From Acidobacteriota bacterium (GTDB lineage: Bacteria; Acidobacteriota; Thermoanaerobaculia; UBA5066): a stretch of DNA of 64,000 nt. The notes under the pieces are model-generated. The model did no database searches. It was not told the DNA's origin and saw nothing but the letters and a program-made list of their open reading frames with translations. Positions 1-64,000 of the stretch are shown here, piece by piece. The DNA lies in NCBI GenBank assembly GCA_029781975.1, contig JAKOVQ010000003.1, positions 314,034-378,033 of the forward strand, in the 5' to 3' direction. Made by a program: the position numbers and the translations under genes. Numbering within the stretch: the stretch's first letter is position 1; every line of letters begins with the position of its first letter.

Positions 1-960
1 GTCCGGCTTGACCGTCTTCACCCCGCTGAAGGAGGCGAGCTCCTGGAGCATGACGTTGCGGTTGTTCTCCAGCGTCAGCCTCAGGCTCTCGACGGCGCTC
101 TGGAGGCCCGACATCGCCCCCTCGGCCGCCGCCTGGAGGAGGACGGAGACGGTCGTCGTGATCTGCCCCTGGACGTTCGTCATGATCTGGACGAGCGGCC
201 GCGGCGCGATCGCCCAGCCGATCCGGAAGCCGGTCATGCCGTAGAGCTTCGAGACGCCGTTGACCGCGATGACCTTCGACGTCTCGGTGTCCTTCGTCGT
301 GTACTTGAAGCAGCTCGGGGACTTCTTCCCGTCGAAGACGAGCTTGTGGTAGATGTCGTCCATGACGAGCCAGATCCCCTTGCGCTCGCAGAAGTCGACG
401 AGCGCGGCGACGAGGCTCTCGGGGTAGAGGACGCCCGAGGGGTTGTTGGGGCTGTTGCAGATGATGACGCGCGTCGCCGACCCGACCGCCTTCTCGATGT
501 CCTCCATCCGGGGGACGAAGCGGCCGTCCTCGGCCTTCACGATGACCGGGACGCCGTAGCACATCCGCACCATCTCGGGGTAGCTGACCCAGTACGGGGC
601 GAGGATGACGACCTCGTCCTGCGGGTTCAGGACCGAGTAGAGGATGTTGAAGACCGACTGCTTCGCTCCGGCCGAGACGATGACGTTCTCGGGGGCGACG
701 ACGCGGTCGTAGTTCTCCTCGGTGTACCGGATGATCTGCTTCTTCAGGCCGGGGGTGCCGTCGGCCGGCGTGTACTTCACGTCGCCCGAGCTCAGCCGGG
801 CCGCCGCGGCGAGGATCGCGGCGATCGGGGCCTTGTTCTTGGGCTCGCCGGCGCCGAGGTGGACGACGGCCTCGCCCTTCTCGCGGAGGAGCCGCGCCTG
901 CTCGGTGAGCCGGAGCGTGGGCGACTCCGCGATCGATTTCGCGAGCTGACTGACGCTCAT
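1..960 (-). CDS. Class I/II PLP-dependent aminotransferase (aspartate/aromatic type), 3' end cut by window
   Basis: Transfers an amino group between an amino acid (probably aspartate or an aromatic one) and a 2-oxo acid, in the cytoplasm. The translation opens MSVSQLAKSIAESPTLRL and carries the family landmarks in order: the GAGEP substrate-loop region, the SAGAKQ cofactor region, the NSPNNPSG motif, the DDIY aspartate region, and the PLP-lysine motif SKLYGMTGFRIGW with Lys near residue 238. Only about 320 residues are visible of the usual 390-400, so the C-terminal domain with the substrate-carboxylate arginine lies outside. The ATG at 960 follows a purine-rich ribosome site (GGGAGAGGGAGG). 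A TACAAT box lies upstream at 1035-1030. It reads away from the M1 peptidase/membrane-protein pair and seems to have its own promoter. Fold type is certain; exact substrate is not. Confidence 0.93.
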   Translation of the reverse strand, partial: MSVSQLAKSIAESPTLRLTEQARLLREKGEAVVHLGAGEPKNKAPIAAILAAAARLSSGDVKYTPADGTPGLKKQIIRYTEENYDRVVAPENVIVSAGAKQSVFNILYSVLNPQDEVVILAPYWVSYPEMVRMCYGVPVIVKAEDGRFVPRMEDIEKAVGSATRVIICNSPNNPSGVLYPESLVAALVDFCERKGIWLVMDDIYHKLVFDGKKSPSCFKYTTKDTETSKVIAVNGVSKLYGMTGFRIGWAIAPRPLVQIMTNVQGQITTTVSVLLQAAAEGAMSGLQSAVESLRLTLENNRNVMLQELASFSGVKTVKPD

Positions 961-1029
961 GTTCTGAGGAACCTCCCTCTCCCCGGGAGCCGGTCCGTCC
1001 GGGCTCCGCGGCCCCGAGGGCGAAAGGGG

Positions 1030-1035
1030 ATTGTA
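1030..1035 (-). promoter_or_regulatory. Putative -10 box (TACAAT) for the aminotransferase
   Basis: On the minus strand TACAAT lies about 70 nt upstream of the ATG at 960, in the non-coding gap after the membrane-protein gene. No convincing -35 box was found. Confidence 0.4.
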
Positions 1036-1078
1036 CCGGCGAACCCCGCCGGGGGACGAGCCGGGAAAGCGGTCCCGC

Positions 1079-2107
1079 TCAGGCCTCCCGGGACGGCCCT
1101 CCCGCCCCGTCGAGCGGGGCGGCCGCCCCGGCCGGCCCATCCGCGGGCGTGACAGGCGCGGGCGTCGCAGGCGCGGGCGTCGCGGCCGGGGAAGCCGACG
1201 CGAACGCGGGGTGGGGCAGGGCCCAGGCCGCCTTCGGACGCCGCCCCTCCTCCCAGGAGAGGAACGAGCCCCAGAAGCCGACCCGCGTCGCCGCGAGGAG
1301 GACGAACCCCAGCTGGCGCAGGACCACGAGCCCCAGGACCCCGCCGTTCGTCGAGGGGTCGAGTCCGACCCCGAGGTTCGTGAAGAGCGCCTGCACGAGG
1401 AGCCCGGCCGCGAGCCAGAAGAGGACGATCCCGGCGGCGGACGCGCGGTGGCCGCGCAGCCGCTGGCGCGAGACGCGGAAGGCGCCTCGGGCGCTCGGGG
1501 CGTCGTCGCGGGCGAGGGCGATCCGGGCCAGGGCGAAGCGGGCCGAGGCGTTCAGGAAGACCACGGTGCCGGCCACGACGGCCCACCAGAACGCCGCGGT
1601 GGCGAGCGGGCCGTTCGGGGGGGCGTCGCGCCCCGCCAGCTTCGAGAGGAGGAGCGCCGGGACGGCGGCGAGGAGGCCCGTCCAGAGGACGAGCCCCACG
1701 ACGTAGCGGAGGAACCCCCAGAGCGCCGGGCGGAAGAGCGAAGCCCCGTCGGCGACGAGCCTGCGGAGCACCGGGCGCCGGACGCCGGCCCTGAGGACCC
1801 GGATCGTCCCCATCGAGAGGAAGAGGTCGACCGCGAGCGAGACGAGGACCGCGAAAGCGAGGGCCGCGCCGAACGAGGCCAGCTCGGGTCCCTTGACGGC
1901 GATCCCGCTGAGGAAGGCCCACGAGTCCCAGCCCCTGAGGACGGTCTCGCGGAACGGGCTCTGGTCGAGGGCGGAGGAGACGGTCCGGAGCGGGAGCCAG
2001 GCGACGACGGCCGTGGCGGTCATCGCGGCCCAGAGCGCGCCGGCGAGCCGGCGGTTGGCGAGGGCGGCCGAGAGGCCGACGGCGAGAGGGGACTTCGTCG
2101 TTTCCAT
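1079..2107 (-). CDS. Multi-pass integral membrane protein of unknown function
   Basis: A 342-residue protein that I do not recognise as a named family. It starts METTKSPLAVGLSAA and has several hydrophobic stretches compatible with about six membrane segments: one near the N-terminus (residues about 20-40), one around 75-95, and others through the middle, such as YVVGLVLWTGLLAAVPALLL and AFWWAVVAGTVVFL. The last 50 or so residues are rich in Ala and Pro and probably form a cytoplasmic tail. The arrangement recalls proteins with a DUF-type membrane fold that often follow secreted peptidases. The ATG at 2107 was chosen because it follows GAGGAG at a good distance. It lies 14 bp downstream of the M1 peptidase on the same strand, so the two are probably cotranscribed. 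Function unknown. Confidence 0.75.
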   Translation of the reverse strand: METTKSPLAVGLSAALANRRLAGALWAAMTATAVVAWLPLRTVSSALDQSPFRETVLRGWDSWAFLSGIAVKGPELASFGAALAFAVLVSLAVDLFLSMGTIRVLRAGVRRPVLRRLVADGASLFRPALWGFLRYVVGLVLWTGLLAAVPALLLSKLAGRDAPPNGPLATAAFWWAVVAGTVVFLNASARFALARIALARDDAPSARGAFRVSRQRLRGHRASAAGIVLFWLAAGLLVQALFTNLGVGLDPSTNGGVLGLVVLRQLGFVLLAATRVGFWGSFLSWEEGRRPKAAWALPHPAFASASPAATPAPATPAPVTPADGPAGAAAPLDGAGGPSREA

Positions 2108-2121
2108 CGGGACGCTCCTCG

Positions 2122-4206
2122 TCAGACCAGGCCCCAGAGGGTGGAAAGGATGATCTGGACCATGTGGAGGCCGTAGGCCGACGCCTTGCGGCCGGCCGAG
2201 GCCCCCTTCCAGCCTTCGAGGTACCGGGCGTTGTCCCACGGGTCGCGGTCCAGGACGACCCGCCGGTCGGGGTCGACCTCCGCCTTCACCAGCCTCGACG
2301 GGTAGATCGTCCTCAGCCGGAGCCAGCCTGACTTGCCGTCCCAGGTGGTCCTCCAGCTCTTCCCGTTCTCGAACGTGAGGACCACGTCGACCGGGAGGAC
2401 GATCCCGCCGGTCCGGCCGATGACGACGCGGCTGTCGTACGGCTCGCGGTCGGCGCCCTTCGCCTTTTTCGCTTCGGCCTTCTTCGAATCGTTGCCGAAG
2501 CCGACCTCGTTTCCCCGGTCGTCGAACCCCTTGAACGGCTCCCGGCGCCGGGAAACGGCCGAGACGACCTCGTAATCGACCGTGGCGGTCCCGTAGAACG
2601 TCGCCTGGACGAGCGGGCGGAGGTCGCGGTCGGTCCCGGCCTGGAGCGCGTCGAAGAAGTCGCCGGAGGTCGGGTGGTCGTAGCGCCACCGCTCCGCGTA
2701 GGCGCGGAAGGCTCGCCAGAACGCCTCCTCGCCCATCACCCGCCGGAGCTGGTTCACGACGGTGGCCGGGCGCTGGTAGGAGTTCAGCCCGTAGGTGCCG
2801 CCGTATTGCCAGGACTTGCGGATGATCGGGTCGATCCCCCGCGAGGCGATGGTGGCGACCCGGCCGGTCTCCTCGTCCGGGAGGCGGAAGCCGAGGGGGA
2901 GCTCGATGAAGGAGCCGTAGCGCCGGTCCATCATCTCGTACTCCGTGAACGAGTTGATCCCCTCGTCCATCCAGCTCTCCTCGAACTCGTTGGAGGCGAG
3001 GAGGCCGTACCAGTAGCCGTGACCGAACTCGTGGATCACGACCATCTCCTGGAACCTCACCCGGTCGAGCGGCCAGCGGCCCAGCGCCTTCCACGTCCCC
3101 GCGGTGTAGAGGGTCTGGTACTCCATCCCGGAGGCGCCGCTCCCGTCCTCGGGGGGGTCGATGCACGAGACCTGGGCGTACGGGTACGGGAAGGCGTAGA
3201 GCCCGAACCAGGCGAGCGCCCACTTCTGCGCGTCGGCGTACCGCGTCCACTGGTCGACGTGGTCCGGCTGCATGTAGAAGCGGAGCTTCACCGGGTGGAA
3301 GCCCTCCCGGAGCTGGGCCTCGGTCCGGCCGAGGAGCTTCGCGGCCCGGGCGACCTCGTCGGGAGGCAGGTCCTTCGCCGGGTCGAAGACGTCCTCCTTC
3401 ACCACGTAGCGCGGGTCGGCGGTCCAGGCGAAGTCGTGGATCGACCTCTGCTCGAAGACCAGGGTCTTCTTCCCCCCCGCCTTCGTCTCGGAGACGAGCG
3501 CCCCGGCGGAGCCGACGACGAAGGCCTCGGGGACGGTGATGGCGACGCGGTAGTCACCAAAGTCCGCGTAGAACTCGGAGTTGGCGTGGTACTGGTGGCA
3601 GTTCCAGCCGGAGACCGGCCTCCGCCGCATCCCGGCCGGCTCGTAGACGCCGATCTTCGGGAACCACTGGCCCACCATGAAGAAGTCGCGGACGTACCCG
3701 GCGCGGGCGAAGACCCGCGGGGCCTTCGCCTTCCAGCCGATCTTCAGCTCCACCGTCTCTCCCGGCTCCACGGGGCGCGGAAGGGCGACGGAGAGGACCG
3801 TCCGGTCGTCCGGGTTCCCGTCGTCCGGGCTCTCGAACTTCAAGCCCGGCTTCAAGTCCTTGCCGTCCCACGACATCGACGTGACGTCGATGTATCCCCA
3901 GCCCTTGTCCTTGTCCGCGTCGTCGCCCCGCAGCCGCCCGCCCGACTCCTTGAAGAAGGTCGACCGGTCGTTCCGGAAGGCGTTCCAGTAGAGGTGGAAC
4001 CTGAGGTCGCCGACCCTCTCGGACGACGGGTTCGTCCAGCGAAGGATCTCGTTGCCGGTGAAGAGCTTCTCCTTGGGGGAGAGCTCCACCTGGATGTTGT
4101 AGTCGACGATCTTCCGGGGCGCGGTCAGCGCCGAGGAGCGGGGCGCGGGGGCGAGGAGGAGGGCCGACAGGACCAGGAACGGGGCGCGGGGGGCGCGTTT
4201 CGGCAT
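2122..4206 (-). CDS. M1 family (gluzincin) metallopeptidase, exported
   Basis: A zinc aminopeptidase-like protein of 694 residues. The N-terminus MPKRAPRAPFLVLSALLLAP is a signal peptide, so it acts in the periplasm or outside the cell. The N-terminal half is the beta-sandwich of M1 enzymes; GASGMEYQTL corresponds to the substrate-binding GxMEN motif (Asn replaced by Tyr, as in several bacterial M1 subfamilies). The catalytic motif is HEFGH at about 392-396 followed after 18 residues by the third zinc ligand Glu (ESWMDEG). A Tyr/His-rich stretch (KSWQYGGTYGLNSYQRP) follows in the helical domain. A longer upstream frame exists but the start at 4206 is preceded by TAGGAG and gives a clean signal peptide. 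The gene is followed by a membrane protein in the same operon. Substrate specificity cannot be told from sequence. Confidence 0.92.
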   Translation of the reverse strand: MPKRAPRAPFLVLSALLLAPAPRSSALTAPRKIVDYNIQVELSPKEKLFTGNEILRWTNPSSERVGDLRFHLYWNAFRNDRSTFFKESGGRLRGDDADKDKGWGYIDVTSMSWDGKDLKPGLKFESPDDGNPDDRTVLSVALPRPVEPGETVELKIGWKAKAPRVFARAGYVRDFFMVGQWFPKIGVYEPAGMRRRPVSGWNCHQYHANSEFYADFGDYRVAITVPEAFVVGSAGALVSETKAGGKKTLVFEQRSIHDFAWTADPRYVVKEDVFDPAKDLPPDEVARAAKLLGRTEAQLREGFHPVKLRFYMQPDHVDQWTRYADAQKWALAWFGLYAFPYPYAQVSCIDPPEDGSGASGMEYQTLYTAGTWKALGRWPLDRVRFQEMVVIHEFGHGYWYGLLASNEFEESWMDEGINSFTEYEMMDRRYGSFIELPLGFRLPDEETGRVATIASRGIDPIIRKSWQYGGTYGLNSYQRPATVVNQLRRVMGEEAFWRAFRAYAERWRYDHPTSGDFFDALQAGTDRDLRPLVQATFYGTATVDYEVVSAVSRRREPFKGFDDRGNEVGFGNDSKKAEAKKAKGADREPYDSRVVIGRTGGIVLPVDVVLTFENGKSWRTTWDGKSGWLRLRTIYPSRLVKAEVDPDRRVVLDRDPWDNARYLEGWKGASAGRKASAYGLHMVQIILSTLWGLV

Positions 4207-4226
4207 GGCGACTCCTAGAACGAAGA

Positions 4227-4232
4227 AGTGTA
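4227..4232 (-). promoter_or_regulatory. Putative -10 box (TACACT) for the M1 peptidase
   Basis: TACACT on the minus strand, 20 nt upstream of the ATG at 4206, in the divergent gap shared with the serine palmitoyltransferase gene. No clear -35 element. Confidence 0.35.
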
Positions 4233-4325
4233 CCTTTCGGTTGCCGGCCTTCCGGCGCCGGACCCGCCCCCTTTGGGCAGGGGGAGGGGACCGGGCCGGA
4301 CCGAGGTTCCCGGAGGAGGGGGTGA

Positions 4326-4331
4326 TAACAT
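4326..4331 (+). promoter_or_regulatory. Putative -10 box (TAACAT) for the serine palmitoyltransferase operon
   Basis: TAACAT sits about 60 nt upstream of the chosen ATG (4393). An in-frame GTG at 4342 lies 10 nt after it and would add 17 residues; the ATG is preferred because GGAGGA precedes it directly. Confidence 0.3.
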
Positions 4332-4392
4332 CCGCCGACCCGTGGGTTTCACCCATCCCACCCCAGGCGGCTCACGGCCGCAGCGGAGGAAC

Positions 4393-5634
4393 ATGAGGAT
4401 TTCCGCTCTCAAGCCCGCGGCCGCCTACCCCTCGGCCCGCGCGGCCCTCTTCGACAAGTGCGCCCGGTACACGGTGCCGGACGAGATCCAGGCGGCAGGG
4501 GTCTACAACTACTTCCGAGTCCTCGAGTCGGGCCAGGACCCGATCGTGAGGATGGGCGACCGCGAGCTGGTGATGCTCGGGTCCAACAACTACCTCGGCC
4601 TGACGTCCCACCCGAAGATCAAGGAGCGGGCTGCCGCCGCCGTCCGGAAATACGGATCGGGGTGCGCCGGGAGCCGGTTCCTCAACGGGACCCTCGACAT
4701 CCACGTCCAGCTCGAGGAGCGCCTGGCCGCCTTCATGCGCAAGCCGGCCTGCATCACCTTCTCGACCGGGTTCCTCGCCAACCTCGGGGTCATCGGGACC
4801 GTTCCGGGCAAGGGCGACGCCATCTACCTCGACAGGCAGGACCACGCCTGCATCTACGACGGAGCCCGGCTGGCCATCGGCGCCGAGGTCCGGAAGTTCC
4901 GGCACAACGACCCCGGCGACCTCGTCCGCCAGCTCGCCCTGCACCAGGAGAAGGACCGCCACGGGAAGCTCCTCGTCGTCGACGGGGTCTTCTCGATGGA
5001 GGGGGACATCGCCCCGATCCCGGCCTACGCGGACATCTGCTCCGAGTGGGGGGTGGCGCTGATGATCGACGACGCCCACGGCGTCGGCGTCCTGGGCGCC
5101 AGCGGGCGCGGCACGGCCGAGCACTTCGGCCTCGAGGAGCGGACCGACATCATCATGGGGACGTTCTCGAAGTCGCTGGCCGCCGTCGGCGGCTTCATCG
5201 TCGGCGACGAGGACGTCGTGAAGTACATCAAGCACCGGGCGCGGGCGCTGATCTTCACCGCGGCGCCGCCGCCGGCCTCGGTGGCGGCCGTCCTGGCGGC
5301 CCTCGACATCATCGACGCCGAGCCGGAGCGCCGGGCGAAGCTCTGGGACAACACGGCCTTCATGATGACGGGCCTCAGGGCCATCGGCTTCAACTGCGGC
5401 GACTCGCAGACGCCGGTCATCCCGGTCATCGTCGGGGAGGACTACCTCGCCTTCAAGATGGCGAGCCGCCTGGACGAGGAGGGGGTCTTCGTCAACGCGG
5501 TCGTCAGCCCGGCCTGCGCTCCGGGGCGCGCCCTCATTCGGACCTCCTACATGGCGACCCACGAGCGGCACCACCTGACGCGCGCCCTCGAGGCGTTCCA
5601 GAAGGTGGGGCGCGAGCTCGGGATCGTCCCCTGA
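4393..5634 (+). CDS. spt: Serine palmitoyltransferase (alpha-oxoamine synthase family)
   Basis: PLP enzyme that condenses L-serine with a fatty acyl thioester to give 3-ketosphinganine, the first step of sphingolipid synthesis. The 413-residue protein carries alpha-oxoamine synthase hallmarks: NNYLGL, YGSGCAGSRFLNGT, FSTGFLANLGVIGT, DHACIYDG (PLP-stacking His), DDAHGVGVLG and the PLP-lysine motif GTFSKSLAAVGGF (Lys about 260), then IFTAAPPPAS. The blocks GSGxxGSRxLNGT, FSTGxxANLGxI, FRHN and GTFSKS...GGF fit serine palmitoyltransferase better than 2-amino-3-ketobutyrate CoA ligase or 8-amino-7-oxononanoate synthase. No biotin or threonine dehydrogenase genes lie nearby. The GNAT-like acyltransferase 37 bp downstream supports a sphingolipid role. 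It could still use another acyl donor or amino acid. A 3-ketosphinganine reductase is not seen beside it. Confidence 0.82.
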   Translation: MRISALKPAAAYPSARAALFDKCARYTVPDEIQAAGVYNYFRVLESGQDPIVRMGDRELVMLGSNNYLGLTSHPKIKERAAAAVRKYGSGCAGSRFLNGTLDIHVQLEERLAAFMRKPACITFSTGFLANLGVIGTVPGKGDAIYLDRQDHACIYDGARLAIGAEVRKFRHNDPGDLVRQLALHQEKDRHGKLLVVDGVFSMEGDIAPIPAYADICSEWGVALMIDDAHGVGVLGASGRGTAEHFGLEERTDIIMGTFSKSLAAVGGFIVGDEDVVKYIKHRARALIFTAAPPPASVAAVLAALDIIDAEPERRAKLWDNTAFMMTGLRAIGFNCGDSQTPVIPVIVGEDYLAFKMASRLDEEGVFVNAVVSPACAPGRALIRTSYMATHERHHLTRALEAFQKVGRELGIVP

Positions 5635-5671
5635 CGCGGGGCCGGCGAGGCCGGGAACGGGGAGAGGCTCG

Positions 5672-6823
5672 ATGAGCGGCACGGGACCCGTCGTCTCCGA
5701 GGTCGTCTCGCGACGCGATCTCAAGGAGTTCGTCGAGCTCGCGTACCGCCTCTACGCGGGGGACGGCTCCTGGGTCCCGCCCCTCCGGAGCGACGTCCGC
5801 TGGATGCTCGACACCGGGAAGAACCCCTTCTGGAAGCACGCCAGCCGGAAGCTCTTCCTCGCCCGCCGGGGCGAGCGGGTCGTCGGCCGGATCGCCGCCA
5901 TCGTCGATCCCGAGCACAACAAAGTGCACCAGGACCGGACGGCGTTCTTCGGGTTCTTCGAGTGCGAGGACGACCCCGAGGCGGCCCGCCTCCTCCTCGA
6001 CGGGGCGGAGAAGGCGGTCCGGGAGATGCTCCCGGGCTGCGACAAGCTCCGCGGCCCCCTGAACCCCTCGATGAACGACGAGGTCGGGGCCCTCGTCCCG
6101 GCCGAGAGCGACCCGGGGCCGCCGGTCCTGATGATGACCTACAACCCCGCGTACTACCTCGACCTCTTCGCGGGGGCGGGGTTCGCCAAGGAGAAGGACG
6201 TCGTCGCCATCCTCGCCCCCGCGAGCGACCACGCCTTCGCGCGCCTTTCGCGGATCGCCGACGCGGCCCGCCGCCGCGACCCGAAGATCTCGACGAGGAT
6301 GATCCGGATGGACCGGTTCGCCGAGGAGCTCGACGTCGTCAAGCGGCTCTACAATGGCGCCTGGGAGAAGAACTGGGGCTTCGTGCCGATGACGTCGGAG
6401 GAGATCGACGCGATGGCCAAGAAGCTCAAGCCGATCCTCTACCCGCCGTACGTCTGGTTCGCGGAGGTCGACGGCACGCCCGCGGCGTTCCTCCTCGGGA
6501 TCCCCGACTTCAACCAGGTCCTGATCAAGCTCGGCGGCTCCCTCTTCCCCTTCGGCTGGCTGAAGTTCCTGAGGGAGAGGAAGAAGATCGACCGGGTCCG
6601 CTGCATGGCCTTCGGCGTCCTCCCCGAGTACCGCAAGAAGGGGCTCGACGCGATCCTCTACCACGTGTCGATGAACGAGGGGATCAAGGCGGGGGCGAAG
6701 ACGGTGGAGTTCTCGTGGATGCTGGAGGACAACGCCTCCATCCTGAGGCCGCTCGAGGTCTTCGGCGGGAAGGTCTACAGGCGCTACCGGCTCGTCTGCC
6801 GGCCGGTCCCCTCGTCCGCCTGA
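5672..6823 (+). CDS. GNAT-like acyltransferase, candidate bacterial ceramide synthase
   Basis: 383 residues, soluble, with no signal peptide. The N-terminal part (SRRDLKEFVELAYRLYAGD...WVPPL) and the long C-terminal part resemble the group of large GNAT-fold proteins that includes the Caulobacter ceramide synthase bCerS and the E. coli YghO-like proteins. The acetyltransferase-type core is suggested by RVVGRIAAIVDPEHN (beta strands 3-4) near residue 70 and by the second GNAT-like segment RVRCMAFGVLPEYRKKGLD near residue 310, where the R-x-K-x-G stretch is the expected acyl-CoA pyrophosphate loop. It lies 37 bp after the serine palmitoyltransferase and has its own site GGGAGAGGC before the ATG. 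Established for the family: N-acylation of sphingoid bases or an unknown acyl transfer. Its assignment as ceramide synthase here is inferred mainly from the neighbour. Confidence 0.68.
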   Translation: MSGTGPVVSEVVSRRDLKEFVELAYRLYAGDGSWVPPLRSDVRWMLDTGKNPFWKHASRKLFLARRGERVVGRIAAIVDPEHNKVHQDRTAFFGFFECEDDPEAARLLLDGAEKAVREMLPGCDKLRGPLNPSMNDEVGALVPAESDPGPPVLMMTYNPAYYLDLFAGAGFAKEKDVVAILAPASDHAFARLSRIADAARRRDPKISTRMIRMDRFAEELDVVKRLYNGAWEKNWGFVPMTSEEIDAMAKKLKPILYPPYVWFAEVDGTPAAFLLGIPDFNQVLIKLGGSLFPFGWLKFLRERKKIDRVRCMAFGVLPEYRKKGLDAILYHVSMNEGIKAGAKTVEFSWMLEDNASILRPLEVFGGKVYRRYRLVCRPVPSSA

Positions 6824-6916
6824 CCCCGCCCGCGGCGCCGCGGGCCGCTCCCCGCGCGGCCGCGGGCGCACGCGCCGCGCGGGCCGAAAGAACCCCGTCG
6901 GGACTCCCGCCGAACC

Positions 6917-6922
6917 TATAAT
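6917..6922 (+). promoter_or_regulatory. -10 box TATAAT 7 nt before the NfeD start (leaderless promoter candidate)
   Basis: A consensus TATAAT in a GC-rich gap, separated by only seven bases from the GTG at 6930. Transcription would begin at or next to the start codon. No Shine-Dalgarno sequence is present. Confidence 0.6.
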
Positions 6923-6929
6923 CGAAGCC

Positions 6930-8231
6930 GTGCGACGAGCTCTCGTGGCCGCGCTCCTCCTGTCCCTCGCGGGAAGCGTCCGGGCTGCGTCCCCGGGGGG
7001 GACCGCTCTGGTCGCCGACATCGACGCCGACATCAACCCCGTCACGGCCCAGTTCCTCACGCGCACCATCGGGGAGGCGGCGGCGCAGGGGGCGGCCCTC
7101 GTCGTCCTGAGGATCAACACGCCGGGCGGGCGCCTTGACTCCACCCGCGAGATCACGAAGGCGATCCTCGGGTCGAAGGTCCCGGTGGTCGGCTACGTCT
7201 CACCGCCCGGGGCGCAGGCGGCCTCGGCGGGGTTCCTCGTCCTGATGGCCTGCGACGTGGCGGCGATGGCGCCGGGGACGAACACGGGCGCGGCCTCCCC
7301 CGTGGGGAGCGGCGGCGAGGACCTGCCGAAGACCATCAAGAAGAAGGTGAGCGAGGACGCCGCGGCGCTGGTGAGGTCGCTGACCGCGCCGCGCGGCCGG
7401 CCCGTCGACGCCGCGGTCGCCACCATCACCGAGGCGACCTCGTACTCGGAGACGGAGGCGAAGGAGAAGGGGCTCGTCGAGGTGATCGCACGCGACGTCC
7501 CGGACCTCCTGAAGCAGCTCGACGGGCGAACGGTGAAGCGGGTCGGGCGGCCGGACGAGGTCCTGAGGAGCGCGGGCCTGACGGTCCGCGAGGAGAGGAT
7601 GAAGCCGCTCGAGCGGGCGCTCGGCGTCATCGCCAGCCCGATGGTGGCGGGAATCCTCTTCCTGATCGGCGTCGTCGGCCTCTACTCGGAGTTCCAGAGC
7701 CCGGGCGCGATCCTGCCCGGGGTCCTCGGGAGCATCTGCCTCCTCCTGGCGTTCTTCGCGATGTCGGTCCTCCCGACCAACTGGGTCGGGATCGGCCTCG
7801 TCCTCCTCGGCGCCCTCTTCTTCTTCCTCGAGGTGAAGCTGACGGGGCACGGCCTCTTCGCGATCGGAGGCGCCGTCTCGATCATCCTCGGCGCGGCCCT
7901 CCTCTTCCACCGGGACAACCTGGCCCCCCCGCGCGAGTTCTGGGGCGTCGTGGCGGGGGCCGCGACCGCCGCCGTGATCCTCGCGGTCCTCTCCTTCAAG
8001 GCCCTCTCCGTCCAGAACCTCCCGGACCGGGCCTGGACCGGCGCGCTCGTCGGCCAGCTCGCGACCGTCCACCACGCGGGTTCCAGCGGGGCGCTCAAGG
8101 TGTTCGTCGAGGGGGCCCTCTGGGAGGCACGCTGCGCAACCCCGCTGAACGACGGCGACCCGGTCGAGATCACCGGGATGGACGGCCTCGTCGTCCTCGT
8201 GAAGCCCAAGCCCAGGAGCGAGAAGAGATGA
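6930..8231 (+). CDS. nfeD: NfeD-family membrane serine protease (long form, ClpP-like plus NfeD domain)
   Basis: A 433-residue membrane protein. After a signal peptide ([19 protein letters not shown]) comes the ClpP/SppA-like protease domain (about 25-220) with [15 protein letters not shown] and the serine-bearing [10 protein letters not shown]. The lysine of the Ser-Lys dyad is probably in the LPKTIKKK stretch. Four to five membrane segments follow (about 230-360), then the C-terminal OB-fold NfeD domain with [15 protein letters not shown]. Known members cleave the C-terminus of the partner stomatin and pair genetically with a slipin, exactly as seen here: the next gene overlaps by ATGA. The GTG start has no ribosome site but follows a TATAAT box by 7 nt. 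It is the first gene of the operon running to 14010. Confidence 0.9.
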
Positions 8232-8989
8232 ACTTCCCGAGCCCGTTCCTCGTGGCGGCGGTGGCCGTCGTCCTGATCTTCCTCTCGAAGTGGATCAACA
8301 TCCTGAACGAGTACGAGAGGGCCGTCACGTTCTGGCTTGGGCGCCTGGCGCCGGCACCGAAGGGTCCCGGGCTCACGCTCATCTTCTGGCCGTTCGAGAC
8401 GATGGTCCGCGTGGACCTCCGGACGATCACCCTCGACGTCCCTCCCCAGGACGTCATCACCCGGGACAACGTCTCGGTGAAGGTGAACGCCGTCGTCTAC
8501 TTCCACGTCATGGACCCCGCGAAGGCGATCGTGAAGGTGGCGAACTACATGTACGCGACCTCCCAGCTCGCCCAGACGACGCTCCGCTCGATCCTCGGCC
8601 AGGCGGCCCTGGACGAGCTCCTCTCCGAGCGCGAGAAGCTGAACGAGAGCCTCCAGGAGATCCTCGACCGGCACACCGACCCGTGGGGGATCAAGGTGAC
8701 CATGGTCGAGGTGAAGGCGGTCGACCTGCCGATCGAGATGCAGCGGGCGATGGCCAAGCAGGCGGAGGCCGAGCGCGAGAAGCGGGCCAAGATCATCCAC
8801 GCCCAGGGCGAGTTCGAGGCGTCCCGACAGCTGGCCGAGGCGGCCCAGGTGATCTCCACGCAGCCCTCCTCGATGCAGCTGCGGTACCTCCAGACGCTGA
8901 CGGAGATCGCGACCGAGAAGAACTCGACGATCATCTTCCCGCTGCCGATCGAGCTCCTCTCCTCGTTCTTCAAGAAGGAGGGGAAGTGA
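8228..8989 (+). CDS. Slipin / stomatin-like SPFH protein
   Basis: A 253-residue SPFH (band 7) protein anchored by one N-terminal membrane helix ([16 protein letters not shown]). It probably forms large oligomers in the membrane and partners the NfeD protease encoded just before it. The SPFH domain runs from about residue 25 to 190, with [15 protein letters not shown], the [19 protein letters not shown] stretch typical of slipins, and the coiled-coil tail [19 protein letters not shown]. The C-terminus [16 protein letters not shown] is the conserved segment that NfeD proteases cut in characterised pairs. The start overlaps the nfeD stop (ATGA), indicating translational coupling. Length is typical of the family. 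Confidence 0.92.
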
Positions 8990-9759
8990 CCGAAGAGAAC
9001 GAGCCGCCGGTCCACTACCAGCTCTCGGTGACCGGGCGACAGGCGGCGGGGTTCTTCCTCGGCCTTCTCGTCTGTCTCGGCCTCGCGTTCTTCTTCGGGA
9101 TGAAGACGGGCGCGGCGGCCCACCGGGGCCCGGGGCCCTCCCACGAGCCGGCCGCCGACGCGGCCGAGGGCGCGGGCCGCCCGGTGCCGGAAGCGACCGA
9201 GCCCCCCCTCGGGATCGAGGCTCCGCGGGCCGCGGCGAGGCCCGAGCGGGAGGAGGCGCCGGCCGCGCGCCCGTCCCCGCCCCCGAAGGAGGCCGAGGAA
9301 GCCGTCCGCCGCGAGGAGAAGGCCGCCGAGCGAACCGAGAAGCCCGCGGAGAAGTCCGGGGAGAAGGCCGTTGGGAAGGCCGCGGAGAAGGCTGCCGAGA
9401 AGCCCGCCGAGAAGGCCGCGGCCCGGACGGCCCGGCCGGAGGTCACGGAGGTCACGGAGGTCACGAAGGTCACGAAGGCGGCGGAGGCGCACAAGGCCGT
9501 GAAGCCGGCCGAGAAGGCCGAGGCCGGCGGGCCCTTCTGGGTCCAGGTCTTCGTGACGAAGAGCGCCGAGAAGGCCGACGCCTTCACGAAGAAGCTGAAG
9601 AAGGACGGCTTCTCGGCGGACGTGACCCCCGTCCCGGGCAAGGCCGGTCTCTTCCGGGTCCGCGTCGGGCCCTACCACGACCGGGCGAAGGCCGAGGCGG
9701 CGGCGGCGCGGGTCCAGAAGTCCGAGCAGCTCAAGGAAGCCCCTCGGGTCACGCAGTGA
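8986..9759 (+). CDS. SPOR-domain membrane protein
   Basis: A 257-residue single-pass protein: cytoplasmic N-terminus, membrane helix at about 19-38 ([19 protein letters not shown]), a long Ala/Glu/Lys/Pro-rich linker (about 40-180), and a C-terminal SPOR domain (about 183-250) beginning [21 protein letters not shown] domains bind denuded septal peptidoglycan, so a cell-division or envelope role is likely. The linker contains degenerate EKxAEK repeats and a perfect run of VTE/VTK triplets made by a 9-bp DNA repeat at 9439-9474. The GTG start overlaps the slipin stop (GTGA). The linker length may vary between strains because of the repeat. Confidence 0.85.
9439..9474 (+). repeat. 9-bp tandem repeat (GAGGTCACG), four copies, in the SPOR linker
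   Basis: Three exact GAGGTCACG units and one AAGGTCACG unit in a row, in frame, encoding a Val-Thr-Glu/Lys repeat. Copy number can change without shifting the frame. Confidence 0.9.
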
Positions 9760-10649
9760 GCCGCCCGTTGCCCGCCCGGGGCGAGCCGGCCCTCCCGCCC
9801 TGGATCCGCGAGCGGAAGATCCGGCTCGCCGACCTCCACGACGTGAAGGCCCTCATGCGGAAGGGGCGTCTCTCGACGGTCTGCGAGGAGGCCCGCTGCC
9901 CGAACCGGACGGAGTGCTTCTCGAGGAAGACGGCGACGTTCCTGATCTGCGGCGACGTCTGCACGCGGGCCTGCGGCTTCTGCCACGTCGAGTCCGGGAG
10001 GCCGCTCCCCCTCGACCCGGAGGAGCCGGAGCGGGTCGCCCGGGCCTGCGACGAGCTCGGCGCCGCCCACGTCGTCCTCACCTCCGTCGACCGGGACGAC
10101 CTGCCGGACGGCGGCGCGGCCCACTGGGTCCGGGTGGTGGAAGCGGTCCGGGCCGGCGCGCCGGCCCGGACGGTGGAGGTCCTGACGCCGGACTTCCAGG
10201 GGGACGCGGCCGCGATCGACCTCGTGGCCGGCTCGCTCCCCGACGTCTTCAACCACAACGTCGAGACGGTGCCGCGCCTCTACCCGACCGTCCGGCCGAA
10301 GGCCCTCTTCGAACGGTCCACCGGCCTCCTCCGCCGGGTGAAGGAGCGCCACCCGTCGACCGTCACCAAGTCCGGGCTGATGCTCGGGCTGGGGGAGACC
10401 GACGGGGAGGTCGTGGAGCTCTTCCGCGCCCTGCGCGAGGCCGGCGTCGACGTCGTGACGGTCGGGCAGTACCTCAGGCCGGGGCGCTGGAACCTCCCGG
10501 TCGTCTCGTACGCCACGCCGGAGAGGTTCGACGCCCTCCGCCGCGAGGCGCTTCAGATGGGGTTCGCCCACGTCTTCGCGGGGCCCTTCGTCCGGAGCAG
10601 CTACCGGGCGGAGGAGGCGCTCGCCGAGGCGGCGCGCCGCCTCGGCTGA
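9756..10649 (+). CDS. lipA: Lipoyl synthase (radical SAM)
   Basis: Inserts two sulfur atoms into octanoyl groups on lipoyl-dependent enzymes. The 297-residue protein has the auxiliary [4Fe-4S] cluster cysteines CEEARCPNRTEC (about 45-56) and the radical SAM cluster motif CTRACGFC (about 70-77). Further matches are LTSVDRDDLPDGGA, FNHNVET, KSGLMLGLGE and QYLRPGRWNLPV, and the C-terminal serine region FVRSSYRAEE that ligates the auxiliary cluster in this family. The GTG start overlaps the SPOR gene stop (GTGA). lipB is not in the window. It belongs to the overlapped operon that continues with lnt and prfB. Confidence 0.96.
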   Translation: MSRPLPARGEPALPPWIRERKIRLADLHDVKALMRKGRLSTVCEEARCPNRTECFSRKTATFLICGDVCTRACGFCHVESGRPLPLDPEEPERVARACDELGAAHVVLTSVDRDDLPDGGAAHWVRVVEAVRAGAPARTVEVLTPDFQGDAAAIDLVAGSLPDVFNHNVETVPRLYPTVRPKALFERSTGLLRRVKERHPSTVTKSGLMLGLGETDGEVVELFRALREAGVDVVTVGQYLRPGRWNLPVVSYATPERFDALRREALQMGFAHVFAGPFVRSSYRAEEALAEAARRLG

Positions 10650-10651
10650 AC

Positions 10652-12234
10652 GTGGTCGCCCGCTCCTTCCCGGCGCGGCTCTCGGCCGGGGTCCTCTCGG
10701 GCGTCCTCCTCGGGCTCGCCTTCCCGAACGTCTCCGCGGTCTTCCTCCTCCCCGTGGCCCTCGTGCCGCTCCTCTGGGCGGTCGACGGAGCCGGGCCGCG
10801 CGCGGCGTTCGTCACTGGCTGGGCCTTCGGGGCCGCGTTCTGGCTCACGACGATCCCGTGGATCGCCTACACGATCCACCGCTACGGGGACTTCTCGGGC
10901 CCGGCGGCGGCCTTCGGCCTCGTCGTGGCCGCCGCGCTCCTCGGCGTCCCGTTCGGCGTCGTGACGTCGCTCGTCGCCGCGGCGGCGCCACGAGGGCCCG
11001 CGGCCTTCCTCGCGACCTGGGCGGGCGCCTGGGTCGTCCAGGAGGGGATCCGGACCTACGCCCTCTCGGGCTTCCCCTGGGCGCTCCTCTCGTACCCGCT
11101 CGCGGCGTTCCCGCTCCTCGCGCAGACGGCCTCGCTCGGGGGCGCGTGGCTGACGTCGGCCCTCGTCGTCCTCGTGAACGCCGGGATCTACCTGGCGCTC
11201 CGGGGACGGAGCGGCGACAGGACCGCCGGCGCCACCGCCGTCGCGGCGGCGGCCGCCCTCTCGCTGACGTGGGGCGCGTGGAGGCTCGGCACGCCGTCGC
11301 GCCCCGGGAACGGCACCCCGCTCCGGGTGGTCCTCCTCCAGCCGGGGACGCCGCAGGAGGTCCGGCAGAGCTTCGAGGCGGCCGCGGCGATCCGCCGCGA
11401 CGTCCTGGCGCAGACGCGTCTCCTCGTCCCTCCGGGGAGCGCCGACCTCGTCGTCTGGCCCGAGAGCGCGACGCTCGACGCCTGGCCCTGGGACGCGGGC
11501 TACAGGCTCGACCTGACCGAGCTCTGCCGGGAGCTCGGCACGGCGCTCCTCCTGAACACCGTCTGGTCCGACGCCCCCGAGGACCCCTCGGCGCCGTACT
11601 ACAACTCGGCCCTCCTCGTCACCGCGAACGGCCCGGTCCTCCCGCCGTACCACAAGCTCCGGCTCGTCCCGTTCGGCGAGTACGTCCCGCTGGCGAAGCT
11701 CCTCCGGTCGATCGGGCCGGTCAGCCGCGCCGTCCCGGGGTCGTTCACGCCGGGGGAGCGGCCGGTGGAGATCCCGCTCCGGGGCCACCTCCTCGGCGGG
11801 GCGGTCTGCTACGAGGTCGTCTACCCCTGGATCCTCCGCGCGCACGTGAGGGCGGGCGCCGACGTCCTCTTCACGATCACGAACGACGCCTGGTACGGCG
11901 CCGCCGGCGCCCAGCCGCAGCACTTCGAGGCGGCCGTCTTCCGCGCGATCGAGACGGGGCGTCCCCTGCTGCGGGCCGCGGTCACCGGGATCAGCGGGTG
12001 GATCGACGACCGGGGCCGGGTCCTCGCGTCCCTCGGGCCGGGCCGGCGCGGGGCCATCGAGGGGACGCTCCGCCCGCCGGACCCGTCGGAGCTGACCCCC
12101 GCCGTCCGCCTCGGGGACGGGCTGCTCTGGGTTTGCGCCGCCGGCCTCGCCGCCGCTATCCTCCGCCGGCGCCTCCCGTCCGGGAGGGCTGGCGCGGAGG
12201 GCGCGAGCCCCGCCGACGGAAGGGAGACAGGCAC

Positions 12235-12238
<4 letters not shown>
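10652..12238 (+). CDS. lnt: Apolipoprotein N-acyltransferase
   Basis: Transfers the third acyl chain to the N-terminal cysteine of lipoproteins on the periplasmic face of the inner membrane; its presence indicates a diderm cell. The 528-residue protein starts with GTG at 10652, two bases after the lipA stop. The first 210 residues hold about six to seven membrane helices, then a nitrilase-like domain follows (about 225-490) with the catalytic triad: Glu in WPESATL, Lys in PPYHKLRLVPFGEYVP and Cys in GGAVCYEV. A last membrane helix lies near the C-terminus (LLWVCAAGLAAAILR). Lengths and motifs are standard. The stop is overlapped by the prfB start (ATGA). Confidence 0.95.
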
Positions 12239-13390
<1,152 letters not shown>

Positions 13391-13407
13391 CGGCGCCCGA
13401 CGGCTGG

Positions 13408-14010
13408 ATGGGGTGGATGGGAGAGGTCAAGCGGCTCCTCGACCGCGAGTGGACCGTCCCGAAGGTGATCCTCGACGTCGCCGCCGCGAGCGTCTCCCCG
13501 AGGCCGGCCGCCGTCCTCGTCCCGCTCTACGTCCGCGACCGGGAGCTCTTCACCCTCCTGACGAAGCGGAGCGAGACCGTCGAGCACCACAAGGGGCAGA
13601 TCTCCTTCCCCGGCGGGGCGCAGGAGGAGTCCGACCCGACCCTCTGGGACACGGCCCTCCGCGAGACGCAGGAGGAGATCGGCGTCCCGCGGCGGGCGGT
13701 CCGCTACCTCGGAAAGCTCCCGGGGCTCGTCACGGTGACGGACTTCGCGGTCACCCCGTTCGTCGCGGCGCTCCCGTACCCCCTCGCCTTCCGGCTCGCC
13801 GAGGGGGAGGTCGAGGCCGTCCTCCAGGTCCCGATCGCGGCCCTCAGGCTCCCCGGAGCCGTCGAGCAGCGGACCCTGACGTGGAAGGGGCGGGAGGTGC
13901 CCACGCCGGTCTACCACCACGAGGGGCAGGCGATCTGGGGCGCCACCGCCTGGATCCTCTCGAACCTCCTCGGCGCGCTCGCCGACGGGACGGGCCCGGC
14001 AGCGGGCTAG
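13408..14010 (+). CDS. Nudix hydrolase, CoA pyrophosphatase type
   Basis: About 200 residues. The Nudix box GGAQEESDPTLWDTALRETQEEIG holds the metal-binding REtxEE core; it is preceded by TKRSETVEHHKGQISFPGG, the extra motif that marks the CoA-pyrophosphatase (NudL/YeaB, UPF0035) subgroup. Such enzymes split CoA or acyl-CoA to 4'-phosphopantetheine compounds and 3',5'-ADP. The start is uncertain: ATG at 13408 or 13417, neither with a clear ribosome site; translation may be coupled to prfB, which ends 17 bp upstream. It is the last gene of the operon and faces the TPR gene tail to tail. Confidence 0.88.
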   Translation: MGWMGEVKRLLDREWTVPKVILDVAAASVSPRPAAVLVPLYVRDRELFTLLTKRSETVEHHKGQISFPGGAQEESDPTLWDTALRETQEEIGVPRRAVRYLGKLPGLVTVTDFAVTPFVAALPYPLAFRLAEGEVEAVLQVPIAALRLPGAVEQRTLTWKGREVPTPVYHHEGQAIWGATAWILSNLLGALADGTGPAAG

Positions 14011-14035
14011 GCGCGCCCGGGAGGGCCCGGACGCC

Positions 14036-15769
14036 TCAGCGCGACCGGGCCGGAGGAGCCGGCGGGCTCTGCGCCGCCGCGTTCGCCGCGAGGGCGTCGA
14101 GGAACCCCGCCGCCGCGGCCGCGCGGTCGCGGCCCGCCTTCGCGGCCGCGAGCGAGGGGTCCTTCGCGAGCGCCTTCTCGAAGAGCGCCCGGGCGGTCGG
14201 GTAGCGCCCCTGCTCGTACGCCACGGCGCCGGCCTCCGTGTAGACCGCGGCGTCGTCGATCCGGTCGGCGTCCTTAAGGACGGCGCCGGCGCCGGCGAGG
14301 TCGCCGGAGAGCCGGAGGGCACGGGAGAGGGCGACGAGGGAGTCGACGTCGGCCGGGTCCTTCGCGACCGCCAGCCGGAGCGGCGCGACGGCGTCCTGGG
14401 GCCGGCCGGTCGAGAGGAGGAGGGCGCCGAGGCCGCGGAGGGCGGGCGCGTCGTTCGGGTCGAGCCGAAGCGCCTCGCGGTACTCGCGCTCGGCCTCCGG
14501 GAGCCGTCCCTTCCGCCTCAGGACCGCCGCGAGGTTGGCGTGCGCCGTCGCGCGGTCCGGCGCGACGGCGACGGCCCGCGTCAGGGGCTCGAGGGCCGCG
14601 TCGAGGTCGCCCGCCTGCGCGAGGACCGCGCCGTACTCGGTGAGGACGGCCGGGTCGGAAGGGAGGGCGGCCGCGGCGGCGGCGAAGACGGCCTTCGCGG
14701 TCTTGAGGTCCCCGTCGGCGCGGGCCTTCCTCCCGAGGATCTCGAGGCGGGAGACGTTCGCCGGGTCGATCTCCGAGGCGCGCCTCAGGGCGTCGAGGGC
14801 CTCCGGCCAGTTCTTCTCGCCGAGGTAGTAGTCGGACAGGGTCAGGAGGGCCTGCTCGTTCCGCTCGTTCAGGCGGAGCGACTGCTTCCAGTTGGCCTCG
14901 GCGAGCGCCTTCTCCCCCTGCATCATGTATGAGTCGCCCAGGAGGCGGTAGGCCTCGCTCGAGTTGGGGTCGAGCTCGAGGGCCCGGTTCGCCGAGGCGC
15001 GCGCCGTGAAGGCGTCGCCGCGCGCCACCGCGTCGCGCCCGACGGCGAGGAAGTCCACCGCCGCGGAGACCGGCGCGAGCCCGGCCTGGGCCGCGGCGGG
15101 CGGCCGCCCCGGTCCCCCTGCGGGAGGCACCCTCGGCGCGGTCCCCGTCGCGGGGCTCGCAGCCGATCCTCCGGCCACGGCGCCGGGTGCCCCGGCCGCT
15201 GCCGCGGCGGCGGCGCGCTGGCGCGCGGCGGCCGCCTGGTCGGCGCGGCCCACCCGCTCGTATGCCTGGGCGAGGAGCGTCCACGCCTCGGCGTCCAGCT
15301 TGTCGGCCGGGTAGTTGCTCAGGTCGTAGACGACGTCGCTGAAGCGGCCGTCCTTCATCTTCTCCGCCGAGACGCGCTTGAGCTCGGCGAGGTCCGGCGG
15401 AGGGAGCGCGGCGGCCTTCCGCTGCTCCTTGACCTCCTGCACCAGCTTCATGAAGTCGGGGGAGAAGAACTCGGGGACCACCGGGAGGGCGGGGTCGGCC
15501 GCGAAGGCCTTCCCGAGCGCGTCCCGGGCGGAGGCGGCGTTCTGCGCATTGAAGTGGGCGTAGGCCGCCTGCAGCTCCATCCGCGCGCGCCTCTGGGCGT
15601 CGGGGGCGGCGTCGGCCGCGCTCTCGAAGCGGACGGCGGCCTCCTTGAACTTCCCCGCCCGGGCCGCCGACCGCGCCTCGCGCTCCAGCGACTCGGAGGC
15701 GCCCTGGGCGCGGAGCGGGAGGGCCGGGAGGAGGACGAGGGCGAGGAGGAGGGCGAGCCGGCTCTTCAC
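14036..15769 (-). CDS. Exported tetratricopeptide-repeat protein
   Basis: 577 residues with a signal peptide (KSRLALLLALVLLPALPLRAQ), so probably periplasmic. The mature protein is made of TPR-type helix pairs: an N-terminal set (about 25-100), an Ala/Pro/Gly-rich linker (about 195-235), and a long block of about eight repeats (240-550), recognisable by repeats such as ANRALELDPNSSEAYRLLGD and REALRLDPNDAPALRGLG. TPRs mediate protein-protein contact; no catalytic domain is visible. The start is GTG at 15769, with no ribosome site, 6 nt after a TAGAAT box. It ends 26 bp from the converging Nudix gene and lies downstream of the PEGA kinase on the same strand. Partner unknown. Confidence 0.85.
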   Translation of the reverse strand: MKSRLALLLALVLLPALPLRAQGASESLEREARSAARAGKFKEAAVRFESAADAAPDAQRRARMELQAAYAHFNAQNAASARDALGKAFAADPALPVVPEFFSPDFMKLVQEVKEQRKAAALPPPDLAELKRVSAEKMKDGRFSDVVYDLSNYPADKLDAEAWTLLAQAYERVGRADQAAAARQRAAAAAAAGAPGAVAGGSAASPATGTAPRVPPAGGPGRPPAAAQAGLAPVSAAVDFLAVGRDAVARGDAFTARASANRALELDPNSSEAYRLLGDSYMMQGEKALAEANWKQSLRLNERNEQALLTLSDYYLGEKNWPEALDALRRASEIDPANVSRLEILGRKARADGDLKTAKAVFAAAAAALPSDPAVLTEYGAVLAQAGDLDAALEPLTRAVAVAPDRATAHANLAAVLRRKGRLPEAEREYREALRLDPNDAPALRGLGALLLSTGRPQDAVAPLRLAVAKDPADVDSLVALSRALRLSGDLAGAGAVLKDADRIDDAAVYTEAGAVAYEQGRYPTARALFEKALAKDPSLAAAKAGRDRAAAAAGFLDALAANAAAQSPPAPPARSR

Positions 15770-15775
15770 GCCCCG

Positions 15776-15781
15776 ATTCTA
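15776..15781 (-). promoter_or_regulatory. -10 box TAGAAT 6 nt before the TPR-gene GTG (leaderless candidate)
   Basis: Minus-strand TAGAAT followed by six bases and the GTG at 15769, with no Shine-Dalgarno site; same geometry as at 6917 and 17621. Confidence 0.5.
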
Positions 15782-15827
15782 CGGCCCGGAAGGCCCACGC
15801 TCCGCGTTCGCGGGGGCGCCCCGGCCC

Positions 15828-17588
15828 CTACTTCCGCTGGAGCTCGAACTTCACGGCTCCGACGTCCTCCTCGGGGACGACGACCGTCTTCTGCTGCGAC
15901 TGGAACCCCGGCAGGAACGCCTCCACGGTGTACGTGCCGGCGGGGACGATCTGCTTCAGGCTCGTCCCCTTGGCGTGTCCGAGGAGCTTGCCGTCCAGCC
16001 GGATCTCCGCGCCGGCGGCGTCGGCGTTCACGGTGACCCAGAGCTGGCCGCGGGGAGGGAACGTGGCCCGGACCTCGGTCGACTCGCCCGCGCGGACCTC
16101 GAACTCCTTCTCGAGCGGGGGAAGGCCCGCGATCTCGAAGCGGGCCTTGTGGGTCCCGGCCGGGAGGGTGATCCGCGTCGGGCGGAGGACCCCTCCTCGG
16201 GGCTGGCCGTCGATGGAGACCTTCGCGTAGGCGTTCGAGACGAGGACGACGGCGCCCGGCCTGGGAGGGGCGGGCGTCGGGGCCGCGGTCGGCGCGGGGG
16301 TCGGGGCCGTCGGGGCCGTCGAGGCCGTCGAGGCCGTCGACTCCACGGCAGGAGCCGCCGTCGGCGCGGCCGCGGGCGTTCCGGAGGCGACGGCCGGGGT
16401 CGCGGCCGGCTGGCGGCCGGCGCCGCGGCCGGCCGCCCCCGGGCCGAAGACGAAGTAGCCGATGGCACCCCCGACGACGACGAGGACGCCGATCGCCGCC
16501 AGGAAGATCTTCAGCGCGCCCCCTCCCTCGTCGGGGGGAGAGAGGTGCGGGCCCGTCGTGGCGGGGACCTGGCGGAGCGGGACGTCGGCGACGGCGCCGG
16601 AACGGGGCGCCGGGGCGCCGGCTCCCGCCGCGCTCGCCGGCTGCTCGCGGCGCGCCGAGGTCGTGGCCGCGTCGTGGGGCGAGAGGGCCGGGGAGATGCC
16701 GCTCGACGGCGTCGGCCCGGTCGCTTCCGTCGCCGGCCCCGCCACCGGGGAGTAGGTGAGGAGCGTCACCGGGTCGGAGAGCCCGTCGAGGACGGCGCGG
16801 GCGTCGTCCCGCATCTCCGCGCAGGAGGCGTAGCGGTTCTGGCGGTCCTTCTCCAGCGAGCGGGCCACGAGCCTGTCGAGCGCGGGCGGGACGTCGGGGT
16901 TGAGCTCGCTCGCCGGCGGCGGGGACTCGTTCATGATCCGGTAGAGCACCGTCGAGATGTGCTCCCCGGTGAACGGCTTCTGGTAGGTGAAGAGCTCGTA
17001 GGCGAGGACGCCGAGCGAGAAGATGTCGGTCCGCGCGTCGACGGGCTCGCCGCGGATCTGCTCCGGCGCCAGGTACGAGGCCGTCCCGAGCGTGATCCCG
17101 GTCTGGGTCAGGGTCGACTCGGAGACCATCGACTTGGCGATCCCGAAGTCCATGATCTTGACCCGCCCGTCCTCGAGCACCCTCACGTTCGACGGCTTGA
17201 TGTCGCGGTGGACGATCCCGGAGGCGTGGGCGTACTGGAGCCCCTCGCAGATCTCGATGAGCCACCGGAGGCGGAGGGCGACGGGGAGGGGGTCCTTCCG
17301 CTTGATCTTCTTGTCCAGGTCCTCGCCCGTGAGGAACTCCTGGACGATGTACGGGAGCCCTTCGTCGGTCAGGCCGAAGTCGTAGATCGTGGTGATGTTG
17401 CGCTGCTGGAGGTTGCCGGCGAACTCGGCCTCGCGGAAGAACCTCTTCCGGATCTCGTCCTCGTCGCTCTGGCAGGTCTTGATCGCGACCAGCCGCTTGA
17501 TGTACGGGTCGCGTCCCTTGTAGACCGTCCCGAAGCCGCCGACCCCGATCTTCTCGATGATCTCGTACTTGCCAACCTTCGTGAGCAT
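15828..17588 (-). CDS. Membrane Ser/Thr protein kinase with PEGA domains
   Basis: 586 residues. The cytoplasmic Hanks-type kinase domain (about 7-268) has the glycine loop GVGGFGTVYKG, the AIK lysine, HRDIKPSN catalytic loop, DFG and the APE motif, so it should be active. A Pro/Ala/Ser-rich linker, one membrane helix (about 367-390, LKIFLAAIGVLVVVGGAIGYF) and a second Ala/Pro/Thr linker follow. Two PEGA-type beta domains lie outside the membrane (about 430-500 and 505-575), with VSIDGQPRGG and IRLDGKLLGHAKG. PEGA domains usually bind surface polysaccharide or proteins. It starts 45 bp from the divergent lipoprotein gene. The kinase substrate is unknown; the TPR protein downstream may be functionally linked. 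Confidence 0.92.
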   Translation of the reverse strand: MLTKVGKYEIIEKIGVGGFGTVYKGRDPYIKRLVAIKTCQSDEDEIRKRFFREAEFAGNLQQRNITTIYDFGLTDEGLPYIVQEFLTGEDLDKKIKRKDPLPVALRLRWLIEICEGLQYAHASGIVHRDIKPSNVRVLEDGRVKIMDFGIAKSMVSESTLTQTGITLGTASYLAPEQIRGEPVDARTDIFSLGVLAYELFTYQKPFTGEHISTVLYRIMNESPPPASELNPDVPPALDRLVARSLEKDRQNRYASCAEMRDDARAVLDGLSDPVTLLTYSPVAGPATEATGPTPSSGISPALSPHDAATTSARREQPASAAGAGAPAPRSGAVADVPLRQVPATTGPHLSPPDEGGGALKIFLAAIGVLVVVGGAIGYFVFGPGAAGRGAGRQPAATPAVASGTPAAAPTAAPAVESTASTASTAPTAPTPAPTAAPTPAPPRPGAVVLVSNAYAKVSIDGQPRGGVLRPTRITLPAGTHKARFEIAGLPPLEKEFEVRAGESTEVRATFPPRGQLWVTVNADAAGAEIRLDGKLLGHAKGTSLKQIVPAGTYTVEAFLPGFQSQQKTVVVPEEDVGAVKFELQRK

Positions 17589-17620
17589 CGGCGTCCCGAA
17601 AGCGTACCACGCGCGTCGGT

Positions 17621-17626
17621 TATGAT
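17621..17626 (+). promoter_or_regulatory. -10 box TATGAT 7 nt before the lipoprotein GTG (leaderless candidate)
   Basis: TATGAT, then seven bases, then GTG at 17634. In-frame ATGs at 17622 and 17625 overlap the box itself and so would not be transcribed if this is the -10 element. Confidence 0.5.
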
Positions 17627-17633
17627 GCCCGCG

Positions 17634-18317
17634 GTGCGCGCCCTCTCGACACGGCTCGGGACCGTGGCTGCCCTCCTCCTCCTCGCCTCCGCCGGCTGCG
17701 GACCGGACTCCGGGCCGGCCCCCGGCGCGCACGTCCCGGTCCGGGCGCCTGCCGGCCCCGCCGCCTACCGGCCGCCCGAGAACGGCGTCCTCACCCCGGC
17801 CCAGGTCGAGACGTACCTCGCGGTGAGGCGAAAGGTCGTCGAGGACGCCCGGTCGGGGAAGCTCCCCGCGCCCGACGACGCGGGGCTCTCGGCCGCCCTC
17901 GGCCCGCGCGGGATCGAGATGGCGGCGGCCCGCGAGCTGAAGGCGAACCCGGAGGAGATGCTCTGGGTCGAGGAGAGGATCCTCGAGGCCGAGGCGGCGG
18001 CCGGCACCGCGCGCCTCGACGCCGACGCCCTCGCCCTGCTCGAGAAGACGCTCGCGGGCCTGAGGAGCCAGCGGGCGGCCGCGGCCGACGACCCGACTCG
18101 CGCCCTCCTCGACGAGCAGATCCGGACGTTCGAGGGGGAGGCGGCCCGGGTGAAGGCGGAGGCGGCCCGGAAGGAGCCGCCCGGCGTCGCCGCCAACATG
18201 CGGCTCGTGGCGCGCTTCCACGAGAAGCTCGCCGCGCTCGACGCGGAGATCGCCCGGCTCGCCCCGACGCCCGCCGCGGCGTTAGCCCCGACGCCCGCCC
18301 CGACGTCCGCCAGGTGA
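17634..18317 (+). CDS. Lipoprotein of unknown function, helical
   Basis: 227 residues. The N-terminus has a lipoprotein signal peptide with lipobox LLLASAGC, so the mature protein should be membrane anchored. Beyond a short Pro/Gly/Ala linker the sequence is charged and helical: YLAVRRKVVEDARSGK, NPEEMLWVEERILEAEA and a probable coiled coil near RALLDEQIRTFEGEAARVKA. No enzymatic motif is seen and I do not recognise the family. The start at GTG 17634 is chosen from the promoter position. The next gene (serine hydrolase) starts inside the stop codon (GTGA), so the two are coupled and may act together on the envelope. Confidence 0.72.
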   Translation: MRALSTRLGTVAALLLLASAGCGPDSGPAPGAHVPVRAPAGPAAYRPPENGVLTPAQVETYLAVRRKVVEDARSGKLPAPDDAGLSAALGPRGIEMAAARELKANPEEMLWVEERILEAEAAAGTARLDADALALLEKTLAGLRSQRAAAADDPTRALLDEQIRTFEGEAARVKAEAARKEPPGVAANMRLVARFHEKLAALDAEIARLAPTPAAALAPTPAPTSAR

Positions 18318-19414
18318 GCCCCGCCGACTCCCTCTCGGCCCTCCTCGACGAGGGGCTCGAGCGCGGCTTCTTCCCCGGCGCGGCCGCGGTGGTGGCGGAC
18401 GCCTCCGGGCTCCTGCGCGAGGAGTACCGGGGCGACGCCGTCGTCGAGCCCTCCGGCTCGCGGACGGCGGCCGGCCCCGGGACCCTCTGGGACCTCGCCT
18501 CGCTCACGAAGCCCCTCGCCGGCGCGGCTCTCGTCCTGGCCCTGGCGGAGGGACGCGCCCTCGCGCTCGACGACGGCATCGGGCGCTTCCACGACCTCTT
18601 CCGGAGGACCCGGTTCGACGGGGTCACCCTCCGCGCCCTCCTTCTCCACGCCGCCGGCCTCGCCGCCTGGTTCCCGTGCTACGTCCGGGGCGAGGGGCGC
18701 GCCGCGTACCGCCGCGCGCTCTCCGAGGCCGACGCCGAGCGGCCTCCGGGGCGGGGGGTGACCTACTCGTGCCTCGGCTACCTCCTCCTCGCCGAGGCCG
18801 TCGAGACCGCCGCCGCCGCGCCGCTCGACCTCCTCTTCCGCGAGCGGGTCGCCGCCCCGCTGGAGCTCGCGGCCGACCTCCTCTTCGCCCCCGGCGAAGG
18901 GGACCGGCCCCGCTGCGCGGGGGGCGAGCGCGACGACGCGACGGAGCGGCGGATGGTGGCCGAGCGCGGCCTCGCCTACGGGGGGTTCCGGACGGGGATC
19001 GTCACCGGCGAGGCGAACGACGGCAACGCCTGGCGCCGCGGCGCCGGCGTGTCGCTGAACGCGGGCCTCTTCGGGACGGCGCGGGCCGTCGCCGCGGCGG
19101 CGCGCGCCTGGCTCGCCCGCGATCCCCGTCTCCTTCGCGAGGCGTCGGTCGCGGACGCCGTGTCGTGCGGGACGGAGGGGCTCGGCGAGCGGCGCGGCCT
19201 CGGCTGGCAGCTGGCGTCGGAGACGAACGGCGCCGGCCCGGCCCTTCACGCCTCGTCGTTCGGCCACACCGGCTTCACCGGCTCCTCGGTCTGGATCGAC
19301 CCTCGCGCCGGGCGCGTCTACGTCCTCCTCGCCAACCGCCTCCACCCGGACGCGCGGGCCGTCGACATGAACGAGGTCCGCAGGCGCTTTCACGAGGCCG
19401 CGAGCCGGCTCTGA
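18314..19414 (+). CDS. Serine hydrolase of the class C beta-lactamase/DD-peptidase family
   Basis: 366 residues with the penicillin-binding fold signatures: SxxK as SLTK (about residue 63) in WDLASLTKPLAGAAL, the YxN-like YSCLGY (Asn replaced by Cys) and the third motif HTGFTG. Members range from esterases to D-amino-acid peptidases and true beta-lactamases; the missing Asn and lack of a signal peptide argue for an esterase/peptidase role in the cytoplasm, or one exported by an unrecognised route. It begins with GTG overlapping the stop of the lipoprotein gene. A 178-bp gap follows before the DinB gene. Confidence 0.85.
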   Translation: MSPADSLSALLDEGLERGFFPGAAAVVADASGLLREEYRGDAVVEPSGSRTAAGPGTLWDLASLTKPLAGAALVLALAEGRALALDDGIGRFHDLFRRTRFDGVTLRALLLHAAGLAAWFPCYVRGEGRAAYRRALSEADAERPPGRGVTYSCLGYLLLAEAVETAAAAPLDLLFRERVAAPLELAADLLFAPGEGDRPRCAGGERDDATERRMVAERGLAYGGFRTGIVTGEANDGNAWRRGAGVSLNAGLFGTARAVAAAARAWLARDPRLLREASVADAVSCGTEGLGERRGLGWQLASETNGAGPALHASSFGHTGFTGSSVWIDPRAGRVYVLLANRLHPDARAVDMNEVRRRFHEAASRL

Positions 19415-19592
19415 GCCGGCTCCGGGCCGGGGCCGTGCGAAGCGAGCCCGGCGACGCCCGGGGAGACGGCCCGCTGCTAGACTCGCTCCCCTCGGGACGG
19501 GGCCCCGAATGGGCCGCGACGAGGCCGCGACCGGGCCGTAAACGGGCCGCGACCGGGGCGTCCCCGGCGCCCGTCCCCTCGGAGGCAGCAGC

Positions 19593-20093
19593 ATGCGAAT
19601 GATCGACCCCATCCTCATGGAGTTCGACCGGGAGTGCTCGACGACCCGGAAGGTCCTCGAGCGCGTCGACGACGCGCACCTCGACTTCAGGCCGCACGAG
19701 AAGTCGATGACGATGCGGCACCTCGCCTACCACCTGGCGACCCTCCCGCACTGGATCGGCGATGCCCTCCTCGCGGACGGCTTCGACCTCGCCGCGAGGA
19801 AGCCACCGTCGCCTCCCGCCACCGCCGCGGAGATCGTCCAGACGTTCGGCGCCGCCGTCACGAGGGCGAAGGAGGCGATGGCCCAGCTGGACGACGCGAA
19901 GGCCATGGGCGACTGGTCGCTCCGGAAGGGCGCGACGAGCCTCCTCACGCTCCCCCGGATCGCCCTCGTGAGGACGATCCTCCTCAACCACTCCATCCAC
20001 CACCGCGGGCAGCTGACGGTCTACCTGAGGATCGCCGGGATCCCCGTCCCGCCGATCTACGGCCCGACGGCCGACGAGAACCCGTTCGGCTGA
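19593..20093 (+). CDS. DinB-fold protein
   Basis: 166 residues. The four-helix-bundle DinB/YfiT fold is shown by the metal-binding histidines: one in MRHLAYHLATLPHWI (about 42-55) and two in LNHSIHHRGQLTVYL (about 132-140), the latter being the family's most conserved block. Known members are thiol-dependent S-transferases or of unknown role. The ATG has a GGAGGCAGC site upstream. It is followed after 10 bp by a crotonase gene. The gap before it (19415-19592) holds a TAGACT box (19478-19483) and GC-rich repeats of GGGCCGCGAC but no gene. Confidence 0.85.
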   Translation: MRMIDPILMEFDRECSTTRKVLERVDDAHLDFRPHEKSMTMRHLAYHLATLPHWIGDALLADGFDLAARKPPSPPATAAEIVQTFGAAVTRAKEAMAQLDDAKAMGDWSLRKGATSLLTLPRIALVRTILLNHSIHHRGQLTVYLRIAGIPVPPIYGPTADENPFG

Positions 20094-20103
20094 GGGGGCC
20101 GCG

Positions 20104-20880
20104 ATGAGCGTCGTCCTCTCCCAGCGCACAGGCCGCATCCTCACCGTCACCGTCAACCGTCCCGAGCGGCTCAACGCCCTGAACGCCGAGGTGGTCGAGG
20201 CCCTCCGCGAGACGTTCCACCAGGCCAAGTCGGACCCCGAGGTGGGGGCCCTCGTCGTCACCGGCGCCGGGGAGAAGGCGTTCGTCGCCGGCGCGGACAT
20301 CGGCGGCTTCCGCGGCCTCTCCCCGATCGCCGCGCGCGACCTGGCGCGGCGCGGGCAGACCGTCCTCGACCTCCTCGAGACGCTCGGGAAGCCCTCGATC
20401 GCGGCCGTGAACGGCTTCGCCCTCGGGGGCGGGTGCGAGCTGGCGATGGCCTGCACCCTCCGAGTCGCCTCGAGGACCGCCCGCTTTGGCCAGCCCGAGG
20501 TCAACCTCGGCCTGATCCCCGGCTACGCCGGGACGCAACGGCTCTCGAGGCTCGTCGGCAAGGGGTGTGCCCTCGAGATGATCCTGACGGGCGACCCGAT
20601 CGGGGCCGAGGAGGCCTGGCGGATCGGCCTCGTCAACCGCGTCGTCGAGCCGGCCGAGCTCCTCCCCGTCTGCAACGACCTGGCGGGCCGGATCCTCTCG
20701 AAGGCGCCGCTGGCGGTCCGCTACGCGCTCGACGCCGTGAACCACGGCCTCGAGATGCCGTTCGACCTGGCCGAGCAGCACGAGGCGACCCTCTTCGGCC
20801 TCTGCGCCGCGACGGAGGACATGGAGGAGGGGGTCTCGGCGTTCCTCGAGAAGAGGCCCGCCGCGTTCAAGGGGAAGTGA
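20104..20880 (+). CDS. Enoyl-CoA hydratase/isomerase (crotonase) family protein
   Basis: 258 residues. The crotonase fold is clear: oxyanion-hole segments EKAFVAGADIGGF and NGFALGGGCELAMAC, with the first catalytic Glu in GGCELA and the second in GQPEVNLGLIPGYAGTQRL. Both glutamates are present, so hydration of 2-trans-enoyl-CoA in fatty-acid or branched-chain amino-acid breakdown is likely. The C-terminal helix (HEATLFGLCAATEDMEEG) matches the trimer-forming tail of FadB1/EchA enzymes. It starts 10 bp after the DinB gene and its stop overlaps the aldo/keto reductase start (GTGA). Confidence 0.93.
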   Translation: MSVVLSQRTGRILTVTVNRPERLNALNAEVVEALRETFHQAKSDPEVGALVVTGAGEKAFVAGADIGGFRGLSPIAARDLARRGQTVLDLLETLGKPSIAAVNGFALGGGCELAMACTLRVASRTARFGQPEVNLGLIPGYAGTQRLSRLVGKGCALEMILTGDPIGAEEAWRIGLVNRVVEPAELLPVCNDLAGRILSKAPLAVRYALDAVNHGLEMPFDLAEQHEATLFGLCAATEDMEEGVSAFLEKRPAAFKGK

Positions 20881-21782
20881 GCAGCCGGCGGGACGCCCTT
20901 CCGCTCCGCCCCTTCGGCGCCACCGGCCTCGAGGTCCCTCCCCTGGGCCTCGGGGCCGGGCCCGCCGGCGACCCGGGGCTGAGCGAGGCCGAGGCGGAGC
21001 GGCTCCTCGGGACGGCGCTCGACGAGGGGATCGCCCTCGTCGACACCGCCCCGAGCTACGGGCTCTCGGAAGAGCGGATCGGCCGGCACCTCGCCCGCCG
21101 CCGCGGCGGCTTCGTCCTCTCGACGAAGCTCGGCTACGGCGTCCCCGGCGTCCCCGACTGGACGGGGCCCTGCATCACGGCCGGGGTCGAGCGGGCGCTC
21201 CGGCTCCTTTCGACCGACGTCCTCGACGTCGCCCACCTCCACTCGTGCCCGCTCGACGTCCTCCTCCGCGGGGACGTCGTCGAGGCGCTCTCGCGCGCCG
21301 TCTGCGCGGGGAAGGCGAGGGTCGCGGCGTATTCCGGCGAGGGCGACGCCCTCGCGTGGGCCGTCGACTCCGGCGCGTTCGGCGCCGTCCAGGCGTCCGT
21401 CAGCGTCTGCGACCAGGGGAGCCTCGACGGCCCCCTCGCCCGCGCGGCAGCGCGCGGCCTCGGCGTCCTGGCGAAGCGGTCGCTCGCGAACGCCGCGTGG
21501 AGCGGCGCTCCACCGACGCCGGGCGACGCGGCCGCGGCGGCCTACCGCGAGCGGTGGTCGGCCCTCTCCCTCGCCGACCTCGGCCTCGAGCCGGCCGAGC
21601 TCGCGCTCCGGTTCACGGCCTTCGCTCCGGGCGTCTCGTCCGCCCTCGCCGGGACCCGCACCCCGGAGCGGCTGCGCACCCTCGCGGCGATCGTCCGAAA
21701 GGGTCCGCTGGCGGACGAGATCGTCGCCGAGGTCCGGCGGCGCTGGCGCGAGAGGGGCGCGGGCTGGCCCGGGATGATCTGA
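20877..21782 (+). CDS. Aldo/keto reductase
   Basis: 301 residues, (beta/alpha)8 NAD(P)H-dependent oxidoreductase. The catalytic tetrad is visible: Asp and Tyr in DTAPSYGLSEERIG, Lys in STKLGYG and His in VAHLHSC. The C-terminal NADPH-binding region contains SSALAGTRTPERL, as in the AKR subgroup that includes D-threo-aldose/galactose dehydrogenase-like proteins. Start GTG overlaps the crotonase stop, giving a DinB-crotonase-AKR operon. Substrate cannot be inferred. Converges on the DUF3365 gene 9 bp further on. Confidence 0.88.
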   Translation: MSSRRDALPLRPFGATGLEVPPLGLGAGPAGDPGLSEAEAERLLGTALDEGIALVDTAPSYGLSEERIGRHLARRRGGFVLSTKLGYGVPGVPDWTGPCITAGVERALRLLSTDVLDVAHLHSCPLDVLLRGDVVEALSRAVCAGKARVAAYSGEGDALAWAVDSGAFGAVQASVSVCDQGSLDGPLARAAARGLGVLAKRSLANAAWSGAPPTPGDAAAAAYRERWSALSLADLGLEPAELALRFTAFAPGVSSALAGTRTPERLRTLAAIVRKGPLADEIVAEVRRRWRERGAGWPGMI

Positions 21783-21791
21783 CGGGCGCGA

Positions 21792-22463
21792 TCAGAGGGG
21801 ACGGGAGAGGGTGAACGCGCCGCGCAGGTCCCCCTTCCGGAACCCGGTCGCCCGGTCGTCCGGGTAGAGCTCCTTCAGCTTCGACGCCACCGCCGGCTCG
21901 AGGTCGGTCCCGTGGCAGCCGAGGCAGGGGGCGCCCGTCCCGATCGCCTTCATGTAGCGGAACGTCCTCTGGCCGCCGGTGTCGACGACCTCCCAGCTCT
22001 CGACCCGGGCCGGCTCCTCACCCTTCGCGACCCGCTTGCGGAACGCCTCGAGCGTCTTCGTCTCCCACGCGTCCGGGGCGTTCTTCGGGTTGCGGACGCG
22101 GAGGGCCGTCCGGCCGACCTTCCACGGGGTCCCGTGCGACGTCGCGAGGGCGATCTCCGGTGCCCGCGTCCGGCAGACGTCGAGCGCCTTCGTCGGCCCC
22201 CCCTCCTTCATCGCGGCGACGAGCTCTCCCTGGAGCGACAGCATCAGGCTCCCGGCGAGGGAGCGCGCCTCGGCAGCGAGCGCCTCGGGCGACCCGGCCT
22301 CCGGAGCCGCCGGAGTCGCCGGGGATGCCGGCGCCGGCGCCGGCGCCTCCTGGGCGCGGGCGGGGAGCGTGGTGGCCAGCGTCGAGGCGATCGTGGCCGC
22401 GAGGAGGACGAGGAGGACGAGGAGGGCAGGGGGGACGAGGAGCGCGGGCCGGGCTGTCTTCAT
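21792..22463 (-). CDS. Exported haem-binding DUF3365 (Tll0287-like) protein
   Basis: 223 residues. A signal peptide or N-terminal anchor (PALLVPPALLVLLVLLAA) leads to an Ala/Pro linker and the DUF3365 domain (about 75-223). The domain has one c-type haem motif, CLGCH, in GAPCLGCHGTDL, and the conserved segments ALDVCRTRAPEIA and RNPKNAPDAWE. Tll0287-like domains are PAS-like haem folds thought to sense redox state or gases. The start ATG at 22463 follows GGAGG; a longer frame upstream is less likely. The gene lies 46 bp downstream of hrpB on the same strand. Confidence 0.85.
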   Translation of the reverse strand: MKTARPALLVPPALLVLLVLLAATIASTLATTLPARAQEAPAPAPASPATPAAPEAGSPEALAAEARSLAGSLMLSLQGELVAAMKEGGPTKALDVCRTRAPEIALATSHGTPWKVGRTALRVRNPKNAPDAWETKTLEAFRKRVAKGEEPARVESWEVVDTGGQRTFRYMKAIGTGAPCLGCHGTDLEPAVASKLKELYPDDRATGFRKGDLRGAFTLSRPL

Positions 22464-22509
22464 CCGTCGGTTCCTCCGGCCGACGAGCTTAGCCCGGAAG
22501 GGCACGCGG

Positions 22510-25092
22510 TCAATCCTCCCTGGCCCCCGGCGCAACGCCGCGACGCCGCGTCCCGCGCTGCGGCGGGGCGGTCCACGGGTCCTCGGGCCACGGGTGCTTC
22601 GGGTAGCGGCCGCGGAGCTCCCTGCGGACCAGCTGGTAGGTGCCGTTCCAGAAGCCCGCGAGGTCGTCGGTCACCTGCACGGGGCGGCCCGCGGGGGAGA
22701 GGAGCTCGAGGACGACCTTCACCCGGCCCTCGGCGACCCGCGGCGTCTCGGCGAGGCCGAAGAGCTCCTGGAGCTTGACCGCGAGGACGGGAGGCTTCCC
22801 CGCGGCGTACCGGAGGGGAACGCGCCGGCCGGTCGGGACCGGGAGCGTCTCCGGCGCCTCGCGGTCGAGGAGCGCGAGGAGGCGCGGCCCGAGCCGCCCC
22901 TTCAGGACGGGGAGCAGGGGAACGCCCCGGAGCTCGGCGAGGCGCCGCCGGCCCCGGCAGAGGTCGGGGAGGAGCGCGCCGAGCTCGTCGTCGTGAAGCG
23001 CCGGGATCCCGCGCTCCGGGAGCGCCGCCGCGAGGAACGAGAGGCGCTCCCTCAGCGAGGCGACGGCCCCGCCGAGGTCGAGCGCGCGCGGAAGGTCGGC
23101 CGAGGCCTTCGCCGCGAGGAGGGACGCCGTCGCCTCGTCGAGCGGTGCCGGGACCTCGCGCTCGTCGAGGACGAGGCCGTCGAAGAGGGTCTGCCGCCGC
23201 GCGACGACCAGCTCGCGCTCGTCGTCCCACGAGAGGGCGGTCCTCTCCTCGAGGCCGCCTCCAGGCACGTCGGCGAGCCACCCCGGCTCGACGGCGCTCG
23301 CGAGCCGGACCCGCTCGCGGCCGTCGCGCGCGGCCCCCGAGGTCTCGAGGACGAGGAAGAGAGGCGCGTCGCGGACGACGCTCCGCCCGTCGAGGACGAC
23401 GGCGCGCGGTCCCGAAAGGACCGCCTCCGCGCTGCCACGCGCGCGCCGCCGGGCCACGCGGTCCGGGAAGCCCGCCAGGAGGAGCCGGAGGAGCTCCGCC
23501 TCGGAGGGGGCCGCGGCGGCTCCGCCCCCGCGCGCCGCCGCCGCCCGCGCGAGGCGGTCGCGGAGCCGCAGGACCGCGCCGGTCGCTCCGGGCTCGAGGT
23601 CGCGCCGGTCGCCGCCGCGCTCGGCCTCTCCGACGAGGTCGTACCTCAGGAGGAGGTCCGAGCTCCCGGTTGGCAGCTCCGGCGCCGTCTCGTCGCCGAA
23701 CGCGCGCGCCGAGCGGAGGACGTCGCGCTCCTCGAGGAGCGACGCGAGGAGGGCCGCCTCGCGGGCGAGCCCCGCGTCCGCCCCGGCCACGACGACGGCG
23801 GCGAGCCGCGGGTGGAGGGGGAGGGCGGCCATCCGCCGCCCGAGCGCCGTCGGCGCGAACCCGTCCCGCTCCACGGCCCCGAGCCGGCGGAGGAGGTCGA
23901 GGCCGCGGCGGAGGAGCGCGGGGGGAGGCGCCTCGAACCAGCCGAAGCGCTCCGGGTCGCGCGCCGTCCAGAGGAGGACGTCGAGGAGAGTCCCGGCGAC
24001 GTCCGTCCGGGCGATCTCGGGCTCCTCGAACGGCGCGAGCGCGCGCTCCTCGGCCTTCGTGAAGAGACGAAGCGCGAGGCCGGGGCCGGTCCGCCCCGCG
24101 CGCCCGGCCCGCTGCTCGGCGCTGGCGCGCGAGACGCGGGAGAGCTCCAGCCGGTCGAGGCCGCTCCGGGGGTCGAACCTCAGGACCTTGGCGAGCCCGG
24201 AGTCGACGACGGCGCGGACCCCCTCGATCGTCAGGGAGGTCTCGGCGACGTTCGTCGCCAGGACGACCTTCCGCGTCCCGCGAGGCGCCGGGGCGAGGGC
24301 GGCGTCCTGCTGGCTCCCCGGGAGGTCCCCGTGGAGCGGGGCGAGAAGGAGACCGCGGCGCTCCCCGGCGGAGAGCGCCTCCAGCGACGCGCGGATGTCG
24401 CCCGCCCCCGGAAGGAAGACGAGGACGTCCCCCTCCGGGAGCTCGGAGAGCAGGCCACGGACGGCGGTCGCCACGCGGGCCGCGAGCGGCCGGCCGTCGG
24501 GAAGGGGGTCGTACCTGACGTCGACGGGAAAGCCGCGGCTCTCGACGCGGACCACCGGAGCCGGGCGCGCGGAGGAGCCGAGGAAGCGGGCGACGGGGTC
24601 CGGGTCGAGGGTCGCGGACGAAGCCAGGACGGCGAGGTCGCCGCGGAGCGTCTCCCTCACCTCCCTCAGCATCGCGAGGGCGAGGTCGGCGTGCCGGCTC
24701 CTCTCGTGGAGCTCGTCGAGCATCACCGCGGCGATCCCCGGGAGCGACGGGTCGGCGAGGAGACGCCGCGTCAGGATCCCCTCCGTGACGACGAGGATCC
24801 GGGTGGAGGGGGAGGCGACCGACTCGTCGCGCGTGAGGTACCCGGCGGTTCGCCCGACCGGCTCGCCCAGCTCCGCGGCGATCCTTCGCGCCGCGGCCCT
24901 CGTCGCGACCCTTCGCGGCTGGAGGACCCAGAGGGCCCCCGTCCCGAGGCAGCCCGCCTCCAGCAAGGCGACGGGGATCCGGGTCGTCTTCCCCGCGCCG
25001 GGCGGGGCGACCACCACGACGACCCTCCTCTCGCGAACGGCTGCGACCACGTCGCACAGCGCGCCGTCGATGGGGAGGGCGGGACGTTCCAC
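22510..25092 (-). CDS. hrpB: ATP-dependent helicase HrpB (DEAH family)
   Basis: 860 residues. DEAH-box RNA helicase motifs: Walker A APPGAGKTT, DELHERS (DEAH variant), SATLD, and in the second RecA domain ATNVAETSLT and QRAGRAGRTGPG. Beyond these come the winged-helix/ratchet region and the HrpB-specific C-terminal domain, ending with the family motif PVQVTDDLAGFWNGTY and YPKHPWPEDP. Cellular role in bacteria is poorly known. The start GTG at 25092 was chosen over an upstream ATG (25146) because a TATCCT box ends 6 nt before it and the protein then begins VERPALPI, where HrpB proteins normally begin. No ribosome site. Confidence 0.95.
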   Translation of the reverse strand: MERPALPIDGALCDVVAAVRERRVVVVVAPPGAGKTTRIPVALLEAGCLGTGALWVLQPRRVATRAAARRIAAELGEPVGRTAGYLTRDESVASPSTRILVVTEGILTRRLLADPSLPGIAAVMLDELHERSRHADLALAMLREVRETLRGDLAVLASSATLDPDPVARFLGSSARPAPVVRVESRGFPVDVRYDPLPDGRPLAARVATAVRGLLSELPEGDVLVFLPGAGDIRASLEALSAGERRGLLLAPLHGDLPGSQQDAALAPAPRGTRKVVLATNVAETSLTIEGVRAVVDSGLAKVLRFDPRSGLDRLELSRVSRASAEQRAGRAGRTGPGLALRLFTKAEERALAPFEEPEIARTDVAGTLLDVLLWTARDPERFGWFEAPPPALLRRGLDLLRRLGAVERDGFAPTALGRRMAALPLHPRLAAVVVAGADAGLAREAALLASLLEERDVLRSARAFGDETAPELPTGSSDLLLRYDLVGEAERGGDRRDLEPGATGAVLRLRDRLARAAAARGGGAAAAPSEAELLRLLLAGFPDRVARRRARGSAEAVLSGPRAVVLDGRSVVRDAPLFLVLETSGAARDGRERVRLASAVEPGWLADVPGGGLEERTALSWDDERELVVARRQTLFDGLVLDEREVPAPLDEATASLLAAKASADLPRALDLGGAVASLRERLSFLAAALPERGIPALHDDELGALLPDLCRGRRRLAELRGVPLLPVLKGRLGPRLLALLDREAPETLPVPTGRRVPLRYAAGKPPVLAVKLQELFGLAETPRVAEGRVKVVLELLSPAGRPVQVTDDLAGFWNGTYQLVRRELRGRYPKHPWPEDPWTAPPQRGTRRRGVAPGARED

Positions 25093-25098
25093 GAAACG

Positions 25099-25104
25099 AG
25101 GATA
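25099..25104 (-). promoter_or_regulatory. -10-like box TATCCT 6 nt before the hrpB GTG
   Basis: Minus-strand TATCCT, six bases, then GTG. It lies inside the divergent gap between hrpB and the glutamate dehydrogenase promoter. Leaderless candidate. Confidence 0.4.
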
Positions 25105-25154
25105 CGTGCGAAAACCCGCTTTCCAAGCGGCCACGCGGCCCCTCACCGATGCTA

Positions 25155-25160
25155 CAATCC
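25155..25160 (+). promoter_or_regulatory. -10 box TACAAT upstream of glutamate dehydrogenase
   Basis: TACAAT followed after seven bases by ATG 25168, the start of a mini-ORF that ends on the gdh start codon. RNA should start near 25167. Confidence 0.5.
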
Positions 25161-25167
25161 CCGAGAT

Positions 25168-25315
25168 GGTCCGCTGGGACGCGACTCCTCCGACGGGGAG
25201 CCGCCGGCGTTACCGAACCCCCTCTGGACAGCCGGTGCCGCGCAGCGGACGCACGATGCGGCCTTACCGGACGACCACCGAGTCGTCATCGCTCCCGATG
25301 AGAGGAATTTCATGA
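25168..25315 (+). CDS. Putative 48-codon leader ORF coupled to glutamate dehydrogenase
   Basis: A short frame opening ATG at 25168, seven bases after TACAAT, and stopping at TGA 25313-25315, whose bases overlap the gdh ATG at 25312 (ATGA). The peptide (MVRWDATPPTGSRRRYR...) is rich in Arg, Ser, Thr and Pro and resembles no family known to me. It could be a leaderless leader peptide that couples or regulates gdh translation, or only a 145-nt untranslated region that happens to be open. No independent evidence of translation. Confidence 0.3.
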
Positions 25316-26595
25316 AGAGTCCGTTCAACCCGTTCGAGATGGCCCAGGCCCAGTTCGACAAGGCGGCCGACGTCCTCGGCCTCGACGCCCCCTCCCGCGA
25401 CCTCCTGCGCTTCCCGCTCCGCGAGTACCACTTCTCGATCCCGGTCCGGATGGACGACGGGACGACGAAGGTCTTCCGCGGGTTCCGGGTCCAGCACAAC
25501 GACGCGCGCGGTCCGTCCAAGGGCGGCATCCGCTTCCACCCGCAGGAGACCGTCGACACCGTCCGGGCCCTGGCGATGTGGATGACGTGGAAGTGCTCCG
25601 TGGTCGACATCCCGCTCGGCGGCGGCAAGGGCGGGGTCATCTGCGACCCGCACAACCTGAGCCAGCGGGAGCAGGAGGGGATCTGCCGCGGCTGGATCCG
25701 CCAGATCGCCAAGAACGTCGGCCCCGTCAACGACGTCCCCGCCCCCGACGTCATGACCTCGCCCCAGCACATGCTCTGGATGCTCGACGAGTTCGAGACG
25801 ATCCACGGCGGCAAGTATCCCGGGTTCATCACGGGCAAGCCGCTCGGGATGGGTGGCTCCCTCGGCCGGACCGAGGCGACCGGCTACGGCGTCGTCTTCA
25901 CGCTGCGCGAGGCGCTCAAGCAGCTGGGGATCCCGATCGACAAGACGAGGGCCGCCGTCCAGGGCTTCGGCAACGTCTCGCAGTACGCCGTGAGGCTCTA
26001 CCAGCAGCTCGGCGGGAAGGTCGTCTGCGTCTCGTCGTGGGACCAGGCGGACCAGACCTCCTACACCTTCCGGAAGCTCGACGGCGTCGACCCGGACGCC
26101 CTCCTCGGGATCGCCGACCGCTTCGGCGGGATCGACAAGGAGAAGGCAGCGAAGCTGGGCTACGGGGTCCTTCCGGGAAGCGCCTGGATCGAGCAGGACG
26201 TCGACATCCTGATCCCGGCGGCGCTCGAGAACCAGATCACCGGCGAGACCGCCCGGAAGATCAAGCCCTCCGTGAAGGTGATCGCCGAGGGGGCCAACGG
26301 CCCGACGACCCCCGACGCCGACAAGGTCCTCCAGGAGCGCGGCATCTTCGTCATCCCCGACTTCCTCGCCAACGCCGGCGGCGTCACCTGCAGCTACTTC
26401 GAGCAGGTGCAGTGCAACCAGAACTACTACTGGGAGCTCGACGAGGTCCTCGGCAAGCTCGACACCAAGATGACCTCCGCCTTCCACGCCGTCTCCGAGC
26501 TCGCCGCCAAGCGGAAGCTCTACATGCGCGACGCGGCGTACGTCATCTCCGTGAGCCGCGTGGCCAAGGCCTGCAAGGACCGCGGCTGGGTCTGA
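25312..26595 (+). CDS. gdhA: Glu/Leu/Phe/Val dehydrogenase (glutamate dehydrogenase, hexameric type)
   Basis: 427 residues, the usual length of NAD(P)-glutamate dehydrogenases of about 50 kDa. It interconverts glutamate and 2-oxoglutarate plus ammonia. Signatures: VQHNDARGPSKGGIRFHP (with the substrate-binding Lys), the catalytic-lysine region VDIPLGGGKGGVICDP, PAPDVMT, GRTEATGYGV and the dinucleotide motif GFGNVSQYA. The C-terminal part ends NAGGVTCSYFEQVQ, standard. The acidic/non-acidic residue after the second strand is not diagnostic by eye, so cofactor choice (NAD or NADP) is open. The ATG is preceded by AGAGGAAT and overlaps the stop of a possible leader ORF. A hairpin lies just after the stop. 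Confidence 0.95.
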   Translation: MKSPFNPFEMAQAQFDKAADVLGLDAPSRDLLRFPLREYHFSIPVRMDDGTTKVFRGFRVQHNDARGPSKGGIRFHPQETVDTVRALAMWMTWKCSVVDIPLGGGKGGVICDPHNLSQREQEGICRGWIRQIAKNVGPVNDVPAPDVMTSPQHMLWMLDEFETIHGGKYPGFITGKPLGMGGSLGRTEATGYGVVFTLREALKQLGIPIDKTRAAVQGFGNVSQYAVRLYQQLGGKVVCVSSWDQADQTSYTFRKLDGVDPDALLGIADRFGGIDKEKAAKLGYGVLPGSAWIEQDVDILIPAALENQITGETARKIKPSVKVIAEGANGPTTPDADKVLQERGIFVIPDFLANAGGVTCSYFEQVQCNQNYYWELDEVLGKLDTKMTSAFHAVSELAAKRKLYMRDAAYVISVSRVAKACKDRGWV

Positions 26596-26610
26596 CCGTT
26601 TCCGGGCGGC

Positions 26611-26636
26611 GGGGGAGCCCCGGACGGGGCTCCCCC
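26611..26636 (+). terminator. GC-rich hairpin after glutamate dehydrogenase
   Basis: An 11-bp perfect stem (GGGGGAGCCCC / GGGGCTCCCCC) with a 4-nt loop, 15 bp after the gdh stop. No T-run follows, so it may only slow polymerase or protect the mRNA end. Confidence 0.5.
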
Positions 26637-26667
26637 GGCGCCCTCGCCGCGCGGCGTCCGGGACGGG

Positions 26668-26673
26668 TATAAG
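26668..26673 (+). promoter_or_regulatory. -10-like box TATAAG upstream of the PEP-synthase-domain gene
   Basis: TATAAG 38 bases before the ATG at 26712; the short leader contains a hairpin at 26680-26700 and a GGGGAGGGG ribosome site. Confidence 0.4.
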
Positions 26674-26679
26674 ACGTCC

Positions 26680-26700
26680 GGGGGCGCCGCCGGCGCCCCC
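26680..26700 (+). other. Hairpin in the 5' leader of the PEP-synthase-domain gene
   Basis: A 9-bp perfect G/C stem (GGGGGCGCC / GGCGCCCCC) with a 3-nt loop just before the ribosome site. It may stabilise the mRNA 5' end or modulate initiation. Confidence 0.45.
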
Positions 26701-26711
26701 GGGGAGGGGAG

Positions 26712-29700
26712 ATGAGCGGTCCCGGCCGGTCGATGCTGGAGGGCCTCCAGGAGAGGGCCAAGGAGCTCCACTGCCTCTACCGCGTCCACGCGATCTGCGG
26801 GCGCGTCGAGGCGCCGCTGGACGAGGTCTTCCGCGAGGTCGTCGCGATCATCCCGGTCGGCTGGCAGCACCCCCCCGACTGCACCGTGAGGATCACCGTC
26901 GGGACCTCGGTCTACGGCACCCCCGGGGCCGAGCCGACCCCGTGGGTCCTCTCGGCCCCGATCCGCGTCCAGGGCGAGGTCGCCGGGCAGATCGAGGTCT
27001 TCTACCGGCGCGCCCACCCGCCGGCGGACGAGGGGCCGTTCCTGAGGGAGGAGCGCAAGCTCGTCGACACCATCGCCGAGCTCCTCGGCCAGCTCCTCCT
27101 CCACCGCCAGCTCGTCTCCTCGATCCGCCGGGTCGACGCGAGCGGCCGGCCGGTCCCGGCCGAGTCGGGCGACTGGTGGGTCATCGTCGACTTCCTCCGA
27201 CAGATCGACCGCCCCGGCTACGTGAAGATCGCCCGCCGGATGCTGAACTACCTCTGCTGGAACGGCATCGAGGAGGCCCAGCGCCTCCTCCCTCGCTTCA
27301 CCGGGAGCTGGAGCGGCCCGGGAGGCCCCGAGGAGCCGACGGACGAGAACCGCCCGATGGTCCGCCGGAACCTCGACGTCCTCCTCAAGGTGGCCGAGGA
27401 GGTCTTCGAGATCGCCCCGCGTCACCTCGTCCCCGCCGAGATCCTCGCGAGCATCCAGAAGTGGATCAAGGACGACCGGTCGGGCTTCCTCATCGAGGCG
27501 GTGGAGAACCAGGGGACGTCGCTCACCGACCTGGCACAGGCCCTCTCCCGCTTCCACCACGCCGCCCTCAACGACCACGAGCTCTCGCGCTCGCTCCAGG
27601 TCGACCTCAGGGTCGCGCTCGCGCGCCGCTTCCTCACCGACCACCTGCAGTTCATCGGCGTGGCGAAGAGCTACATCGAGGTCTCCGACTTCCAGGAGCT
27701 GACGCGGCGGATCATCTGCCCGCCCGGGAGCCACGGGAAGGTGGGCGGGAAGAGCAGCGGCCTCTTCCTCGCGGTCCAGATCGTGAGGAAGTCGGAGGAG
27801 TACGCCGAGACGCTCAAGGAGATCCGGATCCCGAAGACCTGGTACGTCACCTCCGACGGCGTCCTCGACTTCATCGAGTACAACCACCTCGAGGACCTCT
27901 ACGACCGGAAGTACCTGGAGATCGACCAGGTGCGCCGCGAGTACCCGCACATCATCCAGGTCTTCAAGAACAGCCAGTTCTCGCCCGAGATCGTGAAGGG
28001 GCTCTCGCTCGCGCTCGACGACTTCGAGGAGCGGCCGATCATCGTCAGGAGCTCGAGCCTCCTCGAGGACCGCGTCGGCGCGGCCTTCTCGGGGAAGTAC
28101 AAGAGCCTCTTCCTCGCCAACCAGGGGCCGAAGAAGGAGCGCCTGGCCGCCCTCATGGACGCCATCTCGGAGGTCTACGCGTCGATCTTCGGCCCCGACC
28201 CGATCGAGTACCGGGCCGAGCGCGGGCTCCTCGACGTCCACGAGGAGATGGGGATCATGATCCAGGAGGTGGTCGGCTCGCGGGTGGGGAGGTACTTCCT
28301 CCCGACCTTCGCCGGCGTCGCCTTCTCGAACAACGAGTTCCGCTGGTCCGCGCGGATCCGGAGGGAGGACGGCCTCATCCGCCTCGTCCCGGGCCTCGGG
28401 ACGCGCGCCGTCGACCGGGTGGGCGACGACTACCCCGTCCTCCTCGCCCCGGGGCAGCCGGCCCTCCGCGTGAACGTGACGACCGACGAGATCGCCCGCT
28501 ACTCGCCCCGCCGGATCGACCTCATCAACCTCGAGACGGGCCGCTTCGAGACCGTCGACGTGGAGAGCTTTCTCGCCGAGACGGGGGGGAGCCTCCCGGG
28601 GGTCGAGGAGATCGTCTCCCTGCTGGAGGAGGGGCGGGTCCACCGGCCCTACATGGTCGACTGGGAGCGCCAGGCCCGCGACCTCGTCGTGACGTTCAAC
28701 GGGCTCGTCACCGGCACCCCGTTCGTCACCCGGATCCGGTCGCTCCTGAGGCTCCTCTCGGAGAAGCTCGGCGGGCCGGTCGACATCGAGTTCGCCTCCG
28801 ACGGGCGCGACCTCTACCTCCTCCAGTGCCGCCCCCAGAGCTTCTCCGTCGAGGCGCAGGCGACGCCGATCCCGCCCGACGTCCCCCCGGAGCGGGTCGT
28901 CTTCACGGCGAACCGCTTCGTCTCGAACGGCAAGGTCCCCCACGCCACGCACGTCGTCTACGTCGACCCCGAGGGCTACGCGTCGATGGGCGACCCGGAG
29001 AGCCTGCGCCGCGTCGGCCGCGCCGTGGGCCGCCTCAACAAGACGCTCCCGAAGCACCAGTTCGTCCTGATGGGGCCGGGGCGGTGGGGGAGCCGCGGGG
29101 ACATCAAGCTCGGGGTCCCCGTCACCTACTCCGACATCAACAACGCCTCCGTCCTGATCGAGGTCGCGCGCCGGCGCGGGAACTACGTCCCCGACCTCTC
29201 GTTCGGGACGCACTTCTTCCAGGACCTCGTCGAGGCGAGCATCCGCTACCTCCCGCTCTTCCCCGACGACCCCGGCATCGTCTTCAACGAGGCCTTCTTC
29301 CTCGGCTCGCCGAACGCCCTGGCGGACCTCGCCCCCGACTTCGCGGACCTCTCCCGGACCGTGCGGGTGATCGACGTCCCGGCGGCGACGGGGGGGCTCG
29401 TCCTGAACGTGGTGATGAACGCCGACCTCGACCGCGCCCTCGCCTTCCTGGCGCCGCCCCCCTCCGAGGCGGAGCGGGCCGCCGAGCGGCGGCGCGTCGC
29501 GGCCGGCGGGACGGCCCCGTCCCCGCCCGAGGACCACTCGCGCTGGAGGGCCCAGATGGCCGAGCGGATCGCCGCCGAGGCCGACGCCGACCGGTACGGC
29601 GTCCGGGCCATCTGGCTCGTCGGCTCCTCGAAGAACGGGACGGCCGGCCCGGCGAGCGACGTCGACCTCCTCGTCCACGCGGAGGACGACCCGGCGAAGC

Positions 29701-29921
29701 GGGCGTGCCTGGCCGCGTGGCTCGAGGGGTGGAGCCTCTGCCTCTCCGAGACGAACTTCATCCGGACCGGGGTGAGGACCGAGGGGCTCCTCGACGTCCA
29801 CTTCGTCTCCGACGCCGACGTCGCCCACGGGGCCGACTGGGCCGCGAAGGTCGGGGCCCTCACCGACGCGGCCCGTCCCCTCGCGCTCCCGAAGAAGGGG
29901 CGGGCGCAGGCCGCCCGCTGA
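26712..29921 (+). CDS. PEP-synthase/PPDK nucleotide-binding-domain protein fused to a nucleotidyltransferase
   Basis: 1069 residues, no signal peptide. Layout: an N-terminal GAF-like sensory region (about 1-135), a helical part (150-330), then the PEP/pyruvate-binding ATP-grasp domain of PEP synthases (about 340-710), with GKVGGKSSGLFLA, IIVRSSSLLEDRVGAAFSGK and the end motif LLQCRPQS. A conserved central part (about 720-890, GPGRWGSRGDIKLGVPVTYS) follows, and a C-terminal MNT-type nucleotidyltransferase (about 960-1060) with GSSKNGTAGPASDVDLLV. The phosphohistidine swivel (TGG..SH) and the PEP/pyruvate TIM barrel of true PEP synthases are absent, so it cannot be a complete PEP synthase. Perhaps a kinase-like or nucleotidyl-transfer signalling protein; I do not assign a reaction. 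Followed 12 bp on by a cupin gene. Confidence 0.82.
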   Translation: MSGPGRSMLEGLQERAKELHCLYRVHAICGRVEAPLDEVFREVVAIIPVGWQHPPDCTVRITVGTSVYGTPGAEPTPWVLSAPIRVQGEVAGQIEVFYRRAHPPADEGPFLREERKLVDTIAELLGQLLLHRQLVSSIRRVDASGRPVPAESGDWWVIVDFLRQIDRPGYVKIARRMLNYLCWNGIEEAQRLLPRFTGSWSGPGGPEEPTDENRPMVRRNLDVLLKVAEEVFEIAPRHLVPAEILASIQKWIKDDRSGFLIEAVENQGTSLTDLAQALSRFHHAALNDHELSRSLQVDLRVALARRFLTDHLQFIGVAKSYIEVSDFQELTRRIICPPGSHGKVGGKSSGLFLAVQIVRKSEEYAETLKEIRIPKTWYVTSDGVLDFIEYNHLEDLYDRKYLEIDQVRREYPHIIQVFKNSQFSPEIVKGLSLALDDFEERPIIVRSSSLLEDRVGAAFSGKYKSLFLANQGPKKERLAALMDAISEVYASIFGPDPIEYRAERGLLDVHEEMGIMIQEVVGSRVGRYFLPTFAGVAFSNNEFRWSARIRREDGLIRLVPGLGTRAVDRVGDDYPVLLAPGQPALRVNVTTDEIARYSPRRIDLINLETGRFETVDVESFLAETGGSLPGVEEIVSLLEEGRVHRPYMVDWERQARDLVVTFNGLVTGTPFVTRIRSLLRLLSEKLGGPVDIEFASDGRDLYLLQCRPQSFSVEAQATPIPPDVPPERVVFTANRFVSNGKVPHATHVVYVDPEGYASMGDPESLRRVGRAVGRLNKTLPKHQFVLMGPGRWGSRGDIKLGVPVTYSDINNASVLIEVARRRGNYVPDLSFGTHFFQDLVEASIRYLPLFPDDPGIVFNEAFFLGSPNALADLAPDFADLSRTVRVIDVPAATGGLVLNVVMNADLDRALAFLAPPPSEAERAAERRRVAAGGTAPSPPEDHSRWRAQMAERIAAEADADRYGVRAIWLVGSSKNGTAGPASDVDLLVHAEDDPAKRACLAAWLEGWSLCLSETNFIRTGVRTEGLLDVHFVSDADVAHGADWAAKVGALTDAARPLALPKKGRAQAAR

Positions 29922-29933
29922 GGGACCGACGCG

Positions 29934-30434
29934 ATGCGCCTGCCGACCCTCTTCACCCGCGACCGCCTCGACGACCTCGTGTCCCGGGCCCGCTCCGCGC
30001 CCCGGCTCCGGCTCAACCTCAACCTCCACGCGATGGAGGACCCTGTCCATCGGCTGTTCAATGCCGTCGAGCCCGGAACGTACATCCGGCCGCACCGGCA
30101 CCTCGACCCGCCACGGACGGAGACGGTCGTGGTGGTGGCCGGCAGGGTCGGGCTCCTCGTCTTCGACGCCGCGGGTAACGTCCTCGAGCGCGCCGTCCTG
30201 GAGCCTGGAGGCCAAACCTTCGGGGCCGAGGTCCCCGCGGGGACCTGGCACACGTTCGTCGCCCTGGAGACGGGGAGCGTCTTCCTGGAGGTGAAGGAAG
30301 GGCCCTATGTCTCTCCGGGGGAAAGGGATGTGGCGGTGTGGGCGCCTCCCGAGGGGGACCCGTCGGCCGCAGAAACCGAGACTCGGCTCCGGACCATTTT
30401 TCTGGATCGCGAAAAGTCCTTCACCTCGACTTAA
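29934..30434 (+). CDS. WbuC-family cupin protein
   Basis: 166 residues. A single cupin barrel with the metal-site pattern PHRHLDPPRTETVVVVAGRVGL (His-x-His...Glu) and the second motif ending PAGTWHTFVALETGSVFLEVKEGPY. This matches the WbuC cupins, which are often found near surface-polysaccharide genes but whose reaction is unclear. Here there is no polysaccharide cluster; it sits 12 bp after the PEP-synthase-domain gene, so the two are probably cotranscribed. The C-terminal 25 residues extend beyond the barrel and end in the Thr-rich FTST. The TonB receptor promoter lies just downstream. Confidence 0.85.
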   Translation: MRLPTLFTRDRLDDLVSRARSAPRLRLNLNLHAMEDPVHRLFNAVEPGTYIRPHRHLDPPRTETVVVVAGRVGLLVFDAAGNVLERAVLEPGGQTFGAEVPAGTWHTFVALETGSVFLEVKEGPYVSPGERDVAVWAPPEGDPSAAETETRLRTIFLDREKSFTST

Positions 30435-30465
30435 CTTCCGGGCGCCAGCCTCCCAGCGCCTCGGA

Positions 30466-30471
30466 TATAGT
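30466..30471 (+). promoter_or_regulatory. -10 box TATAGT for the TonB-dependent receptor
   Basis: TATAGT, then RNA start near 30478, giving a leader of about 50 nt to the ATG at 30528. An in-frame GTG at 30480 is present 8 nt after the box, but the ATG with AAGGGGGAG ribosome site and signal peptide is the better start. Confidence 0.5.
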
Positions 30472-30527
30472 CCCAAGCCGTGTGCACCTTTCCCATCCTC
30501 GTTCTTCAAAAAGGGGGAGAAAACCAT

Positions 30528-33500
30528 ATGACGACGAAGCGCCTCTTCCACCTCGGGACCGGCCTGCTCGCCCTGGCCGTGCTCCTTTCCGCTGCGCCCG
30601 GCTGGGCGCAGACGGACGTCACCACGGGCCGAATCGTCGGCCAGGTTCTCGACCAGGACGGCCAGCCCCTTCCCGGAGCCTCGGTCGAGGCGAAGAACAA
30701 GGGCACCGGCCTCGCGCTGACGAGCGTCTCCGACGCGCGCGGCCAGTACCGGATCGTCAACGTCCCCGTCGGCACCTATGACGTCACCTCGAAGCTCTCG
30801 GGCTTCCAGACGAGGAGCCGGACGGGCATCACCGTCACCATCGGCAGCGCCATCACGGTCGAGTTCAGGATGTCGCTGGCGACGGTCGCCGAGGCCGTCA
30901 CCGTCACCGCCGAGGCCCCGGTCGTCGAGACGACCCAGACCCGGAGCGAGACGACGGTCGACAACACGGCCATCCAGGCGCTCCCCGTCACGGGGCGCAA
31001 CTTCACCGACTTCGTCCTCCTCACGCCGAACACCCAGCGCGAGACGCAGCGCGGCAACCTCGCCCTCGGCGGCCAGCGCGGCATCAACACGATGGTCACG
31101 GTCGACGGCGTCGACTACACGAACGCCTTCTTCGGCGGCGTCACCGGCGCGGCCGAGGGCCGCTCCCCGATGTCCATCTCCCAGGAGGCGGTCCGCGAGT
31201 TCCAGGTGGTCCAGGCGGGCGGCTCGGCGGAGTTCGGCCGCTCCGGCGGCGGCTTCGTGAACGTCATCACGAAGAGCGGCACGAACGACTTCCACGGCTC
31301 CCTCCTCGGCTACTACCGGCCGAGCGACTGGTCGGCCAAGCTGGCGAACGGCACCGACCCGCGCGACTCCAAGCGGCACAACCTGGGCGGCTCGCTCGGC
31401 GGGCCGATCATGAGGGACAAGCTCTTCTTCTTCGGCTCCTACGAGGCCCAGCGCCAGAACACGACGATCCCGCTCAGCTCGAGCGTCGCGGCGGACGAGA
31501 AGATCATCGCCGCCATCTACGACCCGAACTATCCGATCTCCGGCTCCGAGTACATCCAGGGCTCGAACTCCGACGCGTACTTCGGCCGCCTCGACCTGCA
31601 GGCCAACGACCAGCACCGGATCACGGGCCGCGCGAGCTACACCGAGTACAACGGCCCGAACGGTACCTACACCTCGAGCACGATGGCCGCCGCGCACAAC
31701 GGCGTGGAGGGGATGAAGTCGCTCTCGACGGTCCTCCAGTGGAACGGGATGTTCGGGTCGAGCATCATCAACGACCTGAACCTCCAGTACGGCAAGGAGG
31801 ACACCCCCCGCGAGAACCAGCCGGCCGGCGCGAACCTCCCCGAGCTCCAGATCTACGACGGCGGGCCGACGCTCGGCGGCGTCTACTTCCTCCCGATCAC
31901 CGCGAGCCAGAAGCGCTACACGTTCTACGACTCGGCGACGTTCCTCATGGGGAACCACGTCTTCAAGGGCGGCGTCGAGTACAACTACACGGCCATGGAC
32001 CAGATCTTCAAGGGGTCCTGGCGCGGTGTCTTCCTCTTCCAGTCGACGACGGTCAACGGCGTGAAGTACAGCGCGCTCGACAACCTGAAGTCGGGCAAGT
32101 GGAACGAGTACCGCGAGTTCCTCGGGCTCAACGGCCTCACGGCCGACGAGGCCGGCCAGTACAACCAGCCGCAGCGGGAGTACGCCGGCTTCATCCAGGA
32201 CCAGTGGTACATCAACCCCAAGCTGACGGCCACCATCGGCCTCAGGTACGAGTACCAGCAGAATCCGAAGGCCCCGGTCCTCGACGCGGCCAAGATGCTC
32301 AACCCGAGTTCCGGCCTCGTCACCCCGGACGCCGAGATCCCGAGCGCGACCAACCAGTGGTCGCCCCGCCTCTCGCTGGCGTATTCGCTGGACTCCAAGA
32401 CCGTCTTCCGCCTCTCGATGGGGCGCTACTTCGCGCGGTTCCCTGCGATCCTCACCTCCCAGCTCTACACGTCGAACGGCATCCAGGGGACCCAGTACAT
32501 CATCTCCAACGTCGGCGCGTTCGGCCCGTCCGCCGGGCAGGTGGCCCCCGGCTGGGGCGCGAGCTTCGACCCCACGCGGATCCAGCAGCTGGGTAACCTC
32601 CCCCCCGGGACGAAGATCGCGACCCCCGGCGCCTTCGTGATCAACCCCGACTTCAAGAACTCCCACACCGACCAGATCATCCTCGGCGCCGAGCGCGAGT
32701 TCTTCGGCATGTCGTTCGGCCTCGAGGGGCAGTACGCCAAGGGCTACGACCTCGAGCGGACGAGCGACCTCAACCTCGTCGCCTCGACCAACCCGGCCGT
32801 CGACTGCCCCGCGCTCGACCCGAGGTCGGGCGTGACCTGCTACGGCCTCTACAACCCGACGACCAAGCGGTCCTCCACCCACCGCCTCAACCCCGCCTAC
32901 GGCCGCATCTCCTACTACACCTCCGACGCGCGCTCCGAGTTCTGGGGCGTCACCCTCAAGATGCGGAAGAACTTCGCGAACGGCTTCCGGTTCTTCGGCG
33001 CCATCACCCGCGCCTCCGACAAGGACAACGACTCGAACGAGCGCAACTACGCGGGGATCGGGGCCGAGGACGTCAACAACCTCGACCTCAACTGGAGCCC
33101 CTCGGACCGCGACATCGAGTGGCGCTTCCTGACGAACCTCTCCTACGAGCGCAAGATCACCAGCTTCCTCGACGGCTTCGCCGGCGTCGTCTTCAACTAC
33201 CAGACCGGCCGGCCGTACACGCCGGGCGCCGGGCAGGACCTGAACCTCGACGGCAACACGGTCGACCGCCCGACGGTCAACGGCGACCACCTCGGCCGGA
33301 ACAGCTATCGCTACCCCGACTTCTACACCCTCGACCTCCGGGTCGGCGTCGGCTTCCCCCTCGGCCCGGGCAAGCTCTCGGTCTTCGCCGAGTGCTTCAA
33401 TTGCACGAACACGGCCAACCGCGGCGTCTCCAACACGACCTACGGCGTCGGCCCCAACCCGAGCTCGACGTTCGGGATCTCCAACACCGTCACGTCGTAT

Positions 33501-33539
33501 CCCCGGCAGCTCCAGGGCGCCCTCCGCTACGACTTCTGA
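30528..33539 (+). CDS. Oar-type TonB-dependent outer-membrane receptor
   Basis: 1003 residues. A signal peptide (TTKRLFHLGTGLLALAVLLSA...GWAQ), then a carboxypeptidase regulatory-like beta-sandwich (about 30-115, VGQVLDQDGQPLPGASVEA and GQYRIVNVPVGTYDV), then the plug domain (about 125-230, NTAIQALPVTGRNFTDFVLL and MVTVDGVDY), then a long barrel with many aromatic strands and a C-terminal aromatic residue (RYDF). Architecture and length match the Oar/CarboxypepD_reg-TonB receptors expanded in Acidobacteriota and Myxococcota, thought to import oligopeptides, sugars or other large ligands. No SusD partner is encoded next to it. Two hairpins follow the stop. The ligand is unknown. Confidence 0.93.
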   Translation: MTTKRLFHLGTGLLALAVLLSAAPGWAQTDVTTGRIVGQVLDQDGQPLPGASVEAKNKGTGLALTSVSDARGQYRIVNVPVGTYDVTSKLSGFQTRSRTGITVTIGSAITVEFRMSLATVAEAVTVTAEAPVVETTQTRSETTVDNTAIQALPVTGRNFTDFVLLTPNTQRETQRGNLALGGQRGINTMVTVDGVDYTNAFFGGVTGAAEGRSPMSISQEAVREFQVVQAGGSAEFGRSGGGFVNVITKSGTNDFHGSLLGYYRPSDWSAKLANGTDPRDSKRHNLGGSLGGPIMRDKLFFFGSYEAQRQNTTIPLSSSVAADEKIIAAIYDPNYPISGSEYIQGSNSDAYFGRLDLQANDQHRITGRASYTEYNGPNGTYTSSTMAAAHNGVEGMKSLSTVLQWNGMFGSSIINDLNLQYGKEDTPRENQPAGANLPELQIYDGGPTLGGVYFLPITASQKRYTFYDSATFLMGNHVFKGGVEYNYTAMDQIFKGSWRGVFLFQSTTVNGVKYSALDNLKSGKWNEYREFLGLNGLTADEAGQYNQPQREYAGFIQDQWYINPKLTATIGLRYEYQQNPKAPVLDAAKMLNPSSGLVTPDAEIPSATNQWSPRLSLAYSLDSKTVFRLSMGRYFARFPAILTSQLYTSNGIQGTQYIISNVGAFGPSAGQVAPGWGASFDPTRIQQLGNLPPGTKIATPGAFVINPDFKNSHTDQIILGAEREFFGMSFGLEGQYAKGYDLERTSDLNLVASTNPAVDCPALDPRSGVTCYGLYNPTTKRSSTHRLNPAYGRISYYTSDARSEFWGVTLKMRKNFANGFRFFGAITRASDKDNDSNERNYAGIGAEDVNNLDLNWSPSDRDIEWRFLTNLSYERKITSFLDGFAGVVFNYQTGRPYTPGAGQDLNLDGNTVDRPTVNGDHLGRNSYRYPDFYTLDLRVGVGFPLGPGKLSVFAECFNCTNTANRGVSNTTYGVGPNPSSTFGISNTVTSYPRQLQGALRYDF

Positions 33540-33547
33540 GCCTCGCT

Positions 33548-33572
33548 CCGGGGGCGGCCCCGCCGCCCCCGG
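33548..33572 (+). terminator. First hairpin after the TonB receptor gene
   Basis: 10-bp stem CCGGGGGCGG / CCGCCCCCGG with a 5-nt loop, 8 bp after the stop; no T-run of its own. Confidence 0.5.
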
Positions 33573-33589
33573 ACGTCCCTCGTGAAACC

Positions 33590-33625
33590 CGGCGCCGGGG
33601 CCCCGCCCCGGCGCCGTTTCCTTTG
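33590..33625 (+). terminator. Rho-independent terminator after the TonB receptor gene
   Basis: Perfect 12-bp stem CGGCGCCGGGGC / GCCCCGGCGCCG with a 3-nt loop, followed by TTTCCTTT. Strong candidate; isolates the receptor from the next gene. Confidence 0.8.
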
Positions 33626-33651
33626 CTAGTCTCCACCTCCGGAGGAACGAC

Positions 33652-34830
33652 ATGCCCGTCGCCGAGACCGTGGCTCCCCCCGTCCCGCCGCTCTCCGTCC
33701 TGACCGAGTCGGAGCGGGAGATCGCCGAGAACGTCTACCAGTTCGCCGCCGAGACCATCGCGCCGAAGTCGATGGAGATGGACCGCGCCAACCAGATGGA
33801 CCCCGCGCTCGTCCGCCAGTTCTTCGACCTCGACCTGATGGGGATCGAGATCCCCGAGGAGCTGGGCGGCCTCGGGATGAACTTCACCACCTCCATCGCC
33901 GTCATCGAGGCGCTGGCCCGCGTCGACGCGGCGTGCGCCGTCGTGGTCGACGTCCAGAACACCCTCGTCAACAACGCGCTCCTCCGCTGGGCGAGCCCCG
34001 AGCTGAGGAGGAAGTACCTCCCGCAGCTCGCCAAGCAGAAGGTCGGCTCCTACTGCCTCTCCGAGGCGGGCTCCGGCTCCGACGCCTTCGCCCTCGCCAC
34101 GACCGCCGCGAAGAAGGGGGACCGCTGGGTCCTCAACGGCGGCAAGCTCTGGATCACGAACGGCCTCGAGGCCGAGCTCTTCCTCGTCTTCGCGAACGCC
34201 GACCGGTCGAAGGGGTACAAGGGGATCACCGCCTTCCTCGTCGAGAACGGCTGGAAGGGGTTCGAGAAGGGGAAGAAGGAGGACAAGCTCGGGATCCGCG
34301 CCTCCTCCACCCTCGCCCTCTCCTTCGAGGACCTCGAGGTCCCCGAGGAGAACGTCGTCGGGAAGGTCGGCGAGGGGTACAAGATCGCCATCGAGACCCT
34401 CAACGAGGGGCGGATCGGGATCGGCGCCCAGATGATCGGCATCTCCCGCGCCGCGCTCGACTACTCGGCGCAGTACGTCAAGCAGCGCGTCCAGTTCGGC
34501 AAGCCGATCGCCGAGTTCCAGGCCATCCAGCACGACCTGGCCCGGATGGACATGGAGCTCGAGTGCGCGCGGCTCGCCGTCTACAACGCGGCCCGCCTGA
34601 AGGAGGCGGGGATGCCCTTCGCGCGCGAGGGGGCCATCGCCAAGCTGAAGGCGTCCGAGGTCGCGGAGTACTGCACGTCGCGCGGCCTCGAGCTCCTGGG
34701 CGGGTACGGCTACGTCAAGGAGTACCCGATGGAGAAGCTGCTCCGGGACGCCAAGATCGGGAAGATCTACGAGGGGACGTCCTTCATGCAGCTGAACACC
34801 ATCGCCAAGGACGTCCTGAAGCGCGGATGA
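33652..34830 (+). CDS. Acyl-CoA dehydrogenase (short/branched-chain type)
   Basis: 392 residues, FAD flavoprotein that oxidises acyl-CoA to 2-enoyl-CoA and passes electrons to ETF. Signatures: CLSEAGSGSDAFALATTA (FAD/substrate loop), GKLWITNGLEAELF, the C-terminal RVQFGKPIAEFQAIQHDLA helix, ELLGGYGYVKEYPMEKLLRD and IYEGTSFMQLNTIAKDV, where the catalytic Glu sits. This pattern (butyryl/short-branched-chain group) fits use in branched-chain amino-acid breakdown. The ATG has GGAGGA before it and a TAGTCT box at 33627-33632. The permease and glutamate dehydrogenase downstream fit an amino-acid catabolic locus. Confidence 0.95.
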   Translation: MPVAETVAPPVPPLSVLTESEREIAENVYQFAAETIAPKSMEMDRANQMDPALVRQFFDLDLMGIEIPEELGGLGMNFTTSIAVIEALARVDAACAVVVDVQNTLVNNALLRWASPELRRKYLPQLAKQKVGSYCLSEAGSGSDAFALATTAAKKGDRWVLNGGKLWITNGLEAELFLVFANADRSKGYKGITAFLVENGWKGFEKGKKEDKLGIRASSTLALSFEDLEVPEENVVGKVGEGYKIAIETLNEGRIGIGAQMIGISRAALDYSAQYVKQRVQFGKPIAEFQAIQHDLARMDMELECARLAVYNAARLKEAGMPFAREGAIAKLKASEVAEYCTSRGLELLGGYGYVKEYPMEKLLRDAKIGKIYEGTSFMQLNTIAKDVLKRG

Positions 34831-34852
34831 GGGGCGGGCTGGGAGCCGGCGC

Positions 34853-36214
34853 GTGACCTCTCCGGCTCCTGGCCTCCGCCGCGAGATCGGCCTCTGGCAG
34901 GGGACTGCCCTCAACGTCATCGACATGGTGGGGGTGGGCCCCTTCGTCACCCTCCCCCTGATCCTCGCCGCCATGGGAGGGGGGCGCGCCCTGGGGGCCT
35001 GGCTCCTGGGCGCGCTCCTGGCCATCTGCGACGGCCTCGTCACGGCCGAGCTCTCGGCCTCCCTGCCGCGCGCGGGAGGCTCCTACGCCTTCCTGCGCGA
35101 GGCGTACGGCCCCGAGACGTGGGGACGGCTCGTCTCGTTCCTCTTCCTCTTCCAGATCGTCTTCTCGGCCCCGCTCTCCATAGCCTCGGGGGCCCTCGGC
35201 TTCGCGCGCTACCTCCGCGTCCCGATGTCGTGGGAGGCCCCGACGGCGGCGCTCGTCTGCGGGGCGGTGGTGCTCCTCCTCTTCCGCAAGGTGGGGGACA
35301 TCGGCCGCTTCTCGGTGGTCCTCTGGGCCGGCGTCCTCCTCGCCGTCGGGATCGTCATCGCGACCGGCCTCCCGCACCTGACCGTCGAGCCGTTCCTCTT
35401 CTGGAAGGCCCCGCTCGTCGCGCCCCCCACCGAGGCGCTCGGCGGCATCGGCATCGCCCTCGCCTTCGCCGTCTACGACTACCTCGGCTACTACAACATC
35501 TGCTACCTCGCCGAGGAGGTCGTCGAGCCGACGAAGACGATCCCGCGGGTCATCGTCGGCTCCATCGCCCTGGTGGCGGTCCTCTACGTCCTGATGAACG
35601 CCTGCGTCGTCTCGGTCCTGCCGATGAAGACGGCCATGACGTCGCGGTGGGCGGTCACCGAGGCGGTGGAGGTCGCGGCTGGGAAGCCCGTGGCCCTCGT
35701 GGCGACCGCCCTCGTCCTCTGGACCGCCTTCGCCTCGATCTTCTCCCTCACCCTCGGCTATTCGCGGGTCCTCTACGCGGCCGGGCGGGACGGGAACTTC
35801 TTCGCGGCCTTCGCCCGCCTCCACCCGACCGGCGGGTTCCCCACGGTCGCCCTGATGGCCCTCGGCGGGGCGGCGATGCTCTTCTGCTTCCTCCCGCTCG
35901 GCGTCGTCCTGAAGGCGATCCTCTCCATCCGGGCCCTCGTCCCCTTCATCGCCCAGGTGGCGGGCGCCCTCCTCCTCCGGCGCCGCCTCCCCGCCTCGGC
36001 CCGCCCCTTCCGGATGTGGCTCTACCCGCTCCCGGCGCTCGTGGCGCTCCTGCTGTGGGTCTTCATCCTCTTCTCGCCGGCGAAGGGGTTCCAGGCCGCC
36101 GGGGCGATCGTCCTGGCGGCGGGGACGGTGGTCTACCTCGTGAGGGCGCGTTTGCGCGGGGAGTGGCCGTTCGCCGCGGCGACCCCGGCTGCACCGGCCG
36201 CCCCGGCCGCCTGA
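34853..36214 (+). CDS. APC-superfamily amino-acid permease
   Basis: 453 residues with about 12 predicted membrane helices and the APC core: the unwound first helix with GTALNVIDMVGVGPFVTLP, GRALGAWLLGALLAICDGLV, then LPRAGGSYAFLREAYGP and the YYNICYLAEEVVEPTKTIPR block shared by the polyamine/amino-acid-cation families. Secondary transport of amino acids across the inner membrane, substrate not fixed by sequence. Start is GTG at 34853, 22 bp after the acyl-CoA dehydrogenase stop with no clear ribosome site. It is followed by the large glutamate dehydrogenase, which suggests glutamate or a related amino acid as the cargo; this is inference. The C-terminal tail is an Ala/Pro stretch. Confidence 0.9.
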   Translation: MTSPAPGLRREIGLWQGTALNVIDMVGVGPFVTLPLILAAMGGGRALGAWLLGALLAICDGLVTAELSASLPRAGGSYAFLREAYGPETWGRLVSFLFLFQIVFSAPLSIASGALGFARYLRVPMSWEAPTAALVCGAVVLLLFRKVGDIGRFSVVLWAGVLLAVGIVIATGLPHLTVEPFLFWKAPLVAPPTEALGGIGIALAFAVYDYLGYYNICYLAEEVVEPTKTIPRVIVGSIALVAVLYVLMNACVVSVLPMKTAMTSRWAVTEAVEVAAGKPVALVATALVLWTAFASIFSLTLGYSRVLYAAGRDGNFFAAFARLHPTGGFPTVALMALGGAAMLFCFLPLGVVLKAILSIRALVPFIAQVAGALLLRRRLPASARPFRMWLYPLPALVALLLWVFILFSPAKGFQAAGAIVLAAGTVVYLVRARLRGEWPFAAATPAAPAAPAA

Positions 36215-36257
36215 CCCTCGCCGCGCCGCAGCACGCCGCTTCCCCCCCGGCCGGAGG

Positions 36258-36263
36258 TAGCAT
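36258..36263 (+). promoter_or_regulatory. Putative -10 box (TAGCAT) for NAD-glutamate dehydrogenase
   Basis: TAGCAT in the 75-bp gap before the large glutamate dehydrogenase, 26 nt upstream of the ATG, which has GAAGGAGG as its ribosome site. No -35 seen. Confidence 0.3.
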
Positions 36264-36289
36264 CTCCCTTCAGCGCGAAGGAGGCTCCG

Positions 36290-39200
36290 ATGATCACAGC
36301 CGATCCCGGCAGGCGTCAGTCCGTTCTCGACGAGGTCCAGGCGATCCTGGCGCGCGAGGCGCCCCCCGAGGACCGGGACCTCCTCCTGGCGCTCACCCCG
36401 GTCGTCTACGCGGACATGCCCGACGCGATGACGCTCGGCCTCTCGCCCGAAGCGGTCGCCGCCCGGATCCGCGAGTACTTCCGGTTCGTCGTCCGGACGA
36501 TGCCCCCGGCGCACCAGCTCTACCGCGGCCTCCCCGGGATCCACGTCGTCGCGAGGAACCTGACGGAGGAGGAGTCGAGGACGACGGGGTCGACGCACGG
36601 CGGGCAGTACGAGATCACCGTCATCGAGACCCACACGCCGGACGCCCCGTTCATCTTCGAGAGCCTGAAGAACTTCCTCCTCAAGGAGGAGATCCGGGTC
36701 TTCTCGGCCGTCCACAGCATCTTCACCGTGCGGCGCCAGTGGGAGCGGATCACGTCCATCGGCGGCGCGCGCGAGGACGGCAGCAAGGAGCTCCTCTGCC
36801 ACTTCCGCGTCGAGCGGATCGACCAGAAGGAGCGGCTGCGGCGGATCGAGCACCAGATCCACTCCCTCCTCCGGAGCGTCTTCCTCGCCGTGGAGGACTT
36901 CGACGAGATGACCCGCTTCCTGCGCGAGCAGAAGGGGCGGCTCCGCGACCGGCGGGGGAGGCCGGGGGGAGAGACGGCGGCGCGGGAGTTCCTCGACTGG
37001 GTCCTCGACGAGAACTACGTCCTGATGGGGGTCCTCAGGTTCCGGCGCGGCCCGGACGGCTTCGAGCCCGACTACGACGCCGCCCTCGGCGCGCTCCGCG
37101 AGCCGGCCCTCCTCGAGGTCGTCTTCCCGGGCGTGATGGACGAGGAGCAGCGGCACCTCGCGGTCCCCGACGACGACGACAGGATCGTGGACATCGACTA
37201 CCGGACGAACGCCGGCGCCATCCACCACCTCGAGCCCGTGGACGACGTCGTCCTGAGGGAGTGGGGCCCCGACGGCAGGCTCGAGGCGGCGACGCTCGTC
37301 CTGGGGCGCCTCGCCAAGAGCGCCTTCACGGCCAAGGCGGAGTCGATCCCGATCCTCAGGGAGAAGCTCGCCTGGCTCCTCGCGAACTGCGGCGAGGCGC
37401 GGAACTCCCACGTCTACCGCGCGACCCGGGCGTTCTTCAACCACCTCCCCAAGCGGGAGCTCCTCTACTCGGACGCCGCGTCGCTCAAGGACCTGATCGA
37501 CCGGCTCATCCACATCTCGAGCGACGACGAGGTCGTCGCGACGGTGAGGCGCGGCCCCACCTACGCGGCGGTCCGGGTCGCCTTCTCGCAGGGGCGGTAC
37601 TCCTCGAAGACTGGGAACGACCTCAAGGAGGCGCTCGCCCGCGAGTTCGGCCCGGTGGCGTTCGGCTCCACCGCCGACTGCGGGGCCACGGCCCTCCTCC
37701 TCTACTACTTCGACGCCGCCACCCTCGAGCGCCCGCTCGAGGAGGAGCGGATCCGCAGGATCACGTCCGCCGTCGTCTCCACCTGGGAGGACCACGTCGC
37801 CGTCGCCCTCGAGCACGCCTTCGGCGCGCAGGAGGGGCGGCGCCTCTTCAAGCGCTACGTCCGGCAGGAGAGCCGGAGCGGCCTCTACCGCGAGCTGACG
37901 CGCCCGAGCGAGGTGCCCGACGACGTCCGGTGCTTCGAGGCCCTCGAGGGACGGCTCGAGCTGGGGGTCCTCCCCGAGACCGCGGAGACCGCGGTCCTCA
38001 AGCTCCTGACGCCTCAGCCGGCGGGGCTGACGGCGTCGCTCCGGACCCTCCAGAACCTCGGGCTGACCGTGGTCGAGGAGATGAACATCCCGCTCGTCCT
38101 CCCCGAGGGGAAGAAGGCGTGGCTGGAGCGCTTCAAGGTCGAGGCGGACGCGCCGGTCGTCGAGGCGATCCACCGGGACCCCGACCGGCTGCGCGACGCC
38201 CTCCGGGCGATCTACGAGGAGCGGGCCACCGACGACCCGCTGAACGCGCTCGTCCTCCGCGAGGGGCTCACGTGGCGCGAGGTCGAGGTGCTGAGGACGG
38301 TCCGCAACCACCTCCTGCAGGTCCGCCCCGCCTACAACGGCGAGACGGTGACGACCGTCCTCCTGAGGAACAGCCGCGTCGCCGGGACCCTCTTCCGCCT
38401 CTTCGAGGCGCGGTTCGACCCGCGGACGGACGACGCCGCGCGCCCCGCCGCGATCGCCCGCGCCGAGGCCGACGTCGCCAGCGCGTTCCAGGGCGTCACG
38501 AGCCTCTTCGACGACGAGATCCTGCGGGGGTTGGAGAACCTCCTCCGCGCCTCGCTCCGGACGAACTACTACCAGCGGCCCGAGCGGCCGGTGATCTCCA
38601 TCAAGGTCGAGTGCGCGAAGGTCGAGGGGATGGTCTCGCCGCGGCCGCTCTTCGAGATCTACGTCCACTCGCGGCTCCTCGAGGGGATCCACCTGCGGGG
38701 CGGCAAGGTCGCGCGCGGCGGGATCCGCTGGAGCGACCGCCACGACGACTTCCGGACCGAGGTCCTCGGCCTGATGAAGACCCAGATGGTCAAGAACTCG
38801 GTCATCGTCCCGGTCGGGTCGAAGGGCGGCTTCGTCCTGAAGGGGGACGTCCCGCCGCGGCCCGCCCTCGACACCTACCTCGTCGACCGCTACCGGGAGT
38901 TCGTCTCCGGCCTCCTCGACGTGACCGACAACCTGGTGGACGGCGCCGTCCTCCACCCGCCCGACGTCGTCAGGCACGACGAGCCCGACCCGTACCTCGT
39001 CGTCGCGGCCGACAAGGGGACGGCGCACCTCTCGGACACCGCGAACCGCGTCTCGGCCCAGTACGGCTTCTGGCTGGGCGACGCCTTCGCCTCGGGCGGC
39101 AGCAACGGCTACGACCACAAGAAGGAGGGGATCACAGCGCGCGGGGCGTGGGAGTGCGTGCGGCACCACTTCCGGAACCTCGGCGTCGACGTCCAGTCCG

Positions 39201-40579
39201 AGCCGTTCACCATGGCCGGCATCGGCGACATGTCGGGCGACGTCTTCGGGAACGGGGCCCTCAGGAGCCGGACGACGCGGCTCGTCGCCGCCTTCAACCA
39301 CGTCCACGTCTTCCTCGACCCGGACCCCGACCCCGAGGCGAGCTTCTGGGAGCGCCAGCGCCTCTTCACGCTGCCCCGCTCGTCGTGGCGCGACTACGAC
39401 CCGGCGAAGATCAGCCCGGGCGGCGGCGTCTTCGACCGCGGGGCCAAGTCGATCCCGCTGAGCGAGCCGGTGCGGCGCCTCCTCGACCTGGGCCAGGAGT
39501 CGGCGAGCGGCGAGGAGGTCGTCCGGGCGATCCTCCGGTCGAGAGTCGACCTCCTCTACAACGGCGGCATCGGGACCTACGTGAAGGCGTCGTTCGAGGA
39601 GGACGCCGAGGTGGGGGACCGGACGAACGACCGCGTCCGCGTGAACGCCACCGAGCTGAGGGCGCGCGTCGTGGCGGAGGGGGGGAACCTCGGCCTGACG
39701 CAGCGCGGGAGGATCGAGTACTGGACGCGGGGCGGTCTCCTCAACACCGACGCCGTCGACAACTCCGGCGGCGTCGACATGTCGGACCACGAGGTGAACA
39801 TCAAGATCCTCCTCGACCTCCTGGTGCGGCGCGGCATCGTGCGGAGCCTGGAGGAGCGCAACCGGATCCTCGCCGGGATGACCGACGAGGTCTCGGCCCT
39901 CGTCCTGATGGACAACGCGAACCAGGCCGTCGGGCTCACGCTGGACGGCATCAGGACCGCGCGCCGGTACGACGAGGCGGTCGCCTTCGTCGACGAGCTC
40001 GTCGACACGGGCGTCCTCCGGCGCCGGGACGACGGCGTCCCGTCCCGGGAGGACCTCCGGGCGAACCCCGGCCGCGAGCGGGGGCTTCCGCGGCCGCTCC
40101 TCTGCGTGATGCTGGGCCACGTCAAGAACCTCGCCTTCGCGAAGCTCCTGGGCTCCTCCCTGCCCGACAGCGAGGTGGCCCAGCCGTTCCTGCCGGCCTA
40201 CTTCCCGACGCAGATGCGCGAGGCGTACGCCGAGCACCTCGCCCTCCACCCGCTCCGGCGCGAGATCGTCGCGACGGCCGCGGTCAACCACGTCGTGAAC
40301 CACATGGGGGTCTCGATCCTCCACCGGCTCATGGCGGCGAGCGGCCGCGAGATCGGCGACGTCGTCCACGCGATCCTCGCCGTGGAGCGGGCGGCGCGGG
40401 CGGACGAGGTCCGGCGGGCCGTTGCGGGGGCCGGGTCCCCCGTGGCGGACGAGCACCGGCGGCTGGTCCAGCTCTCCGACGCCCTGGAGGACGCAGCACT
40501 CCGCTCCCTGCGCGGCGAGGCGGCCGCCCTCGAGACGTCGCTCGACGGCGTCCGGGAGGCCCTCGGCGCCCGGCGCTGA
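36290..40579 (+). CDS. gdhB: Large NAD-specific glutamate dehydrogenase
   Basis: 1429 residues, the giant type of NAD-GDH (normally about 1600) that oxidises glutamate for catabolism. The dehydrogenase core is C-terminal of centre: GGKVARGGIRWSDRHDDFRTEVLGLMKTQMVKNSV with PVGSKGGFVLK, AADKGTAHLSDTANRV, YDHKKEGITARGAWECV and AGIGDMSGDVFGNG. The N-terminal third (1-500) is the regulatory ACT-like/helical part of these enzymes, somewhat shorter than usual. A C-terminal helical domain follows (NHVVNHMGVSILHR). It lies after the permease and acyl-CoA dehydrogenase on the same strand and before the glutamate-synthase-type redox operon. A second, short GDH is encoded at 25.3 kb; the large one is usually the catabolic enzyme. 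Confidence 0.94.
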   Translation: MITADPGRRQSVLDEVQAILAREAPPEDRDLLLALTPVVYADMPDAMTLGLSPEAVAARIREYFRFVVRTMPPAHQLYRGLPGIHVVARNLTEEESRTTGSTHGGQYEITVIETHTPDAPFIFESLKNFLLKEEIRVFSAVHSIFTVRRQWERITSIGGAREDGSKELLCHFRVERIDQKERLRRIEHQIHSLLRSVFLAVEDFDEMTRFLREQKGRLRDRRGRPGGETAAREFLDWVLDENYVLMGVLRFRRGPDGFEPDYDAALGALREPALLEVVFPGVMDEEQRHLAVPDDDDRIVDIDYRTNAGAIHHLEPVDDVVLREWGPDGRLEAATLVLGRLAKSAFTAKAESIPILREKLAWLLANCGEARNSHVYRATRAFFNHLPKRELLYSDAASLKDLIDRLIHISSDDEVVATVRRGPTYAAVRVAFSQGRYSSKTGNDLKEALAREFGPVAFGSTADCGATALLLYYFDAATLERPLEEERIRRITSAVVSTWEDHVAVALEHAFGAQEGRRLFKRYVRQESRSGLYRELTRPSEVPDDVRCFEALEGRLELGVLPETAETAVLKLLTPQPAGLTASLRTLQNLGLTVVEEMNIPLVLPEGKKAWLERFKVEADAPVVEAIHRDPDRLRDALRAIYEERATDDPLNALVLREGLTWREVEVLRTVRNHLLQVRPAYNGETVTTVLLRNSRVAGTLFRLFEARFDPRTDDAARPAAIARAEADVASAFQGVTSLFDDEILRGLENLLRASLRTNYYQRPERPVISIKVECAKVEGMVSPRPLFEIYVHSRLLEGIHLRGGKVARGGIRWSDRHDDFRTEVLGLMKTQMVKNSVIVPVGSKGGFVLKGDVPPRPALDTYLVDRYREFVSGLLDVTDNLVDGAVLHPPDVVRHDEPDPYLVVAADKGTAHLSDTANRVSAQYGFWLGDAFASGGSNGYDHKKEGITARGAWECVRHHFRNLGVDVQSEPFTMAGIGDMSGDVFGNGALRSRTTRLVAAFNHVHVFLDPDPDPEASFWERQRLFTLPRSSWRDYDPAKISPGGGVFDRGAKSIPLSEPVRRLLDLGQESASGEEVVRAILRSRVDLLYNGGIGTYVKASFEEDAEVGDRTNDRVRVNATELRARVVAEGGNLGLTQRGRIEYWTRGGLLNTDAVDNSGGVDMSDHEVNIKILLDLLVRRGIVRSLEERNRILAGMTDEVSALVLMDNANQAVGLTLDGIRTARRYDEAVAFVDELVDTGVLRRRDDGVPSREDLRANPGRERGLPRPLLCVMLGHVKNLAFAKLLGSSLPDSEVAQPFLPAYFPTQMREAYAEHLALHPLRREIVATAAVNHVVNHMGVSILHRLMAASGREIGDVVHAILAVERAARADEVRRAVAGAGSPVADEHRRLVQLSDALEDAALRSLRGEAAALETSLDGVREALGARR

Positions 40580-40609
40580 GAAGCCGTCGCGCTTCGCTTG
40601 CCCGAGAAC

Positions 40610-40637
40610 GGCCCGGCCTCCTTTCGGGGGCCGGGCC
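40610..40637 (+). terminator. GC-rich hairpin after NAD-glutamate dehydrogenase
   Basis: 9-bp stem GGCCCGGCC / GGCCGGGCC with a 10-nt loop, 30 bp after the stop. No T-run; terminator function uncertain. Confidence 0.4.
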
Positions 40638-40652
40638 GGGCGCGCGGCGGCG

Positions 40653-40658
40653 TAGAAT
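40653..40658 (+). promoter_or_regulatory. -10 box TAGAAT for the NuoE/NuoF/GltS-like operon
   Basis: TAGAAT followed after 8 nt by GTG 40667. If it is the operon promoter, the mRNA has a leader of about 430 nt including the 12-bp repeat array. Confidence 0.4.
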
Positions 40659-40860
40659 TTCGCGGGGTGGCTCCGATCATCGGGGCCTCCCGAGCGGGGC
40701 GCGATGGGACCCAAGGTCCTGGGCCATCCGGTTCTTCGCTTGACCTTCCCGGGGGTTGCGGTGGGCTCCCTCGGAAGCCGGTCGCGATCCCCGGCAAGGC
40801 GGCTCGAGCCGTACGCGGCGCGGTCGCCGTCGTGGCTCCCGCCCCCGCTCCCGTTCCCGC

Positions 40861-40950
40861 CCTCGTCTCCGCTCTCGTCCCCGGTCTCGTCCCCGCTCTC
40901 GTCCCCGCTCTCGTCCCCGCTCTCGTCCCCGCTCTCGTCCCCGCTCTCGG
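40861..40950 (+). repeat. 12-bp minisatellite (TCTCGTCCCCGC), about seven copies
   Basis: Head-to-tail copies of TCTCGTCCCCGC; the first unit and one internal unit have single substitutions, the last is truncated. It lies in the long leader of the redox operon. Read in frame with the downstream gene it would give repeated Pro-Ala-Leu-Val; on the other strand Arg/Gly/Thr repeats. Confidence 0.9.
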
Positions 40951-41095
40951 AGCGCCAGGTCCCGCCCACGGTCCGCACACGAACGTCCAGAAGCAGATTC
41001 CTCGCGGCGGCCGCGTCAGCGGCGGCCGCTGCACGTCTGCGCGGCCCCGGCCCGGGGCCCCGCACCGCGATCGCCAGCCTCGAGGAGCACAGAGC

Positions 41096-41953
41096 ATGAC
41101 CGACATCACCGGCATCGTCGAGAAGCGGCGGGGTCAACGGGGAGAGCTGCTCGCCATCCTCCAGGACATCCAGGCGAAGTACTCCTACCTCCCCGAGGAC
41201 GCGCTGCGCGCGGTGGCGCAGAAGACCGGCCGGTCCCTGGTCGACGTCTACGGGGTGGCCACCTTCTACCACGCGTTCAGCCTGAAGCCGCGCGGCAAGC
41301 ACCTCGTCACCTGCTGCATGGGGACCGCCTGCCACGTCCGCGGCGCGCCGAAGGTGGCCGAGGAGCTCGAGCGCCAGCTCCACGTCCCGCCAGGGGAGAC
41401 GACCGCCGACCGCCAGTTCACGCTGGAGACGCAGAATTGCCTCGGGGGCTGCGCGCTCGGCCCGATCGTCGTCGTCGACGGCCACTACTTCTCGAGCGTC
41501 GGGACGCCGAACGTCCGCGGGATCCTGGAGAAGACGCGGTCGGGGCTCGACAGGGTCGACCTCGCGAGCGACCTGCGCGCCTTCCCGGTGGAGGTCGCCT
41601 GCGGCCGCTGCAACCACAGCTTGATGGACGCGCACGACCGGATCGACGGCCAGCCGTCCATCCGGGTCACGGCGTCGTTCGCCGACAAGCACGGCTGGCT
41701 CCGCCTCTCGTCGGTCTACGGCTCGTTCGAGGTGGAGTCGCAGCACGAGATCCCCCTCGACACCGTCGTCGACTTCTTCTGCCCCCACTGCAGCGCCGAG
41801 CTGGCCGGCGCCGGGCCGTGCGTGGCGTGCGGCGCCTCGATGGTCCCGATGATCCTGCGCGGCGGCGGCGTGGTCCAGATCTGCTCGCGGCGCGGGTGCC
41901 ACCACCACATGCTCGACCTCGAGGGGACGAGCGCGTGGAGCGAGTGGAGGTGA
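41096..41953 (+). CDS. NuoE-like [2Fe-2S] subunit with C-terminal Cys-rich (zinc-ribbon-like) extension
   Basis: 285 residues. The N-terminal 150 residues are the thioredoxin-like NuoE/HoxE/HydC subunit: helical start (LLAILQDIQAKYSYLPEDAL, VYGVATFYHAF) and four cluster cysteines in CCMGTAC (about 73-78) and CLGGC (about 115-119). Beyond that the family normally ends; here about 120 further residues carry CGRC (169-172), CPHC (229-232), CVAC (242-245) and CSRRGC (263-268), pairs suggestive of zinc or iron-sulfur ribbons. It should pass electrons between NADH-site FMN in the next subunit and other clusters. ATG with GAGGAG upstream. The next gene begins 4 bp after its stop. The extension is the odd feature. 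Confidence 0.88.
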   Translation: MTDITGIVEKRRGQRGELLAILQDIQAKYSYLPEDALRAVAQKTGRSLVDVYGVATFYHAFSLKPRGKHLVTCCMGTACHVRGAPKVAEELERQLHVPPGETTADRQFTLETQNCLGGCALGPIVVVDGHYFSSVGTPNVRGILEKTRSGLDRVDLASDLRAFPVEVACGRCNHSLMDAHDRIDGQPSIRVTASFADKHGWLRLSSVYGSFEVESQHEIPLDTVVDFFCPHCSAELAGAGPCVACGASMVPMILRGGGVVQICSRRGCHHHMLDLEGTSAWSEWR

Positions 41954-41957
41954 CGCG

Positions 41958-44900
41958 ATGAGGACACCCACGTCCGTCGACGAGCTCGCCGCGCTCAGGC
42001 GCCGGGTCGTCGCCGACCGCGCCTCCCGCCCGCCCAAGCCGGTCCTCGTCCTCTCCGCCGGGATCTGCGGGCAGGCGAGCGGCGCGAACGACGTCATGCG
42101 GGTCATCAAGCGGAACCTCCTCGAGAGAGGCCTGACGGACCGGATCACGCTCCGGATCACGGGCTGCCAGGGGTTCTGCGAGATGGACCCGTCGATCGTC
42201 GTGGAGCCCGGCAACCACCTCTACCCGAAGGTGAGGATGGAGCACGTCCCGCGGATCATCGAGGCCACCCTCGGCGGCTTCGTGGCGGAGGAGCTGATCT
42301 ATCGCGACCCGCTGGAAGGGAAGATGTACCTCGGGCTCGGGGAGATCCCCTTCTTCAAGAAGCAGACGCGGACCGTCCTCGGGGCGAACCAGAAGCTCGA
42401 CCCGATCCGGATCCACGACTACCTCGAGGAGGGGGGCTACGCCGCCCTGGAGAAGGTCCTCGCGCGGAACGACCCGGCCTGGGTGGTCGAGGAGGTCAAG
42501 GCCTCGGGCCTGCGCGGCCGGGGCGGGGCCGGGTTCCCGACGGGGGTGAAGTGGGAGCGGGCGCGGGCCGAGCGGAACGGCCGCGGGAAGTTCATGGTGT
42601 GCAACTGCGACGAGGGGGACCCCGGCGCCTACATGGACCGGAGCCTCCTCGAGGGGAACCCGCACGCCATCATCGAGGGGATGGTCATCGCGGCGTTCGC
42701 CATCGGGGCGAGCCACGGGATCGTCTACGTCAGGAGCGAGTACCCGCTCGCCATCAAGCACACCGTCATCGCGCTCGGGCAGGCGCGCGGCCTCGGCCTC
42801 CTGGGGAAGGACATCCTCGGCACCGGCTTCGACTTCGACATCGAGATCGTGAAGGGCGCCGGGGCCTTCGTCTGCGGCGAGGAGACCGCGCTGATCCGCT
42901 CGGTGATGGGCTTCGCCGGCGAGCCGCGGCAGCGGCCCCCGTACCCGATCCAGAAGGGGATCGAGGGGCGCCCCACCTGTATCAACAACGTGGAGACCCT
43001 CGCCAACGTCCCGGTCATCATCAACAGGGGGGCGGCCGAGTACGCGAAGGTCGGCGTGCCGGGGAACACGGGGACGAAGATCTTCTCGGTCGTCGGGAAG
43101 ATCCGGAACACGGGGCTCGTCGAGGTCCCCCTGGGGACGACGATCCGGGAGGTCGTCCACGACATCGGCGGCGGCGCGCCCGGGAAGGCGCGGATCAAGG
43201 CGGTCCAGACCGGCGGCCCGTCGGGGGGCTGCATCCCGGCGAGCCTCTTCGACCTGCCGATCGACTACGACAGCCTCTCCCAGGCCGGCTCGATCATGGG
43301 CTCGGGCGGGATGATCGTCATGGACGACAACACCTGCATGGTGGACGTCGCCCGGTACTTCATGAAGTTCCTGAAGGACGAGTCGTGCGGGAAGTGCTTC
43401 ACCTGCCGCAAGGGAACGCAGCGGATGTGGGAGATCCTGGACGACGTCACGAAGGGGCGGGCCACGCTCGACCAGCTCGGCCTCCTCAAGGAGCTGGCCG
43501 AGACCGTGCGGGACACCTCGATGTGCGGGCTCGGCCAGAGCGCCCCCAACCCGGTCCTCTCGACGCTCCGCTACTTCCGGAAGGAGTACGAGGAGCACGT
43601 CGTCAACAAGCGGTGCCCCGCCTACGTCTGCGACGAGCTCGTCGGGGCCCCGTGCCAGACCGCGTGCCCCCTCGGCACGGAGGCGTGGCGCTACGTCGCC
43701 CACGTCGCCCGCGGCGAGAACGACCTCGCCTACCAGGCGATCCGCGAGGCGAACCCCTTCCCGTCGGTCTGCGCGCGCGTCTGCAACCACCCCTGCGAGG
43801 AGAGGTGCCGCGCCGGGACGACCGGCGGCGAGGCGGTGGCGATCCGCGCCCTGAAGCGCTTCGTCACCGACCAGGCGGACCCGCTCTCGTTCCGGCCGAA
43901 GCGGACCCCGACCGCCCCCGCGAACGCGCCGCCCGTCGCCGTCGTCGGCTGCGGGCCCGCGGGCCTCACGGCGGCCCACTACCTCTCGCTCCGCGGCTAC
44001 AAGGTGACCGTTTTCGACACGGAGTCGGAGCCGGGCGGGATGCTCTTCTCGGCCATCCCCTCCTACCGGCTGCCGCACGACGTCGTCCGCAGGGAGATCG
44101 CCTCGCTGATCGACGAGAACGTCACCGTCAGGTGCGGGACGATGCTGGGCCGGGACATCACGCTCGACGGCCTCTTCGAGGAGGGGTATGGCGCGGTCTT
44201 CCTCGCCCTGGGCGCGCACAAGAGCCTGCGCCTCGGGCTGCCCGACGAGGACGCCGCCGGCATCCTCCCGTCCATCCAGTTCCTCAAGGCCTGGAACCTC
44301 CGCGGCGAGAGCCTCGCGCACGGCCGCGTGGTCGTGGTCGGCGGCGGGAATTCCGCCATCGACGCGGCCCGCGTGGCCCGGCGCCAGGAGGGGGTCGAGT
44401 CGGTGACGATCCTCTACCGGCGGACCCGGGACGAGATGCCGGCCTTCGAGGAGGAGGTCGAGGCCGCCCTGCAGGAAGGGGTGACGCTCCTCACCCTCGC
44501 GGCCCCCGTGAAGATCCTCGTGGCCGACGGCAAGGCGATCGGGGTCGAGTGCATCAAGAACGCCCTCGGAGAGAGGGACGAGAGCGGACGGCCGCGGCCC
44601 GTCCCGATCGCCGGGAGCGAGTTCATCGTCCCGCTCGACACGCTCGTCGTGGCCATCTCCGAGGGGTCGGACACCGACTGCGTCGCCGTGGCCGGCGCGA
44701 ACCGGATCGCGACGTCGGCCACCGGCACGGTCAAGGTCGACCGCGACACCCTCCTGACGAACCGGCCGGGCGTCTTCGCCGGGGGCGACGTCGTCACCGG
44801 GCCGAACACCGTCGTCGACGCCATCGCGGCGGGGAAGCGCGCCGCCGTGATGATCGACCGCTACCTGAGGGCCGAGCCGCTCTCCGTCGCGGCGGCGCCG

Positions 44901-45152
44901 CGGCTCCCGGAGATCCTCGTCGCGCCACCCGAGGCGGGCGCGGACGAGGCCGTCCCGAAGGGGCGCGTCGCCCCGCCGCGGCTGCCGGTGTCGCAGCGCG
45001 AGAGGAGCTTCGCCGAGGTGGAGGTCGCGCTCTCGGCCGCGGACGCCTCGCGCGAGGCCCGCCGGTGCCTGCGCTGCGACCTGACGTTCACCCAGAGGCC
45101 GGCGGCGAGAGACGAGGTGCCCGAGCTCGCCCTCGCGGGAGGCGCGTCATGA
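41958..45152 (+). CDS. NuoF-type NADH:FMN subunit fused to a GltD/NfnB-type FAD oxidoreductase
   Basis: 1064 residues joining two redox modules. The first is a long NuoF/HydB subunit: N-terminal thioredoxin-like domain with Cys in GICGQ and GCQGFC (about 36-75), FMN/NADH site GLRGRGGAGFPTGVKW (about 185-200), SLBB region, and the [4Fe-4S] motif CGKCFTCRKGT (about 476-482). The second begins near residue 553 with the double [4Fe-4S] N-terminal domain of GltD/NfnB (CPAYVC...CQTACPLGTEAW...CARVCNHPCEERCRAG), then an FAD site (VVGCGPAGLTAAHYL, about 660) and an NAD(P) site (VVVVGGGNSAIDAARVARR, about 790). So one chain can carry two pyridine-nucleotide sites, as in bifurcating transhydrogenases of the Stn type. 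The link to a glutamate-synthase domain gene downstream is notable. Start overlaps nothing; RBS weak, coupled. Confidence 0.92.
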   Translation: MRTPTSVDELAALRRRVVADRASRPPKPVLVLSAGICGQASGANDVMRVIKRNLLERGLTDRITLRITGCQGFCEMDPSIVVEPGNHLYPKVRMEHVPRIIEATLGGFVAEELIYRDPLEGKMYLGLGEIPFFKKQTRTVLGANQKLDPIRIHDYLEEGGYAALEKVLARNDPAWVVEEVKASGLRGRGGAGFPTGVKWERARAERNGRGKFMVCNCDEGDPGAYMDRSLLEGNPHAIIEGMVIAAFAIGASHGIVYVRSEYPLAIKHTVIALGQARGLGLLGKDILGTGFDFDIEIVKGAGAFVCGEETALIRSVMGFAGEPRQRPPYPIQKGIEGRPTCINNVETLANVPVIINRGAAEYAKVGVPGNTGTKIFSVVGKIRNTGLVEVPLGTTIREVVHDIGGGAPGKARIKAVQTGGPSGGCIPASLFDLPIDYDSLSQAGSIMGSGGMIVMDDNTCMVDVARYFMKFLKDESCGKCFTCRKGTQRMWEILDDVTKGRATLDQLGLLKELAETVRDTSMCGLGQSAPNPVLSTLRYFRKEYEEHVVNKRCPAYVCDELVGAPCQTACPLGTEAWRYVAHVARGENDLAYQAIREANPFPSVCARVCNHPCEERCRAGTTGGEAVAIRALKRFVTDQADPLSFRPKRTPTAPANAPPVAVVGCGPAGLTAAHYLSLRGYKVTVFDTESEPGGMLFSAIPSYRLPHDVVRREIASLIDENVTVRCGTMLGRDITLDGLFEEGYGAVFLALGAHKSLRLGLPDEDAAGILPSIQFLKAWNLRGESLAHGRVVVVGGGNSAIDAARVARRQEGVESVTILYRRTRDEMPAFEEEVEAALQEGVTLLTLAAPVKILVADGKAIGVECIKNALGERDESGRPRPVPIAGSEFIVPLDTLVVAISEGSDTDCVAVAGANRIATSATGTVKVDRDTLLTNRPGVFAGGDVVTGPNTVVDAIAAGKRAAVMIDRYLRAEPLSVAAAPRLPEILVAPPEAGADEAVPKGRVAPPRLPVSQRERSFAEVEVALSAADASREARRCLRCDLTFTQRPAARDEVPELALAGGAS

Positions 45153-45826
45153 TCAACATCACCCTCAACGGGGTCCCGCTGGAAGTGGAGAAGGGGACGA
45201 CGCTCCTCGAGGCGGCGCAGTTCCTCGGCTTCCCCATCCCGACGCTCTGCCACATGGAGGGCCTCCACCCCTACGGGGCGTGCCGCCTATGCATCGTCGA
45301 GATCGGGGAAGGGCCGCGGGCGAAGCTCGTCTCCTCGTGCACCTACCCGGCGGAGGAGGGGCTGAAGGTCCGCACCTCCTCGTCGCGGGTCGTGAAGGCG
45401 CGCCGGATGGTCATCGAGCTCCTCCTCGCGAGCTGCCCCCAGTCGAAGACCATCCAGGACATCGCCTCGGCGCACGACGTGCGCCAGCAGAGGTTCCGCC
45501 AGGAGCACGAGGACTGCATCCTCTGCGGCCGCTGCGTCAGGATGTGCGAGGAGCAGATGGTCGCCAAGGCGATCGGCTTCGTCGGTCGCGGCGCGGGGCG
45601 GGCCATCGGCACCCCCTTCGGGAAGCGCTCCGAGGTCTGCCGGCAGTGCGGTGGCTGCATGTACGTCTGCCCCGCCTGCGAGCTCCGCTGCACCTACAGC
45701 GAGCCCGACAAGGCGATCTGCGGCGGCTGCGCGAACCTCGCGCCGCCGTGCCTCGAGAAGGAACAGTTCGACGACCTGATGTGCTACATGAAGCCCTGCG
45801 TGGCGTGCGAGATCCCGAAGAGCTGA
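45149..45826 (+). CDS. NuoG-N/HoxU-like [2Fe-2S] plus multi-[4Fe-4S] electron-transfer subunit
   Basis: 225 residues. N-terminal plant-type [2Fe-2S] ferredoxin with Cys34, Cys45, Cys48 and Cys64; then the complex-I-like His/Cys segment (HEDCILCGRCVRMCEEQ) and a second group CRQCGGCMYVCPACELRC. After this the NuoG catalytic region is absent; instead a Cys-rich tail (CGGCANLAPPC, CYMKPCVAC) follows. It is therefore the electron-wire part of NuoG, as in HoxU or HydA N-terminal regions, and should dock with the NuoE/NuoF-like chains encoded before it. ATG overlaps the previous stop (ATGA), so subunits are made together. It could feed ferredoxin or the FMN domain encoded next. Confidence 0.9.
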   Translation: MINITLNGVPLEVEKGTTLLEAAQFLGFPIPTLCHMEGLHPYGACRLCIVEIGEGPRAKLVSSCTYPAEEGLKVRTSSSRVVKARRMVIELLLASCPQSKTIQDIASAHDVRQQRFRQEHEDCILCGRCVRMCEEQMVAKAIGFVGRGAGRAIGTPFGKRSEVCRQCGGCMYVCPACELRCTYSEPDKAICGGCANLAPPCLEKEQFDDLMCYMKPCVACEIPKS

Positions 45827-45844
45827 GAGGCTGAGGAGCAGACC

Positions 45845-47431
45845 ATGACGCTTTCGAGAGTGAACTCATCGGCGGCGACCCTGACGAAGAACAGGACGGA
45901 GGGGTCGGTCGTCCCCTCCTCCGGGATGTGCGTCACCTGCGTCGACGGGTGCGTGGGGATGTGCGAGATCGGCAAGTCGGCCTACCGGGGCCACGAGGTG
46001 ATCTACCCGCAGCCGTTCGGCGTCATCACGACGGCGGCGGAGAAGCTCTACCCGGTCGACTACTCGCACTTCAACATCATGGGGACCGCCGTCGGCGCCC
46101 ACGGCATCGTCGAGGACTCGGACCGGGCGATCTTCCCGGCCGTGGACCTCGAGGTGGCGCTCGGGCACGACCGGAAGATCCGGTTCCGGTATCCCTGGAT
46201 CATCCCGGGGATCGGCTCGACGAACATCGCCAAGAACAACTGGGAGGGGATCGCCATAGGGTCGGCGCTGGCGGGGACGGGCCTGACGATCGGCGAGAAC
46301 GTCGTCGGGATGGACCCGGAGGCGGTCATCCGGAACGGCAAGGTCGTCGACGCGGTCGACCTGAAGAACCGGGTCAAGCTCTACAAGGACCACGTGAGGG
46401 ACGGCTACGGCGCCATCGTCGTCCAGGCGAACATCGAGGACACGCGGCTCGGCGCGCAGGAGTACGCCATCGAGAAGCTCGGCGTCGAGATCGTCGAGCT
46501 GAAGTGGGGGCAGGGGGCCAAGGACATCGGCGGCGAGGTCAAGATCCGGGAGCTGAAGAAGGCCCAGCTCCTCCACGACCGGGGCTACATCGTCCTGCCG
46601 AACCCGCACGACCCGCACGTCATCCACGCGTTCGAGCACGGTGCCTTCAAGGAGTTCGAGCGCCACTCGCGCGTCGGGATGGTCAGCGAGGAAGGCTTCG
46701 CGAAGCGGGTGGACGAGCTCCGCCGCGCGGGCGCCAAGTACGTCTTCCTCAAGACGGGGGCCTACCGCCCCGCCGACCTCGCGCGGGCGGTGAAGTTCGC
46801 CTCGAAGTACAGGATCGACCTCCTCACCGTGGACGGCGCCGGCGGCGGCACCGGGATGAGCCCGTGGCGGATGATGAACGAGTGGGGCGTCCCGCCCGTG
46901 GAGCTCCACTCCCTCCTCTACGGCTACGCCAAGGGGCTGGCCGACAAGGGCGAGTACCTCCCGGCGATCGCGGTCGCGGGAGGCTTCACGTTCGAGGACC
47001 AGATCTTCAAGGGCCTCGCGATGGGCGCCCCCTACGTCAAGCTCGTCGGCATGGCCCGGAGCCCGATCGCCGCCGCGATGGTGGGGAAGACCATCGGGCG
47101 GGGGATCGACGAGGGGATCCTCCCCGTTTACGTCGAGCGGTTCGGCAACACGAAGGACGAGATCTTCGTCACCGCCGCCGAGCTCCGCAAGCAGCTGGGG
47201 GACGAGGAGTTCGAGAGGATCCCGGCCGGAGCCCTCGGCCTCTACACCTACTACGAGCGGCTCGCCCAGGGGCTCCGCCAGCTGATGGCGGGGAGCCGGA
47301 AGTTCGCCTGCTCGTACATCTCCCGCGACGACATCTGCTCCCTCACGAAGGAGGCCGCGGCGGTCTCCGGCATCACGTACGTCATGGACGTCGACAAGGT
47401 GGAGGCCGAGAGGATCCTCGTGACGGCGTAG
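45845..47431 (+). CDS. Glutamate-synthase-type FMN-binding domain protein (GltB2-like, no glutaminase domain)
   Basis: 528 residues. The bulk is the FMN-binding (beta/alpha)8 domain of glutamate synthase: GIGSTNIAKNNWEGIAIGSALAG, KTGAYRPADLARAVKFASKY, DGAGGGTGMSPWRMMNEWG and AVAGGFTFEDQIFKGLAMGAPYVK (phosphate site). The glutaminase N-terminal domain and the C-terminal GXGXG domain are absent, and the [3Fe-4S] cysteine motif normally after the FMN site is not seen. Instead the N-terminus carries Cys29, Cys32, Cys36 and Cys40, a four-cysteine site likely for [4Fe-4S]. Without glutaminase it would use free ammonia or reduce another 2-oxo acid. It belongs to the NuoE-NuoF/GltD-FeS operon, 18 bp after the previous gene, and ends before tRNA-Cys. 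Confidence 0.88.
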   Translation: MTLSRVNSSAATLTKNRTEGSVVPSSGMCVTCVDGCVGMCEIGKSAYRGHEVIYPQPFGVITTAAEKLYPVDYSHFNIMGTAVGAHGIVEDSDRAIFPAVDLEVALGHDRKIRFRYPWIIPGIGSTNIAKNNWEGIAIGSALAGTGLTIGENVVGMDPEAVIRNGKVVDAVDLKNRVKLYKDHVRDGYGAIVVQANIEDTRLGAQEYAIEKLGVEIVELKWGQGAKDIGGEVKIRELKKAQLLHDRGYIVLPNPHDPHVIHAFEHGAFKEFERHSRVGMVSEEGFAKRVDELRRAGAKYVFLKTGAYRPADLARAVKFASKYRIDLLTVDGAGGGTGMSPWRMMNEWGVPPVELHSLLYGYAKGLADKGEYLPAIAVAGGFTFEDQIFKGLAMGAPYVKLVGMARSPIAAAMVGKTIGRGIDEGILPVYVERFGNTKDEIFVTAAELRKQLGDEEFERIPAGALGLYTYYERLAQGLRQLMAGSRKFACSYISRDDICSLTKEAAAVSGITYVMDVDKVEAERILVTA

Positions 47432-47463
47432 GGCCCCTGGAGAAGGCCCCGTCCCGGGTCTGC

Positions 47464-47469
47464 TATCAT
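47464..47469 (+). promoter_or_regulatory. -10 box TATCAT upstream of tRNA-Cys
   Basis: TATCAT 21 nt before the mature tRNA-Cys 5' end, directly after the redox operon; transcribes the tRNA independently. Confidence 0.4.
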
Positions 47470-47490
47470 CCCCCGCCCCGAGGGGTACTC

Positions 47491-47566
47491 GGCGACGTAC
47501 CCAAGTGGTTAAGGGAAGGCTCTGCAAAAGCCTCATTCGTCGGTTCGAATCCGACCGTCGCCTCCA
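47491..47566 (+). tRNA. tRNA-Cys (anticodon GCA)
   Basis: Acceptor stem GGCGACG pairs with CGTCGCC; anticodon loop CTGCAAA gives GCA; the T-arm GTTCGAAT is standard; discriminator is T as in tRNA-Cys; CCA is encoded. Confidence 0.95.
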
Positions 47567-47576
47567 CGAAGATCCC

Positions 47577-47608
47577 GCCGCCGCGCCCCCGCGCGGCGGC
47601 TTCTTTTT
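47577..47608 (+). terminator. Rho-independent terminator after tRNA-Cys
   Basis: Perfect 10-bp stem GCCGCCGCGC / GCGCGGCGGC, 4-nt C loop, followed by TTCTTTTT. It lies between tRNA-Cys and tRNA-Leu. Confidence 0.85.
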
Positions 47609-47627
47609 CGGTAGGCTTCCGGAAGGC

Positions 47628-47712
47628 GCCGGAGTGGCGGAATGGCAGACGCAGGGGCCTTAAAAGCCCCAGGCCCGCAAGGGCCGTGAGGGTTCGATCC
47701 CCTCCTCCGGCA
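47628..47712 (+). tRNA. tRNA-Leu (anticodon TAA)
   Basis: 85-nt type II tRNA: acceptor GCCGGAG pairs with CTCCGGC, anticodon loop CTTAAAA gives TAA (Leu, UUA/UUG), a long variable arm (CCCGCAAGGG), discriminator A. CCA is not encoded. It borders the accessory region that starts at about 47.8 kb. Confidence 0.93.
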
Positions 47713-47834
47713 CGATGTGACGTCGGTGGGACGGGCTCCCGCGCCCCCGGCACCCGTCCCCGGACGCCATCTGTCCGGGTGGGGGTCCGAGGTTTCATCG
47801 GGATGCGGCGTCGGCCAGGACCGGAGGGCACGCC

Positions 47835-48263
47835 ATGAGGTGGTACTTCGACCGGGAAGACGGTCTCGTTAAGCCCGCGGAGCTGAGTCGGCGCCGGTTC
47901 GTCTTCCTCGTCGGGCTGGGAGCGGCGGGCATCGCGGCGTCGCACTCCGGCTCGCTCGGGCCGTTCCTGCCGGAAGGCCTCGGCGAGGGCGCCTTCGCCG
48001 CCTCGGGGCCGGTACTCGACGTCGCGTACTTCCACGGGAACTTCGTCGACTCGATTCTCCGGCCGGCAGGGCTCGAGGTCTCCCCGGAGAACTCGTTCGA
48101 GGAGCTCATGTACGGCCAGGAGTACGTGGGAATGGCGTTCCCCGGTCTGGCGCTGGAGAGCGTCGAGGAGGTCGTCGATCCGGCAGGCTCGCGAGTGCGT
48201 ACGATCCGCGTCTGCTGGGCCACGGAGCTGGTCCGCGGGTCCGGCCGGGACGCCCGCGTCTGA
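47835..48263 (+). CDS. Hypothetical protein with twin-arginine-like signal
   Basis: 142 residues, not recognised. Near the N-terminus SRRRFVFLVGLGAAGIAAS is a twin-arginine-type signal (SRRxFV) leading to a hydrophobic stretch, so export through Tat is plausible. The rest (GPVLDVAYFHGNFVDSIL, ENSFEELMYGQEYVGMAF) shows no known motif or metal site. The stop is 30 bp from the converging 144-residue orphan gene. It could be a fragment of a larger exported oxidoreductase or a lineage-specific protein. Start ATG is preceded by GGAGGGCACGCC. Confidence 0.55.
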   Translation: MRWYFDREDGLVKPAELSRRRFVFLVGLGAAGIAASHSGSLGPFLPEGLGEGAFAASGPVLDVAYFHGNFVDSILRPAGLEVSPENSFEELMYGQEYVGMAFPGLALESVEEVVDPAGSRVRTIRVCWATELVRGSGRDARV

Positions 48264-48293
48264 GCGCTCCGCCGCCGACGCCCGGGCGAAGGG

Positions 48294-48728
48294 TCACTTC
48301 GACTCGAGCATCTTCTTCACCCGGGCCGAGTAAACGCTGAAGTACCGCTGCCCCGTCTCGGTGTTCTTCGCGACCCACTCGGCGTTCCGGAACGCCACGG
48401 GGCTCACGTCGCGCCTGAGGTCTTCCAGGTACGGCGCGACCCGCGCGAAGAGGAAGATCCCCTCGCCGTTCGACTCCATGAAGTACTCGGGGTGGACGAT
48501 CCCGTGCCGGACGATTCCGTAGACCATCTCCCAGTAAGTCGTCGTCTGGCGCCACGGCGCGTTCAGCGGGTGGTCCCCCTTCAGGACGGCGAGGACCTCG
48601 GCGAAAGACTTCGGCCAGAAGTCGCGGTTGATCGCATTGCGCGACTCGCGCATCACGGCCTCGCGGCGCATCTCGTAGGCGCGGAACGCCAGCTCCGCGT
48701 CGTGGTGGTCGGGAATTTCCTTGCTCAT
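48294..48728 (-). CDS. Conserved-looking hypothetical protein, 144 aa
   Basis: Soluble, aromatic- and charge-rich protein I cannot place in a family. Recognisable blocks: MRRESVMRESRNAINRDFW-like N-terminal part (positions 20-40, MRREAVMRESRNAINRDF), FAEVLAVLKGDHPLNAPWRQ and a central YWEMVYGIVRHGIVHPEYFME, then NAEWVAKNTETGQRYFSVYS. No signal peptide. Its ATG overlaps the stop of the ParE-like remnant upstream (ATGA). Sits at the edge of the toxin-antitoxin patch; might be cargo or a neighbour of the toxin systems. Confidence 0.6.
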   Translation of the reverse strand: MSKEIPDHHDAELAFRAYEMRREAVMRESRNAINRDFWPKSFAEVLAVLKGDHPLNAPWRQTTTYWEMVYGIVRHGIVHPEYFMESNGEGIFLFARVAPYLEDLRRDVSPVAFRNAEWVAKNTETGQRYFSVYSARVKKMLESK

Positions 48729-48781
48729 GCAACGACTTTAGCGCAGCCGGGTTCCCGGTTCGAATCACCCGGGGCGACAGC

Positions 48782-48904
48782 GCCGCTGATCCTGTCGATG
48801 AGTCTGTAGTCCCGGACGAAGAGCTCCCTGATCTCAGGATGACCGCTCTCGGGGACGATGCGGCCTCGCTCCGGGAACCGCCGAAGGCTCCGAGCGGCCT
48901 GCTG
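48782..48904 (-). pseudogene. ParE/RelE-type toxin remnant
   Basis: A minus-strand stretch reads QQAARSLRRFPERGRIVPES and on through a segment ending DYRLIDRISG, like the C-terminal half of ParE/RelE toxins (RFPExGRVVPE...RELxxxDYRLxYR). The N-terminal half and the last strand are missing and no start codon or antitoxin belongs to it. It lies just downstream of the MazF-type gene. A decayed toxin from a former module. Confidence 0.55.
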
Positions 48905-48923
48905 CCCGACGAGAGTGCCGCCG

Positions 48924-49286
48924 TCAGCCCTCGGGCGCCGCGGGCGCGAGCCCGAAGAAGAGGCGGAGCCCCTCGTCGACCGCTCCGAGGGACGCGGGAT
49001 CGATGGAGCGATAGACGGCGACGACGCGGCGCTTGTCGACGGAGCGGACCTGGTCGGTGAGCGCCCAGGAGTCCTTCCGGAGACCGCCGGTGCCGGCGGC
49101 GACGTGCGGGTAGAGGGCGCCCTTGCCGGCCGTGCCGGTGAGCGGCACGACGCCGATGAGCGGGTAGTGCTGGTCGGCTGCAACGATCGGGTCGCTGACG
49201 ACGACGCAGGGGCGGACGTTCTTCTGCTCGTGGCCGAGCGTCGGCTCGAGGTCGACGAGGACGACCGTGCCGCGGTCGAGCCTCAT
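48924..49286 (-). CDS. MazF-type mRNA interferase toxin
   Basis: 120 residues of the MazF/PemK fold: RGTVVLVDLEPTLGHEQKNVRPCVVVS (N-terminal strand, with the arginine and Cys/Val core), IGVVPLTG and QVRSVDKRRV. MazF toxins cut mRNA, often at specific triplets. The ATG at 49286 overlaps the stop of the antitoxin gene (ATGA). Typical length. All residues needed for the fold are visible; active-site Arg and Thr/Ser positions are consistent with activity but were not verified. Confidence 0.85.
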   Translation of the reverse strand: MRLDRGTVVLVDLEPTLGHEQKNVRPCVVVSDPIVAADQHYPLIGVVPLTGTAGKGALYPHVAAGTGGLRKDSWALTDQVRSVDKRRVVAVYRSIDPASLGAVDEGLRLFFGLAPAAPEG

Positions 49287-49588
49287 CGCTTCGGCTCCGT
49301 CCATCCCTTGCCGTCCACCCACCTGACGCGGCGCCCCTGCGACGGCTCGAGGAGGCCGTCGGCGTCTTCGGAGGGGAGGGTGCCGCCCCACTCGGGGACG
49401 CCGGCCTCCGCCACGAGGAGGCTCTCCGGGTGGGGCGAGGAGATGGAGGCGCGGAGGGCCGCGCGGCGACGTCGCGCCAGCTCGCGCGTGACGGCCTCGG
49501 CCACGAAGCGGCTCCGGTTCGGCGCGGTCCGGTCCATCTCGGCGACCAGGTCTTCCGGGAGCGTGACGGTGACGCGAGAAAGCGACAT
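49283..49588 (-). CDS. Ribbon-helix-helix antitoxin of the MazF module
   Basis: 101 residues. The first 45 residues (SLSRVTVTLPEDLVAEMDRT and RSRFVAEAVTRELARRRR) form a ribbon-helix-helix DNA-binding domain; the C-terminal half (PEWGGTLPSEDADGLLEPSQ) is the likely toxin-binding segment. Cotranscribed with and coupled to the MazF gene by ATGA overlap. A TATGAT box lies 18 nt upstream, and autoregulation by the toxin-antitoxin complex is typical of the family. Confidence 0.82.
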   Translation of the reverse strand: MSLSRVTVTLPEDLVAEMDRTAPNRSRFVAEAVTRELARRRRAALRASISSPHPESLLVAEAGVPEWGGTLPSEDADGLLEPSQGRRVRWVDGKGWTEPKR

Positions 49589-49606
49589 GAGTCCCTCAGA
49601 AGTAGG

Positions 49607-49612
49607 ATCATA
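49607..49612 (-). promoter_or_regulatory. -10 box TATGAT for the MazF module
   Basis: Minus-strand TATGAT 18 nt upstream of the antitoxin ATG. The surrounding bases are visibly A/T-richer than the rest of the window. Confidence 0.4.
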
Positions 49613-49675
49613 TCAATGCTCATACCGGCTCGGCGACGAGGAAGGCAACCTCACGCAGGCCGAACCGGGCCTCGG

Positions 49676-50095
49676 CTACCTTCGACGGAATGGAGCACGC
49701 CCGAGGGCAAGGAACTCCGCCGGGGTCAGGACGAGGACTCCCGCCACGGTCTTGCCGAGGAAGGGCCCGAAGTCGCGGCGATCGCCCGTGACGAGGTGCG
49801 TGGCGCGCGCGCCGAGTGCCGCCGCGAGGACTGGCCGGTCCTTCTCGCGTAGCGCGAGCCCCGCCGGAAGGATGGTCTCGAGCTGCTCGGGTACGACGCG
49901 GAGGCGCTGGACGAGCCCCTGGAGGCGCTGGCGGGCCTCGGCGGTCTCGAGGTTCCGCCGGGCCTCCTCGATGACGTACTCCGACGCAAGGAGGTCTGCT
50001 CCTTCGATCTGCCACAGGAGCTTCAGGCGTGACGTCTCGCTCCAGGCCGCCGAGAAGAGGACGTTGGCGTCGAGGAACGGGCGAGCCCGCTTCAT
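49676..50095 (-). CDS. PIN-domain ribonuclease toxin (AbrB-linked)
   Basis: 139 residues of the PIN fold: the first acidic motif FLDANVLFSAAW (Asp at about 9), the second Glu in YVIEEARRNLE and late Asp residues in REKDRPVLAAAL and LVTGDRRDFGPF. These form the metal-dependent RNase site, so the toxin is probably active. ATG overlaps the antitoxin stop (ATGA). The pairing with an AbrB-type antitoxin makes it a VapC-like type II toxin, of the putative-PIN (COG1569-like) kind. Confidence 0.85.
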   Translation of the reverse strand: MKRARPFLDANVLFSAAWSETSRLKLLWQIEGADLLASEYVIEEARRNLETAEARQRLQGLVQRLRVVPEQLETILPAGLALREKDRPVLAAALGARATHLVTGDRRDFGPFLGKTVAGVLVLTPAEFLALGRAPFRRR

Positions 50096-50385
50096 TTCGG
50101 CGGTCGGGAGTGGGGAACGGCATCAGGGTCGATGCCGAGCCTCTCGCGGACCTCCTTGCGAGCCCTGCGGTAGTCCGCGGCGTCGACGGCCGTGTCGAGG
50201 ATGAGCGCCGCCTTCCGCTCCGGGGAATAGGTGTCCACGGGGACGGCGATGGCTGGACGGATGAGGACACCGTCCGGTGCCTCGTCGAAGACGACGAGCG
50301 TGCCGTCGCCGATTCCGAACCGCTTGCGAAGCGGGGCGGGGATGACCACCGCGCCGCGCTTGCCCACCCGGGCGGGCTCTCCCAT
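50092..50385 (-). CDS. AbrB/SpoVT-type antitoxin
   Basis: 97 residues. The N-terminal 45 residues (ARVGKRGAVVIPAPLRKRFG, then IGDGTLVVFDEAPDGVLIRP) form the swapped-hairpin AbrB DNA-binding domain; the charged C-terminal part (AADYRRARKEVRERLG) is the toxin-binding helix. The ATG follows GGGAGGCAGCC. A TATCCT box (50437-50432, minus) and an inverted repeat (50400-50420) lie just upstream and suit autorepression. Confidence 0.85.
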   Translation of the reverse strand: MGEPARVGKRGAVVIPAPLRKRFGIGDGTLVVFDEAPDGVLIRPAIAVPVDTYSPERKAALILDTAVDAADYRRARKEVRERLGIDPDAVPHSRPPK

Positions 50386-50399
50386 GGCTGCCTCCCGCG

Positions 50400-50420
50400 C
50401 CCGAATATCGGAAAATCGGG
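50400..50420 (-). promoter_or_regulatory. Inverted repeat, candidate AbrB antitoxin operator
   Basis: CCCGA...TCGGG arms with an inner CCGA-ATA-TCGG repeat, 15 bp upstream of the antitoxin ATG and downstream of the TATCCT box. Position fits binding by the toxin-antitoxin complex. Confidence 0.45.
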
Positions 50421-50571
50421 CGCCTGGCTCGAGGATACCCGAATCTGCGCGTAGGGGAATCGGGGGCTCCCGGCAGCTCTTCCGCCGGAGGTGACGACTG
50501 GATCTCGTCCGTCCGCGAGCGTGGCGTCCCAGGCGTTCCGCTCGGCACGATGGTCCTCCCTCCTCTGGACG

Positions 50572-50577
50572 TATAAT
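50572..50577 (+). promoter_or_regulatory. -10 box TATAAT for the RHH-PIN module
   Basis: Consensus TATAAT in an A/T-rich island, 21 nt before the antitoxin ATG and next to a double palindrome. Confidence 0.55.
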
Positions 50578-50586
50578 CGCACCTGG

Positions 50587-50603
50587 GAGCATGCTCATAT
50601 GAG
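50587..50603 (+). promoter_or_regulatory. Two overlapping palindromes, candidate RHH operator
   Basis: GAGCATGCTC (50587-50596) and CTCATATGAG (50594-50603) are both perfect 10-bp palindromes sharing CTC; the second covers the antitoxin ATG at 50599. Adjacent half-sites in this layout are typical of ribbon-helix-helix autorepression. Confidence 0.55.
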
Positions 50604-50826
50604 TCATCGTCTTCAAGTACTTGTACCAGAGCCTCTTGACGCACGAATCGGCAAAGCGGCCAGCCGACGTCGGATGTCTAAGGGCGCCTGGGTGAGGAAG
50701 GTGCTCGAGACGGCCCTCGACCAGGAGGCGTCGGCGGAGGATCCGGTCGTCCGGCTCGCGTCGCTCGACGCGCCGACGGGCGAGATCGACGAGATGCTCG
50801 CCGAGATCGAGGCCGGCCGGAAGTGA
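50599..50826 (+). CDS. Ribbon-helix-helix antitoxin of the RHH-PIN module
   Basis: 75 residues. The N-terminal ribbon-helix-helix fold reads HRLQVLVPEPLDARIGKAAS then RRRMSKGAWVRKVLETALDQ; the C-terminal part (LASLDAPTGEIDEMLAEIEA) is the toxin-binding tail. The start at 50599 follows the palindromic operator; an alternative upstream start at 50491 is less likely because it crosses the promoter. Early codons (CTT, CAA, GTA, CTT, GTA) are A/T-ending, unlike the surrounding genes, suggesting recent acquisition. Its stop overlaps the toxin start (GTGA). Confidence 0.85.
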   Translation: MSHRLQVLVPEPLDARIGKAASRRRMSKGAWVRKVLETALDQEASAEDPVVRLASLDAPTGEIDEMLAEIEAGRK

Positions 50827-51227
50827 CGGTCTTCGTCGACTCGAACATCCCGATGTACGTCGCCGGGCGTGCGCACCCGAATCGCGAGCCGGCGAAACGG
50901 TTCCTCGAGCGAGTCCGATCCGGAGACGTGGACGGCGTCACGAGCACCGAGGTGCTTCAGGAGATCCTGTACCGCTACACCGCGCTGGGGCAGCTCGAGC
51001 TCGGCCTCGAGGTTTACGACCTCTTCGTCCACATCTGCTCGCGCGTGCTGCCCGTCACCCTCGCCGACACGGACCGGGCCCGCATCCTCCTGCCGGGCCT
51101 GACCGGAGTGAGCGTCCGCGACGCGATCCACGCCGCCGTGATGCTGTCGAACGGAATCTCGAAGATCGCGACGTTCGAGGAGGGTTTCAGCCGGATCCCC
51201 GGCGTGCGGCGGGTGAAGCTGGGCTGA
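50823..51227 (+). CDS. PIN-domain toxin (VapC-like)
   Basis: 134 residues. PIN-domain acidic residues: first Asp in VFVDSNIPMYVAGR, Glu in SSTEVLQEI-like TSTEVLQEILYRY, and Asp in VSVRDAIHAAVMLSNGI with the family's RDAxHAA motif. Typical VapC RNase, cutting tRNA or rRNA in known cases. GTG start overlaps the antitoxin stop by four bases. Terminates 4 bp before the converging nuclease gene. Confidence 0.87.
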   Translation: MTVFVDSNIPMYVAGRAHPNREPAKRFLERVRSGDVDGVTSTEVLQEILYRYTALGQLELGLEVYDLFVHICSRVLPVTLADTDRARILLPGLTGVSVRDAIHAAVMLSNGISKIATFEEGFSRIPGVRRVKLG

Positions 51228-51231
51228 GGGC

Positions 51232-51720
51232 CTACCGGGTGTGCCGGAAGTCCCACGGGGCGACGGGGCGGGCGTCCGCCCACAGCCCCCGGCGCTCCTC
51301 CCGCGCGCGGTGCTCGGCGGCGGCGAGCTCCGGGTCGGTGGAGTAGCGGACGTAGTGCCAGGCCAGGCCCATCTCCACCAGCTCGCGATTCAGGAGCCGG
51401 CCGTCCGGGAGCGTCACGTCGCCCAGCGTCCGCCCGTAGCGGTCGATCCCGACCGGCGTCACCGCCACCGTCTTTCCGAAGGCGAGCTTCGACGTGAACG
51501 CCTTCGCCCGCGCCCCGTACGCCTGCCCCTTCTCCGGGCAGTCGATCCCGTTCAGGCGGACCTTCACCGGCTCGCGCCCCGTCAGCACCGTGATCGTGTC
51601 GCCGTCGGTTACGCCGACGACGGTTCCCTGGAACGGCTCGCGGCCGGAGCGGGTGCGGCAGGCGGGGAGGAAAGCGAGCGCGAGGACAACGAGGGGAACG
51701 AGCACCCTGCGCGGGCACAC
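51232..51720 (-). CDS. Secreted thermonuclease-like lipoprotein (SNase fold)
   Basis: 162 residues. N-terminal lipoprotein signal with lipobox LPAC (VLVPLVVLALAFLPACR), then the staphylococcal-nuclease OB-fold: TVVGVTDGDTITV (Ca-binding Asp), VRLNGIDCPEKGQAYGARAK (the catalytic Arg/Glu region), the central VDRYGRTLG-like IDRYGRTLGDV and ELVEMGLAWHYVRYS. Hydrolyses DNA/RNA at the cell surface. The start is GTG at 51720 without an obvious ribosome site, so an alternative close start is possible. Possibly a defence or nutrient-scavenging enzyme; its location next to toxin-antitoxin modules may be incidental. Confidence 0.85.
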   Translation of the reverse strand: MCPRRVLVPLVVLALAFLPACRTRSGREPFQGTVVGVTDGDTITVLTGREPVKVRLNGIDCPEKGQAYGARAKAFTSKLAFGKTVAVTPVGIDRYGRTLGDVTLPDGRLLNRELVEMGLAWHYVRYSTDPELAAAEHRAREERRGLWADARPVAPWDFRHTR

Positions 51721-51746
51721 GGACTGAACGGAGATGGCCCGCAGGT

Positions 51747-52007
51747 TCAGCTCCTGGTCGGCGCCGGAGTTCCCCTCAGCAGCCCCTCGACGCTCAGGTC
51801 CTCTTCCACGTCCGGCCAGTGGATGCCCTCGCCGTTGCCGAGGAGCTCACAGTTTTTCCTTTGCTCGGCCGTTGCGTCGAGAAGGCGAGGGAACCACTCG
51901 AGAGGAATCGAAAGCACCCGCCCATCGGCCAGGCTGACGACGAGTTCGTCGTCCGTGCAGGAGACTTCGCGGGCGAGGCGGCTGACTCTAACGGCCGAAG
52001 TGCTCAT
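51747..52007 (-). CDS. DUF2442 protein (partner of DUF4160)
   Basis: 86 residues. The DUF2442 pattern VSCTDDELVVSLADGRVLSIPLEWFPRLLDAT is complete, with the WFPRL core. DUF2442 genes commonly sit next to DUF4160 genes, as here, in an arrangement suspected to be a toxin-antitoxin-like pair; function unknown. Its ATG at 52007 lies inside the end of the upstream DUF4160 gene (20-nt overlap). Since the DUF4160 gene is frameshifted the pair may no longer work. Confidence 0.8.
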   Translation of the reverse strand: MSTSAVRVSRLAREVSCTDDELVVSLADGRVLSIPLEWFPRLLDATAEQRKNCELLGNGEGIHWPDVEEDLSVEGLLRGTPAPTRS

Positions 52008-52225
52008 AGCAGGCCTGCGGGAACTCTAGCTGATGCTGGAAGACGAGGGCACGAACCTCGCGAAGCTCGTGAGACGCGAAGTTGGAGGACCCCGCGGGCG
52101 CGATGGGCTGCCGCCAGTACTTCGCGAGCTGGCTGACCTCGTCGAACGTGGACGTGTGGCGGTTCGACCCCTTCGTTACTGAAGAAGAAGAACCAGTACG
52201 GCCCGGAAACGAGAACGGTCGGCAT
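51988..52225 (-). pseudogene. DUF4160 gene with a frameshift
   Basis: The first 26 residues (MPTVLVSGPYWFFFFSNEGV then EPPHVHV) are a typical DUF4160 N-terminus. At about 52144 the homologous reading moves to another frame, where EVSQLAKYWRQPIAPAGSSN and then SHELREVRALVFQHQLEF complete the domain, ending at 51988. One extra base (near the GTTC at 52144) explains the break. Either a real pseudogene or a sequencing error. Normal DUF4160 proteins have about 80 residues, as the joined frame would. Confidence 0.75.
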
Positions 52226-52424
52226 GACCTGCTACGCCCGAGGAGTGTAGACATCCGGCTTCGTGTCCCTTCGCCCTTCGTGATCGGGTCGAGCTCGACA
52301 GGAAGACCGCCGGCGCCGTGTGGAGTGATACGAGCCACTCCCGTCGTGACGACAGGCTGAAGCGATACAGGTATTGACTGGTGGGATGGGAGACCCCGGG
52401 GTCTCAGCCGGTCGGCGCGCGCGG

Positions 52425-53240
52425 CTACCGCCGGAAGGCGAGCATCGCGCCGAGGTAGCCGCCGTGGTCGGTCCCCTCCAGGCAGACCTCGCCGACGCCG
52501 TGGTCGCCGAGGATCCGGAGGAGGCGGGCGAGGTCGTAGGCGTTCATCTCCATGTTCGGCGCACCGAAGGGGCGGCCGCGGAGGACGTTGACGACGTTCC
52601 GCCCGAGGGGGACGCGGCGCCGGACGAAGGCGGCCAGCCTCTGCGCGGGGCTCCGCCTCTCGCCGACGAGGAAGTGGAGGGCGCCGACGCCGCCCGGGGC
52701 GATCCGGCCGAGGAGGAGGGGGAGGAGGCGCTCGCCGCGGTCGACGGGGAGGTGCTGGAAGACGATGAAGGAGTGGACGAGGTCGAAGGTGCCGTCGAGG
52801 CGGGAGAGGGAGTCGTCAGCGAGGACGAAGCGGGCGTTCCCGACGCCGTGCGCGGCGCAGTTCATTTGTGCCTCGGCGAGCATCGAGGCCGAGACGTCGA
52901 CGCCGACGACCTCGTCGCAGGCCCGGGCGAAGGGGACCACGATCCGGCCGACGCCGCAGCCGAAGTCGAGGACGCGGGAGGGGCGGAACGCCGGGTCGAC
53001 GTGGCGGCGGAGCCGCGCCAGGAGGTGCGCGACGTGCTCCTCGCCTGTCTTGAAGAACTCCCGGCGGGCCTCCTCGGAGAGGTTCTCGCTCCGGAAGCGG
53101 TCCTCCGCGAGGACGCCGTAGTACGGGTCGGTCGCGCCGAAGCGCTCCCAGTCGCGGTCGGTGTCGCTGGCGATGCTGGCTCCCTTCGGCCCCGCCCAGG
53201 GCGTCGCGGCGGGGAGACCGCCGGTTCGCGATTCTGCCAT
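52425..53240 (-). CDS. Class I SAM-dependent methyltransferase
   Basis: 271 residues. The SAM-binding core shows motif I VLDFGCGVGRIVVPFA (about 100-115), motif II VVGVDVSASMLAEAQ, motif III FVLADDSL and the post-motif FDLVHSFIVFQHLP (about 170). An N-terminal helical region (VLAEDRFRSENLSEEARREF) precedes it. Substrate unknown; the C-terminal RRRVPLGRNVVNVLRGRPFG is basic. The ATG at 53240 has no ribosome site. It is divergent from rnc with a 51-bp gap. Its tail reaches close to the DUF4160 remnant. Confidence 0.85.
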   Translation of the reverse strand: MAESRTGGLPAATPWAGPKGASIASDTDRDWERFGATDPYYGVLAEDRFRSENLSEEARREFFKTGEEHVAHLLARLRRHVDPAFRPSRVLDFGCGVGRIVVPFARACDEVVGVDVSASMLAEAQMNCAAHGVGNARFVLADDSLSRLDGTFDLVHSFIVFQHLPVDRGERLLPLLLGRIAPGGVGALHFLVGERRSPAQRLAAFVRRRVPLGRNVVNVLRGRPFGAPNMEMNAYDLARLLRILGDHGVGEVCLEGTDHGGYLGAMLAFRR

Positions 53241-53277
53241 CCGGGGAGAGGGCCTGCCGGGCCCGGCCCGCGTCCGG

Positions 53278-53283
53278 TACGAT
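53278..53283 (+). promoter_or_regulatory. -10 box TACGAT 8 nt before the rnc ATG (leaderless candidate)
   Basis: TACGAT, eight bases, then ATG 53292; no Shine-Dalgarno sequence upstream of the ATG. Confidence 0.45.
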
Positions 53284-53291
53284 GCCGGGCG

Positions 53292-54014
53292 ATGCTGGAC
53301 CGCAGCGCCGACCTGGACGCGTTCGAGGAGCGACTCGGCGTCCGGTTCCGCGACCGCGCCCTCCTCGAGAGGGCGCTGACCCACTCGTCGTACGCGAACG
53401 ACGTGGCGCGGAGCGGGGAGGTCAAGGACAACGAGACGCTCGAGTTCCTGGGCGACAGCGTCCTCGGGATGCTGGTGGCCGAGCTCCTCGTCGAGACGCT
53501 CCCCGACGTGAGGGAGGGGACCCTCTCGAAGGCGCGGTCGCAGCTCGTCTCCGAGTCGTGCTTCGCGGCCAAGGCGCGGGCGCTGGGTATCGGGGACCTC
53601 CTCCTCCTCGCGCCCGGCGAGATCCGCTCGGGGGGGCGCCTCCGCGACTCGCTCCTGGCGGACGCGTTCGAGGCGCTCTTCGCGGCGGTCTACCTCGACG
53701 GCGGGCTGGAGAGGGTCAAGGCGCTGGCGCGCCGGCTCTTCGGCGACGACGTCGCCGCCCTCGACCCGGGCGAGCTGTCGTTCCACGACTACAAGACGGC
53801 GCTGCAGGAGCTGGCGCAGGGAGAGGGGAAGCCCCTCCCCGCCTACAGCCTCGTCGAGGAGAGCGGTCCCGACCACCAGAAGAGCTTCGTCTACGAGGTG
53901 GCCTTCGACGAGGAGATCCGCGCCCGGGGCTCCGGCGCCTCGAAGAAGGAGGCGCAGCGCCAGGCCGCGAAGGCGGCGCTGGCGCTCGTCCTGAACCGGC
54001 CCCGCCGGAGGTAG
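53292..54014 (+). CDS. rnc: Ribonuclease III
   Basis: 240 residues. The catalytic domain has the RNase III signature NETLEFLGDSVLG (about 45-57), the LERALTHSSYAND start and the second acidic cluster RDSLLADAFEALFAAVYLDGG (about 118-138). A linker joins the C-terminal double-stranded RNA-binding domain (about 165-235, YKTALQELAQGEGKPLPAY and FVYEVAFDEEIRARGSGASKKEAQRQAA). It processes rRNA precursors and structured mRNAs. The start is ATG at 53292, eight bases after TACGAT, leaderless type. It converges on dsbD. Confidence 0.96.
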   Translation: MLDRSADLDAFEERLGVRFRDRALLERALTHSSYANDVARSGEVKDNETLEFLGDSVLGMLVAELLVETLPDVREGTLSKARSQLVSESCFAAKARALGIGDLLLLAPGEIRSGGRLRDSLLADAFEALFAAVYLDGGLERVKALARRLFGDDVAALDPGELSFHDYKTALQELAQGEGKPLPAYSLVEESGPDHQKSFVYEVAFDEEIRARGSGASKKEAQRQAAKAALALVLNRPRRR

Positions 54015-54021
54015 GGCCGGC

Positions 54022-55881
54022 CTACTTCAGGCGGGGGAGGAAGGCCTCGGGCCTCTCGAACTCCACGACCCGCGGACCGCGCTCCTTCCCGTCCGGGCCG
54101 AGGAAGACGACGGTCGGGACCCCCTTGATCCCCCAGCGCTGGCGGAGCCTGGCCACCTCCTCGGTCCCCTCGCGGGTGAGGTCGGCCTTCAGGAGCACCC
54201 ATCCCTTCGCGGCCGCGACGACCCGCGGGTCGCTGAAGGTGTTGTGCTCGAGCTCCTTGCACGGGAGGCACCAGTCGGCGAAGAAGTCGATCATCACCGG
54301 CTTGCCCTCCGCGGCGGCCTTCGCGAGCGCCTCGTCCGAGTAGGTCTCGAACGGGAGGCCGGCCACGGCCGTGCGGGGGACGGCGAGCCAGATCCCCGCG
54401 GCGACGAGCGCGAGGGAGACCACCGCTCGGACGGGCTTGAACCAGGCGACGTCGCGGGCGTTCTTCTCGAGGAAGAGGAGGTAGAGCCCGCCGAGGACGA
54501 GCGGGAGGGCGAGCCCGAGGTCGAACGCGCGCGGCGGGAGGAGCGGGCGGAGGAAGTAGACCGCCAGCGAGACGAGGACGAAGCCGAAGACCTTCCTCAC
54601 CGCCACCATCCACTCGCCGGAGCGCGGGAGCTTCGACAGGCTGCCGGTGACCGTGCCGAGGACGAGGTACGGCACGCCGAGCCCCATCGCGAGCGTGAAG
54701 AAGAGCCCGAAGCCGAGGACGGCGGAGCCCTGCGCGGCGACGTAGGTGAGGAGCGAGAGGACGAACGGCCCGATGCACGGCGCCGCGACGAAGCCGACGA
54801 AGAGCCCCATCGTGAAGGCGCCGACGGCGCCCCCCTTCAGCCCCGTCCGGTCGGTGAGGGCGTGCGGCATCCGGATCTCGAAGAGGCCGAACATGGAGAG
54901 GGCGAGGGCCAGGACGACGATCGCGATGCCGACGAGGACGGCCGGCTTCTGGAGCCACGACCCGAAGAGGGCGCCCGAGAGGGCCGCGAAGACGCCGAGA
55001 GCGGAGTAGGTGACGCTCATCCCGAGGACGTAGAGGACGGCGAGGCCGAGGTTGCGGGAGGTCTTCCCCGCGGCCTGGCGGCCGAAGAAGCCGACGGTGA
55101 TCGGGATGAGGGGGTAGACGCACGGAGTCAGGTTGAGGGCGAGGCCGGCGAGGAAGACGAGGCCGAGGAGCGCGGGGAGGGAGCGGCCCGCGAAGGGGCT
55201 CGGCTCGGCGGGCGCCGTCCCGCGGACCCCCTCGAGCGGCGCCGTCGTCGCCGAGGCGGTGCCCGCCGGCGCGGTCGGCGCGGCCGCAGGCGCGCCCCCT
55301 CCGGTCGAGGCCCCGAAGAGCTCGGCGTTGGCGGGAGAGGCCGCCGAGCCTTTGGCCGCGACGTCGATCGTGAGGGTCGCCTCGACCTGCGCGGGGGCGA
55401 GGCACTGCTGGTCGTTGCACGGCTGGAAGTCGAGGAGCGCCTTCAGCGTCCGGGGGCCGGGCGCGGCCGCGGGGTCGACCTTTCCCGCGACGCGGATCAC
55501 CGTCTTCCCCTCGTAGACGGCGAGCGGCGTCTCGGAGAAGGGGAGCTTCAGCTCGACGTGCGCCGGGTAGACGGGCGCCTCGAAGGCGAGGCCCGCGACC
55601 GGCGGGAGGCTCACCTCGGTCGGGATGAGGTAGTCCTCCTTGGGCGTGTGGCTGTTGACGTGCCAGCCGGGCTTCACGTCCGCCACGACGGCGAGGCGGA
55701 ACGGGGCGCCCGCGACGAGGCGGTCCGCGTCCGCGACGAGGCGGAGCGCGACGACCGAGGCCGACGGCGAGTCGGCCGGGGCCTGCGCCCGCGCCGGGGC
55801 CGGCGCGAGGGCGACGACGGCGACGAGGGCAGCGAGGGCGAGGGCGGCGAGCCGTGCGGGGGGAAGGAGACGTCGCGTCAT
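54022..55881 (-). CDS. dsbD: Thiol:disulfide interchange protein DsbD
   Basis: 619 residues. Signal peptide (RLAALALAALVAVVALAPAPARA), then the periplasmic DsbD-alpha domain with its redox pair in CNDQQC (about 150), a Pro/Ala linker, eight membrane helices of DsbD-beta with the paired cysteines in LNLTPCVYPLIPITVGFFG and AAPCIGPFVLSL, and the C-terminal thioredoxin-like gamma domain with WCLPCK (about 525). It carries electrons from cytoplasmic thioredoxin to periplasmic reductases. Cotranscribed with the thioredoxin-fold protein upstream (ATGA overlap). All cysteines needed for function are present. Confidence 0.95.
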   Translation of the reverse strand: MTRRLLPPARLAALALAALVAVVALAPAPARAQAPADSPSASVVALRLVADADRLVAGAPFRLAVVADVKPGWHVNSHTPKEDYLIPTEVSLPPVAGLAFEAPVYPAHVELKLPFSETPLAVYEGKTVIRVAGKVDPAAAPGPRTLKALLDFQPCNDQQCLAPAQVEATLTIDVAAKGSAASPANAELFGASTGGGAPAAAPTAPAGTASATTAPLEGVRGTAPAEPSPFAGRSLPALLGLVFLAGLALNLTPCVYPLIPITVGFFGRQAAGKTSRNLGLAVLYVLGMSVTYSALGVFAALSGALFGSWLQKPAVLVGIAIVVLALALSMFGLFEIRMPHALTDRTGLKGGAVGAFTMGLFVGFVAAPCIGPFVLSLLTYVAAQGSAVLGFGLFFTLAMGLGVPYLVLGTVTGSLSKLPRSGEWMVAVRKVFGFVLVSLAVYFLRPLLPPRAFDLGLALPLVLGGLYLLFLEKNARDVAWFKPVRAVVSLALVAAGIWLAVPRTAVAGLPFETYSDEALAKAAAEGKPVMIDFFADWCLPCKELEHNTFSDPRVVAAAKGWVLLKADLTREGTEEVARLRQRWGIKGVPTVVFLGPDGKERGPRVVEFERPEAFLPRLK

Positions 55882-56795
55882 TTCACCGGCGTCGTCGAAC
55901 TCCCGCGGAGCTTGTTGAGGAGCTCGTCCACCTGCGGGATCCGCGGGGAGACCGGGTGGTCCTTCTTGAACTGCTCGAGGCGGTCGATGGCCCCGGCCCG
56001 GTTGCCCCGCCCGATCTCGATGTCCGCGAGGCGGAGCTCGCTCCGCTCCCTGAGGACCGGGTCTTTCGTCGTCGCGGCGAGCGTCTTCAGGTCGGCCGCC
56101 GCCTCGTCGAGGCGGCCGGAGTCGAGCTCGATGGTGGCGAGGTAGGCGAGCGACTTCTCGCGGATCTCGGGCGTGGCCTTCGGGTCGGTGGAGAGCCGCC
56201 GGAACCGGGGCTCGGCGAGGCCGTCGCCGAGCCTCTTGAAGGTCTCCTGGGCGACGGCGAAGACGAGGTCGGTGTCCCCCGGCCGCTCGCGCTCCTCGTC
56301 GAGCCTGTGGAGGTACTCGGCCCAGCTCCTCTCGGTCTCGACGAAGGTCTGGATCCAGCCGGACTGCGACGTCGTCCCCTCCTGGAACCCGCAGACCAGG
56401 CGCTCGGGCGTCAGGACGACCCAGGCGGGGACGACCGAGACCCCCAGCTCCTGCGCCAGCTTCTTCCCCTCGTCGCTGTTCCGCGAGACCTGGACGGGGA
56501 CCTTGTCGCGCGTGAACGCGTAGAACGACGTGGACGGGTGGATGAGCCGCGCCATGTACGCGCACGTCTCGCACCCCGTCTCGGTGAACTCGACGAGGAT
56601 CCGGCCGTGAGGCATCGCTCTCGCCCGGGCGACGGCGTCGGGAAACGACTGCGCCCACTGGACCGTCTCGCCGGCCGGACCGGCCTCGGCAGTACCGGCC
56701 TCGGTCCCTGTCGCGGGCGTCGGCGGGGGAGCGGGGGGAGTCGCGAGCGGCGTCGAGGCAAGGGCGGCGACGGCCGCGAGGAGAAGGAATGGCAT
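55878..56795 (-). CDS. Exported thioredoxin-fold protein with TPR-like C-terminus
   Basis: 305 residues. Signal peptide (PFLLLAAVAALASTP), linker, then a thioredoxin-like domain (about 50-160) with redox motif CETC in EFTETGCETCAYMARLIHPS, and a cis-Pro site SVVPAWVVL. The C-terminal half (about 190-295) is helical and repetitive (LAYLATIELDSGRLDEAAADL, ADIEIGRGNRAGAIDRLEQF), like TPR repeats. It should act on periplasmic substrate disulfides and be reduced by DsbD, encoded next with an ATGA overlap. The ATG at 56795 follows GAAAGGAAAAC. Confidence 0.85.
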   Translation of the reverse strand: MPFLLLAAVAALASTPLATPPAPPPTPATGTEAGTAEAGPAGETVQWAQSFPDAVARARAMPHGRILVEFTETGCETCAYMARLIHPSTSFYAFTRDKVPVQVSRNSDEGKKLAQELGVSVVPAWVVLTPERLVCGFQEGTTSQSGWIQTFVETERSWAEYLHRLDEERERPGDTDLVFAVAQETFKRLGDGLAEPRFRRLSTDPKATPEIREKSLAYLATIELDSGRLDEAAADLKTLAATTKDPVLRERSELRLADIEIGRGNRAGAIDRLEQFKKDHPVSPRIPQVDELLNKLRGSSTTPVK

Positions 56796-56838
56796 CGTTT
56801 TCCTTTCGGAGGGGGTCCGCGCCGGGACTCCATTGACT

Positions 56839-56857
56839 ATTCTAGCGATCGTCGCTA
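56839..56857 (-). promoter_or_regulatory. Promoter box TAGAAT with an overlapping inverted repeat
   Basis: Minus-strand TAGAAT (56844-56839) for the thioredoxin-fold gene shares bases with a perfect inverted repeat TAGCGA-TCG-TCGCTA (56843-56857). A repressor bound there could block the promoter; tRNA-Phe lies on the other side. Confidence 0.4.
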
Positions 56858-56914
56858 TAACCTCGTGGCGCGGCCGAGGGTTCCAAGCAACAATCGTGCC
56901 GCACGGTGATCCGG

Positions 56915-56990
56915 GCCCAGGTAGCTCAGTTGGTAGAGCACGCGCCTGAAAAGTGCGGTGTCGACGGTTCAAGTCCGCCCCTGGGCACCA
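56915..56990 (+). tRNA. tRNA-Phe (anticodon GAA)
   Basis: 76 nt including encoded CCA. Acceptor GCCCAGG pairs with CCTGGGC; D-arm GCTCAGTTGGTAGAGC; anticodon loop CTGAAAA gives GAA; T-arm GGTTCAAGTCC; discriminator A. Confidence 0.95.
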
Positions 56991-57063
56991 TCCATCCCTC
57001 CCGTTCGTTCCGGCTCGGCCCGCGGCGCCTCCCCCGCGAGGGGAGCGGTGAGCGGCGGGAACG

Positions 57064-57069
57064 TACAAT
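57064..57069 (+). promoter_or_regulatory. Putative -10 box (TACAAT) for peptide deformylase
   Basis: TACAAT 23 nt before the GTG at 57093; a GAGGGGGCC ribosome site lies between. Confidence 0.4.
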
Positions 57070-57092
57070 CCCGTGACGAGGGGGCCTGACAC

Positions 57093-57605
57093 GTGGCGAT
57101 CCTGAAGGTGATGAAGCTCGGCTCCGACGTCCTGCGCAAGCGGGCGGTGGAGATCGAATCTCACGACCTCAAGAAGGGGCGGTTCAAGCACTTCTTCGAC
57201 GACCTGCGCGAGACGATGGCGGAGTACTCCGGCACCGGCCTCGCCGCGCCCCAGGTGGGAACCGGAGTCCGGGCCTTCCTCTACATGGTGGACCCCGGCT
57301 CGCGCGCGAAAGGGGCGGTGGAGGTCCCGCAGACCATCCTGGTGAACCCGACGTTCGAGCCGCTCGACCCCGAGGAGGTCGAGGACTGGGAGGCGTGCCT
57401 GTCGGTCCCGTTCCTGGCGGCGCGGGTCCCGCGGCCGAGGAAGGTCCGGGTGAGGGCCCTCGGCGAGAACGGCAAGCCGCTGGAGTTCGTCGCCGACGAC
57501 TTCCACGCGCGCGTCGTCCTCCACGAGAGCGACCACCTCGACGGCGTCGTCTACCTCGACCGGGTACGGGACCGCTCGTCGATCCGGTACACGATCGACT
57601 TCTGA
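57093..57605 (+). CDS. def: Peptide deformylase
   Basis: 170 residues. Removes the formyl group from nascent proteins. The three PDF motifs are present: motif 1 GTGLAAPQVG (about 48-57), motif 2 WEACLSVP (Cys metal ligand; Gly of EGCLS replaced by Ala) and motif 3 VLHESDHLDG (HExxH-type metal site). Motif 2 variation at Gly is also seen in some functional PDFs. Start is GTG. It is followed by a small [2Fe-2S] protein gene. No methionyl-tRNA formyltransferase gene is in the window. Confidence 0.93.
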   Translation: MAILKVMKLGSDVLRKRAVEIESHDLKKGRFKHFFDDLRETMAEYSGTGLAAPQVGTGVRAFLYMVDPGSRAKGAVEVPQTILVNPTFEPLDPEEVEDWEACLSVPFLAARVPRPRKVRVRALGENGKPLEFVADDFHARVVLHESDHLDGVVYLDRVRDRSSIRYTIDF

Positions 57606-57612
57606 GAGGCGC

Positions 57613-57831
57613 GTGGACGAAGAGCCCCTCTCCGAGAAGCACCGGCTGGCCCTCCTCAAGTACAAGCCGGTCTGCATCTGCAACGCGATCCGGTATCCGC
57701 GGGTGGCAGCGGCCATCGACGGGGGCGCCGGGAGCGTAGAGGAAGTGGCGGCGGAGACCGGCTGCACCACGGGGTCGTGCCACGGAGAGCGCTGCGGCCC
57801 GGTGATCGAGAGGCTCCTCCGGGAGCGGTGA
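57613..57831 (+). CDS. BFD-like [2Fe-2S]-binding protein
   Basis: 72 residues. Cys pairs: CIC in [15 protein letters not shown] and two Cys near the C-terminus in [16 protein letters not shown], matching the helical BFD-like fold of Bfd, NifU middle domain and GltD-type proteins that bind [2Fe-2S] with a C-x-C...C-x(n)-C pattern. Probably an electron shuttle for ferritin/bacterioferritin or a redox partner in this locus. Start GTG at 57613, 7 bp after the def stop; coupled. Confidence 0.78.
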
Positions 57832-57842
57832 GCGGCTTCCAC

Positions 57843-57848
57843 TAGAAT
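57843..57848 (+). promoter_or_regulatory. -10 box TAGAAT for the nuoB operon
   Basis: TAGAAT followed after six bases by GTG 57855, which opens a 12-codon leader ORF ending at the nuoB ATG. Confidence 0.45.
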
Positions 57849-57854
57849 GCGCTC

Positions 57855-57893
57855 GTGACGGCTTTCACAAGCCCCGGGGAGACCTCGAGATGA
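57855..57893 (+). CDS. Putative 12-codon leader ORF coupled to nuoB
   Basis: GTG 57855, six bases after TAGAAT, then eleven codons ([12 protein letters not shown]) and TGA at 57891-57893, overlapping the nuoB ATG at 57890 (ATGA). The geometry equals that of the leader upstream of gdhA (25168-25315). May couple or regulate nuoB translation, or be chance. Confidence 0.3.
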
Positions 57894-58627
57894 GCGACAA
57901 GAAGAGCCTGACGCTCCCGAACGCGGCCCCGATCGCCCCGCCCCTGGCGCCGGGCGTCCCGTCGACCGCGGGAGCGGACTTCCTGACGACCAGGCTGGAC
58001 CAGCTGGTGCAGTGGGCCCACGCCAACTCCCTCTGGCCGATGCCCTTCGGGACGGCCTGCTGCGCGATCGAGTTCATGTCGACGGTCTCGTCGCACTACG
58101 ACCTCGCCCGCTTCGGCGCGGAGGTCGTCCGGTTCTCCCCGCGCCAGTCCGACCTCCTCCTGGTGGCCGGGACCGTGACCGACAAGATGGCGCCCGTCCT
58201 CCGGAAGATCTACGACCAGATGCCGGAGCCGAAGTGGGTCATCTCGATGGGCGTCTGCGCCTGCACGGGGGGCTTCTACCGCGCCTACCACGTCGTCCAG
58301 GGGATCGACGAGATCGTCCCGGTGGACGTCTACGTCGCGGGCTGCCCGCCGACGCCGGAGAACCTGATCCACGGCGTCATGCTCCTGCAGGAGAAGATCA
58401 AGTCGGGCGAGCTGGCGCGCCACCGCGAGGCGAAGACCCTGGTGCCGATCCGGGTCGGCGAGGATCCCGCCGCGTTCCTGCCGGCGTACTCCACCTCCGT
58501 CATGGCGCCGGGCCGGCCGGGGGGGCACGAGCTCCCGGAGATGAAGGGGACCGCCGAGCAGGACGCCCCGGGTCGCGGCGGGTGGACCGGAGGACGGAGC
58601 GGAGGACGGAGCGGAGGACGAGAGTGA
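57890..58627 (+). CDS. nuoB: NADH-quinone oxidoreductase subunit B
   Basis: 245 residues, the N2 [4Fe-4S] cluster subunit of complex I, at the membrane-facing tip of the peripheral arm. Cluster cysteines and landmarks: [10 protein letters not shown] (tandem Cys), [10 protein letters not shown] and [11 protein letters not shown]. The core ends near residue 185; the remaining 60 residues are a low-complexity tail finishing in a Gly/Arg-rich repeat encoded by a 12-bp tandem repeat. ATG overlaps a possible leader-ORF stop. The nuoCD start overlaps its stop (GTGA). Confidence 0.95.
58589..58624 (+). repeat. 12-bp tandem repeat (GGAGGACGGAGC) at the nuoB 3' end
   Basis: Two exact copies and one diverged copy of GGAGGACGGAGC at the very end of nuoB, encoding the Gly-Gly-Arg-Ser tail. 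Length-variable without frameshift. Confidence 0.85.
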
Positions 58628-60357
58628 GCACCACGACCCCGAGCCCGACGCTGGCGTTCGCCCCGCTCCTCGAGCGGAAGTTCGGGGAGAAGGCGGCTCC
58701 CGAGGCGCGGCCCGCGGCGGACGTCCCGACGATCGCCGTCGACGCCTCGGCCCTCCACGACGTCGCCCTCTTCCTCCGCGACGACCCGTCGGCGCGCTTC
58801 GACCTCTTCCTCGACCTCGCGGCGGTCGACCGGCTGAAGCTCGCCGGCCCGGCCTCCTACCGTGCCGGGGAGCGCTTCGCCGCCAACTACCTCCTCTACT
58901 CCACCGAGCGCAACGAGCACCTGCGCGTCCGCACCACCGCCCCGGCGGCCGACCCGAAGCTCCCGACCCTGACCGACGTCTGGTGGGGCGCGAACTGGTT
59001 CGAGCGCGAGGCGTGGGACCTGATGGGGATCACCTTCGAGGGGCACCCCAACCTCAAGCGGCTCCTCACCCACAACGGTTTCGTCGGGCACGCGCTCCGC
59101 AAGGACTACGAGGCCGGGCAGCGCTGGCTCTGCACGGAGGAGGACGTCCTCCAGACCGACCTCGCGGCCCAGACCGAGACGCCCGAGGACGTCTTCGAGA
59201 CGCTCACGCTCAACTTCGGGCCCTCCCACCCCTCGACGCACGGCACGCTCCGCGTCGTGATGCGCTGCGACGGCGAGACGATCGTGGCGGCCGAGAGCGA
59301 GTGCGGGTACCTCCACCGCTGCTTCGAGAAGATGTCGGAGACGCACACGTACCAGCAGGTCATCCCGTACACCGACCGGCTGAACTACTGCTCGCCGATG
59401 ATCAACGGGAGCGGCTACGCGCGCGCCGTCGAGAGCATGCTCGGCGTGGAGATCCCCGAGCGCGCCAGGGCCGTGAGGACCGTCCTGGCCGAGTTCAGCC
59501 GCCTGATGGACCACATGGTCTGCCTGGGCGCGAACCTCGTCGACATCGGCGCGCTGACGAACTTCTGGTACGCCTTCCAGGCGCGCGAGGAGATCTACTC
59601 GCTCCTCGAGGCCTGCTGCGGCGCCCGGCTCACGTCGTCCTACGCCAGGATCGGCGGCCTCTCGAACGACGTCCCCGAGAACTTCGTCGAGTGGTGCCGG
59701 CGCCTGGTCAAGCTCTGCCACAACCAGATCCGCGAGGTGGACGGCCTCATCACGAAGAACCGGATCGCCCAGAAGCGCTTCCGCGACACGGGCGTCGTGA
59801 CGAAGGAGCAGGCGCTCGCCTGGGGCTTCACCGGCCCCTGCCTGCGCGCCTCGGGCGTCGCCTACGACGTCCGCAAGGACGCCCCGTACGACTGGTACGA
59901 CCGGGTCGACTTCGACGTCCCCATCGCGACCGAAGGGGACAACTTCGCGCGCTACCTCGTCCGGATGGAGGAGATGCGCCAGTCGCTCCGGATCGTCGAG
60001 CAGGTCGTCGCAAAGCTCCCGAACGGCCCGGTCAACTCGGACGACTACCGCGTGGTCCTCCCCCCCAAGGAGATGGTCTACAACGAGATGGAGGGGCTGA
60101 TCTACCACTTCAAGGTGGTCTTCGAGGGGATCCCGGTCCCCGCGGGCGAGATCTACTCCTACACCGAGGGGGCGAACGGCGAGCTGGGCTACCACATCGT
60201 CTCTGACGGGACGGGACGCCCCTACCGCGTGAAGGTGCGGCCCCCCTGCTTCCCGCTCTTCGCCTCGTTCGAGAAGATCATCCGCGGCGGCATGGTGTCC
60301 GACGCCGTCGCGACCCTCGGCACCCTCAACATCATCGCCGGCGAGCTCGACCGGTAA
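58624..60357 (+). CDS. nuoCD: NADH-quinone oxidoreductase subunits C and D, fused
   Basis: 577 residues. The N-terminal part (about 1-185) is NuoC, with [23 protein letters not shown] (complex I 30-kDa signature). The rest (about 190-577) is NuoD, beginning [19 protein letters not shown], with the quinone-site histidine, then [24 protein letters not shown] and the C-terminal [23 protein letters not shown] that lines the quinone cavity. Fusion of C and D is common in several phyla. GTG start overlaps the nuoB stop. nuoI follows 18 bp downstream. Confidence 0.96.
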
Positions 60358-60375
60358 CGGAAGACGGGAGACGCC

Positions 60376-61053
60376 ATGCCCGCCAAGGTCGTCACGGTCA
60401 CCTCGCCCACGCTCACGTTCGGCCAGCGGATCTACTTCCCCGGGATCCTCGCGGGGCTGGCGCAGACGCTGGGGCACTTCCTGAAGAACCTCCTCAGCCT
60501 CACGAAAACGCTGCCGACGATCCAGTACCCGGAGATGCGGCGGAACTACTCCGACCGCTACCGCGGCCGGCACATCCTGAAGACGCGGCACGACGGCACG
60601 CTGAAGTGCGTGGCCTGCTACATGTGCGCGACGGCCTGCCCGGCCGACTGCATCCACATCGTGGCGGGGGAGCACCCGAACCTGGCGTACGAGAAGTACC
60701 CGACGACGTTCGAGATCGACCTCCTCCGCTGCGTCATGTGCGGCTTCTGCGTCGACGCCTGCCCGAAGGACGCGATCTGGATGACGCGGGACTACGAGAT
60801 GTCGTACTTCTCGCGGAAGGACGCCATCTACGGCATCCCCGAGCTGACCGAGAAGCCCTCGGACACCGCGGCGGACGGCCCCGGGTACGGCTACCGGCCG
60901 TACTACGGCGAAAGCCCGGCCCGGAAGGCGGGGGAGTTCGAGCCCTCCGGCCTCGCCGTCCTGCCGGTGATGCTCGCGCGGAACGCCGCGATCAACCGGA
61001 TGCCGCCGCCGCCGAAGCCGGCTGCGCCGCCGGCGGCCAAGCCGGCGGCGTAG
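60376..61053 (+). CDS. nuoI: NADH-quinone oxidoreductase subunit I
   Basis: 225 residues. Two [4Fe-4S] clusters: CVACYMCATACPADCIHI (about 76-93) and CVMCGFCVDACPKDAIWM (about 116-133), the N6a/N6b clusters of the complex I peripheral arm. A positively charged N-terminal helix (AGLAQTLGHFLKNLLSLTKT) sits against the membrane. After the core the tail is Pro/Ala rich. Last gene of the nuoB-nuoCD-nuoI operon; nuoA, nuoH and nuoJKLMN are not in this window. Ends 81 bp from a converging gene. Confidence 0.95.
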   Translation: MPAKVVTVTSPTLTFGQRIYFPGILAGLAQTLGHFLKNLLSLTKTLPTIQYPEMRRNYSDRYRGRHILKTRHDGTLKCVACYMCATACPADCIHIVAGEHPNLAYEKYPTTFEIDLLRCVMCGFCVDACPKDAIWMTRDYEMSYFSRKDAIYGIPELTEKPSDTAADGPGYGYRPYYGESPARKAGEFEPSGLAVLPVMLARNAAINRMPPPPKPAAPPAAKPAA

Positions 61054-61064
61054 CAGCAGTGTTC

Positions 61065-61089
61065 CCGGGGGTTTTGTCGATCCCCCCGG
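61065..61089 (+). terminator. Hairpin between nuoI and the converging gene
   Basis: Stem CCGGGGG / CCCCCGG with an 11-nt loop (GTTTTGTCGAT region) between the two convergent genes. No long T-run; weak, possibly bidirectional. Confidence 0.4.
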
Positions 61090-61134
61090 ACCCCCCACGA
61101 GAGAACCCGAACAGGAGGCTCCGTTCGGCTGCGT

Positions 61135-61554
61135 CTACCAGACGAGGCGGGCGCCGAGGCGGAGCTGGTAGGGGCGGCCGGCGCTGTCGATCGGGCTGTA
61201 GTCGCCCTGGGGGCGTCCCCTGGGGTCGTCCGGCGTGATCCACGGGTCCGGCCGGAGCGCCCGGAGGACGACGTCGTTGATCTCGAAGGCCGCCATCAGC
61301 CGGAGCTTGCCCGACGGCGCGGGGGAGCCGAGGGTGAAGAGCGAGTCGGGGTCGCCCGGAAGGCGAAGCGGGCGCTCGTCCTCGCGGACGGCGCTTTCCC
61401 GGGCGAGGTCGGTGCCGAGAGGGAGCGACAGGACCGGGAAGAGGTGGAAGCCGGGAGACGGCCCCGCGGTCTGGGTCCCCGAATCGCCCGCGCGCACCGG
61501 CGAGGAGAGGAGCAGCCCCACCGCCAACGCTCCGATCGCGCCGCACCAGGCCAT
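61135..61554 (-). CDS. Hypothetical exported protein, 139 aa
   Basis: N-terminal signal peptide (AIGALAVGLLLSSPVRA) and a short mature part with no recognised domain (FHLFPVLSLPLGTDLARESA, DSAGRPYQLRLGARLVW). The C-terminal aromatic residue (VW) and beta-like alternation recall outer-membrane barrel fragments, but this is only a resemblance. ATG at 61554 lies 6 nt after a GATACT sequence. Independent of the nuo operon, which converges from the other side. Confidence 0.5.
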   Translation of the reverse strand: MAWCGAIGALAVGLLLSSPVRAGDSGTQTAGPSPGFHLFPVLSLPLGTDLARESAVREDERPLRLPGDPDSLFTLGSPAPSGKLRLMAAFEINDVVLRALRPDPWITPDDPRGRPQGDYSPIDSAGRPYQLRLGARLVW

Positions 61555-61599
61555 GGCCCGAGTATCTCACCGGACGAGGGACTCGGGGTCCCTTCGACC

Positions 61600-62373
61600 T
61601 CAGTGGAGGTAGGACCCTCCGTTCAGGCCGAGGGCCGTGCCGTTCGCGTAATCCCCCAGCGGCGAGAGGTAGAAGAGGATCGCGCGGGCGCACTCCTCGG
61701 GGGTGCCGATCCGCCCGAGCGGGATCTCCCCCTCGATCTCGGCCCGTCGCGCCGACACGTCCGGCTGCGCCATCTCGGTGTCGACCCAGCCGGGGCAGAC
61801 GGAGTTGGCGGTGACGCCGTGCCGGCCCTCGTTCCGCGCCAGGCACCGGGCGAGGTTCACCATCCCCGCCTTGGAGACGGCGTAGCTCGGGGCGTCGGTC
61901 TCGGCGCGGAAGGCGGCGCGCGAGGCGACCATGACGATCCTCCCGAACCGGGCGGCGCGCATCGCCGGGAGGCAGAGGAGGGCGAGGTGGGCCGCCGACT
62001 CGAGGTTGACGGCCATCGTCGTCCGCCACGCGGCGAGGAACGCGGCGTCGTCAGTCTCCTCGAACGGGTTCCTCGCGTAGACGCCGGCGTTGTTGACGAG
62101 GAGGAGCGGGTCGCCGAGCGCCGCCACGGTCTCGCGGTGGATCCGGCGGCGGTCGTCCTCGCGGCCGAGGTCGCCCTGGACGAGCGCGGGCGCGGGGCCG
62201 CCGGCCCGGCGGATGTCGCGGGCGACCTCCTCCGCCTCCGCCCGAGAGCGGCCGTAGTGGATCGCCACGCGGGCGCCGGAGGCGGCGAGGAGCCTGGCCG
62301 TCGCGGCACCGATCCCGCGGGAGGCGCCGGTGACGAGGGCGACGCGGCCCTCGAGGTCGATGGAGGTCGTCAC
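61600..62373 (-). CDS. Short-chain dehydrogenase/reductase
   Basis: 257 residues, Rossmann oxidoreductase. NAD(P) motif VTGASRGIGAATARLL, NNAGVYARN, and the catalytic triad Ser (VASRAAF), Tyr-x-x-x-Lys (YAVSKAGMV); C-terminal NSVCPGWVDTEM and GGSYLH. Resembles 3-oxoacyl-[ACP] reductase (FabG-type) enzymes. A start of GTG at 62373 overlaps the coaW stop (GTGA). Could act on acyl chains or sphingoid intermediates, but it lies far (56 kb) from the serine palmitoyltransferase, so no functional link is claimed. Confidence 0.9.
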   Translation of the reverse strand: MTTSIDLEGRVALVTGASRGIGAATARLLAASGARVAIHYGRSRAEAEEVARDIRRAGGPAPALVQGDLGREDDRRRIHRETVAALGDPLLLVNNAGVYARNPFEETDDAAFLAAWRTTMAVNLESAAHLALLCLPAMRAARFGRIVMVASRAAFRAETDAPSYAVSKAGMVNLARCLARNEGRHGVTANSVCPGWVDTEMAQPDVSARRAEIEGEIPLGRIGTPEECARAILFYLSPLGDYANGTALGLNGGSYLH

Positions 62374-63260
62374 GACTGTCCCTCCCGTCCCTCCCGGGCG
62401 GATCGGCGGCCGCGCGCCCGGGCGAGGGCGCCGCAGGCGCCCGTGAACTCCCCGCGCGGGAGGAAGTGGGCGGAGGCGCCGACGAGGGCCGTCACCGCCC
62501 GCAGGACGTCCTCGAGAAGGGGGTTGTTCCTCAGGGTCGACCCGGCGTAGACGACGTCGGGGCGCCCGCGGAAGGCGCCCGCGTCGGCGGGGGGGGCCGT
62601 CCGGAGCGCGAGCTCTCCGGCGAGGAGCGCGACGTTCTCGCCCAGGAGCCCGATCAGGGCGTTCGCGACGTCCGCCGGCTCGCGCGAGTCGACCTTCCCG
62701 AAGTTGGCGGCCGTCAGCTCGGGGACGAGCGCGATCTCGCCGGGGCCGTAGAGGTCGCCGACGAGGAGGTCGACCTGCCGCCTGTCGCCCCGCGCCGCGA
62801 GGGAGACGAGCGCGTCGTGGCTCTCCTCGCCGAGGAGGAGGATCCCGAGGCCGCGCAGCGTGCCGCCGCCCAGCGCGGTCCCGCCGACCCGCCTCACCGT
62901 GCCGGGCCCGTCGACGAGGAGGATCGACGTCCCGGTCCCGAGGCTCACGAGGACGTGCGGGACGGCCAGGGAGAGGCCGGCGAGGCCGAGGAGGAGGGCC
63001 TCGCCGCTCCCCCAGGACTCGAACTCCCCGACGAGGTCGACGTCGCGCGTCGCCGAGAGGCGGCGCGCCAGCCGCCCGCTCCCCCCGCCCGTGGCCGCGA
63101 GGATCCGCGGCGGGCGCCGCTCGAGGAAGGCGTCGAGGAGGTGCGGGTCCGCCGCCGGGCAGATGAAGGTCTCGAACGTCTCGATCGGGGAATCGGCGGG
63201 GACGGCGACGGCCTTCGTGAGGGTCGCGCCGAGGTCCAGGCCGACGTCGACGGGGGTCAT
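62370..63260 (-). CDS. coaW: Type II pantothenate kinase
   Basis: 296 residues, of the ASKHA fold: phosphate 1 motif DVGLDLGATLTKAVAVP, phosphate 2 HVLVSLGTGTSILLVDG, and GGTALGGGTLRGLGILLLG. The C-terminal GEFTGACGALARA region matches type II (Staphylococcus/eukaryote-like) pantothenate kinases that resist CoA feedback. Phosphorylates pantothenate in CoA synthesis. The ATG at 63260 overlaps the stop of the SGNH hydrolase gene (ATGA), and its stop overlaps the SDR start. Confidence 0.9.
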   Translation of the reverse strand: MTPVDVGLDLGATLTKAVAVPADSPIETFETFICPAADPHLLDAFLERRPPRILAATGGGSGRLARRLSATRDVDLVGEFESWGSGEALLLGLAGLSLAVPHVLVSLGTGTSILLVDGPGTVRRVGGTALGGGTLRGLGILLLGEESHDALVSLAARGDRRQVDLLVGDLYGPGEIALVPELTAANFGKVDSREPADVANALIGLLGENVALLAGELALRTAPPADAGAFRGRPDVVYAGSTLRNNPLLEDVLRAVTALVGASAHFLPRGEFTGACGALARARGRRSAREGREGQS

Positions 63261-64000
63261 CGGGCCGATTGTCGCCCGAGGGGGAGCGGAAGGGTCGAGG
63301 CGACCCGCGCGGCGATCTCGTCGTACCCGGCGGGTCCGGGGTGGAACCGGTCGGCTCCGACGAGGTCGGGGCGGGCGTCGAAGAGGTCGGCCACCGGGAC
63401 GAAGACGGTCCCGGGGACGTCGAGGGCGGCCTCCTCGAGGGCCGCGTTCCAGCGCGCGACGAACCGGCGGGCCGGGACCGCCCCCGCCGCCGGGGCGGGG
63501 TCGTAGATGCCGACGAGGCGGATGGGGGCACGCGCGTTGAGGGAGCGGACGGCCCGCAGGACCTCGGCGACCCGCGTGCGGGCGCCGGCCAGGAGGGCGG
63601 GGGGAGGGCCGTCGGCGTCCGCCGCGGCGAGGGAGTGCGTGAGGTCGTTGCCCGAGATCGAGAGGAGAACGAGGTCGGCGCGCGAGACGACGGCCCGCAC
63701 GTCCGGCCGCTCGAGCGCCCGGAGGAGCCCCTCCGTCTCGAGGCCGTCGACGGCGAGGTTGGTGACGGCGACGGTCCGCCCCTCCTTCTCGAGGTCGCGG
63801 GCGACCCGCGCGGGGTACCCGCCGCGCCCCGCGTCCCCGGTCCCCCGCGTCAGCGAGTCGCCCAGGGCGACGACCGCGAGGGTGCCGGCGGGGGGGAGGG
63901 CGGGGGGCGGCTCGGCGGCCGGCGCGAGCTCCGCGGCGGGCTCTCCCGGCGCGCCGGCGAACGCCGAGACGAGGCCGACGGCGCAGACGGTCCCCGAGAG
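63257..64000 (-). CDS. SGNH/GDSL hydrolase, 5' end cut by window
   Basis: At least 247 residues visible. The SGNH motifs are all present: block I GDSLTRGTGD, block II Gly in NLAVDGLETEG, block III SGNDLTHS and block V DRFHPGPAGY (catalytic Asp-His pair). It is a serine esterase/lipase/acyl-hydrolase. The visible N-terminal part (FAGAPGEPAAELAPAAEP) is Pro/Ala-rich and looks like the end of a signal or linker, so the enzyme is probably exported. The true start is beyond the window. First of the operon with coaW and the SDR. Confidence 0.88.
   Translation of the reverse strand, partial: LSGTVCAVGLVSAFAGAPGEPAAELAPAAEPPPALPPAGTLAVVALGDSLTRGTGDAGRGGYPARVARDLEKEGRTVAVTNLAVDGLETEGLLRALERPDVRAVVSRADLVLLSISGNDLTHSLAAADADGPPPALLAGARTRVAEVLRAVRSLNARAPIRLVGIYDPAPAAGAVPARRFVARWNAALEEAALDVPGTVFVPVADLFDARPDLVGADRFHPGPAGYDEIAARVASTLPLPLGRQSAR

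Follow-up and report, generated by a model that had tools for sequence, protein, structure and literature searches.

A conserved ATP-grasp and nucleotidyltransferase protein encoded beside glutamate dehydrogenase: a candidate nitrogen-status regulator

Overview

The 1069-aa protein encoded at 26,712–29,921 on the forward strand of the window (the whole stretch of DNA analyzed, 64,000 nucleotides in length) is a member of a conserved family rather than a curiosity, and its association with glutamate dehydrogenase (GDH), an enzyme at the junction of carbon and nitrogen metabolism, is well supported. The family occupies at least 581 loci. The reading that we favor, and consider somewhat probable, is that the protein acts as a nitrogen-status regulator of the GDH encoded upstream of it, by means of ATP-driven histidine phosphorylation together with nucleotidylation.

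Domain Organization and Conservation

From the N- to the C-terminus, the window protein consists of a GAF domain, a helical domain, an ATP-grasp domain, a domain designated GRWGS/GTHFF after its motifs, and a nucleotidyltransferase (NTase) domain. A sequence-only reading of this open reading frame had listed several motifs, all of which were located, including Q705-C706-R707-P708-Q709, GPGRWGS (788–794), and GS (971–972) followed by SDVD (982–985). An alignment (A1) of 73 relatives of the same architecture, mostly 50–75% identical, supports the gene call and served as input for an AlphaFold model of the whole chain (pLDDT 84).

The ATP-grasp and GRWGS/GTHFF domains together form a core that recurs in five architectures. 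Type A is the core alone (about 590 aa), while type B places two receivers ahead of it (REC-REC-core; about 1000 aa). Type C, to which the window protein belongs, is GAF-helical-core-NTase, and type D (about 800 aa) retains the helical domain and core without GAF and NTase. Finally, type E is GAF-REC-REC-core (about 1150 aa). In types B and E, the usual acceptor Asp is missing from the first receiver and retained in the second, in line with published Asp-less receivers that have PPDK outputs (PMC4395418).

The GAF-fold domain (residues 8–142; 26,733–27,137, forward strand) falls below the Pfam threshold (E 0.01), and its predicted structure is a clear GAF fold. In VIA-align, residues 7–139 of the model superimposed on 3cit_B, the GAF domain of a sensor histidine kinase, with a Z of 13.0 and an rmsd of 2.1 over 123 aligned residues, and NifA-type and PtsP GAF domains matched at Z 10.5–12. 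The same GAF subtype also occurs in histidine kinases encoded a few kb upstream of GDH-A-C genes (L018 1541–2755, L048 3219–4430, and L071 653–2743), the first of which is followed by an NtrC-like sigma-54 regulator. The helical domain (residues 155–331; 27,174–27,704, forward strand), delimited by DSSP of the model and module BLAST, is common to type D relatives.

The ATP-grasp domain (residues 341–712; 27,732–28,847, forward strand) is of the PEP-synthase type, as shown by Pfam (PPDK_N, 343–719, E 5e-57), by structural matches to rifampin phosphotransferase, and by conservation. The K, R, D/E, and Q-x-R residues of PEP synthase and PPDK are all present and invariant, with G346-K347, R446, D691/E693, and Q705-x-R707 kept in every C type. 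These signature residues, together with GPGRWGS and SFGTHFF, are retained without exception in the 73 relatives, which places the domains far beyond chance. That reading had also recognized the GAF-like part, the ATP-grasp, the C-terminal MNT-type NTase, and the lack of a PEP barrel, and all four assignments stand; no PEP-utilizer or PEP-barrel match was found by Pfam in the window protein. Annotation as a PEP synthase is rejected, since there is no PEP barrel and the C-terminus is an NTase. A PDB sequence search with the window protein returned ATP-grasp matches and weak NTase matches, and nothing further.

The Domain Following the ATP-Grasp

The sequence-only reading had described the protein as lacking the catalytic swivel and had proposed structure prediction as the check on this point. 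That description is probably wrong, as the GRWGS/GTHFF domain (residues 718–932; 28,863–29,507, forward strand) is quite likely to be a diverged swivelling domain. Predicted alone as residues 712–932, with an alignment of 94 sequences of types A–D (A2) as input, the domain was modeled with a pLDDT of 92.9 and a pTM of 0.90. VIA-align matches to this fragment were weak (Z 4–5.6), and swivel matches of this strength can reflect a common arrangement. Most of the matches were swivelling beta/beta/alpha folds, a class we take to correspond to SCOP fold c.8, and they included the C-terminal domain of Staphylococcus aureus pyruvate kinase (3t05), RraA, PPDK residues 373–518 (5jvj, 5jvl), the small subunit of carbamoyl phosphate synthetase, CCT apical domains, and PA domains. 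The order of elements in the fragment (strands, helix, strand, short helix, strand, loop, [TS]-H helix, strand) agrees with that of the PPDK swivel, and His834 heads its helix as in the TSH helix of PPDK.

His834 (codon 29,211–29,213, forward strand) is the candidate phospho-acceptor. It sits in an S-x-G-[TS]-H-F motif at the N-terminus of a modeled helix (833–841), and is invariant in 73 of 73 C types, in 36 of 36 proteins of types A–D, and in all 94 sequences of A2.

It is unlikely that the enzyme is truly swivel-less and the domain an unrelated fold, a possibility that would affect this one step only and would be compatible with GDH control. The TGGxxSH (GGxx[ST]H) motif is indeed absent from the 1069-aa chain, as the sequence-only reading had observed, and Foldseek found no match to the fragment below E 0.1. 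Likewise, Pfam holds no family covering the domain, and hhalign gave no profile match between it and true, PF00391-type swivels (probability 0.1%). Set against these results are the prevalence of swivelling folds among the VIA-align matches, PPDK and pyruvate kinase among them, the recovery of RraA with the whole model as well, and the agreement of the element order and the invariant [TS]-H at the helix start with the PPDK TSH helix. With only the canonical motif missing, the absent swivel is the sole part of the domain description in the sequence-only reading to be revised.

Association with Glutamate Dehydrogenase

The conserved neighbor overlooked by the sequence-only reading is a GDH of 427 aa (25,312–26,595, forward strand), identified from its translation and NCBIfam GDH models. 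In the window, it forms an operon with the C-type gene, 116 nt downstream, and a cupin gene. Among the 80 loci most similar to the window protein (the best 80 of at least 581), a GDH gene lies upstream on the same strand in 50 of the 52 with at least 3.6 kb of upstream sequence, mostly with C or A as the very next gene. Type A is found directly upstream of C in 45 of 62 of these loci, usually overlapping it by 1–10 nt, and GDH and A occur together in 39. A metallophosphoesterase (MPE) gene follows C, usually in convergent orientation, in 40 of 63. Judging from their record labels, the GDH-linked loci belong to Acidobacteria, Zixibacteria, Ignavibacteria, Calditrichota, planctomycetes, Gemmatimonadetes, Krumholzibacteria, Spirochaetes, and others. 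One locus (L142) carries B, NADP-GDH, GDH, A, and C in a single row, with a convergent MPE.

Co-occurrence in 61 genomes (the window's own and 60 relatives) points in the same direction. The window's GDH type and a C or D protein were found together in 23 genomes, with 5 and 1 discordant (Fisher p 5e-11, kinship ignored), while NADP-GDH and type B were found together in 15, with 4 and 1 discordant (p 8e-10, kinship again ignored). Type D likewise lies beside GDH in several genomes, and five genomes encode a 62–65% identical GDH without C or D. In Bacteroidales, 55 of 60 genomes possess core genes. Leaving aside the seed genome, 17 of the other 54 have a GDH within 6 kb of a core gene, compared with an expected ~0.7%, a figure likewise uncorrected for shared ancestry. 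Here, GAF-REC-REC-core and REC-REC-core proteins are often encoded near NADP-GDH, with GAF-NTase and MPE genes in separate operons.

Several details of these loci deserve mention. In two of them (L042 29–1318 and L081 2404–3750), the GDH beside A-C carries Met where an active-site Lys (GGGKGG) is normally found, and to judge from this substitution the operonic enzymes may be inactive; L081 has a second GDH nearby. In L030, L056, and L067, which are of Bacteroidota/Ignavibacteria type, a histidine-biosynthesis gene cluster lies downstream of C, an arrangement that is probably lineage-specific. In the window, the 116-nt gap between GDH and C has an unusually stable predicted RNA fold (z -4.4) and contains a perfect 11-bp inverted repeat at 26,611–26,636 (GGGGGAGCCCC-GGAC-GGGGCTCCCCC) with no T run, possibly a processing site or attenuator.

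The sequence-only reading had singled out the WbuC-family cupin (29,934–30,434, forward strand; TIGR04366, E 3e-44) as a neighbor. This holds within the window's own bacterial family and failed in the other loci when all were searched by tblastn, so the cupin is rejected as a general functional partner and probably lies outside the core system. The window's own genome carries a reduced module of GDH and a single C protein; no type A, type B, or MPE was found in it. It also has six other PPDK_N genes, and ordinary genes of the PEP synthase/PPDK type are therefore present elsewhere in the genome. On its contig C15 (~542–561 kb), four proteins with PPDK_N and PEP-utilizer domains (L101, L102, L103, and L105) are encoded within 20 kb, one of them in a 1714-aa open frame, and may perhaps represent a biosynthetic or modification cluster.

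Nucleotidyltransferases and Metallophosphoesterases

The C-terminal MNT-like NTase (residues 938–1062; 29,523–29,897, forward strand) is recognized by Pfam (NTP_transf_2, 960–994, E 1e-6) and by Foldseek matches to 2rff and HEPN-MNT structures. The MNT-type signature of GS, DxD, and a third Asp on a pol-beta fold is present, with G971 S972, D983, D985, and D1028, the last being assigned by alignment alone. All three Asp residues are intact in the window protein and are conserved in 72, 68, and 73 of the 73 C types, respectively. Five of the 73 carry a substitution at an active-site Asp, and nucleotidylation is thus not strictly required.

A separate GAF-NTase protein of 259–305 aa, followed directly by an MPE of the same subfamily, forms two-gene operons at three loci (L144, L146, and L147), and in L144 this pair directly follows a GAF-REC-REC-core gene. 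Within the class to which the window belongs, 6 of 61 genomes encode an MPE of this subfamily, all with a C type and none with D alone. In addition, an NTase Asp is mutated in four C proteins that have no MPE nearby, albeit in small numbers (p 0.03). These patterns fit a writer/eraser pair, with the NTase as writer and the MPE as eraser. Elsewhere, a 251-aa GAF-NTase gene (L140 4062–4814) stands on a contig with no MPE, in a genome that also encodes C, D, A, and B types. A PADLOC search gave weak NTase and esterase matches to candidate models and called no defense system, and that assignment was set aside.

A Possible Nitrogen-Status Regulator

The sequence-only reading had offered "a sensory nucleotide-transfer or phosphotransfer enzyme" as a possibility, and the general direction of this is supported by the GAF fold, the intact ATP-grasp, the largely conserved NTase site, and the receiver-bearing relatives. 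Regulation of GDH is proposed to proceed as follows. The GAF domain would bind a nitrogen-related metabolite, most naturally glutamine or 2-oxoglutarate if EI-Ntr and NifA are taken as analogues; glutamine is known to bind the GAF domain of EI-Ntr and to inhibit its autophosphorylation (PMC4848567). The ATP-grasp would then phosphorylate His834 on the diverged swivelling domain that follows it, a step suggested by the conserved residues and topology and modeled on PEP synthase and on rifampin phosphotransferase, in which ATP phosphorylates the swivel His en route to AMP and Pi (PMC4844700). Because there is no PEP barrel or recognized substrate domain, the phosphoryl group would be passed to a protein partner or kept as an internal signal. 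Lastly, the C-terminal NTase would nucleotidylate a target, in the simplest case GDH or the core itself, and the MPE, where present, would remove the nucleotide again. The data establish the domain make-up, the conservation, the linkage to GDH, and the separate GAF-NTase/MPE operons, while ligand, target, and chemistry are inferred.

Alternatively, the core could be a metabolic enzyme for the activation of a GDH-linked metabolite such as glutamate or 2-oxoglutarate, with the operon encoding a short pathway from GDH. The closest characterized cores are indeed enzymes (PEP synthase, which phosphorylates pyruvate; rifampin phosphotransferase; and PigC, which joins two substrates), the gene overlaps resemble those of pathway genes, and two different cores, A and C, are often co-encoded. 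However, the GAF, receiver, and NTase fusions and the nearby histidine kinases suit signaling better, two distinct GDH types each have their own core type, and Pfam recognizes no substrate-binding or PEP-barrel domain, and we therefore regard an enzymatic role as fairly unlikely. Less probable still is a scaffold or allosteric GDH binder, in which the ATP-grasp and NTase would sense ATP or nucleotides without transfer and the covalent chemistry would be vestigial. The altered NTase Asp in 5 of 73 C types, the persistence of type D beside GDH despite its lack of GAF and NTase, and the loss of the active-site Lys from two operonic GDHs would all be in keeping with such a role, but neither the ATP-grasp residues nor His834 vary in any of the types, and pure scaffolding needs no such invariance.

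If the regulatory reading is extended to the whole family, GDHs of many phyla would be paired with dedicated ATP-grasp/diverged-swivel proteins in an undescribed nitrogen-control system comprising a GAF or receiver sensor, ATP-driven His phosphorylation, reversible nucleotidylation by the NTase, and a dedicated MPE eraser. We advance this wider proposal tentatively, as somewhat less probable than not. To our knowledge, covalent control of GDH has not been described in Bacteroidota, Acidobacteriota, and related groups, and a family that follows GDH across phyla while recombining sensor, receiver, NTase, and phosphoesterase modules is a concrete, testable candidate. It further suggests that many proteins annotated as "phosphoenolpyruvate synthase" in these same groups make no PEP.

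Comparison with Known Systems

While the individual folds are known, none of the family models or papers found describes their combination, the pairing with GDH, or the GAF-NTase/MPE module. No NCBIfam or Pfam model was found for the whole C type, nor one for the GAF-NTase protein or the core's second domain, and the open-access literature yielded no paper on this architecture or its GDH link, save for census notes on REC-PPDK response regulators. The latter, noted as Bacteroides-like (PMC5847659), and the Asp-less receivers mentioned above (PMC4395418), are probably relatives of types B and E with the same core; these notes give neither a function nor a GDH link, and the window protein itself has no receiver.

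Rifampin phosphotransferase, PEP synthase, and PPDK (PF01326 + PF00391) share with the window protein the ATP-grasp fold (Z 18–20), its signature residues, and a swivel-sized domain after it with a single candidate His. In contrast, the window protein lacks TGGxxSH, the PEP barrel, and the rifampin-binding domain, and adds the GAF domain, the NTase, and the GDH neighbor; the rifampin phosphotransferase model NF041857 scored 36 bits against a cutoff of 999, over the ATP-grasp part only. EI-Ntr (PtsP) resembles it in having an N-terminal GAF domain, a link to nitrogen, and a phosphohistidine mechanism (proposed for the window protein), but uses PEP through a barrel, whereas the window protein has an ATP-grasp and NTase and no PEP barrel by Pfam. 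The MntA NTases of HEPN-MNT toxin-antitoxin systems have the same NTase fold and GSx..SDxD motif, while the window NTase is fused to a sensor/ATP-grasp protein with GDH and a cupin as gene neighbors, and scored 23.3 bits with the MntA model NF047752, below the cutoff of 60. Finally, GlnE and GlnD offer a parallel in the proposed reversible nucleotidylation within nitrogen metabolism, which here would be divided between an NTase and a separate phosphoesterase. In place of their features, the family has a minimal MNT-like NTase, a GAF rather than an ACT domain, and a calcineurin-like esterase as the putative eraser, and its target would be GDH rather than GS or PII.
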